A program made the translations under genes and the position numbers. The notes below the pieces were generated by a model that was given only the letters and a program-made list of their open reading frames with translations, had not been told where the DNA came from and searched no databases. Shown here piece after piece: positions 1 to 59,970 of a stretch of DNA of 59,970 bases (positions are counted from its first letter, which is position 1; the number at the start of each line of letters is the position of its first letter). The stretch comes from an uncultured Sulfurovum sp. Lineage in GTDB: Bacteria; Campylobacterota; Campylobacteria; Campylobacterales; Sulfurovaceae. Location of the stretch: the NCBI GenBank assembly GCA_902727895.1, contig CACVAP010000100.1:1-59970 (forward strand), read 5' to 3'.

Positions 1-68
1 ATCACTCTTTGAACCCTGTTGACTCTCTGACTTAAACGCTAAGTCGTCCCCATTGTTCTTGGACGCGT

Positions 69-97
69 ATTATAGACAATTCACTCTTTGTTGTCAA
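69..97 (-). promoter_or_regulatory. Consensus sigma70 promoter reading out of the window (likely rRNA operon)
   Basis: On the minus strand there is an exact -35 TTGACA (97-92), a 17-base spacer and an exact -10 TATAAT (74-69). The bases after the -10 are GC-rich (ACGCGTCC), like the discriminator of stringently controlled stable-RNA promoters. Upstream of the -35 (about 100-150) lie A/T tracts resembling an UP element. The leader toward base 1 contains a short hairpin (29-45). No reading frame follows, so an rRNA or other stable RNA gene just beyond the left edge is the likely target; that last step is inference. Confidence 0.75.
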
Positions 98-381
98 GGG
101 TTTTTGGGAATTCTTTTTATTTTATTTTTAGCTTACTATATTATAAGAAGCTAGAGAAGATACTAAAACATGTAATTATAGATATTTAACTTATACTATA
201 CAAATCCTCAGAAGAAAAAATGTTATAAAAATCATTAAAGTCAACTATATAAATATTATTATTTAGTTTAGTAGTTTATATTTTCTAATATTTTTTTTTA
301 TTTTAAGCTGTGCCTGAGCTAATTTAATTTATAATTAAGTTATGCGTTAATTTTTTGCATATAAATACATAGGAGAATATT
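98..381. other. AT-rich intergenic region
   Basis: Very AT-rich spacer between the leftward promoter and the repeat-protein gene at 382. I see no gene in it. It must hold the promoter of the 382 gene, but several TATAAT-like strings compete and I cannot choose one. Confidence 0.5.
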
Positions 382-1872
382 ATGACTATAAAAGAAACAT
401 TAAAACTATCACTTATTGCAGTAGCAGTAGTGACATCTGCGCAGGCAGCAGCTATCGATGGTGATGATTTACCACCAGCAAAACCAGGACAATGTTTTAC
501 AAAAGCATTCTTCCCAGCAAAATATGCTACATCAACAGAGAGAGTACTTGCTTCAGAAGCAAGTGAAAAAGTACAAGTTAATCCAGCAAAATACGGTTGG
601 GGTACAGAAAAAATTAAAGTTACAGATGGTACTCAAAGAACAGTAACTATTCCAGCTACATACAAAACTGTTTATGAAAGAGTGATGGCTAAACCATCTG
701 CTAAAACTTGGAGAACAAACTTAAGTACAAATGCTCCAGAAGCGTCTCACACACTTATGAATGCTGCTCAATCAGCAGGGATGAATACTGGTGCTGCTCA
801 GCCAGGTACATGTTTCTATGAGTGTTATGCTCCTGCAAAATACCAAAAAATTACAGAAAAAGTATTAGCTTCTGAAGCAAGTGCAAGAATTGTTGCTGTT
901 CCAGCGCAATACAAAACTGTAACAAAAAGAATTCTTGTATCTGAAGGTACAGAAAAACTTGTTAAATCTCCTGCTCAATACAAAAATGTAAGAGAAAGAG
1001 TAATGGTTTCACCTGCAAGAACAGAGTGGAAAAAAACAAAATGTGGTGATAGAGGTTGTAATCAATCAGAAGTTGTATGTTTAGTTGAAATTCCAGCTGT
1101 ATACAAAACTGTAACTAAAAAAGTTGTTGCTAAACCAGTTTCTACTAGAAAAGTAACAACTCCACCTGTTTATAAAACAGTAAATATTCAACAACTAGTT
1201 AATCCTTCATCAAGTAGAAGTATCCCTGTTCCAGCAACATATAAAACTGTAACTAAAACTCAAAAAGTTGCTAATGGTCAATATGGTTGGTCAAATAGTG
1301 CTGCTAACTGTTCAAATGCACGTTCTACAGGTATGGCTGCTTCTGGTGGTGCTGGTATGACAAATGCAACTGGTGGTGGTGACGGTTCAGGAGCTGGTAT
1401 CTCAGCTGGTTCAAGACTTTCTGCATCTGCAAAAGCTACAGGTAACAAAGTATGTTTAACTGCTACACCTGCACAGTACAATAAAGTTTCTAAGAAAGTT
1501 GTTGCAACTCCAGCTAGAACAAAAGTTATCACTACTCCAGCTAAGTACACAACTGTTAAAGTTAAAAAACTTATCACTCCAGCAAGTGAAAGAAGAATGG
1601 CAATTCCAGCTACATACAAAACTGTAACTAAAAAGAGAATGGTTGCTGATGGTTATGCTAAATGGGTTCCAATCGTTTGTAAAACAAGTATGAATGCAGA
1701 AATGATTAGAAATGTTCAAAAAGCGCTTAGAGCAGCTGGTCACTACAATGGTCCAATTGACGGTATTTGGGGTTCAGCTTCTAAATCAGGAACTAGAGCT
1801 TACCAAAAAGCTAAAGGTTTACCAGTAGCAGGTCTTTCAGTTGCAACTATGCAATCTTTAGGTCTTTACTAG
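382..1872 (+). CDS. Exported repeat protein with C-terminal peptidoglycan-binding domain
   Basis: This is a 496-residue protein with an N-terminal signal peptide (basic start, hydrophobic residues 9-23, AQA before the mature end). The body is built from about twelve copies of a ~23-residue unit of the form P-A-x-Y-K-T-V-x-x-x-V. They are arranged as four blocks (residues 38-110, 144-216, 233-303, 358-428) of three units each. Each block opens at a Cys and closes at a Trp, and the blocks are 71-73 residues long. A Gly/Ser/Ala-rich linker (about 312-352) precedes block four. Residues ~438-494 are a PG_binding_1-type domain (VQKALRAAGHYNGPIDGIWG...). It is probably periplasmic or surface-attached to peptidoglycan. 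A good ribosome site (AGGAGA) precedes the ATG and a terminator follows. The function of the repeats is unknown to me. Confidence 0.8.
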   Translation: MTIKETLKLSLIAVAVVTSAQAAAIDGDDLPPAKPGQCFTKAFFPAKYATSTERVLASEASEKVQVNPAKYGWGTEKIKVTDGTQRTVTIPATYKTVYERVMAKPSAKTWRTNLSTNAPEASHTLMNAAQSAGMNTGAAQPGTCFYECYAPAKYQKITEKVLASEASARIVAVPAQYKTVTKRILVSEGTEKLVKSPAQYKNVRERVMVSPARTEWKKTKCGDRGCNQSEVVCLVEIPAVYKTVTKKVVAKPVSTRKVTTPPVYKTVNIQQLVNPSSSRSIPVPATYKTVTKTQKVANGQYGWSNSAANCSNARSTGMAASGGAGMTNATGGGDGSGAGISAGSRLSASAKATGNKVCLTATPAQYNKVSKKVVATPARTKVITTPAKYTTVKVKKLITPASERRMAIPATYKTVTKKRMVADGYAKWVPIVCKTSMNAEMIRNVQKALRAAGHYNGPIDGIWGSASKSGTRAYQKAKGLPVAGLSVATMQSLGLY

Positions 1873-1891
1873 AAGTTAACTTCTAAACCTT

Positions 1892-1927
1892 TTCAGAAGA
1901 GATTTTCTCTTCTGAAGCTTCATTTTT
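1892..1927 (+). terminator. Rho-independent terminator after the repeat protein
   Basis: Perfect 11-bp stem (1892-1902 with 1906-1916) around a three-base loop, followed by GCTTCATTTTT. It lies 19 bases after the stop codon. Confidence 0.75.
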
Positions 1928-2061
1928 AGCTACATTTTTCAACTTCTTTTAAACATCAACTCAATATACTCGCTTTAGATATATCAATCAATATTGATAT
2001 AAATAATTTATTAAAACTAGTAAAATACTATATTTTATAGTTAAACACACAAAGGATTTAT

Positions 2062-2760
2062 ATGGCTCTTTATGATAGAGATTATAACAACGATTCTGCA
2101 ATAGCAGATCATGGAACAGCTGTTAGTACTGCTACCGTTACATTTATGAAGCAAACATACCAACTGCTTGGTGCGAGTATGATATCGTCAGCACTAGGTG
2201 CTTATTTAACAATGCCTTATGCTGCAACGATTGCTGGCTATAAATGGTTTATCTTTGGATTTGTTATGATCATGGTTTTCTTCGGCTTTAACGCTACAAG
2301 AAAAAATCCAACTTTACATTTAATGGCTCTCTTTGTATTTACATTTGCACTAGGTGTAATGATTGTACCAATGTTAGCAATGATTATTGGTCAAGGTAAT
2401 GGCGCATTAATTGGTAACGCATTTTTAATGACATCAGTTCTTTTTGGAGCATTAAGTTTATTTGCTATTAATTCAAAAAGTGACTTTTCAAGCTGGGGTA
2501 AACCTCTATTTATTACAATGATTATTATTTTTGTAGCATCATTAGTTAACATCTTTATTTTACAAAGTCCACTTATGCATGTTATTGTTACAGCTGGTGT
2601 TTTGTTATTATTCTCACTGTTTACAATTTATGATACACAGAACATTGCAAATGGTGCATATGATTCACCTGTAGATGCAGCTGTATCTTTATTCTTAGAC
2701 TTTTTCAATATGTTTACTGCAATTCTTCAATTATTAGGAATTATGGGAAGCGACGACTAA
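2062..2760 (+). CDS. Bax inhibitor-1 / YccA family membrane protein
   Basis: 232 residues with about seven hydrophobic segments after a polar N-terminus of ~30 residues. The pattern matches the Bax inhibitor-1 (YccA/YbhL) family: a typical FMKQTYQLLGASM start of the first helix and a conserved YDTQNIANGAYDSPVDAAVSLFLD-type end, in which the Asp residues are the family's pH/Ca2+-sensing candidates. In bacteria these are inner-membrane proteins; E. coli YccA modulates FtsH proteolysis. A precise role here is not established. It has its own ribosome site (AAAGGA) and is flanked by terminators on both sides, so it is probably monocistronic. Confidence 0.85.
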   Translation: MALYDRDYNNDSAIADHGTAVSTATVTFMKQTYQLLGASMISSALGAYLTMPYAATIAGYKWFIFGFVMIMVFFGFNATRKNPTLHLMALFVFTFALGVMIVPMLAMIIGQGNGALIGNAFLMTSVLFGALSLFAINSKSDFSSWGKPLFITMIIIFVASLVNIFILQSPLMHVIVTAGVLLLFSLFTIYDTQNIANGAYDSPVDAAVSLFLDFFNMFTAILQLLGIMGSDD

Positions 2761-2768
2761 CAGTCAAA

Positions 2769-2794
2769 TTCTTTGGAGATTTTTCTCCAAAGAA
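2769..2794. terminator. Hairpin between convergent genes
   Basis: Perfect 11-bp inverted repeat (2769-2779 with 2784-2794) with a TTTT loop, placed between the converging Bax-inhibitor gene and the methyltransferase gene. The U-tract is weak on both sides, so it may serve as a two-way terminator or a 3'-end stabiliser. Confidence 0.55.
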
Positions 2795-2798
2795 GAAA

Positions 2799-3506
2799 CT
2801 ACTTTCTTCCAACTACCTTTACAAAGACTACTTCAAACTCTAAATAATCTAATGGATAATTTAACATTAGAAATTTTATATCCTTATAACTCAATTGCTT
2901 AACCCCACCACTAACACCAGACTTTTTAATATAGCGAAGCATCTCATGTACAGAATCAAAGTCAAGTTTATACTCTAGCACTTCTAATTCATACTCAAAT
3001 ACTTCATTAAGCGAAGCTAGAATCGTTTCTTTACTTAGTACGGGGGATGTTATATTCATCGTATTATGTAATGTTCGAAAAGTATTTGCAGTAAAAAATG
3101 AAAAAACAAGTTTATCAGAGAATAAGGATATTTGTTTTAATAAACATGTTAGATCATTACTCCATTGTAAAGCAGAAGAAGAGATAACTAAATCAAATTC
3201 ATTTTTATTAAAAGAATTAGAAAGATTATCCTCATTAAAATTCAAACAAACTTTTTTAACTAAGTCATCACTTTTATGGATAGCAAGCATTTCTTTAGAA
3301 AAATCTAAAGCCGTAAAACTTGAAAATTTAATATTTTGTCTCAATAAATTTTCATACACTGCCCCATCACCAGCACCAATATCTAAAATTTTTCCATAAT
3401 ACTTTTTATCTAAAAATATGCACAGTCTTTTAGCAACATCTTTTTGGACAACATTGTATTTGTTATATTCGTGTGCATATCGCGAGAACGCTCTAACTAC
3501 TTTCAT
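2799..3506 (-). CDS. BioC-like SAM-dependent methyltransferase
   Basis: 235-residue class I methyltransferase. It begins with FSRYAHEYNKYNVVQ, close to the BioC signature (F-x-R-x-A-x-x-Y-x-x-x-x-x-x-Q). Motif I follows at residues ~40-47 (ILDIGAGDG), then a DLVISSSALQWSNDL segment at ~104-118 that corresponds to the BioC 'ALQW' motif. BioC methylates malonyl-ACP to disguise it for the fatty-acid cycle at the start of biotin synthesis. No other biotin gene is nearby, so the assignment rests on sequence pattern alone; a generic methyltransferase is the alternative. It is divergent from secG and shares a compact promoter region with it. Confidence 0.65.
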   Translation of the reverse strand: MKVVRAFSRYAHEYNKYNVVQKDVAKRLCIFLDKKYYGKILDIGAGDGAVYENLLRQNIKFSSFTALDFSKEMLAIHKSDDLVKKVCLNFNEDNLSNSFNKNEFDLVISSSALQWSNDLTCLLKQISLFSDKLVFSFFTANTFRTLHNTMNITSPVLSKETILASLNEVFEYELEVLEYKLDFDSVHEMLRYIKKSGVSGGVKQLSYKDIKFLMLNYPLDYLEFEVVFVKVVGRK

Positions 3507-3529
3507 TTATCTCAGTTTCAATTAATTTA

Positions 3530-3554
3530 GGGTATAATCGCCGAAATTATACCC
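3530..3554. promoter_or_regulatory. Overlapping divergent promoters in an inverted repeat
   Basis: A perfect 9-bp inverted repeat, GGGTATAAT (3530-3538) and ATTATACCC (3546-3554), with a 7-base spacer. It places a TATAAT -10 on each strand: one toward secG (3533-3538) and one toward the methyltransferase (3551-3546). The two initiation regions overlap. Confidence 0.6.
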
Positions 3555-3593
3555 AGTTTGAAGTATATGCTTCAAACATTTAAAGAGGAAAAA

Positions 3594-3896
3594 ATGATTT
3601 CAACATTATTAGTTGTACAAATTCTTTTAACAATATTTATTGTTATTGCTATATTATTACAGAAAAGTTCAAGTATTGGTCTTGGTGCTTATAGTGGAAG
3701 TAACGAATCAATGTTTGGAGCAAAGGGACCAGCTGGTTTTTTATCAAAAGCAACCTTTGCCCTTGCATTACTTTTCGTACTTAACACTTTGGCTATGGGA
3801 TACCTATATAACCAAGAAAAAGCTCACTCAGTAGCTGATACTATTAACACAGCAACTTCTGTGCCAACAACTGATATAAATACATCTACTAAATAA
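3594..3896 (+). CDS. secG: Preprotein translocase subunit SecG
   Basis: 100-residue inner-membrane protein with two hydrophobic helices (residues ~3-21 and ~49-70). They are joined by the conserved SecG loop containing LLQKSSSIGLGAYSGSNESMFGAKGPAGFLSK, in which Gly-Ala-rich turns and the FGAKG-type motif are diagnostic. SecG associates with SecYE and assists SecA-driven export. I chose the ATG at 3594 because AAAGAGGAA lies just before it; an in-frame TTG at 3558 would add 12 residues without a ribosome site. The C-terminal ~25 residues are polar and variable. It is followed by frr and pyrE. Confidence 0.9.
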   Translation: MISTLLVVQILLTIFIVIAILLQKSSSIGLGAYSGSNESMFGAKGPAGFLSKATFALALLFVLNTLAMGYLYNQEKAHSVADTINTATSVPTTDINTSTK

Positions 3897-3900
3897 TTAT

Positions 3901-3923
3901 TTTTGAGGAATCTCTCCTCAAAA
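3901..3923 (+). terminator. Hairpin between secG and frr
   Basis: Perfect 9-bp stem, TTTTGAGGA (3901-3909) and TCCTCAAAA (3915-3923), with a 5-base loop just after the secG stop. The U-tract is poor, so it may only attenuate read-through into frr-pyrE. Confidence 0.45.
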
Positions 3924-3965
3924 TAGTTTATAAACTTTTTAAAATATCAAAAAGGAAAATCAATT

Positions 3966-4523
3966 ATGTTAAATGAAATCTATGAACACACAAAAGAACA
4001 AATGGGAAAAAGCATTGATGCTTTAAAAAGAGACTTCTCTACACTTAGAACAGGGAAAGTTAATACTAATATCGTCGACAGTATTCGGGTAGACTACTAC
4101 GGTACACCTACAGCACTTAACCAAGTTGGATCAGTTGTTGTAACAGATGCAACTACTATTTCAATTACTCCTTGGGAAAAAAATCTTTTAGCAACTATTG
4201 AGAAAGCTATACAAGAAGCAAACATTGGTGTAAATCCAAATAATGATGGCGACTTCATTAAACTATTTTTCCCAGCCATGACTTCTGAGCAAAGACAAGA
4301 AATTGTAAAACAAGCTAAAGGTATGGCAGAGAAAGCTAAAATTGCTATTAGAAATATTCGTAAAGATGGGAATGATAAAGTAAAAAAACTAGAAAAAGCT
4401 AAAGATATTTCAGAAGATGAGTCCAAAAAAGCTCAAGATGAAGTTCAAAAAATTACTGATGCTAGCATTGCTGATATTGAAAAAACCTTGTCAACTAAAG
4501 AAGTAGACATCTTAAAAGTATAA
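3966..4523 (+). CDS. frr: Ribosome recycling factor
   Basis: 185 residues, the usual RRF length. The protein shows the expected order: the first helix with [38 protein letters not shown], the beta-rich domain with PWEK, and the C-terminal long helix with [31 protein letters not shown]. With EF-G, RRF splits post-termination ribosomes. Ribosome site AAAGGAAAA precedes the ATG. pyrE starts 2 bases after its stop, so the two are co-transcribed. Confidence 0.96.
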
Positions 4524-4525
4524 TT

Positions 4526-5131
4526 ATGAATATTGAACAAGAATATATAGATGCAGAAGCACTTTTAGATGGTCACTTTCTTTTAGCAAGTGGAAATCAC
4601 TCTAAGCGCTACCTTCAAAGTGCAAAAGTTTTAGAAGATCCAAAACGTGCTGAACGAATTTGTAATGCATTAGCAGAAATGATTCAAAAATCAGATATCA
4701 AAATTGACACTGTTTGTGCCCCAGCACTTGGTGGAGTCTTAGCTGGTTATGAGTTGGCACGTTCTTTAGGTGTACGCTCAATCTTTGTTGAGAAAAAAGA
4801 AGGTGGGATGGAACTCCGTCGTGGATTTGAAGTTCAAAAGGGTGAAAATATCTTAATTTGTGAAGATATTATTACCACAGGTGGCTCAGCAATGAAAGCT
4901 GCTCTAGCTATTGAGGCATTAGGAGCTAATGTTATTGCCTTTGCTTCTCTAGCAAACAGAGGATTCTGTAAAAGAGAAGGTTCTAGCCTAGAAGCCAAAG
5001 CAGAATGTAAACTCTCCTCCAAAGTACCATTCTTTGCCTTAGATGACTTTACTTTCGAAATGTATACTCCAGATGATTGTCCTCTTTGTAAAGATGGTTC
5101 AAAAGCTATTAAACCAGGTAGTAAATCGTAG
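4526..5131 (+). CDS. pyrE: Orotate phosphoribosyltransferase
   Basis: 201-residue type I phosphoribosyltransferase. The PRPP-binding motif ILICEDIITTGGSAMKA is present at residues ~111-127, and FVEKKEGGMELRRGFEV supplies the flexible-loop region. The enzyme converts orotate and PRPP to OMP in pyrimidine synthesis. The start overlaps the frr transcription unit (2-base gap). The C-terminal CPLCKDGSKAIKPGSKS extension with a CxxC is typical of the longer PyrE group found in epsilonproteobacteria and some thermophiles. Confidence 0.94.
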   Translation: MNIEQEYIDAEALLDGHFLLASGNHSKRYLQSAKVLEDPKRAERICNALAEMIQKSDIKIDTVCAPALGGVLAGYELARSLGVRSIFVEKKEGGMELRRGFEVQKGENILICEDIITTGGSAMKAALAIEALGANVIAFASLANRGFCKREGSSLEAKAECKLSSKVPFFALDDFTFEMYTPDDCPLCKDGSKAIKPGSKS

Positions 5132-5143
5132 TTCTCCTCACTT

Positions 5144-5169
5144 AAGACCAAGACTGAAACCTTGGTCTT
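5144..5169 (+). terminator. Hairpin after pyrE
   Basis: Perfect 9-bp stem (AAGACCAAG 5144-5152, CTTGGTCTT 5161-5169) with an 8-base loop, 13 bases after the pyrE stop. No clear U-run follows. Confidence 0.5.
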
Positions 5170-5230
5170 CCTCCACAGTTACTTTACAAATATTATGTTA
5201 TACTCTTTGTATATAAAATAAGGACATATA

Positions 5231-5968
5231 ATGAAGAAAACAATATTAAAACCGATTTTAGCATCTTCTCTTACCGTAGCTCTTTTAGCTGGTTGTGTAG
5301 CTGGAGGTATGCCGACTATTAAGAATGCTGATGGAAGTACAAACAATACGCAAACTGCTGCTGTTATTGGTGGTTTACTTGGTGCTGTAGTTGGTGGTAC
5401 AACTGCTAACAGAGGTGGTAAGCGTGTTGCCATTGGTGGAGCTATTGGTGCTGCTGTAGGTGCTGCTGTAGGGTATAGTTTAGATCAACAAGCTGCTGAA
5501 GTTGCACAAACACTAAATACCAATGTAAATAATAGTCCAAGTGCTGAACAAAATTCGAATAATGATTTAATTGTTTCAAACACTGATAAGTTTGTAAAAA
5601 TTATGTTCCGTGATCCAATGATGTTTCAGACTAACTCAGCTACACCAACACCTTCTGCTGCAGCAGAAATAAGACAAATGATTCCTGCATTACAAAAACC
5701 AGTTTATGCTAATATGATTATTCAAACGGTAGGACATACAGACAATAGAGGAAGCTTCCAACACAATCAACAACTATCTGAGTCTAGAGCTTCATCTGTA
5801 GGTAATACCGTTAATCAAGGTGGCGTTACAAATGCGATCTATTCAAAAGGTTGTTCATTCTCTAAACCTATTGTACAAAACACTTCTACTGCTAATATGG
5901 CATTAAACAGAAGAGTTGAAATATACTTGTATCCAACTCAAGAAGCTGTAATTGACCCTTGTATTTAG
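5231..5968 (+). CDS. OmpA-family lipoprotein with glycine-zipper segment
   Basis: 245 residues. The signal peptide ends in the lipobox LLAGC (Cys22). Residues ~45-83 are a Gly/Ala-rich zipper, as in the YMGG/glycine-zipper lipoproteins. Residues ~120-245 form an OmpA C-terminal domain, with GHTDNRG at the start of the peptidoglycan-binding segment, the helix NQQLSESRASSV, and the NRRVEIYL end. The likely location is outer-membrane anchored, gripping peptidoglycan non-covalently through diaminopimelate. Ribosome site AAGGA. It is monocistronic, converging on the pseudopilin cluster. Family membership is clear; the specific role is unknown. Confidence 0.88.
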   Translation: MKKTILKPILASSLTVALLAGCVAGGMPTIKNADGSTNNTQTAAVIGGLLGAVVGGTTANRGGKRVAIGGAIGAAVGAAVGYSLDQQAAEVAQTLNTNVNNSPSAEQNSNNDLIVSNTDKFVKIMFRDPMMFQTNSATPTPSAAAEIRQMIPALQKPVYANMIIQTVGHTDNRGSFQHNQQLSESRASSVGNTVNQGGVTNAIYSKGCSFSKPIVQNTSTANMALNRRVEIYLYPTQEAVIDPCI

Positions 5969-5978
5969 TTACTTACAT

Positions 5979-6002
5979 GTTACTATTTAAAAGTATAGTA
6001 AC
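5979..6002. terminator. Convergent terminator hairpin
   Basis: 8-bp inverted repeat GTTACTAT / ATAGTAAC with an 8-base loop, between the OmpA lipoprotein gene and the end of the leftward pseudopilin operon. It overlaps the stop codon of the latter. Confidence 0.5.
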
Positions 6003-6402
6003 GTGCTGAGTAATCACCTTTAAGCAAAATTTCATTTGCATAAAAAACAAACATTGGTGCGTCACTTTCATCCATACCAACTGGTATGGGTAAAGCTTCT
6101 GTAATATTAATGTTTTTTTCAATCTTCTTTAAAATATCACGACTATCAAAATCTTTAATTGAAAACTCATCGACTAATAAATCATAAGCATTCTTTTTAT
6201 CATTTGTATATCGTTGTACTTTCTTTGTTAAGAACAAAGCATTATCAAGTTCTGCATTTCCTCTTTTTAATAAAAACTCAGCCATATCAGAATTTTGTGC
6301 TTGAAGTTGTAAAGCTCCTGTAACCACAATACCTACTATAATAACTGACATAATCACCTCTATCAATGTAAAAGCTTTTTTAAATTTATATTTAATATTC
6401 AT
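5983..6402 (-). CDS. T2SS minor pseudopilin, GspI-like
   Basis: 139 residues with a prepilin-type leader and helix, KKA / FTLIEVIMSVIIVGIVVTGAL; Glu+5 is present. Position -1 is Ala instead of the usual Gly. The start at 6402 is chosen because AAGGAACA precedes that ATG on the minus strand; a longer in-frame start would run into the upstream gene. Minor pseudopilins GspI/J/K cap the T2SS pseudopilus. The GspI assignment rests on being third after gspG and gspH and on size; GspJ is the alternative, but a GspJ candidate lies after gspE at 14814. Confidence 0.65.
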   Translation of the reverse strand: MNIKYKFKKAFTLIEVIMSVIIVGIVVTGALQLQAQNSDMAEFLLKRGNAELDNALFLTKKVQRYTNDKKNAYDLLVDEFSIKDFDSRDILKKIEKNINITEALPIPVGMDESDAPMFVFYANEILLKGDYSARYYTFK

Positions 6403-6413
6403 ATTGTTCCTTA

Positions 6414-6968
6414 TTAATAAAATGAACCCGAATCCCGTAAAGAGTACTCTTCTTTTAGCCAAAGATCTTTAGCTTCTCCCATATCATCGACTTTCTGAGC
6501 CTGTCCAAAATATGAAGGTAAATAAAATATTCCTTGATTATTAACAATTACCATTTGAGTAGTACTACCGTTAGAATATAAATGATACCGTAAATTTATT
6601 TTCTTATCTTTGTATCTACCTTGCTCATCAAGTTGGATAAAATGATTGTCATTATCAAGTACATGTACTTCTAAATCTTTTCCAAGGTTTATGCCACCAT
6701 TATATGCTGAAATATTTTTACCTTGTAGAACATAACACTCTTCAGATTTTTTAATACAGAAGAATTCAATATCACCTTGCCCTTTAAAGGATTGACGAAG
6801 CGTAGAAGGTAAAGTTGAAGCATCTAATACTTTTACTTTTTGTTGTTGTTTTACAGCTGAAGAAAAAACTAAAAATCCAATGAGAGAAACAATGAGAACC
6901 ACAACGATAAGTTCTAGAAGAGAGAAACCTTTATGTTTTAAATAAAGGTTAGTATTTAAAGAATTCAT
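6414..6968 (-). CDS. T2SS minor pseudopilin, GspH-like
   Basis: 184 residues. The prepilin cleavage region KHKG / FSLLELIVVVLIVSLIGFLVF has Gly-1, Phe+1 and Glu+5. The soluble domain is beta-rich and includes a cysteine pair (FFCIKKSEECYV). It lies 9 bases downstream of gspG and 11 bases upstream of the gspI-like gene, so the three are co-transcribed leftward. GspH is inferred from order and size. Confidence 0.7.
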   Translation of the reverse strand: MNSLNTNLYLKHKGFSLLELIVVVLIVSLIGFLVFSSAVKQQQKVKVLDASTLPSTLRQSFKGQGDIEFFCIKKSEECYVLQGKNISAYNGGINLGKDLEVHVLDNDNHFIQLDEQGRYKDKKINLRYHLYSNGSTTQMVIVNNQGIFYLPSYFGQAQKVDDMGEAKDLWLKEEYSLRDSGSFY

Positions 6969-6977
6969 AAATTCAGA

Positions 6978-7469
6978 TTATTTACAACCAGAGTATTTGA
7001 TATCAGAGTACTCATCCGTTCCACCTTCTCTTCTATCAGCACCATAAGAGATAATATCAAAAGTGTTTCCTGTTTTCATATATACCATTTTTGCACCCCA
7101 TGAGTCTTTAGGTAATTTTTCTAAATACGCTGAAGGTGCATAATTTGCATATTTATCTGAATCAGGGTTAGCTTGTAACGCTTCAAATCCTTCTTCTGTT
7201 TCAGGATACATCCCATTATCAAGTTTAAACATTTTTAGTGCATTTGCTGCACCTTTCATATTGACACATACAAGGTCTACTTTTGCTTTATCTCCTGCTC
7301 CGACAACTTTAGGTACTACAGCAGCAGCTAAAATTCCTAAGATTAAAATAACAACAAGTAACTCTAATAGTGAGAATCCTTTCTTAGCTGTTGTATATTG
7401 TTTTTGATTAATTTTATTAATTAAGCTTAAAGTAAGTTTTTCTTTCTTTAGCTCTATTTTATGGGTCAT
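6978..7469 (-). CDS. gspG: T2SS major pseudopilin GspG
   Basis: 163 residues. An unusually long ~31-residue leader precedes AKKG / FSLLELLVVILILGILAAAVVPKV, the canonical GspG N-terminus with Glu+5. The mature domain has the GspG pattern: a long helix with an MKGAANALKMFKLDNGMYP loop, TEEGFEAL, LPKDSWGAKMVY, then the calcium-loop region FDIISYGADRREGGTDEYSDI. GspG polymerises into the pseudopilus that pushes substrates through GspD. It is the first gene of the leftward unit and divergent from gspK. AAGGAA lies 9 bases before the ATG. Confidence 0.92.
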   Translation of the reverse strand: MTHKIELKKEKLTLSLINKINQKQYTTAKKGFSLLELLVVILILGILAAAVVPKVVGAGDKAKVDLVCVNMKGAANALKMFKLDNGMYPETEEGFEALQANPDSDKYANYAPSAYLEKLPKDSWGAKMVYMKTGNTFDIISYGADRREGGTDEYSDIKYSGCK

Positions 7470-7495
7470 GCGTAATTTCCTTAATTAAAGTTAGT

Positions 7496-7501
7496 TATAA
7501 T
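7496..7501 (+). promoter_or_regulatory. Probable -10 element for the gspK-L-M-N-C-D-E-J operon
   Basis: A TATAAT sits in the 63-base space between the divergent gspG and gspK starts, 31 bases before the chosen gspK ATG. No good -35 is visible, which is normal for sigma70 promoters in this phylum. Confidence 0.5.
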
Positions 7502-7532
7502 ATTGATGATTTTACTTGAATTGAGCTTTATT

Positions 7533-8441
7533 ATGGATAAAAGAAAAACAGGCATTGCACTTTTTATAACCTTGATGGTAATCGCCTCTATTATGTCAAT
7601 AATAGCCGTTTCCTTCACCTATTTAGAGAAAGTTCAAAAGGATGCTGGTAGGACGTCAGCACTTATACAGGCTAACCTTTTATATGGAAATACTGTAGAA
7701 ATTTTAAAACGTTTTTTTCCAGCAGAATCAGATAATAATGATAAACTAGCACTAATTTATACCATGCCTCTTATTTTGAATGAAGCGAAAAGTGGTTTTT
7801 CACTAAACCTCACTTGCCAAGCACTTATGATTGGTCCACCCATAAATTGGTTAGATGAAAAAGTAACTTCTACGATGCCCGAGAAAACAACAATAACTAA
7901 AGGAGTTTTTGAGAGCATCATAGAAATATATGACATAAAAGAGCCTAATGAACTTGAGGAACTACTTCTTCAAGAGATAACGGGAAAATATACACAAAAT
8001 AGAGACTATGAACCAAGACTAAAACAACAAAAGGGCATTGTTTCTAAAGAACAATTTAATAAAGTTTTACTTCACTATGCTTTAATGTATGATGATCAAA
8101 AAGTATTAACGATTCCTTGGGAAAAATATTTTAGTTTTATACACACAACTAAAGATACTAAAATAGATGGGAACTATCTTTCTCCTGAATTTATGTCAGT
8201 AGCATTTGACATTCCCATTGAAATAGTACAAGACTCTTGGATTGTAGGAGAAAGCACTTTGAGTACATTCTTAACTGAAAATGGTATTTCAAAAACCATT
8301 AATAATAAAATATATGCAAATAAAGCACTCAATGCAATGCATTGTAAACAAACTTTTGTCTACCAAGAAAGACAATATAGATTTAAATTTAACTATATAA
8401 AAGGAAGGAGCAACAACTTTGAGTTTAATGGACAAAACTAA
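7533..8441 (+). CDS. gspK: T2SS minor pseudopilin GspK
   Basis: 302 residues from the ATG at 7533 (MDKRKTG / IALFITLMVIASIM). The prepilin-like helix follows RKTG, but position +5 is hydrophobic instead of Glu. That is the hallmark of GspK, the tip pseudopilin. The size (~300) is also right for GspK and about twice that of other pseudopilins. The central region includes a helical insertion with EELLLQEITGKYTQNRDYEP. It overlaps the next gene by 23 bases. An upstream TTG or ATG (7503/7506) would add a 9-10-residue hydrophobic prefix inconsistent with a prepilin leader. Confidence 0.8.
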   Translation: MDKRKTGIALFITLMVIASIMSIIAVSFTYLEKVQKDAGRTSALIQANLLYGNTVEILKRFFPAESDNNDKLALIYTMPLILNEAKSGFSLNLTCQALMIGPPINWLDEKVTSTMPEKTTITKGVFESIIEIYDIKEPNELEELLLQEITGKYTQNRDYEPRLKQQKGIVSKEQFNKVLLHYALMYDDQKVLTIPWEKYFSFIHTTKDTKIDGNYLSPEFMSVAFDIPIEIVQDSWIVGESTLSTFLTENGISKTINNKIYANKALNAMHCKQTFVYQERQYRFKFNYIKGRSNNFEFNGQN

Positions 8442-9348
8442 CAATAGACTATTAATCCATCAAGATATGGAACATGTCACATTAGAACAGAGCGTTGAGA
8501 TTATCTTAACCCCACACTTTTACACTTTCATTCGTGAAGAGCTAGACATCAACTTTAGCTATCAAGCTAAACAGATAGCTGCTTCACTTTTTGATGATTA
8601 TGTTAACAACTTAACAGACTATCAATACCATGTCAGTAAATGTAATAACAACTGGTGCTTTTACGCCTATAATATTGAAGAGATAGAAAAATTTTTGGAA
8701 GGTGTAGGTATTGAAAAACATCGTGTATCCAAAATTTATTTTGCACAAGAATTAAGCTCTGTACTAGATAAGCCCATCCAAATTAGTGATAAAAATGTTT
8801 TAAAAACCATAGACGATACAGTAACTATCATTCCATTACGTTTTATGGAAGAAGACACTGAATTTAAAACACTGAATTTAGCCCAAGTAAAACTAAACTC
8901 GGGAGTCAGTCTAGGTGCTGCACATAGCTCTTTTATACCTTTAAAAGAGACAATTATACTTAGCTCAATATTTTTTATTTTAGGAACAATTTTCATTCTT
9001 GAGGGTAACCGTATTAAAGCTTCAATATCCAATGAAAATGAACAACTGGTAGAATTAATTGATGAAAACCCAAAATATGGTTCAACCTTATTAAGAACTA
9101 ATATCTTAGAGACATATGAACCTATTGATAAAAATGAACGTGCTAAACGTCAGAATATAAAAGATATTGCAAAACTTCTCTCAGCAAACAGTCAATTGAC
9201 AGCTTTGAATATTCGAAAATCAACTATTAAAGCCAATATAAAAACATCGAACTCTACCATATCTAAACAAGTAATACAAAGTGCAAAAGCCAAAGAGTTT
9301 AAAAGTTCTAATAGTGGCTCAGAGATACAAGTGGAGAAAAAACTATGA
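8419..9348 (+). CDS. T2SS inner-membrane platform protein, GspL-like
   Basis: 309 residues, with a cytoplasmic N-terminal domain (~1-175), one transmembrane helix (~178-197, TIILSSIFFILGTIFIL) and a polar periplasmic part of ~110 residues. This bitopic layout and the position between gspK and a gspM-like gene indicate GspL, which anchors the GspE ATPase to the membrane. The sequence itself is divergent. The TTG start at 8419 has AAGGAG 12 bases upstream. The reading frame overlaps gspK by 23 bases, pointing to translational coupling. Confidence 0.6.
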   Translation: MSLMDKTNNRLLIHQDMEHVTLEQSVEIILTPHFYTFIREELDINFSYQAKQIAASLFDDYVNNLTDYQYHVSKCNNNWCFYAYNIEEIEKFLEGVGIEKHRVSKIYFAQELSSVLDKPIQISDKNVLKTIDDTVTIIPLRFMEEDTEFKTLNLAQVKLNSGVSLGAAHSSFIPLKETIILSSIFFILGTIFILEGNRIKASISNENEQLVELIDENPKYGSTLLRTNILETYEPIDKNERAKRQNIKDIAKLLSANSQLTALNIRKSTIKANIKTSNSTISKQVIQSAKAKEFKSSNSGSEIQVEKKL

Positions 9349-9761
9349 ATATGATGACACTTCAACGTTATAAGAATGAACTAATTCTCTTAATAGCTTT
9401 ACTATTTATATTCTTTGCTTTTATGTATAAACTTTCTGCAAATACTTATGTAAAAGAGAACCAAGCTGTTATTCAAAAACAGATAACAGAGATTAATAAA
9501 GTCACTACACTTAAAAACCTATGGAGTAATAAACAATTAGCCAATACTGTTAAAGTTTTAAAAACTGTTGTGCCTTCAACCAAAGTAGTAAGCTTTAGTA
9601 AAAAATCAAAAAAACTGGTTGCTTCTTATCGAAATTTAACTGGTAATGAACTCAGTAAACTTACTAATAAGCTTATTAATATTCCCGTGCAAATTGTGCT
9701 ACTGGACATTAAACAAAGTAGTAAAAACCAATATACGATGGAGTTCACATGCAAATGGTAA
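9345..9761 (+). CDS. T2SS inner-membrane protein, GspM-like
   Basis: 138 residues, with a short cytoplasmic tail, one transmembrane helix (residues ~12-30, ELILLIALLFIFFAFMYKL) and a ~105-residue periplasmic domain of alpha/beta character. Topology, size and position after the GspL-like gene match GspM, the partner that protects and positions GspL. It overlaps the previous gene by 4 bases and the next by 13. The primary sequence is too diverged for certainty. Confidence 0.55.
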   Translation: MNMMTLQRYKNELILLIALLFIFFAFMYKLSANTYVKENQAVIQKQITEINKVTTLKNLWSNKQLANTVKVLKTVVPSTKVVSFSKKSKKLVASYRNLTGNELSKLTNKLINIPVQIVLLDIKQSSKNQYTMEFTCKW

Positions 9762-10267
9762 AACGAATTGTTGGTGGTTTTTTTCTTACACTTATACTCT
9801 TATGGCTTTTTGCACCAAAAGTGGAACTTTATTATCTGTTAGAGAAATCATTAAAAGAAAAAAACATTATCATTTCCAATGAAACAGTAACAGATACTTG
9901 GATTGGATTAAAGATTGAAAATGCTGACATTTATGTTGCAGGAGCAAAAGTTGCGAATACAGCCAAATTAAACTTTAATTTCTTATTTTTTTATAACACT
10001 CTAAAAATAAATCAAATCAACATGGATAAATCTTTATCTAAAATGGCACCCAAAGTGATTAACAATTTAAATGCTAGCTATTCTATATTGAACCCACTTA
10101 AAGTAAAACTTACTGGAGATGGTTCATTTGGTGTTCTTGATGGAGAAGTAAGACTTATGGAGAAAAAAGTAGAAATTTTATTTCCTGTTGCAAAAGAACT
10201 TAAAACTATCAAAAAATTCTTGAAAAAAGACAAAGAGAAAGGATGGTTATATGAAACAAATTATTAA
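9749..10267 (+). CDS. T2SS protein, GspN-like
   Basis: 172 residues, with one N-terminal transmembrane helix (~6-21) followed by a periplasmic beta-rich domain (ENADIYVAGAKVANTAKLNFNF...). This is the profile of the short GspN / AsmA-like proteins that sit between gspM and gspC in some T2SS operons. It overlaps both neighbours (13 and 17 bases). GspN is a non-essential accessory in the systems where it was tested. The assignment is by context and fold pattern, not strong identity. Confidence 0.55.
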   Translation: MQMVKRIVGGFFLTLILLWLFAPKVELYYLLEKSLKEKNIIISNETVTDTWIGLKIENADIYVAGAKVANTAKLNFNFLFFYNTLKINQINMDKSLSKMAPKVINNLNASYSILNPLKVKLTGDGSFGVLDGEVRLMEKKVEILFPVAKELKTIKKFLKKDKEKGWLYETNY

Positions 10268-11081
10268 TAGTAAATATCTTTCAACACTTATCTTTCTTTT
10301 ATCTATAATGGTTATAGTAAAACTATTATGGATTGCTGTATCTCTATTCTTTTTACCTAGCACGGGTGAAGAGTATCAAAGTGAAAACACAACAAAAAAG
10401 CTTTATTATCGTGTTCGATTAACCAATGAATCAAAAGCACTAGCACCTATAAAGCCTGTCCCAGTACAAAATAAAGTAAGTTCAATGCGAGGATACAAAC
10501 TCTTAGGACTTTATAACTCCAAAGAAACATTGGTCGTAACTGTTGAAAAAGGTAAAAAAACAAATATTTTATCTAAAGGTGAAAAAGTCAATGGATTTGA
10601 GCTTATCTCAGCAGGTACAAACTTTGCTATGTTTAAAAAGAATGCAGAAGAATTTAAATTAACCCTTGAAAACACGAAAAGTAATAAAAGTAGTGGAGCA
10701 AGTAAAAATACTTCTCGAGCGCCTACAATTAAAACTCAATCAACTGCAAATATTGTTGAAGAAGGTGGAGTGAAACATATTCCTAGGAGTTTGTTAACTA
10801 CTTATACAAAAGATATGAATAAGATTTGGAAAGACATTGGTATAGCCCAATACAAAAAGAATGGTAAAGCTGATGGATTTAAAGTAAACTTTATCAAAAA
10901 AGGTAGTGACATAGAAAAGCTTGGTCTTAAACGTGGTGACATTCTAAAAGCTGTTAATGCAGAGCCACTCAATTTAAGTTCAGCTATGGGCTTCTTTAAC
11001 AATATAACCGATTTAGAAAATTTAACATTAACCGTTGATAGAAATGGAAAAAGTGAGGATTTAGAATATGAGATTCAGTAA
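10251..11081 (+). CDS. gspC: T2SS protein GspC with PDZ domain
   Basis: 276 residues. A transmembrane helix (~13-33) is followed by a periplasmic HR-type domain (~75-135: MRGYKLLGLYNSKETLVVTV...GEKVNGFELISAG), a Ser/Lys/Thr-rich linker, and a C-terminal PDZ domain (~200-276: GFKVNFIKKGSDIEKLGLKRGDILKAVN). GspC links the inner-membrane platform to the GspD secretin and helps choose substrates. AAAGGA precedes the ATG. The end overlaps gspD by 14 bases. Confidence 0.82.
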   Translation: MKQIINSKYLSTLIFLLSIMVIVKLLWIAVSLFFLPSTGEEYQSENTTKKLYYRVRLTNESKALAPIKPVPVQNKVSSMRGYKLLGLYNSKETLVVTVEKGKKTNILSKGEKVNGFELISAGTNFAMFKKNAEEFKLTLENTKSNKSSGASKNTSRAPTIKTQSTANIVEEGGVKHIPRSLLTTYTKDMNKIWKDIGIAQYKKNGKADGFKVNFIKKGSDIEKLGLKRGDILKAVNAEPLNLSSAMGFFNNITDLENLTLTVDRNGKSEDLEYEIQ

Positions 11082-13299
11082 AATAGCAACAATATTACTC
11101 TTAGCACTTAGTGTGCAAGTACATGCCGAAAAAGTAAACATTAACTTTGCAAACTTAAGTGTCAATGACTTTGTAAAGATGGTAGGTAAAATTACCGGTA
11201 AAAATATTTTAATAGATGGAGAGATCAAAGGTAAAATTAACTTTGTAGCCAATAAAGAAGGTGTTGAGAAAAATGAACTCATACCTCTTCTTAATGCCAT
11301 CCTTGAAACTAAAAAAATGACTTTGGTAAACAAAGGTAGCTACTACCAAGTTGTGAAGTCAGCTACAGCAGCTGGAGAAGGTTTACCTGTCACCAATAAC
11401 ATTAATACTGGTGGCAGAACAATGAAAACAGTAGTATTTCAGCTTTCTAATGTTAATGCTGCTGTCATTCGTACAAAAATCAAGCCATTACTACATAAAA
11501 GTGCAAAAGTAGTCTCTTTTAAAAAGAACAACCTTTTATCTATTACAGCTTACCCAAGTACCTTAAGATCAATTAAAACACTTATTGATAAAATCGAAAA
11601 TAAACAAGCGAAGAAAAGTAAGATTGTTCACTTACAACATGCTCGTGTTAAAGATGTATTTCCTAATATTCAAAACATGGCAAAAGCACTTTTTCCTCAA
11701 GATATTATTTCTGAAAAAGTAGATACCCTTCAAGATATCTCAGGAAATGCCATTATTCTAATCGGTAAATCTTCTAACGTTAATCGTTTAGAACAGTATA
11801 TTAGACAATTAGATACTGAAGGTGAAGGTGACTTACAAAAAATGCATGTTATCGCGCTTGCTAACTCCAATGTCGAAGAGATGGAAAAGATTTTAAGTAA
11901 GATTGTTCCTCAAATGACAGGAACAGGTGGAGCAACTGGTGCTGTTAGTAAAGGTGGAAAACCTATTCAGAAAGCTGTTATTGCTTCCGACTTAGAGAGA
12001 AATGCTTTAATTGTTTTAGCCAATGCTGAGCAATACCAAAATATTTTAGACACAGTGCAACAACTGGATGTTGAAAAATCACAAGTGTATATTCAAGCTA
12101 AAATTGTTGAAGTCAATACTAACTTAGCTGAAAACATCGGAATTAAATACGGACTAAATGGTGGGTCAATTACCTCAAATGGTCTTTTCTCTTTAGCAGC
12201 TAATGCTGGAGCGCCTGCATTGGCACTTTCTAGTGAACTCCTTGGCTTCTTAAACGGAAACTCAACAACACAGTTTGATAGTAATGGAAATGCCTACACA
12301 ACAACAGATCCAGCCTTTGAATTTGGTTCTGTAGATAAAGTATTTGCCTTAGGTGCGCAATTAGACTTACTTAAACAAAATGGTGCAGCACAAATTTTGT
12401 CTAGACCTTCTGTCTTGTCAACAAATAACAAAGAGTCAACCATTTACGTAGGTCGTACCCAATCTATTTTGACACAATCTCAACAAAGTACACAAGGTTC
12501 ATCAAATGTACTAAACAACTATTCACGTGAAGATATTGGTATTACTTTAAAAGTTAAACCAAGACTCTCTTCTAATAATAAAGTATCTTTAGAGATTGAA
12601 ACAACCATTGAGGATATTCTACCAGGTTCAGGTACAGCAGCTGACAGACCTACTACTACTAAAAGATCCGTTCAGACCAATGCCATTATTAACCATGCAG
12701 AGACAATTATCTTAGGGGGTCTCATCAAAAGTGCTGATGGTAACTCTGTAACTAAGGTTCCTATATTAGGTGATATCCCTATTATTGGTAAGCTTTTTAC
12801 TTCACGAGGAGATTCAGCTTCTAAAGTAAATGTTGTTATTTATATTACACCTTACATTGTTCAAAAAAGTTCTGACTTAACAAGCTTACGTGTACGTTTA
12901 TCTGAATTAGAATCTGTGCAAACACAATATAATCAGATTATTATGGCACAACTGGAAGAGGAAACTGGAGAAAGCAGCGACCCTAGACATGAAACATTTT
13001 CTAGTTCATCTAGTAGTACTCCCAAAGTAATAAAAACTAAAGCTCCAGCTGCAGATCGTTACCAACCAGTAATTGAGCCAACATACATAGAACAACCTGT
13101 CTATACACCTGAAGTAATTTCAGGTACAACTATTCCTGAGGTTAACTATAATACAGAAAGTAACTACGTTCAAAGTGAATCAATAATGGATAGCTTTAAT
13201 CAGCGAAGTTCGGTAGACTTAAAGTCTTTAAATACAGGTGTTGAATATAACTCTGGAACAACTTTTTCTAATGTAGATACAAGTCAAGAAAGATTCTAA
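11068..13299 (+). CDS. gspD: T2SS outer-membrane secretin GspD
   Basis: 743 residues. The signal peptide ends at VHA (~20). An N0 domain (~22-95) is followed by N1-N3 repeats (~115-350), each with the secretin pattern KTVVFQLSNVNAA, KIVHLQHARVKDV and MHVIALANSNVEEM. The secretin core is at ~350-600 and includes QAKIVEVNTNLAENIG, AAQILSRPSVLSTNNKE and the closing ETIILGGLIKS...VPILGDIPIIGKLF. The last ~145 residues are a coiled and Ser/Thr/Pro-rich tail with no secretin motif. That tail could hold the pilotin-binding S-domain; I see no obvious pilotin gene nearby. It forms the outer-membrane channel. Confidence 0.93.
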   Translation: MRFSKIATILLLALSVQVHAEKVNINFANLSVNDFVKMVGKITGKNILIDGEIKGKINFVANKEGVEKNELIPLLNAILETKKMTLVNKGSYYQVVKSATAAGEGLPVTNNINTGGRTMKTVVFQLSNVNAAVIRTKIKPLLHKSAKVVSFKKNNLLSITAYPSTLRSIKTLIDKIENKQAKKSKIVHLQHARVKDVFPNIQNMAKALFPQDIISEKVDTLQDISGNAIILIGKSSNVNRLEQYIRQLDTEGEGDLQKMHVIALANSNVEEMEKILSKIVPQMTGTGGATGAVSKGGKPIQKAVIASDLERNALIVLANAEQYQNILDTVQQLDVEKSQVYIQAKIVEVNTNLAENIGIKYGLNGGSITSNGLFSLAANAGAPALALSSELLGFLNGNSTTQFDSNGNAYTTTDPAFEFGSVDKVFALGAQLDLLKQNGAAQILSRPSVLSTNNKESTIYVGRTQSILTQSQQSTQGSSNVLNNYSREDIGITLKVKPRLSSNNKVSLEIETTIEDILPGSGTAADRPTTTKRSVQTNAIINHAETIILGGLIKSADGNSVTKVPILGDIPIIGKLFTSRGDSASKVNVVIYITPYIVQKSSDLTSLRVRLSELESVQTQYNQIIMAQLEEETGESSDPRHETFSSSSSSTPKVIKTKAPAADRYQPVIEPTYIEQPVYTPEVISGTTIPEVNYNTESNYVQSESIMDSFNQRSSVDLKSLNTGVEYNSGTTFSNVDTSQERF

Positions 13300-13300
13300 G

Positions 13301-14812
13301 ATGATACGTTTACCCTTGCTCGAAAATGTTGACTTAGAACCTTACTGGAATGAAAATATTGACAATAAATTGGCAATGAAGCACAACATCCTTTTTGCAA
13401 ATATACAAAACAAACCTTGTGCCATAGTACAAAAAGATTCTCTTGCTTCTGCATTAAATCATTTCTCAAAACTTGATCTTGACTATCCAATTGTTGAATT
13501 GGATGAAGGTAGTTTTGAACGTCTAGGACATAAGTTTAGAGAAATCCAAACTGGTTCAGACTTTGAAAATGTTGACACAACATCTGATGATATCATTGAA
13601 GTAGAATCTGATTTACTAGATTTCATTAGAAACTCTCAAGATTTACTTTCCAATGAAGAGTCAGCACCAGTTGTAAAACTGGTTAACTCACTCTTTTTCC
13701 AAGCCATTAAAAAAGGTGCTTCAGATATTCATATAGAAACCTTAGAGAAAAAAGGTGAAGTACGTTTAAGAATCAATGGTGCATTAAAAAAACACTTAGA
13801 CATTGACAAAAATATTACAGGGCTTGTTATCTCACGTATCAAAGTTATTTCCAACCTTGATATTTCAGAAAAAAGAATCCCTCAAGATGGTCGTACTCAA
13901 GTAAGTATTTCAGGAAATAGTCTAGACATAAGGGTTTCGGTTCTTCCTACCTATCATGGTGAACGTGTTGTTATGAGACTTCTAATGACATCGGAGAGTA
14001 TTCCCACATTACAAACCCTTGGTTTCACTGATGACATTACCAATGATTTAAATAAACTATTAACACACCCTCATGGTATGATTTTGGTTACTGGTCCTAC
14101 AGGTTCAGGTAAATCAACTACTTTACATGCTTGTTTACAACACATTGCCACACCAGATAAAAATATTATTACTGTTGAAGATCCAGTAGAATACAATGCT
14201 GAAAATGTCAATCAAATTCAAGTAAATTCTAAAGTTGGTCTTACGTTTGCAGCAGGCTTACGTTCTATCTTGAGACAGGATCCTGACATTATTATGGTGG
14301 GGGAAATTAGAGATGCTGAAACAGCAGATATTTCTCTGCGTTCTGCATTAACAGGTCACCTTTTACTCTCTACCCTACATACAAATGATGCAACATCTGC
14401 TATTTCAAGATTAATGGACATGGGAATTGAAGACTTTTTATTAACTTCTACCTTATTGGGGGTTTTAGCACAACGACTTACACGTAAACTCTGTACAGAA
14501 TGTAAAGTAGCAACACCATTAGCACCAACTGTACTAAAAGAACTAAATCTTCCAGAAGGTGTTTACTTTAAAGCAGAAGGTTGTACTGAGTGTGACTTTA
14601 CAGGATACAAAGGGAGACAAGCTGTTGGTGAACTATTTATTATGGATGACAATGTTAAGGATATGATGCAAAAAGGTTTTAATGACCACCAAATTCGTGC
14701 CGAAATGAAGAAGTTAGGAATGAGAACCATTGCTGATAAATTAGCTGATATGATGATTGCTGGAGATACCTCCTATGAGGAGGCAATTCGTATTGGTATT
14801 ATGGAAAACTAG
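13301..14812 (+). CDS. gspE: T2SS cytoplasmic ATPase GspE
   Basis: 503 residues. The N-terminal domain is short and diverged. The ATPase core carries Walker A GPTGSGKST (~265-273), an Asp box (TVEDPVEY), Walker B-region DPDIIMVGEIRD and a His box (LLLSTLHTND). A zinc-binding subdomain with two CxxC pairs (CTEC ~400 and CTEC ~427) is retained, as in GspE/PilB. It powers pseudopilus growth. The ATG lies 1 base after the gspD stop. PilB is the alternative, but the gspC-gspD context argues for GspE. Confidence 0.9.
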   Translation: MIRLPLLENVDLEPYWNENIDNKLAMKHNILFANIQNKPCAIVQKDSLASALNHFSKLDLDYPIVELDEGSFERLGHKFREIQTGSDFENVDTTSDDIIEVESDLLDFIRNSQDLLSNEESAPVVKLVNSLFFQAIKKGASDIHIETLEKKGEVRLRINGALKKHLDIDKNITGLVISRIKVISNLDISEKRIPQDGRTQVSISGNSLDIRVSVLPTYHGERVVMRLLMTSESIPTLQTLGFTDDITNDLNKLLTHPHGMILVTGPTGSGKSTTLHACLQHIATPDKNIITVEDPVEYNAENVNQIQVNSKVGLTFAAGLRSILRQDPDIIMVGEIRDAETADISLRSALTGHLLLSTLHTNDATSAISRLMDMGIEDFLLTSTLLGVLAQRLTRKLCTECKVATPLAPTVLKELNLPEGVYFKAEGCTECDFTGYKGRQAVGELFIMDDNVKDMMQKGFNDHQIRAEMKKLGMRTIADKLADMMIAGDTSYEEAIRIGIMEN

Positions 14813-14813
14813 T

Positions 14814-15383
14814 ATGAACAGAGGACATAAAGCATTTACCATTGTAGAAGTATTAATTTCTATTACGCTACTTTCATTGGTACTCATGGCACTTTACAAG
14901 AGTGCCGATCTTATGAGAGCCTCTAACTTACACCTTTTTAACCATCTCAAAAAATCAACCAATACACTAAAGGGTTCAACAACACTTTATAAAGATTTAA
15001 TTCATGCTGAACACAATATTACCATTAATACAGAAGAAAATTTTCACCGACTAAGTATTGAAAATACCAGTCATTCACTTTATGGTTTAGCACAGGCAAA
15101 AGTTGTTTGGTTAATTCATAAAACTGACAACACGCTTCTACGTGTTGAAGGAGGAGACTATAATATCCCTCTTAAAAATGAAGAACGTGTAGAGATAGAT
15201 ATCATAGCAAAAAATGTGGAACTCTTTAAAGTTTACAAAAGTAAAAAGAAAGATAAAATCTTAGCAATGATTCAAGTAAAAGGTCAAGACCCTCAAGTAT
15301 TTATGTCTCAAAATATTGCAGAAGCTCCTCCCAAACCAAAAGATAGTAATACTACCAAACCAGTAACTCCTAAAGTACCTTAG
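14814..15383 (+). CDS. T2SS minor pseudopilin, GspJ-like
   Basis: 189 residues from the ATG at 14814, one base after the gspE stop. The leader and helix are GHKA / FTIVEVLISITLLSLVLMAL with Glu+5 and, as in the GspI-like protein, Ala at -1. The soluble region contains the YGLAQAKVVWLIHKTDNTLLRVEG pattern seen in GspJ-type proteins (the 'LxRxE' strand). The C-terminus is Pro/Lys/Thr-rich. It is the last recognisable T2SS gene of the rightward unit, and the next gene (exosortase-like) starts 4 bases after its stop. Confidence 0.65.
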   Translation: MNRGHKAFTIVEVLISITLLSLVLMALYKSADLMRASNLHLFNHLKKSTNTLKGSTTLYKDLIHAEHNITINTEENFHRLSIENTSHSLYGLAQAKVVWLIHKTDNTLLRVEGGDYNIPLKNEERVEIDIIAKNVELFKVYKSKKKDKILAMIQVKGQDPQVFMSQNIAEAPPKPKDSNTTKPVTPKVP

Positions 15384-15387
15384 TAAC

Positions 15388-15858
15388 TTGAAAAAATTTA
15401 TTTTCTTCTATCCTCTAAGTATTGCTTTACTCTTTATATTTTTCTATTGGGATGGTTCTACCCTAGCTATCATACTTAATGAGTGGCAAGTAAAATTGAG
15501 TTCACAGTTAACTAGCTTTACCCTAGCTAAAGATTTAATGCAAGAAAATCATATTTTTATAAGTCCTAGTCTTACACTTGTGATTGATAAGTCTTGCAAT
15601 GGTTTTATCCCCTACTTCTTCTTTTTAGGCTCAATCATCGCTTTTCCGTCAACACTCAAACATAAAGTTAAATGGGCTATTTTAGGTTATATCCTACTTT
15701 CTTTGCTTAATGTCTTTAGAATTTGGTTTATTACTCAATTTGTAATGAACTCACAAAATAACTTCTCACTAGCACATGACTACCTTGGAAATATATTTCT
15801 TGTTTTATCAGGTACCCTTTTATTTGTTACATTTATCAAAACAAGACCTACTACATAA
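15388..15858 (+). CDS. Short exosortase/archaeosortase-family protein, copy 1
   Basis: 156 residues, with about four to five hydrophobic segments. The exosortase catalytic triad pattern is visible: Cys70 in DKSCNG at the edge of a helix, Arg111 in NVFRIW, and His130 in SLAHDYLGN. Exosortases are membrane transpeptidases that cut C-terminal sorting signals (PEP-CTERM and relatives). This one is of the short stand-alone type, such as the XrtH-like group; subfamily is not certain. The start is a TTG 4 bases after gspJ, so it is translated from the T2SS operon. About 90 of the first 153 residues are identical, without gaps, to the next gene. Confidence 0.72.
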   Translation: MKKFIFFYPLSIALLFIFFYWDGSTLAIILNEWQVKLSSQLTSFTLAKDLMQENHIFISPSLTLVIDKSCNGFIPYFFFLGSIIAFPSTLKHKVKWAILGYILLSLLNVFRIWFITQFVMNSQNNFSLAHDYLGNIFLVLSGTLLFVTFIKTRPTT

Positions 15859-15910
15859 ACTCATATATCTGTTAAATTTTCGTTAGATTAGCAACTTGAC
15901 TATCATATAT

Positions 15911-15934
15911 AAGAGTATTTTTCATAATACTTTT
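15911..15934 (+). terminator. Weak hairpin between the two exosortase genes
   Basis: The imperfect stem AAGAGTATT / AATACTTTT (one G-U pair) ends in T's, 53 bases after the first exosortase stop. It could end most T2SS-operon transcripts, leaving the second copy on its own promoter within 15935-16020. Confidence 0.35.
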
Positions 15935-16020
15935 AAACAATAAGTAATTTCTCCACAATTGTATGATAAAATAAATTTTACAAAAAAATATTAATATATT
16001 TATTTAAGGTTTATTTTATA

Positions 16021-16545
16021 ATGAAAAAATTTCTTTTAACTTACTGGACAGGAATCATCATACTATTTGCATTATTCTACTGGGAATATTCACCTATTAG
16101 TGCTATTATTAATAATTATCAAACCAATTTAACATCATTGCTAACTTCATTTTCTTTAAAAGAGGGAATGATGGAAGCACATCGTATTTTTATAACTGAA
16201 CATTATGCACTCGTTATTGAAAAAGCTTGTAATGGAATGATTCCTTATCTCTTTTTTCTAGCTTCTATTCTTGCTTTTCCCTCTACAATTATGCATAAAG
16301 TAAAATGGGCGATAATGGGTTATTTATTTATATCTGCAATGAATATCTTTAGAATTTGGTTTGTAACTCAATTTGTACTACAATCTCAAAACAACTTCTC
16401 TTTAGCCCATGATTATTTGGGTAATGGACTGCTTATTCTAACAGGTCTCATTTTATTTACTTCTTTTATAAAAACTAGAAATAATAATAAAGAAGCAAAA
16501 GAAGTTTTACCTCAAACTAAACAAAGAGTACAAGTAACTGTCTAA
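16021..16545 (+). CDS. Short exosortase/archaeosortase-family protein, copy 2
   Basis: 174 residues, a tandem paralogue of the previous gene. The same triad falls at identical positions: Cys70 (EKACNG), Arg111 (NIFRIW) and His130 (SLAHDYLGN). The segment FPSTxxHKVKWAIxGY is also conserved. It differs by a ~21-residue basic/polar tail rich in Lys, Asn and Gln. Unlike copy 1 it has an ATG start and a 162-base AT-rich leader, so it may be separately regulated. No target with a PEP-CTERM-like tail (motif, helix, basic end) was found among the other proteins of the window, so substrates must be elsewhere. Confidence 0.72.
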   Translation: MKKFLLTYWTGIIILFALFYWEYSPISAIINNYQTNLTSLLTSFSLKEGMMEAHRIFITEHYALVIEKACNGMIPYLFFLASILAFPSTIMHKVKWAIMGYLFISAMNIFRIWFVTQFVLQSQNNFSLAHDYLGNGLLILTGLILFTSFIKTRNNNKEAKEVLPQTKQRVQVTV

Positions 16546-16564
16546 ACTCCTACTGACTCAAAAT

Positions 16565-16588
16565 TTGATATAATATTTTCTATATCAA
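16565..16588 (+). promoter_or_regulatory. dapF promoter with overlapping inverted repeat
   Basis: TATAAT at 16569-16574 is a good -10, with the predicted start about 23 bases before the dapF ATG. It lies inside a perfect 8-bp inverted repeat (TTGATATA 16565-16572, TATATCAA 16581-16588), the position expected of an operator. Confidence 0.5.
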
Positions 16589-16604
16589 TGAACGAGGAAA
16601 TATT

Positions 16605-17354
16605 ATGACTGTAACTAAATACTCTGCCAATGGTAATGACTTTGTTATTATCATTCGTAAAAAGAAAAAAGACCGTTCTAAATTGGCAAAGCGTCTTTGT
16701 CACAGACAAAATGGTATTGGAGCTGATGGACTGGTAGTCGTTATACCTCACCAAGAATATGACTTTGAATGGGACTTTTACAATGCAGACGGTAGCCGTG
16801 CTACTATGTGTGGTAATGCTTCTCGTGCCGTAGCACATTATGCTATGGAAAAAGGTATTTCAGAAGATGGACATGCAGAGTTTTTAACAGGTGCTGGCGT
16901 AATTTCTGCTAACGTCAATGGGAACTACGTTACTACAGACATGACAAAACCTATTAGACTAAGTACTGAAATCGAAGAAGAAGGCGAAACTTGGTGGTTT
17001 ATTGACACTGGTGTTCCTCATATCGTTGGTATCCGTAATAACATTGATGAGTTTGACTTAGCACAAGCAAAACGCCTACGCGATAAATTTAATGCAAATG
17101 TAAATATTTGTAGAATTGAAGATGAAGAAACTTTATATGTACGAACCTATGAACGTGGTGTAGAAGACGAAACATTAGCTTGTGGTACTGGAATGGTTGC
17201 TTGCTTTATTCGTGCCAATGATGAAGACTTAGTAAATGATGATGTAAAAGTCTTTCCAAAATCTGGTGATGAACTGTATGTTTCTTTTGAAGAAGATATT
17301 TATAGATTTTCTGGACAAGTAACTAAAACTTTTGTTGCTGAAACCACTGACTAG
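16605..17354 (+). CDS. dapF: Diaminopimelate epimerase
   Basis: 249 residues. Both catalytic cysteines are in canonical motifs: Cys69 in MCGNASRA and Cys193 in ACGTGMVA. SANGNDFVII near the N-terminus and the GADGLV segment are also family-typical. The enzyme interconverts LL- and meso-diaminopimelate for peptidoglycan and lysine synthesis. The length is slightly short of the usual ~275, as in other epsilonproteobacteria. GAGGAAA precedes the ATG. Confidence 0.95.
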   Translation: MTVTKYSANGNDFVIIIRKKKKDRSKLAKRLCHRQNGIGADGLVVVIPHQEYDFEWDFYNADGSRATMCGNASRAVAHYAMEKGISEDGHAEFLTGAGVISANVNGNYVTTDMTKPIRLSTEIEEEGETWWFIDTGVPHIVGIRNNIDEFDLAQAKRLRDKFNANVNICRIEDEETLYVRTYERGVEDETLACGTGMVACFIRANDEDLVNDDVKVFPKSGDELYVSFEEDIYRFSGQVTKTFVAETTD

Positions 17355-17422
17355 TTCACACAATTTATACACAAGCACTATGATAGAATTAATATTTCAA
17401 AAATAAAAGGAAACAAATAACA

Positions 17423-18235
17423 ATGAAAAAAATACTTACGCTCCTAGCCTTAACTACTTTTTTATTATCAGCAAAAACATTAGTAACTGTTAATGGACAC
17501 CAAATTACAGATAGCCTACTTGATCAAAGTTATAATAATCTTGATGAAACACAAAAAAGTAACTTACTAGAACAACTAATCAAAGAAGAAGTAATCTATG
17601 CTAATTTACTAAACTCTTCCATTGTCAATAATGCAAAGTTTCAAGAGGCATTCTCACAACAAAAAAATGTGGTTGAACAACAGTATGGAAAAGCTTTAAA
17701 CGCTGAACAACTTAGAAGCATAAAAGGTTCTATAGCTGTTTCTCTTTATCAACAACAAGAGTTTCAAAAAGCTACTGTTAGCGCAAACGAAAGTAAAAAC
17801 TTTTATCAAGAAAATAAAGATAAATTTGTTTTTCCAAACTCTATAGAAATAGCAAATATTATTATTAAAGATCAAGCGACTGCAAATAAAATTTTAAAGT
17901 CCCTCCAAAGTTCTACTAATTTAGAGCAAGACTTTATTAAAGCTGCGAATGCTCAAAAACAAAATGGATATATGGGTTGGTTTGGAAGAGAGTCAATGCC
18001 TGCTAATCTTTTTGATAAAGCCTATAAATATAAAGTAAAAAGACTTATTAATGCTCCAGTAAAAACCAAACATGGATACAACGTTGTTTATTTACTTAAC
18101 AAAAAGAAAGCTGGTAAACTCTCTTATGCTGAAGCACAACCTAAAATTGAGCAAATGCTAAAACAGAAGAAAGTAATGGAAAAACTAAAAAGTAAAATGG
18201 AAAATCTTTATGGAAATGCACAGATAGTTTATTAA
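17423..18235 (+). CDS. Periplasmic peptidyl-prolyl isomerase, PpiC/SurA type (PEB4-like)
   Basis: 270 residues. The signal peptide (LLALTTFLLSA) is followed by an N-terminal chaperone region with VNGHQITDSLLDQ. A parvulin domain lies at ~135-235 (IEIANIIIKDQATANKIL...GYMGWFGRESMPANLFDKAY...PVKTKHGYNVVYLL), and the C-terminal helix returns to the chaperone domain. The arrangement is that of Campylobacter PEB4/Cbf2, a SurA-like chaperone for outer-membrane proteins. It is monocistronic, with AAAGGAAA before the ATG and a terminator after it. Confidence 0.87.
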   Translation: MKKILTLLALTTFLLSAKTLVTVNGHQITDSLLDQSYNNLDETQKSNLLEQLIKEEVIYANLLNSSIVNNAKFQEAFSQQKNVVEQQYGKALNAEQLRSIKGSIAVSLYQQQEFQKATVSANESKNFYQENKDKFVFPNSIEIANIIIKDQATANKILKSLQSSTNLEQDFIKAANAQKQNGYMGWFGRESMPANLFDKAYKYKVKRLINAPVKTKHGYNVVYLLNKKKAGKLSYAEAQPKIEQMLKQKKVMEKLKSKMENLYGNAQIVY

Positions 18236-18254
18236 GTAATAAACTATTATAAAA

Positions 18255-18280
18255 TCAAAAGCCATTTCTTAGGCTTTTGA
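18255..18280. terminator. Convergent terminator between PpiC and lspA genes
   Basis: Perfect 9-bp stem TCAAAAGCC / GGCTTTTGA with an 8-base loop, followed on the plus strand by CTTCTTCTCT. It overlaps the last codons of lspA. Confidence 0.7.
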
Positions 18281-18748
18281 CTTCTTCTCTCTTCTATACT
18301 CTAAAAATGTCATTAACAAAATAATAGCCACTCCTAAGTCAATCATTACATCAGCATAATTAAAAACTGCAAAATTAAAACCACAATGCCATGCTACATA
18401 ATCCACAACACCTTCATGCAAAAATCTATCATATAAATTTCCTAAAGCACCACCAACTATTAGTCCAATTGCAAAAGCATATTGTTTTAAATATCCCTCA
18501 TAGAAAACATAAGCAATAATACCTATAATTAAAACCAATTGTAACCACTTTAAATTATCGCCTAGAGAAGCAAGCATAGAAAAAGCTACACCTCTATTAT
18601 AAAAAAGTTCTAGATTAATACAAGAACCTTCCATAATTACAGCATATTCAACACCATTAACAGCATCCATTGCCCAAACTTTAATAGCTTGATCAATGAT
18701 AAAAGTTCCAACGACAACAAAAAGAAAAACAATTATATTTCGCATCAT
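18269..18748 (-). CDS. lspA: Lipoprotein signal peptidase (signal peptidase II)
   Basis: 159 residues with four transmembrane segments. The catalytic aspartates are Asp116 (HEGVVDYV) and Asp133 (FNYADVMID). The conserved blocks FYNRGVAFS and GGALGNLYDRF are present. It cuts the signal peptide of diacylglyceryl-prolipoproteins, such as the several lipoproteins in this window. It is translated from the glmM operon: the glmM stop and the lspA start share one base (TAATG). Confidence 0.96.
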   Translation of the reverse strand: MMRNIIVFLFVVVGTFIIDQAIKVWAMDAVNGVEYAVIMEGSCINLELFYNRGVAFSMLASLGDNLKWLQLVLIIGIIAYVFYEGYLKQYAFAIGLIVGGALGNLYDRFLHEGVVDYVAWHCGFNFAVFNYADVMIDLGVAIILLMTFLEYRREKKSKA

Positions 18749-20085
18749 TACTGCAATGCCTTTTTAAAGAAAGAGGTAGTTTTTTCCATCATTTTGTCTA
18801 AAATAACTTTATCTTTACCTTCAAGTAAAATTCTCATAAGATTTTCGGTTCCAGAATACCTAACCAAATGACGCATACCAGCAGCTTCAATCTCTGTAAA
18901 AAGTTCTTGAACTCCTTCAATCTCTTCTATTGGTCGTTTACGAGAAATATGAATATTAACCAACTCTTGAGGATATAAATCAAAGAGATTAAATGCTTCA
19001 CTAGCAGACTTATTGGTCTCAATCATATAAGCAAAAGCTTGTAATCCAGAAACCAGTCCATCTCCTGTTTTAGCAAAATCAGAGAAAATTACATGTCCAC
19101 TCTGTTCTCCTCCAAAGTTTGAACCAACTTTTTTCATTACTTCAAGTACATGTTTATCACCAACATCTGAACGTTCTAACTTTAAACCATGTGAAGCTAA
19201 ATAATCTTCTAAGCCTTGATTACTCATCACTGTTGACACTACTTTATCATTCGCTAGTTTCTTTTCAGTTTTCAAATGAATTGCCAACGCACCAATAAGT
19301 TTATCACCATCGACTACTTCTCCTTTTTCATCAACAATGACAATTCTGTCTGCATCACCATCTAAAGCAATTCCTATATCAGCACGGGTTTCTATAACGC
19401 GCTTAGCCAGTGCTTCAGGATGTGTCGCCCCACAATTGGTATTGATATTGTAACCATCAGGTTGATTAGAGAGTACTATTACCTCAGCACCTAATTCACG
19501 TAATACTGTAGGTCCTACAATGTACGCTGCTCCATGAGAACAGTCAATTACAATACGCTTACCATACAATGAGAATTTTTTAGGAAATGAATTTTTAATA
19601 TGCACAATATAACGACCAATTACATCATCAATTCGTACTGAACGACCTATCTCTTTTTTGGTTACAAAGGTATTCTCTATCTGCTGCATATCATGAAATA
19701 TATCTTCTATATTTCCTTCATCTTCTTTGTTAAATTTATTACCTTCTGCATCAAAAAACTTAATACCATTGTCATAATATGGGTTATGTGAAGCTGTAAT
19801 CATTATTCCAGCATCACAACGCATGTTTTCAGTAATAAAAGCAATAGCAGGCGTTGGCATAGGACCAATTTGTACCACATCAAAACCTACAGAGGTCAAA
19901 CCAGAGACTAAAGCATTTTCAATCATATATCCTGATCGACGGGTATCTTTACCCACTAAAATTTTATTATATTTACTTGTTTTTCTTAAATGTATTCCAG
20001 CTGCAATCGCTAAACGCATAACATTCATGGCATTTAATTTTCCACCAGCCAGTCCACGTACACCATCAGTTCCAAATAATTCCAT
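18748..20085 (-). CDS. glmM: Phosphoglucosamine mutase
   Basis: 445 residues. The active-site Ser99 lies in ITASHNP, the metal loop in DGDADRIVI, the sugar-binding loop in GGEQSGH, and the phosphate loop near the end in [11 protein letters not shown]. It converts glucosamine-6-phosphate to glucosamine-1-phosphate for UDP-GlcNAc. The start is at [11 protein letters not shown], with AGGAGA upstream on the minus strand. It is coupled to lspA. Confidence 0.96.
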
Positions 20086-20147
20086 TAAATTCTCCTAAAA
20101 ATTGAAGATATAATTCTAACACATAAAAAAATAAATCAGATTATGCT

Positions 20148-20297
20148 TTATAAAAAAGAAGGTAAACTAAAAATTATGATGGTTAAGACTTCTAGCACAA
20201 TCGAAGTTTGTGCTGAGGAATTAGATATTTTTCCATCTTTTCTTAAAGAGAGTGCCATTGCTATTCCCATAAATATTCCGAAGAACGATGCTTTCAT
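20148..20297 (-). CDS. Possible 49-residue membrane peptide upstream of glmM
   Basis: An open frame of 49 codons in the 393-base space between glmM and thrS. The ATG follows AAGG on the minus strand. The product starts MKASFFGIFMGIAMALSL (hydrophobic), has a polar middle with RKDGK, and ends with a second hydrophobic stretch (VLEVLTIIIFSLPSFL). It would be co-directional with glmM, 62 bases upstream. A 59-codon frame on the opposite strand (20143-20322) overlaps it but lacks a ribosome site and has a less natural composition. I do not recognise a family; it could be chance. Confidence 0.3.
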   Translation of the reverse strand: MKASFFGIFMGIAMALSLRKDGKISNSSAQTSIVLEVLTIIIFSLPSFL

Positions 20298-20415
20298 TTT
20301 CAAAACCTTAACTAAAACTTAATATAAGTTTACAAAATTATTTTAAATAAAAACTTAATTTAAAATAAAATTACCTCTTTCAAGCAATTAATTTTCCCTA
20401 TTAAGCCAAAAGAGA

Positions 20416-20421
20416 TATAAT
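20416..20421 (+). promoter_or_regulatory. thrS promoter -10
   Basis: TATAAT in the context AGAGATATAATGC. Initiation at about 20428 would give a ~50-base leader before the thrS TTG. Another TATAAT at 20109-20114 lies further upstream and could serve the short plus-strand frame or be fortuitous. Confidence 0.5.
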
Positions 20422-20439
20422 GCAAACATTTAAAAATCA

Positions 20440-20463
20440 CATCCCGTTACGTATTACAGGATG
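20440..20463 (+). promoter_or_regulatory. thrS leader hairpin, possible ThrRS operator
   Basis: The predicted thrS leader folds as CATCC (20440-20444) with GGATG (20459-20463) around an inner, partly paired stem whose apex holds CGTA. The Thr anticodon sequence CGU is therefore in the loop. The hairpin ends 4 bases before the AAAGG ribosome site. In E. coli, ThrRS represses thrS by binding a leader hairpin that mimics the tRNA-Thr anticodon arm. Similarity of mechanism is inference. Confidence 0.35.
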
Positions 20464-20478
20464 ATATAAAGGTTAGTT

Positions 20479-22293
20479 TTGAGTGAAAATTTAATTGGGT
20501 ATATTGATGACCTAGGAAATATTATAGATACACAAAGTGCAGGAGAAAATCCAACTGCACAAGCTATTGAATATGACAATTCAGAAGCTTCTTTAGAGAT
20601 TATAAGACACTCTACAGCACACCTTATGGCACAAGCCATTACAGAACTTTACACCAATGCTAAATTTTTTGTAGGACCTACGGTTGATGAAGGTTTCTAC
20701 TATGACTTTAGAGTAGATGAGAAGATTGGTGAAGAAGATTTAAAGAAAATTGAAAAGCAGATGAAAATGCTTATCAAGAAAAAATATAAAATTGAAAAGT
20801 ATGAAATAACTAAGGCAGAAGCTTTAGAAAAGTTTGCAAAGGATGACCTGAAACAAGCTGTACTTACTAAAATTCCTGATGGCGTAATTTCAGTTTATAA
20901 ACAAGGTGATTTTGAAGACCTATGTCAAGGACCTCACGTTCCTGCTCTTAGATTTTTACATAACTTTAAGCTAACACGTGTAGCTGGTGCTTACCTTGGT
21001 GGTGATGAAAAAGCTGAAATGCTAACTCGTATTTATGGTATTGCTTTTGCAGATAAAGAATCTCTTAAAGAATACATGCTCATGATGGAAGAAGCTAAAA
21101 AGCGTGACCATAGAAAAATTGGTGCAGAAATGGGTCTCTTTATGTTTGATGAAGAGTCTGGAGCTGGTTTACCATTTTGGATGCCACAGGGAACAAAACT
21201 TAGACAAAAACTTGAAAATATTTTACATAAAGCACATAGAAGAAGAGGTTACCAGCAAGTACGTGGTCCAGAGATTTTAAAATCTGACATGTGGAGAACT
21301 TCTGGTCACTACGCATGTTACGGTGAAAACATGTACCTAACTTCTATTGATGATCAAGAGTATGGGGTTAAACCAATGAACTGTATTGGTCATATTCAAA
21401 TCTTTAAACAAAGTGGAAAGTCTTACCGTGACTTACCTCTTAAGTATTATGAATATGGTGTGGTTCACCGTCATGAAAAATCTGGTGCCTTACATGGTCT
21501 TTTAAGAGTACGTGAATTTACACAAGATGATGCACATATTTTCTGTACACCTGAACAGATTGCAGGAGAAGTAATTGAAATTATTGAGTTTGTTGACTCT
21601 GTTATGAAACTCTTTAACTTTGACTATACTATGGAAGTTGCAACTAAACCAGAAAAAGCCATTGGTGAAGATGATGTTTGGGACTTAGCAACACAAGGAC
21701 TAAAAGATGCTCTTGATGAAAATAATCTTCCATACACTATAGATGAAGGTGGTGGTGCATTTTATGGTCCTAAAATTGACATCAAGATTACCGATGCTAT
21801 TGGAAGAAAATGGCAATGTGGTACTGTTCAAGTAGACTTTAACTTACCAGAGCGTTTTGAAGTAGAATATGTAGCTGAAGATAACACACGTCAACAGCCT
21901 GTTATGATTCACCGTGCCATTCTTGGTTCATTTGAACGTTTCATTGCTGTTTTAACAGAACATTATGCTGGAGAGTTTCCACTTTTCCTAGCACCTACAC
22001 AAGTTATTTTTGTGCCTATTTCAGAAGTGCATGCTCCTTATGCAAAAGAGCTTCAAGCACAACTTATGGACATTGACATTGACTGTGAAATCTATGATAA
22101 AAATGATTCATTAAACAAAAGAGTACGAAATGCTGAGAAGCAAAGAGTTCCTTATGTTGTTATTGTAGGAGATGAAGAAGTCCAAAATAAAAGCGTAGCA
22201 TTGAGAAATAGACGAACAAAAGAGCAGTATAATCTTTCTTTTGATGAATTTATGGTAGAATTGAGCCAACAATTAAGTGAAGGTAAAATTTGA
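20479..22293 (+). CDS. thrS: Threonyl-tRNA synthetase
   Basis: 604 residues. It has the editing-domain motifs HSTAHLMAQA and YYDF, and the class II core with MNCIGHIQIF (zinc Cys), the motif 2 region VVHRHEKSGALHGLLRVREFTQDDAH (zinc His) and the motif 3 region IHRAILGSFERF. The C-terminal anticodon-binding domain is at ~500-604. The N-terminal TGS domain is largely missing, as usual in epsilonproteobacterial ThrRS, explaining the shorter length than E. coli (642). The start is a TTG with AAAGG 6 bases before. It overlaps infC by 4 bases. Confidence 0.96.
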   Translation: MSENLIGYIDDLGNIIDTQSAGENPTAQAIEYDNSEASLEIIRHSTAHLMAQAITELYTNAKFFVGPTVDEGFYYDFRVDEKIGEEDLKKIEKQMKMLIKKKYKIEKYEITKAEALEKFAKDDLKQAVLTKIPDGVISVYKQGDFEDLCQGPHVPALRFLHNFKLTRVAGAYLGGDEKAEMLTRIYGIAFADKESLKEYMLMMEEAKKRDHRKIGAEMGLFMFDEESGAGLPFWMPQGTKLRQKLENILHKAHRRRGYQQVRGPEILKSDMWRTSGHYACYGENMYLTSIDDQEYGVKPMNCIGHIQIFKQSGKSYRDLPLKYYEYGVVHRHEKSGALHGLLRVREFTQDDAHIFCTPEQIAGEVIEIIEFVDSVMKLFNFDYTMEVATKPEKAIGEDDVWDLATQGLKDALDENNLPYTIDEGGGAFYGPKIDIKITDAIGRKWQCGTVQVDFNLPERFEVEYVAEDNTRQQPVMIHRAILGSFERFIAVLTEHYAGEFPLFLAPTQVIFVPISEVHAPYAKELQAQLMDIDIDCEIYDKNDSLNKRVRNAEKQRVPYVVIVGDEEVQNKSVALRNRRTKEQYNLSFDEFMVELSQQLSEGKI

Positions 22294-22847
22294 GTAGACA
22301 AAATAACAAGAACAACCGAGGTAGAAAAAAGCCAGACGACACCATTATGAATGATAAAATTCGTGCCTATGAACTCCGAGTTCTAGGTGATGAAGGTGAA
22401 GCAATGGGTATTTTGTCTCGTGATGAAGCACTTCAAATTGCTGATGATAAAGGACTAGATTTAGTACTGGTTTCACCTGAAGCTAAACCACCTGTAGCCA
22501 AGATAATGGACTATGGTAAGTTTAAGTATGAGCAAGAAAAGAAGAAAAAAGAAGCAAGAAAGAACCAAAAAATCATTGATGTAAAAGAAGTAAAGTTCTC
22601 TTGTAAAATTGCTGATGGTGATATTGCTTACAAAGTTAAACATGCCATTGAATTCTTAGAAGCTGGAAAACATGTTAAACTAAGAGTATTTTTACGTGGT
22701 AGAGAAATGGCAAACCCTGAATGGGGTGTAGATGTTCTTAACCGTGTATGGCCAATGCTTGAAGAAGTTGGTATACTAGAGCAAGATGCTAAACGTGATG
22801 GTCGTTATGTTAACATGTATGTAACACCTCAAAAGAAATACTTATAA
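22290..22847 (+). CDS. infC: Translation initiation factor IF-3
   Basis: 185 residues. The N-domain shows NDKIRAYELRVLGDEGEAMGI, then the linker with PPVAKIMDYGKFKYEQEKKKKEARK, then the C-domain with VKEVKFSCKIADGDIAYKVKHAIEFLEAGKHVKLRVFLRGREM. It prevents subunit association and checks the start codon. The start is a rare-type TTG overlapping the thrS stop (TTGA), in line with the autoregulated non-AUG starts of infC elsewhere. rpmI and rplT do not follow, unlike in many bacteria. Confidence 0.95.
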   Translation: MSRQNNKNNRGRKKPDDTIMNDKIRAYELRVLGDEGEAMGILSRDEALQIADDKGLDLVLVSPEAKPPVAKIMDYGKFKYEQEKKKKEARKNQKIIDVKEVKFSCKIADGDIAYKVKHAIEFLEAGKHVKLRVFLRGREMANPEWGVDVLNRVWPMLEEVGILEQDAKRDGRYVNMYVTPQKKYL

Positions 22848-22860
22848 AAATAAGTATTTC
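22835..22860 (+). terminator. Hairpin overlapping the infC stop
   Basis: Perfect 11-bp stem (GAAATACTTAT 22835-22845, ATAAGTATTTC 22850-22860) with an AAAA loop that contains part of the TAA stop codon. No U-run follows, so it may stabilise the 3' end more than terminate. Confidence 0.5.
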
Positions 22861-22893
22861 AAATAATATGATACTTTAAAGAACTAAAAAAAT

Positions 22894-23391
22894 TTAGGGA
22901 ATAATAACAACAACCGTACCGTTAGTTGTCTGTTCCCACACTTCATCCATATCATCATTTGACATCGCGATACATCCCTCTGTCCAATCAATTAATACAT
23001 TCATCCAATCTCCATAAGGAGAAAGTGACCATGAAGGTGGTGTACCATGAATCATAATCATACCACCAGCACTCTGCCCTAATGTTGCAGCATGTGCTTT
23101 GTCACTAGCATTTGGATAAGATACATGTAATGACTTATAATAATCATTAGAAAATTGTCGATAATCCAATCTATACGCACCCTCAGGAGTTTTCATATCT
23201 CCCTCAACCTCTTTATCACCAACAGGAACTTTTCCTAAAGTAACATGATACTTATTAAAAACCTCACCATTTTGAAGAAGGTAAAGCATACGTGCTGACT
23301 TTTTAACAATGACTTGATCTGCTATCAAGATACCATTTGAGAAAAGATAAACTGTCCCCAATATGAACCCAAAAATAAAACGTAAAATCAT
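22894..23391 (-). CDS. Small L,D-transpeptidase-family (YkuD) protein
   Basis: 165 residues. An N-terminal hydrophobic segment (~4-19) is either a signal peptide or anchor. The YkuD domain is at ~25-165, with the HGTP motif (His115) and the catalytic motif DWTEGCIAMSNDDMDEVW (Cys140). Such enzymes make meso-DAP-meso-DAP cross-links or trim/attach to peptidoglycan; in Campylobacter and Helicobacter related proteins affect cell shape. The start codon shares a base with the coaE stop, so it is the second gene of a coaE operon. Confidence 0.85.
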   Translation of the reverse strand: MILRFIFGFILGTVYLFSNGILIADQVIVKKSARMLYLLQNGEVFNKYHVTLGKVPVGDKEVEGDMKTPEGAYRLDYRQFSNDYYKSLHVSYPNASDKAHAATLGQSAGGMIMIHGTPPSWSLSPYGDWMNVLIDWTEGCIAMSNDDMDEVWEQTTNGTVVVIIP

Positions 23392-23990
23392 TATTCCCCC
23401 TTATGATTACTTATTATGCTATCTTTTACTTTATCACAGAGGAGCTGAAGTGCCTTCATATCTCCCTGATTATCAATCAAATACGTCGCTTTTTGTTTCT
23501 TTTCCTCAATGTCTACTTGTGATAAAATTCGCTCTTCTGCTTCTTCTTTCAAAGAACTATCGCGCTTCATTAATCGTTCTAACTGTAATGCTTGAGGTAT
23601 ATAAACTACAATACTCTTGTTAATAGGATAGCGATTTGTCTCAAAAAACAAAGGTATGTCTACCAAATAAGGTTTATTCTTTTCATCTAAAAGTAATGAT
23701 TGAGTTTCAATTTCACTAAATATAAGAGGATGCAATAAAGCTTCTAAACGTAATTTTTCTTTATTATCTCCAAAAATTAAGCTACCTAACTTTTTACGAA
23801 GAACCTTTTGATTTTCTACATATTCAGAACCAAATAGTTTTGCTATTTCTTCATGCTGTAAATCTAGCATGTTATGCGCTATTTTATCAGCATCAATAAT
23901 GTCAAAGCCATAATCTTGAAATATCTTCGCTACAGTACTCTTACCTGTAGCAATCCCTCCTGTTAAAACCACTGCGTATTTAAATGCCAT
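23391..23990 (-). CDS. coaE: Dephospho-CoA kinase
   Basis: 199 residues. Walker A GGIATGKST lies at residues ~11-19, followed by the dephospho-CoA-binding segment DADKIAHNML, the VDIPLFFE motif at ~110 and the lid region with RDSSLKEEAEERILSQ. It carries out the last step of coenzyme A synthesis. It is the first gene of the leftward pair with the YkuD protein. Confidence 0.93.
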   Translation of the reverse strand: MAFKYAVVLTGGIATGKSTVAKIFQDYGFDIIDADKIAHNMLDLQHEEIAKLFGSEYVENQKVLRKKLGSLIFGDNKEKLRLEALLHPLIFSEIETQSLLLDEKNKPYLVDIPLFFETNRYPINKSIVVYIPQALQLERLMKRDSSLKEEAEERILSQVDIEEKKQKATYLIDNQGDMKALQLLCDKVKDSIISNHKGE

Positions 23991-24079
23991 CTCTATCCTT
24001 TTATCATAAAAATCTATTTTACAGTATTCTTGATTTATTTCATCAACTCAATTGATTTTTATTTTTTTATGAATAAGAG

Positions 24080-24085
24080 TATAAT
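24080..24085 (+). promoter_or_regulatory. Promoter -10 of the YeiH-like gene
   Basis: TATAAT in AAGAGTATAATC, 29 bases before the ATG at 24115. The next bases include AAGGAAG, the ribosome site. Confidence 0.5.
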
Positions 24086-24114
24086 CTTAAATTATATAAA
24101 TCTTAAGGAAGTAT

Positions 24115-25161
24115 ATGCCCTTTTCTCCCACAAAACGTAACGGTACCCTCATGGGAATTGCCTTTGTAGCTGCTATAGCTATTGTAGCAACCCTACTCTC
24201 TCAAACTTCAATGCTTAAATCTTTAGGCATTTCTCCATTAGTTGTAGGTATCGTTATTGGTATTATTTTTGCAAATTCATTACATCATAAAATGCCAACT
24301 TCATGGGAAACAGGTATTACTTTTTCAGCAAAAAAAATCTTACGTTTTGCCATTGTCTTCTATGGTTTTCGTATAACCTTTCAGCAAATAGGAGAAGTAG
24401 GTCTTGAAGGTTTTTTAGTTTCACTTATTATGTTAGCTTCTACCTTTATTTTAGGTACATGGCTTGGAACCAAAGTATTTAAAATGGATGAAGACACTTC
24501 CATCCTGACAGCCTCTGGTGCTGCTGTATGTGGTGCTGCTGCTGTCTTAGCTACTGAACCTGTGGTAAAAGCAGAAGAGCATAAAACAGCCATTGCTGTT
24601 TCCATGGTAGTACTCTTTGGAACCATCTCCATGTTTCTCTACCCTGTATTACACACAACTGGTGTCCTAGATATGACAGCTAAAGAATTTGGAATTTATG
24701 TTGGTGGAACCATTCATGAAGTAGCCCAAGTAGTAGCTGTTCCAGCTTCTATACCAGGTCTCGATCCTGAAGCTGCCAATGCAGCTGTTATTGTTAAAAT
24801 GACCAGAGTAATTATGATTGCACCGATGCTAATTATTCTTGGTATTTGGCTTTCATACAGAGCACAAAGAAATGGGGCTGTGGGTTCGAAAGTGAAACTT
24901 GTTATTCCTTGGTTTGCTGTTTATTTTATTGGTGTAGCTGGTTTTAATTCCCTTAACCTCGTTCCTCAAGACATTGTTTACTGGATAAATGAAATTGATA
25001 CCTTTCTACTTACCATGGCAATGACAGCGCTGGGTATAGGTACACGTTTTGCTAAATTTAAAGGTTTAGGTTTAGCACCCGTCTACACAGCACTCTCCAT
25101 GTTTATCTGGCTTGTTGTTGGTGGGTACTTTATTACCAAGTTTATTTGTAATATTTTTTAA
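24115..25161 (+). CDS. YeiH / UPF0324 family membrane protein
   Basis: 348 residues, about ten transmembrane helices. Family-typical segments are GIIFANSLHHKMP...SAKKILRFAIVFYGFRITFQQI, the AASGAAVCGAAAVLA loop (here TASGAAVCGAAAVLATEPV), and GGTIHEVAQVVA. The family (PF03601) is annotated as a putative sulfate or anion exporter without firm proof. In enterobacteria yeiH is next to, and regulated by, the LysR protein YeiE; a LysR protein of that general type is encoded at 56636-57547 in this window but not adjacent. It is monocistronic. Confidence 0.85.
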   Translation: MPFSPTKRNGTLMGIAFVAAIAIVATLLSQTSMLKSLGISPLVVGIVIGIIFANSLHHKMPTSWETGITFSAKKILRFAIVFYGFRITFQQIGEVGLEGFLVSLIMLASTFILGTWLGTKVFKMDEDTSILTASGAAVCGAAAVLATEPVVKAEEHKTAIAVSMVVLFGTISMFLYPVLHTTGVLDMTAKEFGIYVGGTIHEVAQVVAVPASIPGLDPEAANAAVIVKMTRVIMIAPMLIILGIWLSYRAQRNGAVGSKVKLVIPWFAVYFIGVAGFNSLNLVPQDIVYWINEIDTFLLTMAMTALGIGTRFAKFKGLGLAPVYTALSMFIWLVVGGYFITKFICNIF

Positions 25162-25221
25162 TAAAAAAAAATATAAATCAATAAGCTTAAAATAATAATT
25201 AAAGAGCTAGAATCATTATTA

Positions 25222-25300
25222 GTTAAGAAGATTACAACAATTTCGTTTTCTCCCAAATAGATTGTATAATTAAAAATATTTCTACAGGTATCTTCTTAAC
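25222..25300. repeat. Long-range 11-bp inverted repeat
   Basis: GTTAAGAAGAT (25222-25232) and ATCTTCTTAAC (25290-25300) are perfect inverted copies bracketing 57 bases that include a TATAAT (25265-25270). It lies in the 223-base space before the ATPase gene. It may be a structured leader or a relic of a small element; no known RNA was recognised. Confidence 0.4.
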
Positions 25301-25384
25301 CTATCTCTTTTAGAATTAACCTCATAAAACCTAATCTTAATATGTTAAAATATATCCAATTAGAATATGAAGGATTAATACATC

Positions 25385-27700
25385 ATGACAAACCTCTATG
25401 AAAAACTTGGACTCTTTTACCTTGGTCGAGATATTGACAAAAAAACCCAAGAAGCCAGTGAAGCTTTAACCCTACTCAAAAACAAAAACTTTACAACGCA
25501 TGCAGCTATTATTGGTATGACAGGTTCAGGTAAAACTGGTTTGGGTATTGGACTCATTGAAGAGGCTGCCATTGACAATATTCCTTCCATTCTTATTGAC
25601 CCTAAAGGTGACATGGGAAACTTGCTTTTAACTGACCCTACTTTTTCTGCCAAAAACTTTGAACCATGGGTAGAAGATGAAGCACATAATAAAAACAAAG
25701 ATGTCTCTACCTATGCCCAAGACATTGCTAGTATGTGGCAAAAAGGAATTAAAAGTGACCATCAAGATGAAGCACGTGTTCAAAAACTGCATGATGTAGA
25801 AAAAACCATCTACACACCTGGAAGTTCTGCTGGAATTTCCATTAATATTTTAGGTTCACTCGAAGCTCCACCACAAGAAGTTCTTAATGATTCTGATACT
25901 TTTGCTTCTTACCTAAAAAGTACCGTATCCTCTTTACTTTCACTCATCAAAATAGAAGCTGATCCTGTAAGCTCAAAAGAATATTTACTCATTGCACAAA
26001 TTTTAGCTAACAAGTGGACAGCTGGTGAAAACATTTCTCTTGAAGAACTTATAGGGGCTGTTATCTCTCCTTCTTTTGAGAAAATCGGTGTTTTGCCACT
26101 GGAAAGTTTTTACCCACAAGATAAACGTTTTGTACTAGCCACCAAATTTAATGCCATTATTGCTTCTCCTACTTTTTCAGCATGGCTACAAGGTGAAGAC
26201 TTAGACATCCAGAAGCTCCTTTATGATGAAAATGGAAAAGCTAAAATAGCCATTCTTTCCATTGCCCATCTTTCGGATGAAGAACGTATGTTCTTTGTAA
26301 CCATACTTCTTAACAAATACATAGCTTGGATGCGTAGACAGTCTGGAACATCAGCCCTTAAAGCCATACTCTATATGGATGAGATTTATGGGTATTTCCC
26401 TCCTTCTAAAAACCCACCATCTAAAGAACCAATGATGCTGCTGTTAAAACAAGCCAGAGCGTTTGGGACAGGTGTCGTTCTAAGTACACAAAACCCTGTA
26501 GACTTAGACTATAAAGGGCTTTCAAATATTGGAACATGGTTCATAGGACGGTTACAAACTAGCCAAGATATTGAACGTGTTATTGATGGGTTAGGAGGAA
26601 AAGTTGGTGCTTCTTATTCTAAATCAGAAATTAAAGATTTACTTGCTAATCTCCAAAAACGTACTTTCTTTTTAAAGTCTGCACACTTAGAAGACATAAG
26701 AGTTTTCTCAACACGCTGGGTAATGTCTTACTTAAAAGGACCACTAAAAGCTACTGAGATTTCAAGACTCATGGCAAATAAAAAAGAATCAACTCCTCAA
26801 ACCCTTATAAGTAAAACAGCTCACGATGAAAAGAAACAAGAGTTTATTCACATTGACAAATCTATTGAACAACATTACGCTATTGATGTAAGTGGTCAAA
26901 ACAACTTTAGAGCAACCCTCCAAACGAAAGTAGAACTACACTACTTTAACCAAAGTAAAAACATTGACCAAAATGAAGCCTTATGTCTTAACATTGAACT
27001 CTATGAAGATGACAAAGTAGACTGGGAAAATGCTGAGACCTTAGAGGCTTGTCCTAATTATTCGGAAAACAAACCTAGCACTGCAAGTTATAGCCCTTTA
27101 CCTTCAGAAGTGAGCGAAGACAAGGGACTTAAAAAAACAAAAAAAGAGCTTGTAAACTGGCTGTATAAAAACAAGCGTTTAACCCTATACAAAACTACTT
27201 CTCCAAGACTGACCTCTAAGCCAAGCGAAAGTTTAGGAGATTTTAAAGTACGACTCAAAGACATCTTGGATGATAAAAAAGAGATAGATATTGAAAAACT
27301 TCAAGTGCGTTATGAGAAAAAAGAAAAAACCCTTATGAAACGTCTTCAACGTGCCCAAGAGAAAGTTGAAAAAGAAGAAGCAGATGCTAGTAAATCTATG
27401 ATAGATACAGGGATAGCTGTGCTAGGAGCTTTATTTGGACGTAGCTCTTCAGCAAAACTAGGTCGTGCTTTTACAAAAGGTAGTCGTGCCTATAAGGAAC
27501 GTGGTGACATAGGAAGAGCAGAAGAAGCCTTAGTAGAAATCCATGAAGACTTAGAATTGTTAGCTGAGGAACTAGAAGATAATATAGATGAGTTAAGTGA
27601 TAAATATGATGTAGATGGCGTAGAAATCTCTGATGCATCCATGAAGCCTAAAAAGTCTGACATAGCAGTTGAAGAACTTTCAATTGTTTGGGTTGTCTAA
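25385..27700 (+). CDS. HerA/VirB4-like ATP-binding protein
   Basis: 771 residues. Walker A GMTGSGKTGLG lies at residues ~43-53, followed by ILIDPKGDMGNLLL. Walker B is ILYMDEIYGYFPPSKNPPSKEPMM (~328-350), and an arginine-finger-like region contains STQNPVDLDYKGLSNIGTWFIGRLQ. This is the bipolar helicase / DNA-pump branch (HerA, VirB4, FtsK relatives). The C-terminal third is different: a long charged coiled coil (~640-690), a short AVLGALFGRS glycine-rich stretch, and an acidic tail. No nuclease partner (NurA) is nearby. Function unknown; probably DNA or envelope related. Confidence 0.7.
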   Translation: MTNLYEKLGLFYLGRDIDKKTQEASEALTLLKNKNFTTHAAIIGMTGSGKTGLGIGLIEEAAIDNIPSILIDPKGDMGNLLLTDPTFSAKNFEPWVEDEAHNKNKDVSTYAQDIASMWQKGIKSDHQDEARVQKLHDVEKTIYTPGSSAGISINILGSLEAPPQEVLNDSDTFASYLKSTVSSLLSLIKIEADPVSSKEYLLIAQILANKWTAGENISLEELIGAVISPSFEKIGVLPLESFYPQDKRFVLATKFNAIIASPTFSAWLQGEDLDIQKLLYDENGKAKIAILSIAHLSDEERMFFVTILLNKYIAWMRRQSGTSALKAILYMDEIYGYFPPSKNPPSKEPMMLLLKQARAFGTGVVLSTQNPVDLDYKGLSNIGTWFIGRLQTSQDIERVIDGLGGKVGASYSKSEIKDLLANLQKRTFFLKSAHLEDIRVFSTRWVMSYLKGPLKATEISRLMANKKESTPQTLISKTAHDEKKQEFIHIDKSIEQHYAIDVSGQNNFRATLQTKVELHYFNQSKNIDQNEALCLNIELYEDDKVDWENAETLEACPNYSENKPSTASYSPLPSEVSEDKGLKKTKKELVNWLYKNKRLTLYKTTSPRLTSKPSESLGDFKVRLKDILDDKKEIDIEKLQVRYEKKEKTLMKRLQRAQEKVEKEEADASKSMIDTGIAVLGALFGRSSSAKLGRAFTKGSRAYKERGDIGRAEEALVEIHEDLELLAEELEDNIDELSDKYDVDGVEISDASMKPKKSDIAVEELSIVWVV

Positions 27701-27704
27701 TGTG

Positions 27705-27730
27705 TTATAATTCACATAATTAATGTGAAT
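27705..27730 (+). promoter_or_regulatory. Extended -10 promoter with adjoining palindromic operator candidate
   Basis: TGTTATAAT (extended -10; TATAAT 27705-27710) is followed by an 8-bp inverted repeat, ATTCACAT (27710-27717) and ATGTGAAT (27723-27730), covering the predicted start site. The right arm plus the next bases reads TTATTCACA on the minus strand, a perfect match to a DnaA-box consensus. It drives the pseudouridine synthase gene at 27775. Confidence 0.45.
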
Positions 27731-27774
27731 AAAGTTCTTATACTTTAGCACAACTTTCAATACAAAGAAATACC

Positions 27775-28713
27775 ATGAGACTCAACAAATATATCTCGCA
27801 TAACTCTAAATACTCACGTCGTGAGGCTGATGCCCTCATTGAAGCTGGTGAAGTAAGCATAAATAAAGTCAAAATTGAAAACTTTGGGCATGACGTTCAG
27901 GAAGATGACCAAGTTTCAATAAGAGGCTTACATGTTAAGCCTAAAACTGAATTGACCATGATTGTCTACAACAAACCAAAGGGAACTTTGGTTACCCAAA
28001 AAGATGACCGTGGACGAACTACTATTTTTCATAAACTCCCTGGTAAATTTAGACACTTCATTCCCGTAGGACGACTTGACTTTGCTTCTGAAGGACTGTT
28101 ACTCTTAACAGACTCTCCTCGTGTAGCTGAGGTAATGATGCAAAGTGGACTAGACAGAACCTACAACATCAAAATAGACAAACCTTTTTCACCTGAGATG
28201 GAAGAAGCAATGAGAGAAGGACTTTACCTAGATGATGCCCGTGCTGGTGGTCATGAAAAATCTAAGATTTATTCTATGGAATTTTCTCCTTTTGTTCACT
28301 ATGAAGTACGTGGTACCTCAGAAAACTTCACCAAACTTCGTGTAACCATTGCTGAGGGTCAAAACAGAGAATTACGTCGTTTCTTTGGACATTTTGAAGC
28401 CAATGTACTTGACCTAAAACGTGTTGCTTTTGGAGGAATTGAACTTAACAACCTTCCAACAAACAAAACACGTTACTTTACCCGTCGTGAATATGATGAC
28501 ACCCATAAGTATTTAAAAATGGTTAAACAAGTAGAAGCTCAAGAAACCAAAGAAGAAGAAGACCGAATTAATGCTGAGCGTCTTAGAAAGAAGAAAGAAA
28601 ACCAAACAGAAGACCAAGCACGTCGTGCTAAATCAGCTGAAGACAAACGTCTAAAAGAAGCGAAACAAAAAAACTCTAACCGAAATAATCCAAACAAAAA
28701 AAACAAGGACTAA
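27775..28713 (+). CDS. RluB/RsuA-family pseudouridine synthase
   Basis: 312 residues. The N-terminal S4 RNA-binding domain is MRLNKYISHNSKYSRREADALIEAGEVSIN. The RsuA-type catalytic domain includes YNKPKGTLVT and VGRLDFASEGLLLLTD, where Asp is the nucleophile. The segment GQNRELRRFFGHFEANVLDLKRVAFGGI is family-typical. The last ~75 residues are a Lys/Glu/Asn-rich charged tail, likely disordered and RNA-binding. It probably modifies 23S rRNA (RluB type), but RsuA or RluE specificity cannot be excluded. rarA follows after 2 bases. Confidence 0.85.
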   Translation: MRLNKYISHNSKYSRREADALIEAGEVSINKVKIENFGHDVQEDDQVSIRGLHVKPKTELTMIVYNKPKGTLVTQKDDRGRTTIFHKLPGKFRHFIPVGRLDFASEGLLLLTDSPRVAEVMMQSGLDRTYNIKIDKPFSPEMEEAMREGLYLDDARAGGHEKSKIYSMEFSPFVHYEVRGTSENFTKLRVTIAEGQNRELRRFFGHFEANVLDLKRVAFGGIELNNLPTNKTRYFTRREYDDTHKYLKMVKQVEAQETKEEEDRINAERLRKKKENQTEDQARRAKSAEDKRLKEAKQKNSNRNNPNKKNKD

Positions 28714-28715
28714 TT

Positions 28716-29891
28716 TTGTCTTTAGCGTTAAAATATAGACCAAAAACGCTTAACGAAATTATAGGACAAGAACACCTTTTAGCTAAAGGAGCTGTTCTTC
28801 GTACCCTCATAGAAAAAAATGCACTTATGCACTCATTTTTCTATGGTGCCCCTGGTTGTGGTAAAACTACTTTAGCGCGCGTCATTGCGAATGTACTTAA
28901 ACGACCCTTCTTTGAACTAAATGCAACCACCCTTAAAGTAGAAGACTTACGTAAAATTTTTAAAGAGTATACAAATGCCCTTGAAAAGCCTCTCATCTTT
29001 ATAGATGAAGTGCATAGACTCTCCAAGAATCAACAAGAAGTACTTTTACCTTTTATGGAGAATCATACAGCCCTTATCATTGGTGCTTCAACTCAAAACC
29101 CTTATTATTCACTCACTTCAGCCATGCGTTCACGTTCACACCTTTTTGAACTCAAACAAATTCATGATGAAGCCCTACATTTACTTCTAGAAACTATCAT
29201 TGAAAAAGAAGTTATTGACCTACCACAAGATGCTAAAAACTTTATAGTCACATCATCCACTGGTGATGCACGTGCTATGCTTAATTTACTAGAATCTTCT
29301 AAAGCCTTAGAGAATATCTCTATAGAACAATTAAAGTCCATTCGCCCATATGCCTTACAAGCAGGCTCCTCAGAAGCTGATTCACATTATGACCTAGCTT
29401 CTGCCATGATAAAGTCCATACGTGGCTCAGATGTCGATGCTAGTATCTATTACTTAGCAAGACTTGTAAATGGTGGAGAGCCTGCTGAATTTATTGCACG
29501 GCGTTTAGCCATATTGGCTTCGGAAGATATTGGGAATGCTAATCCTCATGCCCTAAACCTTGCTTCTTCTACCCTGAACATTGTAAAGATGATTGGTTAC
29601 CCTGAAGCACGTATTTCTCTTTCTCAATTGGTTATCTATCTTGCTTCTTCACCAAAATCAAATGCAGCTTACCTAGCAATTAATAAAGCGCTTTCAGCCA
29701 TACAAGCTGGTGAGATACATTCTATTCCTGCAAATATTAAACAAGATAAAGTTAACTATTTATATCCTCATAACTATGGTGGATGGGTGGAGCAAAATTA
29801 TATGTCTAAAAATATGAAGTTTTATGAAAGTTCTAAAGTTGGATTTGAGAATACTTTGGATGAGTGGTTAGGGAAGATTAAAAATATTTAA
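28716..29891 (+). CDS. rarA: Replication-associated recombination protein A (MgsA/RarA)
   Basis: 391 residues. It is a clamp-loader-like AAA+ ATPase, with N-terminal LALKYRPKTLNEIIGQEHLL, Walker A GAPGCGKTTLA (~45-55), Walker B IFIDEVHRLSK, and the sensor region GASTQNPYYSL. The C-terminal tetramerisation domain holds RLAILASEDIGNANPHAL and YLASSPKSNAAY. It acts at stalled replication forks. The start is a TTG 2 bases after the preceding stop, so it is translationally coupled. Confidence 0.93.
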   Translation: MSLALKYRPKTLNEIIGQEHLLAKGAVLRTLIEKNALMHSFFYGAPGCGKTTLARVIANVLKRPFFELNATTLKVEDLRKIFKEYTNALEKPLIFIDEVHRLSKNQQEVLLPFMENHTALIIGASTQNPYYSLTSAMRSRSHLFELKQIHDEALHLLLETIIEKEVIDLPQDAKNFIVTSSTGDARAMLNLLESSKALENISIEQLKSIRPYALQAGSSEADSHYDLASAMIKSIRGSDVDASIYYLARLVNGGEPAEFIARRLAILASEDIGNANPHALNLASSTLNIVKMIGYPEARISLSQLVIYLASSPKSNAAYLAINKALSAIQAGEIHSIPANIKQDKVNYLYPHNYGGWVEQNYMSKNMKFYESSKVGFENTLDEWLGKIKNI

Positions 29892-29900
29892 CAAAAATTT

Positions 29901-29926
29901 TGTAGGGTGGGCTTTAGCCCACCTTT
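29901..29926. repeat. REP-like GC-rich palindrome, probable two-way terminator
   Basis: TGTAGGGTGGGCTTTAGCCCACCTTT-type sequence. The stem GGTGGGC (29906-29912) and GCCCACC (29917-29923) has a TTTA loop, with T's on the plus side and a T-rich flank on the minus side. It separates the converging rarA and typA genes. Its GC content stands out from the surrounding DNA. It resembles REP-type palindromes scattered through many genomes (established type); membership of a family here cannot be shown from one copy. Confidence 0.65.
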
Positions 29927-29940
29927 AAAGAATAGAAAAA

Positions 29941-31758
29941 CTACTTAGAATTTTTCTTATCTCTAGCAAGTCTTTTTCTTACTACTGGATCTAAAGATCT
30001 TTTTCTAATTCTTACAGAAATTGGTGTAATTTCGATAAGTTCATCTTCTTCAATCCATTCCATAGCAGATTCAAGTGTAATTTGTCTAGGTGTAATTAGT
30101 TTTACAGCTTCGTCTGTACCTGAAGTTCTCATATTTGTTAATGCTTTACCTTTAAGTGGGTTAACATCTAGATCACCTGGTCTTGCAGATTCACCAATAA
30201 CCATTCCAGAATAAACTTTATCTTGAGCATTAATAAACATTACTCCTCTAGCTTGTAAATTAAAGATTGAGAAAGCAACTGCTTCACCATCATCCATAGA
30301 AACTAAAGCACCTGGTGTTCTACTTTGAACTGTACCAGTATATGCTCTGTATTCTAAATAAGAGTGGTTCATAATTCCCTCACCTTTTGTGTCTGTTAAG
30401 AATTCATTTCTGAATCCAATAAGTCCACGTGCAGGAATTTCAAATTCTAAACGTACAGTTCCATCAGGCATTGGAGCCAATGATGTCATGTTTGCTTTTC
30501 TTTTTCCAAGTTTCTCAATAGCAACACCTTGGAATTCTTCTGGTACATCAACTACTAAATGTTCAAATGGTTCCATTTTAACACCATTTTCTTCTCTAGT
30601 AACAACTTCTGGTCGTGCTAACATAAACTCGAAACCTTCACGTCTCATGTTTTCAGCCAAAATACCAATTTGAAGTTCACCCCTACCAGATACTTTAAAT
30701 GATGCATCACCCATTGGTTCCATACGCATTGCAATATTTGTTTCCATCTCTTTAGCAAGACGTTCTTGAATTTTATTTGAAGTTACGTGTTTACCTTCTT
30801 TCCCAGCAAGTGGTCCATTGTTAACAGACATAATAACTGAAAGCGTAGGCTCTTCAACATGCATTGGGTCTAATGCTACTGGATTTTTTGGATCACAAAT
30901 AGAATCTCCAACATCAATAGTACTAAATCCAGCAATTGCTACAATATCACCAGCTTCTGCTTCCTCAATGTCAATTCTATCAAGACCTTTAAAACCAATA
31001 AGTTTAGAAACTCTTGATTTTACTTTAGAACCATCAGCTTTAATCAATAGGTATTCGTCACCCTTTTTAACTTTACCATTAAAAATACGTGTAATACCAA
31101 TACGACCAACAAAATTATCTGAATCAAGTGTAAATACTTGTGCTTGAGTATCATTGTCTGCTGAACCTTGTGGATAAGGAACTTTATCAATAATTGCTTC
31201 GAAAAGTGGTGTCATGTCTTTATTTTCATCTTCCATGTCCCATTTAGCATAACCATCTCTAGCTGCTGCATATAATACAGGGAATTCAAGTTGATCTTCA
31301 TTTGCATCAAGTGCAACTAAAAGGTCAAAAACTTCATCCATAACTCTATCTGGATCTGAACCTTCTTTGTCAATCTTGTTAATAACAACCACAGGAATAA
31401 GACCAAAACCAATTGCTTTTTTCAAAACAAATTTAGTTTGAGGCATAACACCTTCTTGTGCATCTACCAATAAAAGTACACCGTCTACCATTTTAAGAAC
31501 ACGCTCAACTTCACCACCAAAATCGGCGTGACCAGGAGTGTCAATGATATTTACTTTATGTTCTCCATAAGTAATAGCTGTATTTTTAGAAAGAATCGTA
31601 ATCCCTCTTTCCATTTCAATTTCATTTGAGTCCATTGCTCTTTCTTGCACCTCTTCGTGTGCTTGATATGTTCCAGACTGTTGAAGAAGTTGATCAACAA
31701 GTGTTGTTTTACCGTGGTCAACGTGAGCAATAACGGCAATATTTTTGATTTTTTGCAT
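29941..31758 (-). CDS. typA: Translational GTPase TypA/BipA
   Basis: 605 residues. The G1 motif AHVDHGKT is near residues 11-18, with ERGITIL switch [13 protein letters not shown] (G3) and NKIDKEG (G4). Domains II and III follow, and the C-terminal TypA-specific domain includes [38 protein letters not shown]. It is an EF-G-like factor for ribosome assembly and stress adaptation. Ribosome site and promoter are on the minus strand upstream; transcription converges on rarA. Confidence 0.97.
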
Positions 31759-31795
31759 TAAGTGTATCCTACTATAGTATTAATAAATTACGCGA

Positions 31796-31801
31796 ATTAT
31801 A
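31796..31801 (-). promoter_or_regulatory. typA promoter -10
   Basis: TATAAT on the minus strand (context GGCTATAATTCGCG), 38 bases before the typA ATG. Confidence 0.5.
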
Positions 31802-31986
31802 GCCAAAAATTATTATAGTAACTCAATATCAATAATTTATTATATTTACTTATAAAATAAAATAGGAAGAGTGTAATTTTTGTCACAAAAAACTATGTTT
31901 AGTAAATAATAATCAATGATATTAAACATTTTTTAAGTAAAATTTCTATTATTCATTTTTTTTAAAGAGTCGTTTTAATTTCTTTG

Positions 31987-31995
31987 TGTTATACT
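31987..31995 (+). promoter_or_regulatory. Extended -10 for the beta-barrel protein gene
   Basis: TGTTATACT (TGn plus TATACT, 31990-31995) lies 36 bases before the ATG at 32032. GAAGGAGA is the ribosome site. The rest of 31802-31986 is AT-rich with no visible gene. Confidence 0.45.
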
Positions 31996-32031
31996 ACTCC
32001 ATATTTTTAATTATATGAAGGAGATTTCACA

Positions 32032-32682
32032 ATGAAATTAACACAATCACTTGTAGCTATTGCTACACTAAGTACTTTAAGTTTTGCTGGTGGGGATATT
32101 AACCCTGTAACTGTATTTGAACAAGAGCCAATTATGGTTCCAGTTGAACCTGTAGTTGTAACACAACCTGTAGTTGTAACACCAGCTCCAGCTCCAGCTC
32201 CAGCTCCAGCTCCAGCTCCAGTTGTAGCTGCTGCACCATTAGGTCTTTATGTTGCTGGTGGACTTACTGGTCTTGGTGTACGTACCAATGATAGAGTTAA
32301 TCTATTTTCTGAGGAAAATACACAAGATAGACAAGTTGGTGTTACAGGTAGACTTGGTTATGACTTTATGAACTATTTAGGTGCTGAATTAAGAGGTACT
32401 GCTGGTGTTTCTAAAGAGAATGGTAGTAAATTTAAGCAAGTTGGTGCTTATTTAAAACCAAACTATGATTTAACTGATGATCTTAACCTTTATGGTTTAG
32501 CTGGTATATCTAAAACAAATGGTGCATTTACACCTACTGAAACTGGTTTCTCTTATGGTGCTGGTCTTGACTATGGTATTTCAGATAAAGTTTCTGTATT
32601 TACAGATGTAGTTAATTACATGAAAAAATCTAATACTGCATCACAATGGGGTCTAACTCTTGGTGCTGGTTACGCATTCTAA
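32032..32682 (+). CDS. Small outer-membrane beta-barrel protein with Pro-Ala linker
   Basis: 216 residues. The signal peptide ends in LSFA/GG. A periplasmic linker rich in Pro, Val and Ala (~40-68, with a run of Pro-Ala dipeptides) is followed by a ~145-residue beta-barrel with alternating residues and a C-terminal aromatic end (TLGAGYAF), a BAM-recognition-like signal. The domain resembles the OmpW/OprF-like 8-stranded porin families (outer_membrane_beta-barrel class). The gene has its own promoter and terminator. The Pro-Ala run is encoded by an almost perfect hexamer repeat (32182-32217), so linker length could vary. Confidence 0.75.
   Translation: MKLTQSLVAIATLSTLSFAGGDINPVTVFEQEPIMVPVEPVVVTQPVVVTPAPAPAPAPAPAPVVAAAPLGLYVAGGLTGLGVRTNDRVNLFSEENTQDRQVGVTGRLGYDFMNYLGAELRGTAGVSKENGSKFKQVGAYLKPNYDLTDDLNLYGLAGISKTNGAFTPTETGFSYGAGLDYGISDKVSVFTDVVNYMKKSNTASQWGLTLGAGYAF
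32182..32217 (+). repeat. Hexanucleotide tandem repeat (CCAGCT)6
   Basis: Six exact copies of CCAGCT followed by CCAGTT, inside the linker of the beta-barrel protein. It is preceded by two near-identical 18-base units (CCTGTAGTTGTAACAC...). As it is a multiple of three bases, copy changes would alter linker length without frameshift. Confidence 0.85.
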
Positions 32683-32697
32683 GACTTCTCTAAACTT

Positions 32698-32742
32698 GTT
32701 ACAATCTTATTATTTTCATAAGATTGTAACTATTCTTTCTTT
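32698..32742 (+). terminator. Terminator after the beta-barrel gene
   Basis: Perfect 13-bp stem (32698-32710 with 32718-32730) around TATTTTC, followed by TATTCTTTCTTTT. Confidence 0.8.
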
Positions 32743-32816
32743 TCTAAAATATATCTAAAAATTTCACTATTTGATTAAGTTTTTATACATATTTTAAAAA
32801 CTTTCAGGAGATGCTC

Positions 32817-34445
32817 GTGAGATTAATCATACTACTCAGTATATTACTATCAACACTTTATTCAAATCAATTAGATGATAGACTAAAACAAATACTAGTA
32901 AATCAACCCCATCAAGTTTCCCACATTGAAACTGAACGAACTCAAATAGTTCAGCTTTATCAAAAAAACCATAATAAACCTTTATGGATAGGTCATGCAA
33001 GAAATCTCAATACTCTAGTAGCAGCATTACAAGATCCTTATTTTAACTATAAATATAAAGATATACATCAAAGCCAAATTGAACAGTATACTCACCTTCT
33101 ACATGACAATATGGATTTAAATAATAATAGTGAGGAGTTAACTAAGCTAGATATTCTGTTAACACGTGCCTATATTAAACTTATCACATTTATTGTTCAA
33201 GGTGATATAAATTGGGACATGGTTCAAATGAAAATTATGGGACTTAAAGAAGCTGAAGATATAAGTGCTAATTGGGAGATGGTACGTAAATCATTACCAT
33301 CAACTGAAAAACTATTTTCAGCAATTACAAACCAAGACATCAAAGGCTTTCTCCTCTCACTTGTTCCAGTAAAAGCACAATACCAAGAGCTAATTAGTAC
33401 ACTTGATTTTTACCAAAATCTAAATAATTTAGAACGTATTAAATATGCTAAAGATTTAAAACTTGGAGATCAGTATCAATATGTCGCAGATATTAAAAAA
33501 CGTCTCATTCTAACAGGAGACCTGCACAATAAATATAATACGACTGATATTTTTGATGAAGAACTGAAACAAGCTCTTTATTCATACAAGGACCGTTTTA
33601 AATTAGAGCAAAATGGTATTATTGATAAAATTGTTGTTTATTACCTAAACAAACCTATGCACCTTCTTTCTGAGAAAATTATCGTTAACCTAGATAAATT
33701 AAAAGTTTTCCCAAATCATTATCCTCATGAATATATTCGTATTAATATACCAGACTTTAAAATGAACTATTATAAAGATAATCAATCTATTTTAGAGATG
33801 CGTGCAGTAGTAGGTAAACCTGAGCGTCCAACTCCTATATTTTCTGCTAATATGAGTTATATTGTACTTAACCCCAACTGGAATATCCCAGAAAATCTAG
33901 TAAGAAGAGATTTAATTGTAGCATTACAAGAAAATCCTAATTATCTAGAAGAACATAATATTCGTGTCTTTTATGGATGGAAAACTAAAGGTGAAATGAA
34001 AACTTTTAAGCCATCAATGCTTTTCCCTTATGCAGACATATCCAAAGGACATATTCCTTATAGATTTGTACAATATCCAGGAGATGATAATGCCCTTGGA
34101 CGTATCAAATTTATGTTCCCTAATAAATATTCTGTTTATCTCCATGATACAGATAACAAATCACTTTTTCAATACAGATACCGTGTTTACAGTTCAGGAT
34201 GTATGCGTTTAGAAAAACCTTTTGAACTTCTAGAAGTTTTAAAATCAAGAATTAAGCAAAGAGATATAAATATTATTCCAAAATATAGAGACATACTAAA
34301 GAATAAAACTATTAATTTTACAAAAAAATTACCTGTTCACACAACATACTTTACAGTATTTAAAAGAAATGGGCTTACTTACTTTAGAAAAGACATATAT
34401 AAGTATGATAAGTTTATTAAAGAATCAGAGATTAAAAACTTTTAA
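32817..34445 (+). CDS. YcbB-type L,D-transpeptidase
   Basis: 542 residues from a GTG start. The N-terminal signal segment (MRLIILLSILLSTLYS) is followed by the large scaffold domain with a peptidoglycan-binding-like stretch (~225-270). The YkuD domain is at ~300-480, with MSYIVLNPNWNIPENLVRRDLI and catalytic YRVYSSGCMRLEKPFELLE (Cys ~461). This is the layout of E. coli LdtD/YcbB, which forms 3-3 cross-links. The GTG at 32817 is preferred because CAGGAG ends immediately before an ATG at 32811, leaving no spacing for it but 6 bases for the GTG. Its end overlaps the convergent TPR gene by 14 bases. Confidence 0.85.
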   Translation: MRLIILLSILLSTLYSNQLDDRLKQILVNQPHQVSHIETERTQIVQLYQKNHNKPLWIGHARNLNTLVAALQDPYFNYKYKDIHQSQIEQYTHLLHDNMDLNNNSEELTKLDILLTRAYIKLITFIVQGDINWDMVQMKIMGLKEAEDISANWEMVRKSLPSTEKLFSAITNQDIKGFLLSLVPVKAQYQELISTLDFYQNLNNLERIKYAKDLKLGDQYQYVADIKKRLILTGDLHNKYNTTDIFDEELKQALYSYKDRFKLEQNGIIDKIVVYYLNKPMHLLSEKIIVNLDKLKVFPNHYPHEYIRINIPDFKMNYYKDNQSILEMRAVVGKPERPTPIFSANMSYIVLNPNWNIPENLVRRDLIVALQENPNYLEEHNIRVFYGWKTKGEMKTFKPSMLFPYADISKGHIPYRFVQYPGDDNALGRIKFMFPNKYSVYLHDTDNKSLFQYRYRVYSSGCMRLEKPFELLEVLKSRIKQRDINIIPKYRDILKNKTINFTKKLPVHTTYFTVFKRNGLTYFRKDIYKYDKFIKESEIKNF

Positions 34446-35259
34446 TCCAACGAGATATACTTTGCAAGAAAGTATGTCTCTCTCCAAAAGAAAGATGTTT
34501 CTTTATCTCTTGTAGATTTTTTTTACATAGAAGTATTTGGGTATCATCTTTAGGAAAAATAAGTTCTTTAATCTTAATTGCTTCAACTAAGTTCCTATAT
34601 GCTAATTCATAGTTAAAAAGATGATAATGGCACATAGCTAAACTATCATAATTCTTCGCCGTTTCTGGATGACTCAGCCTATATAATTCAATTCTTGTTT
34701 CTAATGCATGTTCAAAAAGCTCTAAAGCTAACGAGTATTCTTCCAATGAAGCATAAAAGTAGCCTAACTCATGCTGACTTTTAGCTGTCAACGGATGTAA
34801 CTCTCCCAGAATACTTTTACGAATACTTAAAGATTTCAAATAAAAATTAAATGCCTCCTCTGTATTCTCTTCGGAAAAATATATATTTGCCAATGCACTA
34901 TAAATTGTAGCCGATTGAAGTGAATTTACACCAAAAAGAGTTTTATTTATTTCTAGAGATTTCCCATATAAATGAAGAGACTTGCTGATATAGCCATCTT
35001 CAAAATAAACTTCGGCTAACTTTATATAAGAAGACACTGTTTTACTATTTAATCTCCCAAGCGTTGAGATTCTTACAGCCAATGCTTTTTCATAAAAATT
35101 AATAACTTTTTTAGTTAATCCTTTTTCTTTATAACTGAGTGCTAATTGATTATATTCTTCAGCACTTAACTTTTTTATTTCAGTATTAAACTTTGTAGAA
35201 GATACTATAGGTAGGGTATTATTAGCTAAAAGCGTAATCCCATTTAATAATCTAGCCAT
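34432..35259 (-). CDS. Tetratricopeptide-repeat protein (kinesin-light-chain type)
   Basis: 275 residues, made of about five to six ~42-residue TPR units with spacing and residues of the kinesin-light-chain type (YEKALAVRISTLG, YGKSLEINKTLFG, YLKSLSIRKSILGELHPLTA, FEHALETRIELYRLSHPETA). There is no clear signal peptide, so it is probably cytoplasmic. It is a protein-binding scaffold of unknown partner. A related but lipoprotein-type TPR protein is encoded at 59075. The gene is oriented against the L,D-transpeptidase gene with a 14-base 3' overlap. Confidence 0.75.
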   Translation of the reverse strand: MARLLNGITLLANNTLPIVSSTKFNTEIKKLSAEEYNQLALSYKEKGLTKKVINFYEKALAVRISTLGRLNSKTVSSYIKLAEVYFEDGYISKSLHLYGKSLEINKTLFGVNSLQSATIYSALANIYFSEENTEEAFNFYLKSLSIRKSILGELHPLTAKSQHELGYFYASLEEYSLALELFEHALETRIELYRLSHPETAKNYDSLAMCHYHLFNYELAYRNLVEAIKIKELIFPKDDTQILLCKKNLQEIKKHLSFGERHTFLQSISRWIKSF

Positions 35260-36799
<1,540 letters not shown>

Positions 36800-36850
36800 C
36801 TTGTGTCTTAATTTTGCTTTTAGCAAATAAATAATTATAAAGGAAAAATC

Positions 36851-37822
36851 ATGGGATTAGATAGTTTAGTTGGTGGTACCATCTGGGATGAGTACAGTGA
36901 TAAAGTGACAGATTTAATGAACAACCCACAAAATATGGGTGAAATTACAACAGAAGCAGCAGAAGCAATGGGTGGTAAACTTATTGTAGCTGACTTTGGT
37001 GCAGAATCATGTGGAGATGCTGTACGTCTTTACTGGGCTGTTAATCCAAATACAGATGTTATTATGGATTCAAAATTTAAAAGTTTTGGTTGTGGTACAG
37101 CAATTGCATCTTCTGATGTTATGGCTGAACTTTGTAAATTTAAAACAGTTCAAGATGCTGTTAAGATCACAAATATTGATGTTGAAAAAGCAATGAGAGA
37201 CACACCTGATACACCTTCAGTACCACCTCAAAAAATGCACTGTTCAGTAATGGCTTATGATGTAATTAAAAAAGCAGCTGGTCAATACCTTAACGTTGAC
37301 AGTGAAAGCTTTGAAGAAGAAATGATTATCTGTGAATGTGCAAGAGTTAGTCTTGATACACTTAAAGAAGTAATTAGATTAAATGATCTTACAACAGTTG
37401 AGCAAATTACAGATTACACTAAAGCTGGTGGATTTTGTAAATCATGTATCAAACCTGGTGGACATGAAGATAGAGATATCTACCTTGTAGACTTACTTGA
37501 TGAATACTCTAAAGAAAGAATGGTAGCTGGTTCAAGTATTGGTGGAGCACAACCAACTGTTGACTTTAACAGTATGACACTTCTTCAAAAGTTTAAAAAA
37601 GTTGAAAAAGTTATTGATGAAAATATTCGTCAAATGCTAGTTATGGATGGTGGAGACATGGAAGTTCTTGATATGAAAGAGAATGGCGAAATGTTAGACA
37701 TTTACATTACTTACTTAGGTTCTTGTAGTGGTTGTGAGTCTTCTAGCACAGGTACACTTTTCGCAATTGAAAATGTACTTAAAGAAAAATGTGATCAAAA
37801 TATTAGAGTTATACCAGTATAA
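36851..37822 (+). CDS. nifU: Iron-sulphur cluster assembly scaffold NifU
   Basis: 323 residues with three domains. The IscU-like N-domain has conserved Cys in ESCGD, FGCGTAIASS and HCSV. The central BFD-like [2Fe-2S] domain has CECARVSLD...GGFCKSC, and the C-terminal NifU domain has DGGDMEVLDM...YLGSCSGCESSSTGT (CxxC). It assembles clusters using sulfur from NifS, 51 bases upstream with its own AAAGGA ribosome site. A hairpin terminator follows. Confidence 0.95.
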   Translation: MGLDSLVGGTIWDEYSDKVTDLMNNPQNMGEITTEAAEAMGGKLIVADFGAESCGDAVRLYWAVNPNTDVIMDSKFKSFGCGTAIASSDVMAELCKFKTVQDAVKITNIDVEKAMRDTPDTPSVPPQKMHCSVMAYDVIKKAAGQYLNVDSESFEEEMIICECARVSLDTLKEVIRLNDLTTVEQITDYTKAGGFCKSCIKPGGHEDRDIYLVDLLDEYSKERMVAGSSIGGAQPTVDFNSMTLLQKFKKVEKVIDENIRQMLVMDGGDMEVLDMKENGEMLDIYITYLGSCSGCESSSTGTLFAIENVLKEKCDQNIRVIPV

Positions 37823-37832
37823 ACCTTCCTAT

Positions 37833-37870
37833 ATATTCCTTTTCCATATGAAAGGGAATATTATATTTTA
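37833..37870 (+). terminator. Terminator after nifU
   Basis: 11-bp stem with one G-U pair (37833-37843 with 37851-37861) and loop CCATATG, followed by TATATTTTA. Confidence 0.6.
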
Positions 37871-37949
37871 GAATACTATAATTATAAATATGACCAATCG
37901 CTTGAGCTTAGCTCAAGTGATGTTCCTATTTAATTAAAAAGGCTCTAAA

Positions 37950-38405
37950 ATGTATCGTATACTACACTTATTCATTCTCCTAACCTTTCTCTCTTGTTCA
38001 AAAAGTAATCCGATTCCAAAAGACAATACCCTACCCAGTAAGTATGTAAATGATTCTTATTTACAACAGTTAGACTTCAAAGGTGAAGAGGTTATTTCTA
38101 CCTACATGGATAACAACTTTTACTATATACGTAAAGATGGTAAAAAAATACAAACCCTAACTTATGATAACGGTGCAGATCCATTTTCTGATGGCTTAGC
38201 TAGAACAAAAATCAATGGAAAAATTGGATTTTTTAATAGTAATCTAGAAATTGTATTAAAACCAATTTATGACTTTGCCTTCCCTTTTTATGATGGTATA
38301 GCAGAAATTTGTACAGGGTGTAAAGAAAAAAAAGATGGTGAACATACCATGCTAGATGGTGGGAAATGGCAAAAGATAGACCGAAATGGTTTGGTTATAG
38401 AATAA
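37950..38405 (+). CDS. Small lipoprotein with WG-like repeat
   Basis: 151 residues. The signal peptide ends in the lipobox LTFLSC (Cys16). The mature part carries one clear WG/KWG-type beta-repeat (DPFSDGLARTKINGKIGFFNSNLEIVLKPIYDFAFPFYDGIAEI) and the start of another (GGKWQKIDRNGLVIE). WG-repeat proteins are exported or surface structures of unknown activity. Alone between terminators; a short one of its kind. The start is at ATG 37950, with AAAAAGG upstream. Confidence 0.7.
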   Translation: MYRILHLFILLTFLSCSKSNPIPKDNTLPSKYVNDSYLQQLDFKGEEVISTYMDNNFYYIRKDGKKIQTLTYDNGADPFSDGLARTKINGKIGFFNSNLEIVLKPIYDFAFPFYDGIAEICTGCKEKKDGEHTMLDGGKWQKIDRNGLVIE

Positions 38406-38670
38406 CCTTAATAACTTATATCTACACATGCCAATCATCTATAGAACAAGTATAAAAAGATTCATTAGTCTTGTTCTCCTTCAAATAAATTTAATATCAC
38501 TTTTAGGCAGCAAAGTACTTCATATATAACCTAAAGAACTTCTATTTATAAGAAAAAATTATTATTTTATTAAAAATTAATAAATTTATAAAATATTTTT
38601 AAATGTTAAATAATAATTAAGTTTAATAGGAGTATACTTTTTTTAACAGAAAACAATAATAGGAAATATC

Positions 38671-39252
38671 ATGACACATTTAAAAATTTTATCTCTTACT
38701 CTTATCTCTTTCTTCTTCATCGCTTGTGGTGGAGCATCAGATGCATCAATAACTACAGCAGAAACTTCATCTTATGAACATGCAGAGAAAACGACTCAAG
38801 ATGAAATTTTAAATGCTATCAATGAAGCAAGAGCAGTTGCTAGAGATTGTCAAGATGGAAATGGTTTAATCTCTGCTGCTCCTGCATTAATTTGGAACTC
38901 TGATCTCTATTCTTCTGCTTATGAACACTCATATGACTTAGCACAAAGCAATACATTCTCTCATTATGGTTCAGGTACAGCTTCTGATGTTACAGGGTCT
39001 AACAATGGAGATAGCTCTTACTTTAATGATCGTATCAAGGCTAATGGTTATGTGGGGTACAAAACCATTGGCGAAAACATTGCTGGTGGACAAGCAACTA
39101 TTGAAGAAGCTATATCTGCATGGTTAGTATCTCCAGCACATTGTACAAACCTTATGAATTCTAACTTCAAAGAAATTGGTGTGGCTGTTGTTTCTGATGA
39201 AAATTCTGAATATGGAATTTACTGGACGCAAAGTTTTGGGGCAAAAAAATAA
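38671..39252 (+). CDS. CAP-domain (SCP/PR1) lipoprotein
   Basis: 193 residues. The signal peptide has lipobox FFIAC (Cys19), followed by a Thr/Ser/Glu spacer and a CAP domain from ~residue 45. Family features are ILNAINEARA, ALIWNSDLYSSAYEHSYDLAQSNTFSHYGSG (His of the CAP cavity), IGENIAGG, AISAWLVSPAHCTNLMNSNFKEIGVAVV, and YWTQSFGAK. Bacterial CAP proteins are extracytoplasmic, with unproven enzymatic roles. The leader between 38406 and 38670 is AT-rich with no gene. Confidence 0.88.
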   Translation: MTHLKILSLTLISFFFIACGGASDASITTAETSSYEHAEKTTQDEILNAINEARAVARDCQDGNGLISAAPALIWNSDLYSSAYEHSYDLAQSNTFSHYGSGTASDVTGSNNGDSSYFNDRIKANGYVGYKTIGENIAGGQATIEEAISAWLVSPAHCTNLMNSNFKEIGVAVVSDENSEYGIYWTQSFGAKK

Positions 39253-39342
39253 CAATTTATAACTTTTAAAAACCTATATAAACTTATGAATGTATACAGA
39301 ACTCTCAAACTTGAGAAAGTGAAAAATAATTTGTTTTATACT

Positions 39343-39605
39343 CTACTTAGGAACAAGTACATGCTGAAGCACTTTAAGCTTTAATAAATATATATTAGAT
39401 GGAGAACAAATAAAGATCGATAGCCTCATACCTTTTCTTTTTAGGAAATGGGAGATGAAATAAATATAAAATAAGAAACTATCTACGAAAGCCATCTGGG
39501 AAAATATTGAGGAAAATATTAAATGACTCACGTAGCAGAAGTATAACCACAGAACGTGTTCCAATCGTGAATAATCTAAAGATTGCTAAAAAATATAAAA
39601 TTTAA
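39343..39605 (+). pseudogene. Decayed fragment resembling the C-terminus of acetyl-CoA synthetase
   Basis: In a 441-base space without a good gene, the plus strand from ~39474 to 39605 reads ...KPSGKILRKILNDSRSRS...TTERVPIVNNLK. This matches the A10 motif (PKTRSGKIMRRILR) and the following TTL..P.VVNNL of acyl/acetyl-CoA synthetases. A frame change around 39490 is needed to join it to the upstream KLSTKA. A further piece (~39353-39375) resembles the STAE motif but holds a frameshift and a stop. The spacing between the two pieces is shorter than in an intact enzyme. A minus-strand open frame (39343-39564) overlaps and looks spurious. Confidence 0.4.
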
Positions 39606-39696
39606 TTTTATAACTAAACTTAATTTTAAGTTTTAAAATGTTAGAATTAATTATTATTTAATATAATTAGTTATATTAAATTAAAAGGAGTTTGTG

Positions 39697-40107
39697 ATGT
39701 TAACCTTTAAATACTCAAGAAATAAGCAACATAGATATAATATCTATGAGAGCCGTCTTCAAAATGTAGTAATTAAAAGCAATTATAAACTGCTTCGTAA
39801 TTTCCTATTAGTTATTAGTATACTCATTAGTGTTCTTGTCATCAGTCTTATTGTTTTTGACAACTATCAAAGTACAAAAACAGACTATGCGAGAGTATTA
39901 CTCACTAATCAAATAGAAAGTAATCTGGTTAAAGATGAAATAACACATTATGAGATAACGCAAGCCATATCAAATGGTATTCTTCACAAAATAGAAACTG
40001 AAGAATCTCTTGAAAACATCTCTAATGTGCAACTAAAACATCTTGTTAAAACTGTCATGGAGAAAATTGAGTACTCTCCTAATAAAATTATCTATACCCA
40101 AAAATAA
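39697..40107 (+). CDS. One-TM membrane protein of unknown function
   Basis: 136 residues. A basic, Tyr/Asn-rich cytoplasmic N-terminus (~1-33) is followed by one transmembrane helix (~34-55, LLVISILISVLVISLIVF) and a ~80-residue helical extracytoplasmic domain. I do not recognise a family. The ATG at 39697 is preferred over the GTG one codon earlier because AGGAG (39686-39690) then has the normal 6-base spacing. It is followed after 9 bases by a LysM protein with the same layout, suggesting a two-gene operon. Confidence 0.65.
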   Translation: MLTFKYSRNKQHRYNIYESRLQNVVIKSNYKLLRNFLLVISILISVLVISLIVFDNYQSTKTDYARVLLTNQIESNLVKDEITHYEITQAISNGILHKIETEESLENISNVQLKHLVKTVMEKIEYSPNKIIYTQK

Positions 40108-40116
40108 GGACTTTCC

Positions 40117-40959
40117 ATGTACTACAACTCAAATCAAAACAGTAATGACTATTACAACTCTTACAAAAAAGAAATGGCTGAGTTAGAATCTTATAGAAGA
40201 GAAGAGAGTCTTCAAAATGTTCTTAAATTTATTTTTCTAGTTTTAGCAATTGTTCTATTAGCTACTGGAGCTTTTTATCTTTACAAGTATTTCAACCCAA
40301 CACTAGATGAAAAGACTCCTATAAGTAAAACAGAAAAAGTATTTTCTAAAAATGACAACTTAGAGAAAATAGTAATTAGAGAAGAAGAACTTCCAAAAAG
40401 TATTCAGATACAAGAATCAAACCTTTTAATGCATCAAAATATTAAAAGTAATGCTACAGATACACAAAGAACTAGTGCAGGAACAGTAAGCAGTATGAAT
40501 GAAAAAGACATTGAATTAATTGTTCAAATCATTATGTCACAAATAAATACAAAAAAAGAAATACCCCTAGAAGATCAACTCAAAAATATTGAGAATACAA
40601 TATTTCAAACCAAAAGCCTAAAAGAAACGAATCATTACAATAAAATAATCTTAACAGAAAATGAAGTTAAAAATACAAAAAATAGTTCACTTATGAAACT
40701 TACTACTAATTTAAATAATATTATGAATGAAAGTGTTGATTTAACTGACAACTATTCAAAAGAACTTGACATAGAACTTACTTCTCGTGAAAATGCGATG
40801 CGTATTATTATTGTTCAAGAAGGCGACACGCTTTCAAGAATTGCAAAAAAAGCATATGGAGACTATGATGACTATCCAAAAATATTTGCAGCTAACCCTG
40901 AGATTATTAAGAATCCAAATCAAATTTTTGTAGGTCAACGTCTACGTATTCCATCTTAA
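40117..40959 (+). CDS. One-TM protein with C-terminal LysM domain
   Basis: 280 residues. The cytoplasmic N-terminus is Asn/Tyr-rich (~1-36), then comes a transmembrane helix (~37-57), a long polar, probably disordered or coiled periplasmic stretch (~58-225), and a LysM domain at the end (IIVQEGDTLSRIAKKAYGDYDDYPKIFAANPEIIKNPNQIFVGQRLRIP). LysM binds GlcNAc in peptidoglycan. So it is an inner-membrane protein reaching the wall, perhaps a structural or regulatory tether, paired with the upstream one-TM protein. A terminator follows. Confidence 0.8.
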   Translation: MYYNSNQNSNDYYNSYKKEMAELESYRREESLQNVLKFIFLVLAIVLLATGAFYLYKYFNPTLDEKTPISKTEKVFSKNDNLEKIVIREEELPKSIQIQESNLLMHQNIKSNATDTQRTSAGTVSSMNEKDIELIVQIIMSQINTKKEIPLEDQLKNIENTIFQTKSLKETNHYNKIILTENEVKNTKNSSLMKLTTNLNNIMNESVDLTDNYSKELDIELTSRENAMRIIIVQEGDTLSRIAKKAYGDYDDYPKIFAANPEIIKNPNQIFVGQRLRIPS

Positions 40960-40960
40960 A

Positions 40961-40995
40961 AAATAAAGGTACCTAATTACCTTTATTTCTTCTCT
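40961..40995 (+). terminator. Terminator after the LysM gene
   Basis: Perfect 11-bp stem AAATAAAGGTA / TACCTTTATTT (40961-40971 with 40978-40988) followed by CTTCTCT and more T's. Confidence 0.75.
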
Positions 40996-41076
40996 TTTTC
41001 CTCTTTCCTAATCAACACTTTATAAGCACATTATGATATATTTAGCCCCATGCAAAATATGCAAAAGGATTAATAA

Positions 41077-41556
41077 ATGGATTATATGTTTGAAACAGGC
41101 TTTTTAGGAACAAGAGCTCCTTTCTTTATGGACTTTGTGATGATTATGGTAGCAGTCCTTCCTCTCTTAGCATTGGCTGCTATTGCTATGGCAAAAGTAA
41201 AGTCTTATAAGCTACATGCTCGAAGTCAATCTATTATTTTTGTGGTGTCGGTGATTGTAGTGTCTTACTTTGAGTATGGTGTACGCGCAGGTGGTGGATT
41301 TACAACCTTTATGGAAGGAAGTAATACTTCGCATAACTATGCATTCTATGTTCTTATTTTTCACATAGCTGTAGCAGTACTATCACTAGTAATATGGGTT
41401 AAAACAATTTGGTCAGCAAGAAAAGCTGAGAAAAATGGAACTTTACCTGGTTCTGCTTCTTTAGCACATAAAAAAGCTGGTCAACTTACTTTTGTTGGTA
41501 TTTTTATGACAGCATTTACAGGTATTTGGGTCTACGTACTTCTTTTTGTTTATTAA
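41077..41556 (+). CDS. DUF420-family membrane protein
   Basis: 159 residues with about four transmembrane helices. The pattern of a His in KLHARSQ at the cytoplasmic side, FEYGVRAGGG, a His near NTSHNYAFYVLIFHIAVAV and a late HKKAGQLTF is that of DUF420 (YozB/CtaM-like) proteins. Some members assist heme-copper oxidase assembly; no oxidase gene is nearby to confirm that. It converges with tamB. Confidence 0.65.
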   Translation: MDYMFETGFLGTRAPFFMDFVMIMVAVLPLLALAAIAMAKVKSYKLHARSQSIIFVVSVIVVSYFEYGVRAGGGFTTFMEGSNTSHNYAFYVLIFHIAVAVLSLVIWVKTIWSARKAEKNGTLPGSASLAHKKAGQLTFVGIFMTAFTGIWVYVLLFVY

Positions 41557-41577
41557 GAATAAAGATAGCAAGTACCT

Positions 41578-44500
41578 CTATTTAAACTTCTTTCTAAAAT
41601 AGATATCAATACTTTGTGACGGTACCGTTTTTTGGTGCTGTCCTACTTCTACTTTAATATTTTTACTCACATCATATTCCAAGATAAACGAATTACCCTC
41701 TGCTGAATTTTCAATAACAAACATCGTATCTTCTTGTATTTTTTTACCTACTTGAACAGCATATCCTTCACCTGTACCATCATCTTTAACAAAGACTCTG
41801 TCCAGCTCAACTTCATAAGCTAAATCTCTTGCTGCTTGATTCATAATGAACAGTTGGGCTTCTCTCCCTAGTGAGCCCTTACCCTCACCTAAACCAGCTG
41901 TTGAAACACCCAATAGTAAGTAAGATAAGATATCTTTCTTAGGTAGGGTTGGATCAGACGTAAAAGTAAGCTTCGGACGTTTAGCATTACCATGAATATT
42001 AATGGTGATTAATACATCTGGTAACTCATGTTCTACAGTTAAATCTAATAAAGGATTAATCTCTTTAGCACCTTGAAATACAATATTAGAGTCTACCACA
42101 GTAAAGAGCTTGGGGGCTTGCTCAACCCGTCCTTCTATCTGTTCTATCTTCCCTAACATAACCAAGCCTTTCCCAAACTCTTTGTTAGCTTTAACATTCA
42201 CATCTAGGCTTAAGTCAATATCCCGTGTTTTATAGTTCGCATCGCGTGCATAAATAGTCACATCAATGAAGGTATCATTTAAAAATGAATCACTTTCTAC
42301 TTTCTTCTTTTTATCTTTTTTGCGAATAATAACAACATCATTATCAGAGGAAGGATCTAAAAATTTTGATTCATAGGAGATTTTCATCTTATCTAGAAAA
42401 ACACCCCCAATGATTTTTTTCTTCTCTCCTGTTTGTATATAATCAATATCACAACTAATTCTAGTCGTTCCATAGTTGGGATAACCTAAAAATAAATCCT
42501 CTATTTGGAATGTCGCTTTTAAATTTTCAGCATTTCCTTTTCCTTTGAGTGAAATCTTAGGATGCATGTCCAGTGAAACTTCTTTTTGTTCACCTAAATT
42601 AACAAAACCTTTTTCATTTAAATAAAAGTCTTTGTTTAAGCCTTTTTCTTTAAAGCCTGTGGTTTTAAAATTTAACTTATTAATCGACAGTAGCATACCC
42701 CTATAGTCTGCATCTACAGCCAACTGCTCTATATTAAAGCCTTCTAGCTTCAACTTAGAAGAAGTAAGGACTCCAGACACTTTTTCTCCTTTTAAACTGG
42801 CATCTAAACGTAAAGCTCCTTCTACATCCACAGCGTTAAAAGGATAAAGTAACTGAAACTCTTTTTGCACTTTTGTTAAAGAGTCAATATTCACAGTAGC
42901 TTTAATGTCTTTATTTTTTAAATCCCCTTTGGCATTTAATTTAAAGTGCTTTGTAAAAATATTCACATCTAATCCCTCAGCCTGTGAATAAGCATTTATG
43001 TTGGCTTTAAAGTTTTTATTGGATGCTAAGATTCCTTTTAATGAAAAATATTGCGTAGAGAGTGTTGCCTTCCCTTTTAAGTCTACTTTTACAAACTTAT
43101 CTTTTAATTCAGAAGGAACGTCAACCAACTTAGCAGGATAAATCTTCTCACTGTTGATAGTAAACTCAATGCTATCATAATCAGATGTACTAGCCAAAAT
43201 CTGCAACTTTTTAGCATCTAAATTAACTTTTGCACTACCAGCCTCTGTATTCACACTTAATTTCAGAGGTAGTAACTCTGATAAGTTAACAGAAAATGCA
43301 TCAAATTTAGAGATATTCACTGTTGAACTACTCACTAAGTTCTCAGGCTTCATATAGTTTCCAGAAAATTTACTCTGTATATTCAATGCTAAATTGTTAG
43401 CATTACTAGAAATAGACAAGCCACCATCCACTAGCTCTTGTTTTAAATCTAAAGAAATATCTTCTGTATTTAGCTTAACTTTTGAGCTAATATTTTCTGC
43501 ATTAATTGTTGATACAGCATCAAGATTTATCTTGAGTTTCTCTAGACTACCACTTGATTTTAAATTAACTAAAGTGTCACCTTCTAAGGTTATATTACTC
43601 TCTTTAAGTAGAGGATTTAAGTAACTATCATAGGCACTTAAAGAACTCTCAACATCAAAATAAAGTGTCTCTTCTAACTTATTAAAGTTTAATTTTGTAT
43701 TGGCTGAAAGCTCACCTTTTGCTGCTGAGGAGTCAAATACTAATGCTATATCAGCAGCTGTATCTCCCTCTAAAGGTTTGGTATATCCTTGTAAACTTAA
43801 CTCTTTTAATAAAAAACTTAACTCATTTTGTGTCGCTTTAAAATCCTTAATATCTGTCTTAAAGTCGACCTTTTTCATATCACCTTTTGCCACAACAGTG
43901 AGTAAAGGTAGACTATTAATTTCTATATTTTGTGCTGCTAATTGCTCTATTAAAAGTTTTTCGTTGAGTAAACTTTCTTTAGGCTCAAGCTTTGCATAAA
44001 TGTCAAATTTCAAGCTATTATTCACATCATCAATCTTTACTTTAACATCAGATTTTGTCTCTAAATTTGCGATATCACTCTCTATTTTACTTTTTAATTT
44101 TATCTTTAAAGCATTATTTATTAAATCATAGTTACCTGTAGATGCCAATACTTTAGTATGCACTTTATAGTGCTGATACTTTAGGTCTAAAGCCTTTGTA
44201 TCCACCGTAAAATCAATACTCTTCAAGTTCCCATCAGCTTTTATTTTCAACTTAGGATTACTAAGTAAAGAAGCATTATAGTCACTTAAAAAAGGCTGTA
44301 TGAACAATCGTTCCCCTTCAATTGTTCCCAAAAGTTTGAAGTCTTCATTCTTTAAAATGGCTTCCATATTTATTTGACTAACATTTGAATCCAGCATAAA
44401 TTTCACATCAGCTTTATGTTCTTTTTTCATGTCTGTTTCTAGATTATTTACGGTTAATTTTGCATGATTAACATGATAAGCATCATAGGAGGTATCTAGT

Positions 44501-44928
44501 AAAGAAAGATCAAGATGCTTAACAATAACTCTGTCAAAAGGTAAAGTACTATTTTGCTCATTCTCCTCTTCATTTGTACTATTAGCTTCTATGAGTGATG
44601 TTAAGAAATTTTCTTCTATTTGAACTTCATTTAAAACTAAATTATCAATATACAAAACTCTTTTTTCTAACTCTTCTAAATCAACTTTTACAGCAACAGA
44701 CTTTGCTTTAACTTGGTCTTGATAATTTACATCATGTAAAACGAAACCCGAAAGTAAACTCCCTTCTATCTCACCATAAGAAATTCCTTGCTCTTGAAGA
44801 GGTGACTTCACTAATTTAAGAAAAGAAGAAGGAGACTCCAACATAAACAGTACTAACAATGAAGCGAATAAAATAAAAAGAATAAGCCATGAAAGCAAAT
44901 GATAAATGGCAGATATTAGCTTTTTCAA
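41578..44928 (-). CDS. tamB: Translocation and assembly module TamB
   Basis: 1116 residues. An N-terminal transmembrane anchor (~11-31, LLSWLILFILFASLLVLFML) is followed by ~800 residues of repetitive beta-taco structure with alternating hydrophobics. The conserved DUF490/TamB C-terminal domain includes GKGLVMLGKIEQIEGRVEQAPKLFTV, DPTLPKKDILSYLLLGVSTAGLGEG and a final beta-strand (SQSIDIYFRKKFK). TamB bridges inner and outer membranes for lipid transport or autotransporter assembly, working with TamA, whose gene overlaps it upstream by 4 bases (ATGA). Confidence 0.92.
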   Translation of the reverse strand: MKKLISAIYHLLSWLILFILFASLLVLFMLESPSSFLKLVKSPLQEQGISYGEIEGSLLSGFVLHDVNYQDQVKAKSVAVKVDLEELEKRVLYIDNLVLNEVQIEENFLTSLIEANSTNEEENEQNSTLPFDRVIVKHLDLSLLDTSYDAYHVNHAKLTVNNLETDMKKEHKADVKFMLDSNVSQINMEAILKNEDFKLLGTIEGERLFIQPFLSDYNASLLSNPKLKIKADGNLKSIDFTVDTKALDLKYQHYKVHTKVLASTGNYDLINNALKIKLKSKIESDIANLETKSDVKVKIDDVNNSLKFDIYAKLEPKESLLNEKLLIEQLAAQNIEINSLPLLTVVAKGDMKKVDFKTDIKDFKATQNELSFLLKELSLQGYTKPLEGDTAADIALVFDSSAAKGELSANTKLNFNKLEETLYFDVESSLSAYDSYLNPLLKESNITLEGDTLVNLKSSGSLEKLKINLDAVSTINAENISSKVKLNTEDISLDLKQELVDGGLSISSNANNLALNIQSKFSGNYMKPENLVSSSTVNISKFDAFSVNLSELLPLKLSVNTEAGSAKVNLDAKKLQILASTSDYDSIEFTINSEKIYPAKLVDVPSELKDKFVKVDLKGKATLSTQYFSLKGILASNKNFKANINAYSQAEGLDVNIFTKHFKLNAKGDLKNKDIKATVNIDSLTKVQKEFQLLYPFNAVDVEGALRLDASLKGEKVSGVLTSSKLKLEGFNIEQLAVDADYRGMLLSINKLNFKTTGFKEKGLNKDFYLNEKGFVNLGEQKEVSLDMHPKISLKGKGNAENLKATFQIEDLFLGYPNYGTTRISCDIDYIQTGEKKKIIGGVFLDKMKISYESKFLDPSSDNDVVIIRKKDKKKKVESDSFLNDTFIDVTIYARDANYKTRDIDLSLDVNVKANKEFGKGLVMLGKIEQIEGRVEQAPKLFTVVDSNIVFQGAKEINPLLDLTVEHELPDVLITINIHGNAKRPKLTFTSDPTLPKKDILSYLLLGVSTAGLGEGKGSLGREAQLFIMNQAARDLAYEVELDRVFVKDDGTGEGYAVQVGKKIQEDTMFVIENSAEGNSFILEYDVSKNIKVEVGQHQKTVPSQSIDIYFRKKFK

Positions 44929-46634
44929 AATACTTGTCCTATTCCTAAATGCAATGCTGGTTTATTACCTTTAGTTGGATAGCCAACATCTACCCGTAAA
45001 GGACCAATAACAGACAAATAACGTAATCCAACCCCAAAAGAGTTATACCAGTCTCCAGAAAAATTATTCACATCTTGTGACATTTTAGAGCTGTCTACAA
45101 AACCAACCAGTGAAAAGTTTTCACTTATGTAATAGCGTGACTCAAAAGAGGCATCAATAATACTTAACCCACCTATAGGATAATCCCCACTGTGTTCACC
45201 TAAATCACGATATTCATACCCACGGTTACTCATGGCACCCCCCAAGAAGAAGTGTTTAAAAGGAGGTGTCTCCTCAGAAATTGTTCCTACTTTAACCTTA
45301 GCTGCAAAAACCCAAGGATTAAAACTTTTTATATACCGTGCTTCAGCTAAGACTTTGAAATAATCTATTTCAGAGCCTAACTGTTTCATGGATTTTTCTA
45401 AATACAGTGAAGTGTAGTAACCATTTTTAGCATCCATTATTGAATCTCTTTTATCAATTACAAGTCTATAAAAAAGCGAATTTATTAGATAATTACCTGA
45501 TAAGAAAACAGGTGTTCCTGACTCTATCTCAGAATGTTCTAACTGAAAACCGAAGAAATGTTCAAGGTCAAACAGTTTTTTACCAAAAGTAATCCGTTCC
45601 ACAAAAAGTTTTTCAACATAAGCATCATAATCCCACTTACTGTAACCCAATTCATTTAAAAATGAGAAGTCACCTAAAATTGGCGTTTCTAATCTTGGAT
45701 CAAAAAAAGAAGTCTTTGCTTCATACCCACGTTCAGACAGTTGTGCTTTTACTTCAAACCTTCGTAGATTTCCAAAAAAGTTATGGTCAATATAAGCGAC
45801 CCCACCTCTGGCACCATCTTCTGTGTCATAACCAATGTTTGAAGCAAATTCTTTGGTCTCTCCTTGTTTTAAAAAAACTTTTATGGGTAAAGTTAAAGAG
45901 CTATTACTGTCGCTACTATTGAAGTCTGGTTCCATTTTAATTTTTTCAAAAACACCCAGTCTATAAATATTATCATAACTCTCTTCCAATTTAATAATAT
46001 CAAAAAGTTCGCCCTCTTCATAAACTATCTGTTCTTTTATCAAAATACCATCAATCTGTGAAGAGTTATTAAGTTCAGTCGAACCAAAATAATATTTCTC
46101 ACCTTTTTCAACACTAAAGTTAACATCTACCTGATAGGCATCTATGTCAACATAAGCTTTAGCATTTAAACGATGTTTAGGATAGCCATTTTGAGACAAG
46201 TAGTCACGAATCTTATTTTTAGTTTTTGTAAAGTTTGTCGTTTTAAAATGTGTGCCATTTTCCAGTAAAGAAAGTCCATGAAACTCTTTATCTAGATTAA
46301 GTGAAGAAATTTTTATGGGCGTGTTTTTTTCTATATTTAAATAAATAGTCTTATCTTCCACCTTAGAACTGATTTTGGCTTTATAATAGCCCATACTTTG
46401 TGCATACAACTCTAGATTTTCTACAAAGCCTGATACTTGGGAATTTTTAAAAGTAGGAGCATCTTTCCAAATCTTATAAATAGCAGGATATTCAATTTTA
46501 CAAATCTTCAAAAGTGTAGATCTGTCAAATTCTCCTGTTACAAAGTCTACATCACCCGTAAACTCAACATCAGTTAAAACTTCAGCATGTAAACTAAAAG
46601 TAAATAAAAATAAAAATATTAAATGTTTTTTCAT
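44925..46634 (-). CDS. tamA: Translocation and assembly module TamA (Omp85 family)
   Basis: 569 residues. A signal peptide (LIFLFLFTFSLHA) is followed by about three POTRA domains (~20-265: EVLTDVEFTGDVDFV, KISSLNLDKEFHG, YYFGSTELNNSSQIDG...). The 16-stranded Omp85 barrel includes GGVAYIDHNFFGNLRRFEVKAQ, the lid motif FFLGGAMSNRGYEYRDLG and a terminal LRVDVGYPTKGNKPALHLGIGQVF. A second Omp85 gene (bamA) would be expected elsewhere. The adjacent tamB makes TamA rather than BamA the call. Confidence 0.9.
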   Translation of the reverse strand: MKKHLIFLFLFTFSLHAEVLTDVEFTGDVDFVTGEFDRSTLLKICKIEYPAIYKIWKDAPTFKNSQVSGFVENLELYAQSMGYYKAKISSKVEDKTIYLNIEKNTPIKISSLNLDKEFHGLSLLENGTHFKTTNFTKTKNKIRDYLSQNGYPKHRLNAKAYVDIDAYQVDVNFSVEKGEKYYFGSTELNNSSQIDGILIKEQIVYEEGELFDIIKLEESYDNIYRLGVFEKIKMEPDFNSSDSNSSLTLPIKVFLKQGETKEFASNIGYDTEDGARGGVAYIDHNFFGNLRRFEVKAQLSERGYEAKTSFFDPRLETPILGDFSFLNELGYSKWDYDAYVEKLFVERITFGKKLFDLEHFFGFQLEHSEIESGTPVFLSGNYLINSLFYRLVIDKRDSIMDAKNGYYTSLYLEKSMKQLGSEIDYFKVLAEARYIKSFNPWVFAAKVKVGTISEETPPFKHFFLGGAMSNRGYEYRDLGEHSGDYPIGGLSIIDASFESRYYISENFSLVGFVDSSKMSQDVNNFSGDWYNSFGVGLRYLSVIGPLRVDVGYPTKGNKPALHLGIGQVF

Positions 46635-46725
46635 AATTGAAATAATAACATAGTGTTAAGGAATAAATGTGGATAAATTTTAAAAAAGTAGATGAAATAT
46701 TTTTATATTTTGTAGTTACAAAAAA

Positions 46726-46801
46726 TGGTGATCACTATTGGGCTCGAACCAACGACATCTTCCATGTCATGGAAGCACTCTACCAACTGAGTTAAGCGAT
46801 C
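46726..46801 (-). tRNA. tRNA-Val (anticodon GAC)
   Basis: A 76-base cloverleaf on the minus strand. The acceptor stem is GATCGCT / AGTGATC (one G-U), the D-arm ACTC...GAGT, and the anticodon stem CTTCC / GGAAG with loop ATGACAT, giving anticodon GAC. The T-arm is GTTGG-TTCGAGC-CCAAT. Discriminator A and an encoded CCA end are present, followed by a T-run (TTTTTTG) as terminator. It decodes GUC/GUU valine codons. It stands alone between tamA and ruvC. Confidence 0.93.
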
Positions 46802-46880
46802 ATATGATAGTAAGAGTGAAAGTATAAGCTTTTACCCTTAAAACAAAGCAAAAGTCATAACCGAGTCTAATAAAAGATAT

Positions 46881-47378
46881 TTACGCTCCTCGTAGTTTCG
46901 GTTTCGATTTAAATTTGACTCTTTGTGCATGGGTAATGGCAATTGCCATGGCATCAGTTATGTCCATTGGTTTTATCTCTTTTTTAATCTTCAATAAACG
47001 CTTAACCATGAAAGCAACTTGTTCTTTTGTTGCTTTTCCATTTCCAGTAATGGCTTTTTTCACTTGTAACGCTGTATACTCTTCATAGTTTCCAACTGAT
47101 AAAAGTATTTTCAAACTTAAAGCGCCTCTGAACTGTGCAAGCTTAAGAACTGTTTTAGGATTGTGAGCATAAAAAATATCTTCAATGGCTACTTCATCAG
47201 GGGTATGCATGGCTAACAACATATCAACACCTTCAACTAATTCCATTATTTGAACCTTTAACTCATTCATTTTAAACTTTAAGACACCTGCTTCAATTAA
47301 TGTGTATTTATCACATGTAAGTTCAAGGAAGCAATATCCCATATTTCGAGTCCCAGGATCAATTCCAAGTATGACCAT
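46881..47378 (-). CDS. ruvC: Holliday junction resolvase RuvC
   Basis: 165 residues. The acidic active site is complete: Asp7 ([11 protein letters not shown]), Glu66 (AIEDIF), and Asp139/Asp142 ([13 protein letters not shown]). It cuts Holliday junctions with RuvAB. The gene is divergent from dnaA, with the first oriC block between them, the usual ruvC-dnaA-dnaN arrangement of this phylum. Confidence 0.95.
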
Positions 47379-47472
47379 TCACATCCTTTATAAAATGTGA
47401 ATAACTCTTATCACACCCTTTTATAGTCTAATTTTAGCCACTTTTCGATAATATTCACCAATTCTATTCACA
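47375..47472. other. oriC1-like DnaA-box cluster upstream of dnaA
   Basis: The ruvC-dnaA space holds TTATTCACA on the minus strand (47396-47404, exact TTATNCACA) and several near matches: CCATTCACA (47375-47383), CTATTCACA (47464-47472) and ATATTCACC (47451-47459). In Helicobacter and relatives this spacer is one half of a bipartite origin. The rest of the origin is after dnaA. Confidence 0.6.
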
Positions 47473-47490
47473 TCAATTAAAAGGAACCTA

Positions 47491-48813
47491 TTGAACACAG
47501 GAAATAAAGTACTAAAAAAACTTAAGGAAGAAATCAGTAATAACGATTGGAACCGTTATATGAAAAATCTAACGTACAGTGAAAAAGAATCTAAAAATAC
47601 TTTTGTACAATTTTACGCACCTAATATTTTACTTGCTCGATGGATTAAAACTAAATATGAATTTCAACTAACACACCTTTTTGAACTTGAAACGAAAGTA
47701 AAGCCACACCTTTCCATCTCAATAAACAAAAACTTAAATATACAAAAAACACTTAAAAAATCACAAACAGCAAATGATCAAAGTAACCAAAGTAAAAGTA
47801 CGATTTTAAACCCTTCATTTACCTTTGACAGCTTTATTATTGGGGGTTCAAACCAGTTTGCGTATACAACAGCAAAATCTGTTTCAGAAAAACCAGGTAC
47901 CATTTATAATCCTCTTTTCTTATATGGTGGTGTAGGTTTAGGAAAGACACATCTTATTCAAGCGATAGGAAATCATCAAATATCTCTAGGTCAAAAAGTT
48001 ATTTATACAACATTTGAACAATTTATGAATAAGTTTACTTCTCATCTTCGTACCCAAACAATGGACAGGTTTCGTGAACATTTTAGAGAATGTGATGTCT
48101 TAATCATTGATGATATCCAGTTTCTTTCAGGTAAAGAACAAACCCAAGAAGAGTTTTTTCATACTTTCAATGAACTACATCAAGCAAAAAAACAAATCAT
48201 TATTACTTCTGATAGACAACCACACAAAATTAAAGGCTTAGTTGATAGATTAAGAAGTAGATTTGAGTGGGGACTAATGGCAGATATCCAACCTCCTGAA
48301 TTAGAAACAAAAATAGCCATTATTCAAAAAAAATGTGAGATTGATGGTATTAGCCTTAACTCTGATATTATTAACTTTTTAGCCTCAAACATGGGTAATA
48401 ATATTCGGGAAATAGAAGGTGCTATTATTAAACTTAATGCCTATGCTGGGCTAATGAACCAAGAGTTAACCTTAGAATTTGCACATAATGTTATTAAAGA
48501 TCAACTAATAGAAAAACAAAAAAATATTTCTATTAGTGACATTGTTACAATGGTGTCTAAAGAGCTAAATGTTAAACTTTCAGAAATCACTTCAAAGAAA
48601 AGAACCCGTATCGTCGTACGTGCAAGGCGTATCTCTATTTATCTTATTCGAGAATTAACAGCCAATTCTATGCCTCAAATTGCTGTTTTTTTCAATATGA
48701 AAGATCATACAGCTGTTAGTCACACCATGAAGAAAGTGAATCAAATGGTAGAAGAGGATGAAAACTTAAAACTATTGTTGGATGAATTAGCTAATAAAAT
48801 AAATCAAAAATAA
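47491..48813 (+). CDS. dnaA: Chromosomal replication initiator DnaA
   Basis: 440 residues. It has an N-terminal domain with NDWNRYMKNLTY and a short low-complexity linker (~80-110). The AAA+ core follows, with Walker A GGVGLGKTH (~146-154), Walker B VLIIDDIQFL (~203), and the arginine-finger box DRLRSRFEWG. The C-terminal helix-turn-helix is of DnaA type (RRISIYLIRELTANSMPQIAVFFNMKDHTAVSHTMKKV). The start is a TTG after AAAAGGAACC. It opens the origin by binding the boxes on both sides of its gene. Confidence 0.96.
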   Translation: MNTGNKVLKKLKEEISNNDWNRYMKNLTYSEKESKNTFVQFYAPNILLARWIKTKYEFQLTHLFELETKVKPHLSISINKNLNIQKTLKKSQTANDQSNQSKSTILNPSFTFDSFIIGGSNQFAYTTAKSVSEKPGTIYNPLFLYGGVGLGKTHLIQAIGNHQISLGQKVIYTTFEQFMNKFTSHLRTQTMDRFREHFRECDVLIIDDIQFLSGKEQTQEEFFHTFNELHQAKKQIIITSDRQPHKIKGLVDRLRSRFEWGLMADIQPPELETKIAIIQKKCEIDGISLNSDIINFLASNMGNNIREIEGAIIKLNAYAGLMNQELTLEFAHNVIKDQLIEKQKNISISDIVTMVSKELNVKLSEITSKKRTRIVVRARRISIYLIRELTANSMPQIAVFFNMKDHTAVSHTMKKVNQMVEEDENLKLLLDELANKINQK

Positions 48814-48876
48814 ATAAATCACTTATAAACTTATTATTCAAAGTAAAGATATACGAAAAAAAGATATAATTCAATA

Positions 48877-49000
48877 AGTGAATAAATGTGAAAAGTTAAC
48901 CTTTTTTTAGAAACAATATAAAGCCTAGATTATAGGTCTTTAAAAGGGTTTTTCACATATTCAACAAGAACTACTACTACTGCTACTTATTATTAATAAA
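48877..49000. other. oriC2-like region with DnaA boxes, DnaA-trio and AT-rich unwinding stretch
   Basis: Between dnaA and dnaN there are reverse boxes AGTGAATAA (48877-48885) and TGTGAAAAG (48887-48895), and a forward TTTTTCACA (48949-48957). Then, after 12 bases, ACTACTACTACTGCTACTTATTATT (from 48970) occurs in 3-base steps, which on the other strand read 3'-GATGATGATGACGATGAA. This is the DnaA-trio pattern. It runs into AATAAATAAAAG, an unwinding-type stretch. This order (box, trio, AT-rich) is that of known unwinding regions. Confidence 0.65.
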
Positions 49001-49022
49001 TAAAAGAGATAAAGGATAAAAA

Positions 49023-50090
49023 ATGAAGATTCGTGTTAGTAAACCATTAATTGAATCTATACTAATAAATTTACAACCTTTTTTAGAAAAAAAAGATGCT
49101 AGTCAAATTACTTCACATATCTTCTTAGAAGCCATAAATGGAAATTTAACGATAAAAGCAACTGATGGTGAAATAGGTCTTATAATTAATTCAACCAATT
49201 TAATAATTGAAGAAGAAGGTACCTTCACAGCTAATGGTAAAAAATTACTAGATATTATTAGAATTTTAAAAAATGAAGAAATTATCTTAGAAACATTAGA
49301 AAATAATTTAAATATTAAACAAAATAAATCAAAATTTAAATTACCAACTTTTAATCCAGAAAATTATCCATCTTTTCCACTAATTGAAAATAAACCTCAA
49401 ATAGCATTAGATTCAATTTCTTTAATTAAAAGTTTAAAAAAGATTTCATCAGCCATTGATAACAATAATCCAAAATTTGAATTAAATGGTGCTTTACTCG
49501 ATATACAAAAAAATGAAACAAAATTAGTAGGAACAGATACAAGACGTTTATCTATTTCTACTTTGACAACACAAAATGAAAAAGAATTTTCACTTATCAT
49601 TCCTAAAAAAGCTATTTTAGAAATTCAAAAACTTTTTATGGATCAAATTAATATCTACTATGATGATACAAATTTAATAATTCAAAATGAAAATTATTAT
49701 TTCTTTTCACGTTTAATTAATGGGAACTATCCAGACTATAAACGTATTGTTCCAAAGGAAACAAAAATCAATATTACACTGCCTAAAAAAGAGATGCTAG
49801 AGTCTATTAAAATGATAACTACAATTTCACAAGAAATAAAAGTAACTTTTAATGATGAAAACATCAAATTTAATTCCTTAACAGCAGATAATATTGAAGC
49901 TAAAACAGAATTACAAATGCATACAGGATTAAATGAGAGCTTTGAATTAAATGTAAATAGTCGATATTTATTAGATTTTATAGCACAAGTGGAAGATCAT
50001 GAATTTCAAATTTTGTTAAATGAGTCAACTTTACCCTTTGTTTTAAAAGACAAAGAATTTATTACAGTAATTATGCCAATAATCGCATAA
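49023..50090 (+). CDS. dnaN: DNA polymerase III beta subunit (sliding clamp)
   Basis: 355 residues in three similar domains of ~118 residues. Recognisable parts are [72 protein letters not shown] and the C-terminal VIMPIIA, which ends in the usual clamp tail. It tethers polymerase to DNA. AAAGGA precedes the ATG. gyrB does not follow, unlike in most relatives; pyrG follows after 17 bases. Confidence 0.95.
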
Positions 50091-50107
50091 AAAGAGGAAA
50101 ATTATTA

Positions 50108-51730
50108 ATGTCAACCAAATATATTTTTGTTACAGGAGGAGTATTAAGCTCTCTTGGAAAAGGAATTACAGCTGCGAGTATAGGAACTTTATTAAAACAT
50201 TCAGGATTTAGAGTAGGTGTTTTAAAGTTAGATCCGTATATTAATGTCGACCCTGGAACAATGTCTCCACTTGAACATGGTGAAGTTTTTGTAACAAAAG
50301 ATGGTGCTGAAACGGATCTTGACTTAGGACACTATGAGCGTTTTTTAGACTCATCTTTAACTCAAAATAATAACTTTACTACTGGTAGAATTTATCAATC
50401 TGTTATTGATAATGAACGTGAAGGTAAATATTTAGGGAAAACCATTCAAATTGTTCCTCATATTACAAATGAGATTAAAGAACGAATTGTTAAAGCTGGT
50501 GAAACTAAAGACATACTAATCGTAGAGCTTGGTGGAACAACTGGTGACATGGAAGGTATGCCTTTCTTAGAAACCATTCGTCAAATGAAACACGAAATGG
50601 GACGTGAACATGTAATGAGTATTCATGTTACCCTCTTACCTTATATTCGTACAGCTGGTGAAATTAAAACAAAACCAACACAACATTCTGTTCAAGAATT
50701 AAGACGTATTGGTATTACCCCTCAAATGCTTATTTTAAGATCTGAAGAGCATATTCCAACAGAAATTAGACGTAAAATTGCCTATACATGTGATGTTGAT
50801 GAGAAATCAGTAATTGAAGCCATAGATGCTTCAACAATTTATCAAGTTCCTTTAAATTTTATGGCACAAGATATTTTAGACCCTATTGCTAAAGAGTTAA
50901 ATTTAGGTGAATTAAAACCTGATATGCAACTTTGGTCTGACTTGGTTCATAGAATTATTAAACCAACGAAAAAAACCTCTATTGCTTTTGTAGGTAAATA
51001 TTTAGACTTAAAAGAGTCATATAAATCATTAACAGAAGCACTTATTCATGCTGGAGCACACTTAGATACTAATGTTGAAATTAAATGGGTTGACTCTGAA
51101 AAAATTCAAAATAATGGCGCTAGACAATACTTAATTGATTGTGATGGAATTTTAGTTGCTGGTGGTTTTGGAGAGCGTGGTGTTGAAGGTAAAATTGAAG
51201 CCATTCAGTATGCACGTGAAGAGAAAATTCCATTTTTAGGAATTTGTTTGGGAATGCAACTGGCAATGGTTGAATTTTCGAGAAATGTATTAGGCTTAAA
51301 AGATGCAACTTCTGTAGAGTTTAATAAAGGGACTGAAAACCCAGTTATCTTTTTAATAGATGAATTTATTGATTCAGCAGGTTCTCGTCAAGTTAGAACG
51401 TCAACTTCACCAATGGGTGGAACCATGCGTTTAGGTGAATATGAGTGTGACACCAAAGAAGGTTCAAACCTACGTGAAGCCTATGGCGCATCAACTATTT
51501 TTGAGCGTCATCGTCACCGATATGAAGCCAATCCAAAATATAGAGATGAGTTAGAAGCACATGGAATGGAAGTTACAGGTGAGTCTAATGGTTTAATAGA
51601 AGCTGTTGAAATAGCTGATCACCCTTGGTTCCTAGGGGTACAGTTTCACCCAGAATTTACCTCAAGACTGCAAAATCCAAACCCATCAATTTTGGCTTTT
51701 GTTGATAATGCTTTAAAAAATAAAGATTAG
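50108..51730 (+). CDS. pyrG: CTP synthase
   Basis: 540 residues. The N-terminal synthetase domain starts with [23 protein letters not shown] and includes [38 protein letters not shown]. The class I glutaminase domain has [15 protein letters not shown] (nucleophile Cys) and [11 protein letters not shown] (His/Glu). It makes CTP from UTP, glutamine and ATP. GAGGAAA precedes the ATG. The pyrG-recJ order is also seen in Campylobacter. Confidence 0.97.
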
Positions 51731-51738
51731 ATAGAATT

Positions 51739-51765
51739 AGGTTCGATAAAATCGAACCTTCTAAC
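51739..51765 (+). terminator. Terminator between pyrG and recJ
   Basis: Perfect 9-bp stem AGGTTCGAT / ATCGAACCT (51739-51747 with 51751-51759) with loop AAA, followed by TCTAACCCCTTTT. Confidence 0.6.
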
Positions 51766-51785
51766 CCCTTTTATAAGGACAATAT

Positions 51786-53369
51786 ATGCCCTACCCCAAA
51801 ATTACCCCCCAAGAAATAGAACAAAAACTTCAAAGACGATTTTTAAAAGATGGTCATCTTTCCTTAGCCAATTTACCTAAACCTTCAGAATTTAAAGACA
51901 TGGACAGAGCCGTAACCCGAATAGTAAAAGCCATTCATACGGGTGAAAAAATTATGCTTATAGGTGACTATGATGTCGATGGTGTAATCTCTACAACACT
52001 CATTAATATGTTCTTTCAAGACATTGGCGTAGCCTTAGAATGGATAATCCCAAATCGTTTTAAAGATGGTTATGGTCTTTCACCTAATTTGATTCCTAGA
52101 ATTGAAGGATTTGATTTAGTATTTACGGTTGACAATGGAATTGCTGCTGTTGAAGCTGCTAACATGTGTCAAGAGATGGGCATAGATTTAATTATTACCG
52201 ATCATCATATTGTTCCAGCACTTATTCCTGAAGCTTATGCCATTGTGGATCAAAAACAAGTAGACTGTCCTTTTCCTTATGAAGAAGTCTGTGGTGCACA
52301 GATTGCTTGGTACCTCATAGCAGCTCTTAATAAGGCTTTAAATGCCAATGTAGATGTTAAGTCATACCTAGGCTTGGTAAGTATGGCTATTATTGCTGAT
52401 ATGATGCCTTTGCAACACATAAACCGTGCCATGGTGAAAGCTGGACTACAACTTTTAAACCGTTCGGAACTTCCAGCCATAAAAGCATTTATGGAGAAGT
52501 TAGACAAGGTCGCACTAAATGCAGAGGATATTGGTTTTCAAATTGCACCTGTGTTGAACTCGGCAGGACGTATGGATGATGCTTCGTGGTCAGTTGAATT
52601 TTTGTTAAGTTCAAATATTTATGATGCAAGGGTACGCTTAGACCGTTTAAAAGATTTTAATGAAAACCGAAAAGCCATAGAGCAAAAGATTACAGATGAA
52701 GCAACTCAACAAGTAGACATTAATGATGATGTGATTGTGGTGGCTGGAGAAAATTGGCATGAAGGTGTTGTGGGTATTGTCGCAGCACGGATTGGGCGAC
52801 GTTTTGAAAAACCTTGTATTGTATTAACCAAGAGTGAAAATGGAGACTACAAAGGTTCTGGACGTAGTTTTCATGTGTGTAACTTATTTAAAATAACCAC
52901 AGCTTGTAGACCTCTGCTTAACAAGTTTGGTGGGCATGAAGCAGCCATTGGTTTGAGTTTAAATGAAGAGAATTTAGATGCTTTTAAAAGTCAAATACAA
53001 ACAGAGTATCAAAAAGAAAATTATGATGAACATCTTATTGATCCAGACATTTTAGGAGATTTAAGTTTTTCACATATCAGTTTTGAACTTGTGAATAAGT
53101 TAAAAGCTTATGAACCCTACGGTCAAGGAAATGCTAGACCAAAGTTTATTAGTACGAATGTTATTATCGAAGATGTGAATGATATGGGAAAAGAAAAAGA
53201 ACACCGACGTTTTACCTTTTCACAAAATGGAATAACTCAACAAGCCGTACTCTTTAAAACCAAAGAAGTTTTTCATATAGGGCAGGTTATTTCCGTGATT
53301 TATGGCTTAAATGAAAATCATTTTAACAATAGGGTTACCTTACAATTGATGGTTGAGAAGATTTTATGA
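51786..53369 (+). CDS. recJ: Single-strand DNA exonuclease RecJ
   Basis: 527 residues. The DHH-family motifs are in order: GDYDVDGVISTTLI, FTVDNGIAA, the DHH motif itself in IITDHHIVP, and NSAGRMDDA. Then DHHA1 has GGHEAAIGLSL with SGRSFHVCNLF before it, and a final OB-fold domain (YEPYGQGNARPKFI). It degrades single strands 5' to 3' in recombination and repair. Ribosome site AAGGAC. There is a small palindrome (53372-53386, ATGACA-ATT-TGTCAT) directly after the stop. Confidence 0.93.
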   Translation: MPYPKITPQEIEQKLQRRFLKDGHLSLANLPKPSEFKDMDRAVTRIVKAIHTGEKIMLIGDYDVDGVISTTLINMFFQDIGVALEWIIPNRFKDGYGLSPNLIPRIEGFDLVFTVDNGIAAVEAANMCQEMGIDLIITDHHIVPALIPEAYAIVDQKQVDCPFPYEEVCGAQIAWYLIAALNKALNANVDVKSYLGLVSMAIIADMMPLQHINRAMVKAGLQLLNRSELPAIKAFMEKLDKVALNAEDIGFQIAPVLNSAGRMDDASWSVEFLLSSNIYDARVRLDRLKDFNENRKAIEQKITDEATQQVDINDDVIVVAGENWHEGVVGIVAARIGRRFEKPCIVLTKSENGDYKGSGRSFHVCNLFKITTACRPLLNKFGGHEAAIGLSLNEENLDAFKSQIQTEYQKENYDEHLIDPDILGDLSFSHISFELVNKLKAYEPYGQGNARPKFISTNVIIEDVNDMGKEKEHRRFTFSQNGITQQAVLFKTKEVFHIGQVISVIYGLNENHFNNRVTLQLMVEKIL

Positions 53370-53414
53370 ATATGACAATTTGTCATGTTTATAGATTAAA
53401 AAAGAAAAATAGTT

Positions 53415-53420
53415 TATAAT
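53415..53420 (+). promoter_or_regulatory. Promoter -10 seven bases before a start codon (possible leaderless mRNA)
   Basis: TATAAT (53415-53420) ends 7 bases before the ATG at 53428. Transcription would begin at or next to the ATG, and no ribosome site is present. Confidence 0.5.
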
Positions 53421-53427
53421 ACTGCCC

Positions 53428-53769
53428 ATGTATCAAAAAAAGAAAGAAAGACTCTATGTCACAGAGCTTGTTGAAGATCCTTCGGTAGCTTATCCAGCTT
53501 ATTATGTGTTATCAAATTCAATGTTGAAAAATGAGATGTTGCATTATGCACTTATTGTTCTGCATACTTTAGATTTTGAACACTATGAACACCCTACTTC
53601 TTATGATGATATATTTTCCATGTTTTCAGGTGGTATGTATCCTGTTTACAAAGAGATGTATGTGGTGGGTTATTTTGGTGGGAAGATGATGTATCTTGAA
53701 TCTGCTGGTTGGAAAGGTATGCCTTGTACTGAAGATGTGTTTAAAATGGAAAATTGGATGGTTTGTTAG
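53428..53769 (+). CDS. Small protein of unknown function
   Basis: 113 residues, acidic and rich in Tyr, Met and aromatic residues (MYQKKKERLYVTELVED..., GGMYPVYKEMYVVGYFGGKMMYLESAGWKGMP). There is no signal peptide or transmembrane helix. I do not recognise a family. The next Met is residue 31, so the ATG at 53428 is the likely start despite having no ribosome site; a TATAAT lies 7 bases before it. A decayed copy of its last ~22 codons is present at 54497-54562, beyond the next gene. Confidence 0.6.
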   Translation: MYQKKKERLYVTELVEDPSVAYPAYYVLSNSMLKNEMLHYALIVLHTLDFEHYEHPTSYDDIFSMFSGGMYPVYKEMYVVGYFGGKMMYLESAGWKGMPCTEDVFKMENWMVC

Positions 53770-53828
53770 AATTAGATATTTTTCTAAATTATTGATACGC
53801 ACTTAAATTAAAAGAGGAAGAATAAAAA

Positions 53829-54437
53829 ATGAAAAGTATTAAATATAACAACGAAACCATAATACCATCTAAAGTTATTTGCATTGGTAGAAATTATGTT
53901 GAACATATTGAAGAGTTAAACAATGAAACACCTGATTCAATGGTTGTATTTAACAAACCAAACTCAGCTATTTCTGAGAGACTACAGTATTTTAGTGAAG
54001 ATACTAGATTTGAAGGCGAAATTTGTTTTTTAATTAAAAATAATCAAATTTCAGGAATTGGTTTTGGACTTGATCTGACGAAAGCAAATATTCAAAATAA
54101 AATGAAGTCTAAGGGCTTACCATGGGAGAGAGCCAAATCTTTTGACGGTTCTGCTGTCTTAAGTGACTTTGTTTCATTTGATGGTGATATTACGGAGCTT
54201 AAATTAGAGTTGTATATAAATGATACTCTAACACAATTTGCTAATTATGATTTGATGATATATAAACCTATGGAGATAGTAGAAGAGATACAAAGTTTTA
54301 TGACTTTTGAAGATGGTGATATTATAATGAGTGGTACGCCAAAAGGTGTAGGAAATTATAGAATTGGAGATGTTTTTATGGGTAAAATTTATGCTAATGA
54401 TAAACTTTTACTTGAGTCAAAATGGGAAGTTTTGTAA
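53829..54437 (+). CDS. Fumarylacetoacetate hydrolase-family protein
   Basis: 202 residues, the compact YcgM-like form. Features are IGRNYVEHIEEL near the N-terminus (conserved CVGRNY/YxxHxxE), FEGEICFLI (Glu62 and Glu64, metal ligands of the ExE motif), a diverged SFDGSAVLSDFV segment, and MSGTPKGVGNYRIGD (GTPxG(V)G substrate loop). Members hydrolyse or decarboxylate acylpyruvates and similar 2-oxo compounds. The substrate is unknown here and no pathway genes adjoin. It is preceded by GAGGAAG. It lies between the 113-residue gene and a partial copy of that gene, so it may have been moved in or bracketed by a duplication. Confidence 0.78.
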   Translation: MKSIKYNNETIIPSKVICIGRNYVEHIEELNNETPDSMVVFNKPNSAISERLQYFSEDTRFEGEICFLIKNNQISGIGFGLDLTKANIQNKMKSKGLPWERAKSFDGSAVLSDFVSFDGDITELKLELYINDTLTQFANYDLMIYKPMEIVEEIQSFMTFEDGDIIMSGTPKGVGNYRIGDVFMGKIYANDKLLLESKWEVL

Positions 54438-54496
54438 AAATCTAATCAACAGTGAATAAGTAGCGTTAATTTATTTATATTTGTTGTGCTAGAAGT

Positions 54497-54562
54497 GCTA
54501 GTAGGAAAGTTATTCCTCTTATAGAAGATGTGTTTAAAATGGGAAATTAGATGCTTTATTGG
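54497..54562 (+). pseudogene. Decayed duplicate of the 3' end of the 53428 gene
   Basis: 66 bases align without gaps to 53704-53769, with 53 identical by hand count. The shared core GAAGATGTGTTTAAAATGG is exact. In frame the copy reads A-S-R-K-V-I-P-L-I-E-D-V-F-K-M-G-N-stop against A-G-W-K-G-M-P-C-T-E-D-V-F-K-M-E-N-W, so a Trp codon has become TAG. No start is retained. The similarity fades upstream of 54490. Confidence 0.7.
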
Positions 54563-54631
54563 TGAAAGCATGGTCGTTTTATTCCCTCTTAAAAGCTTTT
54601 TGTTTATGATGTAGACCTTAAAGGGATTTTA

Positions 54632-56050
54632 ATGATAAAAAATATATGTTCAATAGTTACTTTACTCGTACTCTACATGAGTTCTTCTTTTTCTTCTAAT
54701 ATACCATATGGTTTAGAAAGTGAAATTGCACATATTCCTATTAATAAAGCCAACTATAGTATTCACATTCAATCTGTGAATTCTAAAACCCCCATTGCCT
54801 CATGGAATTCGCATGTTAAGCGTTCACCTGCCTCGGTTATAAAGTTACTTACAACCTATTCTGCTTTACTTAAATTGGGTTTTGATTACCGTTGGGAGAC
54901 AAAATTTCTTTATACAGGCTCTTTAAAAAATGGTGTACTTAATGGGGATTTATATGTGAAAGCTTCTGGTGATCCAACGCTTAGAACAGAAAATATTTTT
55001 GACATATCTTCACAGGTAAGAGCAGCTGGAATTCGAAAGATCAAAGGAAATATTATTATAGATAGGACACTTTTTCAAGTGGCTTCTAAAAATAATTCAG
55101 GGTTTGATAAAAACGTTCATAGTCCTTACAATGCCATGCCTGATGCCATAATGTTTAACAAAAGAAAAAGTACCATTTGTGTGACACCTAGAAGTAAGAG
55201 AGCTAGTATTAGTAAAGATGTGCCTGATCAAAGTTATAAAGTTGTTAACAAATTAAAAATGGTAAATGGTTCATGTAAGGGTGGTCGTGCTTGGCCTAAA
55301 GTGAGTATTAAAACCAATGCTTCAGAGCGTTCAACGGTTTTTTTAACAGGAAAACTTTCTAAACGCTGTGGAGAGAGAAAAATATGTAAAGTAGTTTCCA
55401 TGCCACACCGTGCATTTTATTATGCATTTAAAAATGGTTTGGAAAATCAAGGTGTTAAAGTCTTAGGAACACTAAAATTAAAAAAAGTACCTAAAAAAGC
55501 TAAATACATTTTTTCACACTACTCTGACTCTTTAGAATCAGTTATTTCTACCATTGCAAAAAAATCTGACAATGTTATGGCTAGACAAGTGATGTTAACC
55601 ATGGGTGCTGTGAGTTTTCAAGGAGCCAGCACACCCTATAAAAGTCGTAAGGCCATTGAAAATACTTTAAATAAGTATTATATTTTAGAAAAAGGTACGA
55701 CACACATTGCTAATGGTTCAGGACTTTCACGTACTTCAAAACTGACAGCAAAATCTTTGGCAAATTTGTTAGATCATGGGTATAAAAACTATGGTCATCG
55801 TTGGATGAATACTTTAGCCATAGCAGGAATTGATGGGACGATTAAACGGCGTTTCTCTAACTCTGTAGTTTATGGACGAGCATGGATGAAAACAGGTACG
55901 ATTAAACGGGTTAAAAATATTGCTGGCTATGTAGAAGGTGCTTCTGGTGAGCAGTATGTGGTGGTGGTCTTAGTAAATGATCAGTATTCACGTAAATATG
56001 GGGCAAAGCTTGCAAACTCTGTTATTGAATGGGTAGCAACTTCTTTATAA
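54632..56050 (+). CDS. dacB: D-alanyl-D-alanine carboxypeptidase/endopeptidase, PBP4 type
   Basis: 472 residues. It has a signal peptide (~1-22). The class C penicillin-binding motifs are complete: SVIK (Ser68-Lys71), SDN (KKSDNVMAR, ~310) and KTG (WMKTGTIK, ~428). The inserted domain typical of DacB lies between the first two. It trims or cuts peptidoglycan cross-links in the periplasm. Ribosome site AAAGGGA. The stop overlaps the mobA start (TAATG). Confidence 0.9.
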   Translation: MIKNICSIVTLLVLYMSSSFSSNIPYGLESEIAHIPINKANYSIHIQSVNSKTPIASWNSHVKRSPASVIKLLTTYSALLKLGFDYRWETKFLYTGSLKNGVLNGDLYVKASGDPTLRTENIFDISSQVRAAGIRKIKGNIIIDRTLFQVASKNNSGFDKNVHSPYNAMPDAIMFNKRKSTICVTPRSKRASISKDVPDQSYKVVNKLKMVNGSCKGGRAWPKVSIKTNASERSTVFLTGKLSKRCGERKICKVVSMPHRAFYYAFKNGLENQGVKVLGTLKLKKVPKKAKYIFSHYSDSLESVISTIAKKSDNVMARQVMLTMGAVSFQGASTPYKSRKAIENTLNKYYILEKGTTHIANGSGLSRTSKLTAKSLANLLDHGYKNYGHRWMNTLAIAGIDGTIKRRFSNSVVYGRAWMKTGTIKRVKNIAGYVEGASGEQYVVVVLVNDQYSRKYGAKLANSVIEWVATSL

Positions 56051-56625
56051 TGCCTGAGAATGCTACAGCTGTTATTATTGCAGGGGGAAAAAGTTCGCGT
56101 ATGTTACAAGATAAAGCCCTACTTCCTTTTGGAGGTTTTAGCTCTTTAGCCCAATTTCAATATGAACGTTTAAATAAGTTATTTTCAAAAGTTTATATCT
56201 CGTCGAAAGAGGATAAATTTACTTTTCACATAGAGATGATTGAAGATGTGAATCAAGTTTCTTCCCCTCTTGTGGCTTTAGTATCTATTTTTGAAACGCT
56301 AGAAATTAACGAAGTTTTTGTTTTAAGTGTTGATGCACCTTTTGTGGATGAAGGTGTTATCAAAAAGTTGTATGAAGCACGAACAAGTACAGCTGATGTA
56401 ACGGTTGCCGTTTCTGCACATGGACTTGAACCCTTATGTGCCATTTACAATAGAAGCTTCGTAGCTAAAGCAAAAATAGCAGTAGAAAAGAATCAACATC
56501 GTTTACAGACATTATTTGATGACTTAGAGATAAAAAAAGTTGTTTTTGAGGAAGAGGAAAAGTTTATGAATTTAAATTACCCTAAAGAGTATGCTGAAGC
56601 GAAAATACTTATATATAAGAGATAG
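56050..56625 (+). CDS. mobA: Molybdenum cofactor guanylyltransferase
   Basis: 191 residues from the ATG at 56050, which shares a base with the dacB stop. The nucleotidyltransferase signature VIIAGGKSSRMLQDKALLPFGG is at the N-terminus, and the metal-binding Asp is in VFVLSVDAPFVDEGVI. EPLCAIYNRSF is conserved in MobA. It adds GMP to molybdopterin for bis-MGD enzymes. A longer in-frame start at 56029 would lie inside dacB and lacks a ribosome site. Confidence 0.88.
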   Translation: MPENATAVIIAGGKSSRMLQDKALLPFGGFSSLAQFQYERLNKLFSKVYISSKEDKFTFHIEMIEDVNQVSSPLVALVSIFETLEINEVFVLSVDAPFVDEGVIKKLYEARTSTADVTVAVSAHGLEPLCAIYNRSFVAKAKIAVEKNQHRLQTLFDDLEIKKVVFEEEEKFMNLNYPKEYAEAKILIYKR

Positions 56626-56635
56626 AAAGAGAGAA

Positions 56636-57547
56636 TTAACTTCTCTCGTCTATCATTTCTTGCATCATTTTTTGGGTAAATGAAACAAATTTTTCAAAAA
56701 GTTCAGACCGATACTTATCTTTATGGTAAATCATGTAGAAGTTACGTTTACATTCAAAGTTACGTAGAGGAACTTGAATAAGTTTTTTACTTTCTACTTC
56801 AGAGGTTACAGCAATTTTAGAGATACAAGTTAAGCACTCATGGTTCATGAGTAAAGATTTAATAGATTCAGTATGACCCAATTCTAAGAAGATATTAATG
56901 TGTTCAACTTTATCTTTAATATAGTCTAAAAAGACTTCACGTGTACCAGAACCTTCTTCTCGAAGTACCCATTTTCTGTCTTGTAGGGTATCAATAAAAC
57001 ATTCCTTAGACAAGCTTTGATCAGTAGTTACAACAACCAATTCATCTACCCCAACAATTGATTTAATAATGTCTGAGTCATTAACCACCCCTTCTATAAA
57101 AGCAACGTCTAATTCACCTTCTTTAATAAGTTCAACAATGTTTTTAGTATTCCCTTCTTTAAGGGCAACTTTAACGTCTGGGTAGTTGTTCATGTAAGAA
57201 CAGATAATTGGAGGCATAAGGTAGTCTACAATGGTGGTACTTGCCCCTACTCTGACCATACCCTTATTAGCTGTATTTTTAAACTCATATTCTATGTCAT
57301 TAATTTTTTTTAAAATAGGAGAAACTTCTTTTTGAAAAGCACGACCCATTTCATTAAGAACAAGTTTTTTATTGATTCTGTCAAAAAGAGGATTACCTAG
57401 AATTTTTTCAAGTTCTTTAATTGCCATTGAAATGGCTGACTGACTAAGCCCCATTGCTTTGGCAACGTTGGTAAGGTGTCCTTCTTTGACCACATTTAAA
57501 AATATTTCGAGTTGTCTGAGAGTTAATTTATCTTTTTTATCTTTCAT
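56636..57547 (-). CDS. LysR-family transcriptional regulator, CysL/YeiE-like
   Basis: 303 residues. The N-terminal winged helix-turn-helix is LTLRQLEIFLNVVKEGHLTNVAKAMGLSQSAISMAIKELEKILGNPLFDR. The effector domain begins VRVGASTTIVDYLMPPIICSY and includes LKEGNTKNIVELIKEGELDVAFIEGVV and REEGSGTREVFLDYI. These are patterns of the CysL/YeiE/CbbR-like branch. The ligand is unknown, perhaps sulfite or another sulfur compound by family analogy. It converges with mobA and lies 78 bases downstream of purM. Confidence 0.85.
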   Translation of the reverse strand: MKDKKDKLTLRQLEIFLNVVKEGHLTNVAKAMGLSQSAISMAIKELEKILGNPLFDRINKKLVLNEMGRAFQKEVSPILKKINDIEYEFKNTANKGMVRVGASTTIVDYLMPPIICSYMNNYPDVKVALKEGNTKNIVELIKEGELDVAFIEGVVNDSDIIKSIVGVDELVVVTTDQSLSKECFIDTLQDRKWVLREEGSGTREVFLDYIKDKVEHINIFLELGHTESIKSLLMNHECLTCISKIAVTSEVESKKLIQVPLRNFECKRNFYMIYHKDKYRSELFEKFVSFTQKMMQEMIDERS

Positions 57548-57625
57548 ACAATTATTATATCAAAGAAAAGGGGAGTTTTTCTGATTATCATCAAAAAAAC
57601 TTAATATCTAGTGAAAAGGTATAGA

Positions 57626-58621
57626 TTAAATTAAATCTACGCCTTTTTCACCTTTGATCATTGCACCGATAACATAAGCGTCAGTATTAGCACAAATAGC
57701 ATCAACATTTTCACCATCAACAACAAGTACCATTCCTACTCCCATGTTGAAAGTTCTAAACATTTCATCTTCATCAATGTAGTCTGACATAAAGTTAAAT
57801 ACTGGAAGTACTTTAATACTGTCTTTTGAAACTTGTGCACGCATACCTTCTGGAAGAACACGTGGTAAGTTTTCAACAATTCCACCACCTGTAATGTGTG
57901 CAAGTGCTACAATGTTCTCTCTGTTTTCTTTAAACTCTTTTACATAAATACGTGTTGGTTCAAGTAAGGTGTCAACAAGAGGTTTTCCTTGAAAGTCAGA
58001 GTCTAAAGACATTCCTAATTTGTCAAAGAAAAGTTTTCTAACAAGTGAATAACCATTAGAGTGAACTCCTGAACTTGGAAGTGCTAAGATTACTTGTCCT
58101 TCTTTAACATTTGATACTGTGTCCATTTCTGAACGTTCTGCAATACCTACTGCAAAACCAGCTAAGTCAAAGTCATCGTTTGAGTACATTCCTGGCATTT
58201 CAGCAGTTTCACCACCAACCAAAGAACACTCAGAACGTCTACAACCCTCAGCAATACCAGCAACAACATCTTTTGCATTTGCTGGTACAAGTTTACCTGT
58301 CGCATAATAGTCTAGGAAGAACATTGGTGTACCAAAGTTACAAATAAGGTCATTTACACACATGGCAACAAGATCAATACCTACTGTGTCAAACTTATTA
58401 CTCTCAATAGCAAGTTTCAGTTTTGTTCCAACACCGTCAGTTGCTGAAAGGATTACAGGTTCTTTGTATCCAGTTGGAAGTGCATAAGCACCAGCAAATG
58501 AACCGATTCCACCGATTACATTTTTGTCAAATGTTGATTTTACATCTGATTTAATTGCTTCTACGAAGTCGTTTCCTGCGTCAATATCTACACCAGCATC
58601 TTTGTATGAAATGTTTGCCAT
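57626..58621 (-). CDS. purM: Phosphoribosylformylglycinamidine cyclo-ligase
   Basis: 331 residues. The start ANISYKDAGVDIDAGN is followed by FAGAYALP, SATDGVGTKLKLA, DLVAMCVNDLICNFGTPMFFLDYYATGKL, GGETAEMPGMY, GVHSNGYSLVRKL and HITGGGIVENLPRVLP: all PurM hallmarks in order. It forms AIR in purine synthesis. AGGATAA on the minus strand is the ribosome site. Confidence 0.97.
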   Translation of the reverse strand: MANISYKDAGVDIDAGNDFVEAIKSDVKSTFDKNVIGGIGSFAGAYALPTGYKEPVILSATDGVGTKLKLAIESNKFDTVGIDLVAMCVNDLICNFGTPMFFLDYYATGKLVPANAKDVVAGIAEGCRRSECSLVGGETAEMPGMYSNDDFDLAGFAVGIAERSEMDTVSNVKEGQVILALPSSGVHSNGYSLVRKLFFDKLGMSLDSDFQGKPLVDTLLEPTRIYVKEFKENRENIVALAHITGGGIVENLPRVLPEGMRAQVSKDSIKVLPVFNFMSDYIDEDEMFRTFNMGVGMVLVVDGENVDAICANTDAYVIGAMIKGEKGVDLI

Positions 58622-58672
58622 TTGTTATCCTATAAGTCTATGATTGAAAAAATTGCCGTATTATAACTAAAA

Positions 58673-58987
58673 TTAGCTGTTTAATTTACGTCCAAGTTTC
58701 TCTTCAACAGCGTTTACTTTATTCCCGAGTCTTCCTACTGCCCCTTCTCTCCAATCTATCTTAATAGATGAGTAAACGCGTCCACAATCTTTTTGTAACT
58801 CTTCATAAGCTTCATTAATCACAGCCAGTACTTCAGCGACGGTTTCACCTTCAATGATGGTTCCCATAGGGGTAAGTTGATAGGGTAATCCACTTTTATC
58901 GACGATGTCTAAAACACGTGCGACAAAGGCACTTTTACTTTGGGTTGCTTCGGTTGGAAACATTGAAAATTCTACTAATGCTGACAT
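58673..58987 (-). CDS. MTH1187/YkoF-type thiamine-binding family protein
   Basis: 104 residues from the ATG at 58987, chosen because AAGGA lies just before it; an upstream ATG at 59017 would add 10 residues. The sequence MSALVEFSMFPT, VLDIVDKSGLPYQLTPMGTIIEGE, and INEAYEELQKDCGRVYSSIKID matches the small ferredoxin-like DUF77/MTH1187 family, some of which bind thiamine. It is 51 bases upstream of purM, and probably co-transcribed with it. Role not established. Confidence 0.8.
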   Translation of the reverse strand: MSALVEFSMFPTEATQSKSAFVARVLDIVDKSGLPYQLTPMGTIIEGETVAEVLAVINEAYEELQKDCGRVYSSIKIDWREGAVGRLGNKVNAVEEKLGRKLNS

Positions 58988-59074
58988 TATATATCCTTGT
59001 ATTTGATTTTGCATCATACAAGAAATAGCGTTTAATTATGATAAAATTATTAAATATATTTTAGGAGCAAGTTT

Positions 59075-59749
59075 ATGCCCATTGGTCGAACAATATTTAT
59101 ATCTCTATTATTAGTTTTTTCACTTTTCTTTACAGGTTGCAATGGTGAAGAGAAAGAAAGTATAAAAACATCTAAAGTACTTTTAAAAGGAACGCCGAAT
59201 GAAGATAACTATCAGTTAGCACAAAAGTACTTTGCTGAGGGAGAAAATGAGAAAGCCTTAGCAGCTCAGTTAAAACAGTTAGAAGAAGATTTAAAATATT
59301 ATGCAGATGACAGTTTAGAGATTGCTTTAACGTACAATGATATAGGTTTAGTTTATGATGAATTAAAAGAGTATGAGAAGGCGATTGAATATTATACAAA
59401 AACCATCAAAATTGATGAAGTTAGATTGGGTTCAAATAGTACGGAACGTTCAACGACTTTTTTTAATATAGCTTTATCCTATGATAAATTAAAAGAATAT
59501 GATCAGGCAATTGAATATTATCTAAAAGCTTTAAAAATAGATGAGCTTCTCTTAGGAACCAATCATGAAGATGTTTTAGCTGAGTATGAAGGCTTAGCAG
59601 AATCATACGAGCATGTATCTAAGGTAAATTTATCGTTAAAGTATTCAAAAAAAGCTTTGGCATTTAAAGAGTATAACTATGGTAAAGAAGACTTACGAAC
59701 AAAAGAGGCTAGAGCAGAGGTTGAAGCAAAAGAAAAAAAGATTAAATAG
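59075..59749 (+). CDS. TPR-repeat lipoprotein
   Basis: 224 residues. The signal peptide has lipobox FFTGC (Cys22). About four TPR units of the kinesin-light-chain type follow (YNDIGLVYDELKEYEKAIEYYTKTIKIDEVRLG, FFNIALSYDKLKEYDQAIEYYLKALKIDELLLG...). It would be anchored in the periplasmic face of a membrane as a protein-binding scaffold. TAGGAG is the ribosome site. The next gene starts directly after its stop. Confidence 0.82.
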   Translation: MPIGRTIFISLLLVFSLFFTGCNGEEKESIKTSKVLLKGTPNEDNYQLAQKYFAEGENEKALAAQLKQLEEDLKYYADDSLEIALTYNDIGLVYDELKEYEKAIEYYTKTIKIDEVRLGSNSTERSTTFFNIALSYDKLKEYDQAIEYYLKALKIDELLLGTNHEDVLAEYEGLAESYEHVSKVNLSLKYSKKALAFKEYNYGKEDLRTKEARAEVEAKEKKIK

Positions 59750-59970
59750 ATGATATATGTAATCATAGTAGGAGCAGGGGCAAGTGGATTGATTACAGCC
59801 ATTGTGGCTGCACGACGTGGTAAAAAAGTGCTTATTTTAGAAAAAAATAACAAAATAGGTAAAAAGCTTTTAGCCACAGGTAATGGTAAATGTAATATTG
59901 CCAATCAACGTCCAACTTTAGAGCGTTTTTATTCAGAAAATCCTTCGTTTCTTAGTCATATTTTTCAAGA
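59750..59970 (+). CDS. HI0933/YhiN-family flavoprotein, 5' part
   Basis: The first 73 codons of a gene cut by the right edge. The ATG follows the TPR stop with no gap. The Rossmann motif VIIVGAGASGLITAIVAARRGKKVLILEK binds FAD, and IGKKLLATGNGKCNIANQ matches the family-specific GGGRCN motif of HI0933-like proteins (aminoacetone oxidase/BaiN family). The true function is uncertain in all members. Confidence 0.85.
   Translation, partial: MIYVIIVGAGASGLITAIVAARRGKKVLILEKNNKIGKKLLATGNGKCNIANQRPTLERFYSENPSFLSHIFQ

Follow-up and report, generated by a model that had tools for sequence, protein, structure and literature searches.

A putative exosortase route for giant tail-bearing surface proteins, linked to type II secretion in Sulfurovaceae

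In an uncultured Sulfurovum sp., two exosortase-family genes, here named xrtA and xrtB, follow gspJ in a type II secretion system (T2SS) gene cluster, and in related genomes exosortases of this kind occur together with giant proteins that share a C-terminal tail. We consider it likely that the exosortases process giant adhesins, which then reach the cell surface by way of the T2SS. The window, i.e., the whole stretch of 59,970 nt that was analyzed, is one contig (C100) of a source genome of 2.96 Mb in 105 contigs. It was compared with 142 genomes of one family, inferred to be the Sulfurovaceae.

The cluster comprises gspG-H-I on the minus strand and gspK-L-M-N-C-D-E-J on the plus strand; behind gspJ lie xrtA, xrtB and a dapF-like gene. 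The genes gspK to gspC, which have weak or no Pfam matches, were assigned by gene order; this order is identical in the relatives examined.

5983..7469, minus strand: gspG, gspH and gspI, pseudopilins with N-terminal pilin-type motifs, divergent from gspK (arrangement kept in relatives)
7503-8441, plus strand: gspK, by gene order
8419-9348, plus strand: gspL, by gene order
9345-9761, plus strand: gspM, by gene order
9749-10267, plus strand: gspN, by gene order
10251-11081, plus strand: gspC, by gene order
11068..13299, plus strand: gspD, secretin (TIGR02517, 371 bits, cutoff 351)
13301..14812, plus strand: gspE-type secretion ATPase, by sequence and position (77-97% identical neighbors of xrt in relatives)
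14757..15383, plus strand: gspJ-like minor pseudopilin (N_methyl PF07963, 26.8 bits, cutoff 21.2; adjacency to xrt kept in relatives)
15388..15858, plus strand: xrtA, exosortase-family protein of 156 aa, TTG start (TIGR04178, 49.1 bits, cutoff 23; C70/R111/H130)
16021..16545, plus strand: xrtB, exosortase-family protein of 174 aa, ATG start (TIGR04178, 44.8 bits, cutoff 23; XrtH, 55.9 bits, cutoff 86)
16605..17354, plus strand: dapF-like gene, downstream neighbor of xrt in many congeners

The true start of gspJ probably lies near 14814, and the dapF-like gene likely stands outside the exosortase system. Elsewhere in the window, positions 382-1872 encode a protein of 496 aa in which YKTV-type motifs recur and whose C terminus looks peptidoglycan-binding-like by eye. 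In a relative (locus L070, 3-917), the C-terminal part of a GspJ-like protein consists of a long IQA repeat.

Both xrtA and xrtB encode members of the exosortase/archaeosortase superfamily. They exceed the curated cutoff of its signature, TIGR04178, and their NCBIfam matches are confined to exosortase/archaeosortase families, with no rhombosortase or myxosortase family among them. The residues C70, R111 and H130 are present in both proteins and invariant in an alignment of 23 exosortases, down to 22% identity, all of which match TIGR04178 at E 1e-3 or better. That these enzymes cleave or transpeptidate the tails described below is inferred. Neither protein passed any subfamily cutoff. The nearest subfamilies were XrtH (TIGR04177, cutoff 86; 41.4 bits for xrtA and again below cutoff for xrtB) and XrtX (NF046081, cutoff 170; 54.2 and 54.5 bits), while the PEP-CTERM/EpsH exosortase model (TIGR02602, cutoff 105.55) gave 20.7 bits for xrtA and did not list xrtB. 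AlphaFold2 yields a confident model of xrtB, with a mean pLDDT of 87.7. Searching the PDB by sequence and, with this model, by fold revealed no solved relative, so the fold provides no independent confirmation.

An earlier note, made from the sequence alone, had described two paralogous exosortases with the Cys70/Arg111/His130 pattern behind gspJ, the first 4 bases past its stop. This held in coordinates, spacing and residues: the gspJ stop codon (TAG) at 15383 is followed by TAAC and by the TTG of xrtA at 15388, and 162 bases separate the xrtA stop from the ATG of xrtB at 16021. The statement that the copies differ mainly in the tail failed. They are 57% identical over 155 residues, with 42% identity in residues 1-60 vs 67% in residues 61-155, and they lie on separate branches of a maximum-likelihood tree. 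There, the three xrtA proteins, from the source genome, G030 and G031, i.e., from the only same-genus genomes with two copies, form their own clade inside the genus (support 100/99), and xrtB clusters with the exosortases of close congeners, which have one copy each. A supposed difference in expression signals was unsupported, as a promoter and terminator scan around the xrt genes found sites no more frequently than in shuffles. Nor was there support for different targets of the two copies, in the form of two exosortases for two tail types, since the single-copy genome G022 carries both types. The tandem second copy is unexplained. The absence of a substrate from the window was confirmed, with no convincing match there to a tail HMM; candidates were found elsewhere in the genome.

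The lead to these candidates came from two other genera, g7 and g2, in which the products of genes near the exosortase are giant proteins with a helix and a charged tail at the C-terminal end. Searching with SdrD_B repeats identified similar giants in 18 of 18 exosortase-positive Sulfurovaceae tested and, weakly, in one of seven negative ones. Their tail follows the design CxC..Y..S(I/V)PA(M/L)(N/G), a membrane helix, then R/K-x-E; in a broader form, CxC and a short spacer precede S-x-[SP]-A-[LMF]-[NG] or a similar motif, the helix, and R/K then E. A C-terminal helix was found in 45 of 47 distinct tails, and of these 45, 42 had the CxC and all had the basic-then-acidic end. An N-terminal hydrophobic segment was present in 20 of 21 full-length tail proteins and an internal one in none. 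The remaining domains vary (SdrD_B, CshA repeats, Ig, SpaA, laminin-G), and the tail is therefore portable between clients. In the source genome, complete tail proteins are encoded on contigs C92 (2164 aa) and C93 (1334 aa); a third, on C45, has a complete tail and at least 1975 aa, its N terminus lying off the contig, and two further SdrD_B giants run off contig ends. The CxC might form a disulfide or carry a lipid; both are possible and the evidence decides neither.

Exosortase and tail very likely belong together. To the 142 family genomes we applied a tail profile of 46 positions. In the well-assembled subset (≥90% complete, ≤150 contigs, n = 61), 33 genomes had both exosortase and tail, two the exosortase only, none the tail only and 26 neither (Fisher P = 3e-15), i.e., the tail occurred in 33 of 35 exosortase-positive vs 0 of 26 negative genomes. 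In one of the two exosortase-only genomes, G210, the giant neighbor runs off the contig. The pattern recurred within genus g6 alone (20/20 vs 0/12) and across the class, where the profile matched 16 of 19 exosortase-positive genomes vs 1 of 378 negative ones, the lone negative at E 9.8e-4. Restricting the comparison to T2SS-positive genomes gave tails in 47 of 53 with the exosortase vs 3 of 26 without. Among all 142 genomes, 16 were tail-only, mostly fragmented drafts. Five exosortase-negative, tail-positive genomes were checked; in four of them the contig breaks off at or within the T2SS cluster, just where an exosortase would be expected next. In the fifth, G019, the absence is unexplained: other genes follow gspE. 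These occupy the place of gspJ and the exosortase at locus L177 (3858-5044), despite the tail match in that genome. The Fisher tests treat genomes as independent, without correction for phylogeny. The profile tails were themselves found in exosortase-positive genomes, mostly via SdrD_B repeats and partly via exosortase neighborhoods, which may favor such genomes somewhat.

Exosortases of this kind were found in 19 of 397 high-quality genomes of the class, all in Sulfurovaceae and one other family, in 77 of the 142 family genomes and in 25 of 34 genomes of the source genus. In the latter 25, a manual count placed gspJ and/or gspE just upstream in 19, with contig ends cutting two and other neighbors in four. 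Across the family, the exosortase lies within 10 kb of gspD in 43 of 77 cases; the other 34, without shown linkage, are partly due to contig breaks but also include the complete genome G486 and genus g3. T2SS-linked exosortases occur in five genera and at three different places in the clusters: after gspJ in the source genus; between gspI and gspF in g6, in convergent orientation, with g69 having it on that side of gspI too; and downstream of gspE in g5, a genus in which a single run holds the T2SS genes, the barrel, the exosortase and the giant protein. Because congeners G008, G016 and G020 have exosortase-dapF pairs without a T2SS, and the g3 gene lies four genes away from dapF, we infer that the linkage arose more than once. 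GspD was present in all 53 exosortase-positive genomes of ≥90% completeness vs 26 of 41 exosortase-negative ones; since the T2SS is common in the family, this co-occurrence is weaker evidence than that of the tail. Three g6 genomes (G258, G237 and G479) have intact syntenic T2SS clusters without an exosortase, the gspI-gspF gap being only about 90-140 bases, and the exosortase is therefore an optional add-on rather than a T2SS component. Four g6 exosortases outside the T2SS cluster were examined, and each had a tail protein gene and a gene for an OmpA-like barrel close by.

In G472, an exosortase pseudogene with several stops occupies the gspI-gspF slot (locus L196, 10119-10313; C192, 10131-10597), and the sole tail match of this genome reaches only a weak E of 0.00125, which hints that exosortase and tail were lost together.

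The earlier note would have been refuted by a genome without C-terminal sorting-type proteins, by genes without an exosortase HMM match, or by an adjacency to gspJ not conserved in relatives. None of this applies: such proteins exist, both genes match the superfamily model if no subfamily cutoff, and the adjacency is kept in most congeners. Its central suggestion, that the T2SS or its cargo is coupled to C-terminal cleavage and anchoring, is still inference, now backed by co-occurrence.

Two further kinds of genes accompany the tail proteins. An OmpA-like barrel gene (PF13505) lies directly 3′ of the tail gene in 32 of the 42 cases with enough downstream sequence, against a background of about 4% of all ORFs in the sampled loci, which are themselves enriched for the barrel. 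Of four barrel homologs in the source genome, only one adjoins a tail protein; two had no tail neighbor on inspection, and a third is the lone window copy described below. In several genomes, genes for one class of tail protein lie within a conserved cluster for polysaccharide export (L121, 7661-17586; L137; L117), together with those for Wzz/Wzc-like proteins, Poly_export, CpsB, UDP-glucose dehydrogenase and an epimerase. For these clients, a glycan anchor or a polysaccharide-export route remains possible. Within the window, positions 32032-32679 encode an outer membrane beta-barrel protein that stands alone and is 32% identical to the tail-associated barrel.

In the proposed mechanism, the exosortases would be inner-membrane enzymes, acting there as intramembrane cysteine (trans)peptidases. 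Their clients would be surface proteins of very large size, built from repeats, whose export depends on an N-terminal signal and whose C-terminal tail (CxC, S-x-PA[LM][NG]-type motif, helix, R/K-x-E) retains them in the inner membrane. Cleavage of the tail by the exosortase would fall at the motif or close to it, and the enzyme would probably transfer the protein to an anchor. In the current view of the superfamily, Sec exports the clients and the tail retains them until the exosortase cuts them, after which they are passed on (PMC12188702). The freed, folded client would then cross the outer membrane through the T2SS encoded beside the exosortase and remain on the surface, where the OmpA-like barrel might aid its retention. 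The T2SS is proposed as the exit because of its gene linkage with the exosortase, and by analogy with the clients of rhombosortase and myxosortase (PMC3237569, PMC11980579); export of at least some clients by this system is likely, as an inference. The genomes directly show the exosortase identity, the tail architecture, the co-occurrence of the exosortase with tail and T2SS, its linkage to the T2SS and the adjacency of the barrel gene. Experimental proof of cleavage or secretion is lacking, and cleavage, its site, the anchor, passage through the T2SS and the role of the barrel are all inferred.

The most serious alternative holds that the exosortase processes the tails while the clients leave by another route, such as polysaccharide export, the OmpA-like barrel or an unknown pore, the linkage to the T2SS reflecting co-expression or chance gene order. 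This remains possible. It is favored by the tail protein class in Wza/Wzc/CpsB-like clusters, reminiscent of classical PEP-CTERM systems, by the large number of exosortase genes without shown gspD linkage, by the barrel, which is more closely associated with client genes than the T2SS is, and by the T2SS-less exosortase-dapF pairs, which suggest that the linkage may be partly an inherited neighborhood. Against it stand the linkage at three different places in different genera and the lack of any exosortase-positive genome of ≥90% completeness without a T2SS. Moreover, an OmpA-type barrel of eight strands is too narrow to pass a giant protein.

Two other readings leave the tails aside. The exosortase could be a T2SS assembly or pseudopilin-processing factor only indirectly linked to the tails, as the position of xrtA directly after gspJ might suggest. 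This is all but excluded: the intact exosortase-less clusters largely refute an assembly role, GspJ has no C-terminal helix, and the exosortase predicts tails even among T2SS-positive genomes. Alternatively, the exosortases could be unrelated passengers, neutral neighbors of the T2SS acting on some unidentified target. The lack of a tail in the window speaks for this reading, which is nevertheless very unlikely given the exosortase-tail co-occurrence and the closeness of exosortase and tail genes where the T2SS lies elsewhere.

Compared with known systems, the preferred route through the T2SS resembles several without matching any. XrtH with its IPTL-CTERM tail (TIGR04174) is the nearest named subfamily for xrtB, and its tail consists likewise of an IPxL-like motif, helix and charged end, so that VPALN or SIPAMG can be aligned by eye with IPTL. 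However, both enzymes stay under the XrtH cutoff, the Sulfurovaceae tails add an upstream CxC and end in R/K-x-E, and the gene lies in T2SS clusters. The IPTL-CTERM HMM had no match in the source genome, its tails included, but control genomes gave none either. With the PEP-CTERM/exosortase (EpsH) system it shares the superfamily, a tripartite C-terminal tail, an N-terminal signal and, for some clients, a place beside polysaccharide export genes; it differs in its motif, its few but giant clients per genome and the T2SS linkage. Rhombosortase/GlyGly-CTERM of Vibrio is also a C-terminal sorting protease acting on T2SS cargo that ends on the surface, yet it is an unrelated serine protease, and its discoverers saw no sign of it marking a T2SS subclass (PMC3237569), whereas the Sulfurovaceae exosortase gene lies inside the T2SS cluster. 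Myxosortase/MYXO-CTERM of Myxococcus combines a sorting protease, a Cys near the tail and T2SS export to the surface (PMC11980579), but belongs to another enzyme family, and its one invariant Cys lies within the signature motif that precedes the helix, in contrast to the CxC well upstream.

Neither the enzyme family nor the concept of sorting by tails is new; the T2SS placement, this tail and the partnership with a barrel appear to be. In the open-licence literature searched, we found neither an exosortase described from a T2SS cluster nor any exosortase reported for Campylobacterota. The way in which exosortase substrates pass the outer membrane has not been settled; a 2025 study of cyanoexosortase terms it unclear (PMC12188702). 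In g5, where one cluster holds the exosortase, the T2SS, a client and the barrel, one answer can be tested directly. The bolder claim of a defined outer membrane exit route for exosortase substrates is one towards which we lean only slightly. Another, unrelated protease family would then join the sorting enzymes tied to T2SS cargo. The tail proteins are also candidates for adhesins in those vent bacteria that grow as biofilms on sulfur particles, with their T2SS genes induced at the time (PMC10045233).

Finally, the distant exosortase of another bacterial family, f8, is flanked by proteins with tails of a VPLSPLALGFL-helix-RR type (L083, 7739-9418 and 10664-11653; L084, 10611-11375). These tails come near IPTL-CTERM, just below its cutoff (19.6 vs 20.5 for a tail of the f8 relative), and two of the proteins carry choice-of-anchor U domains.
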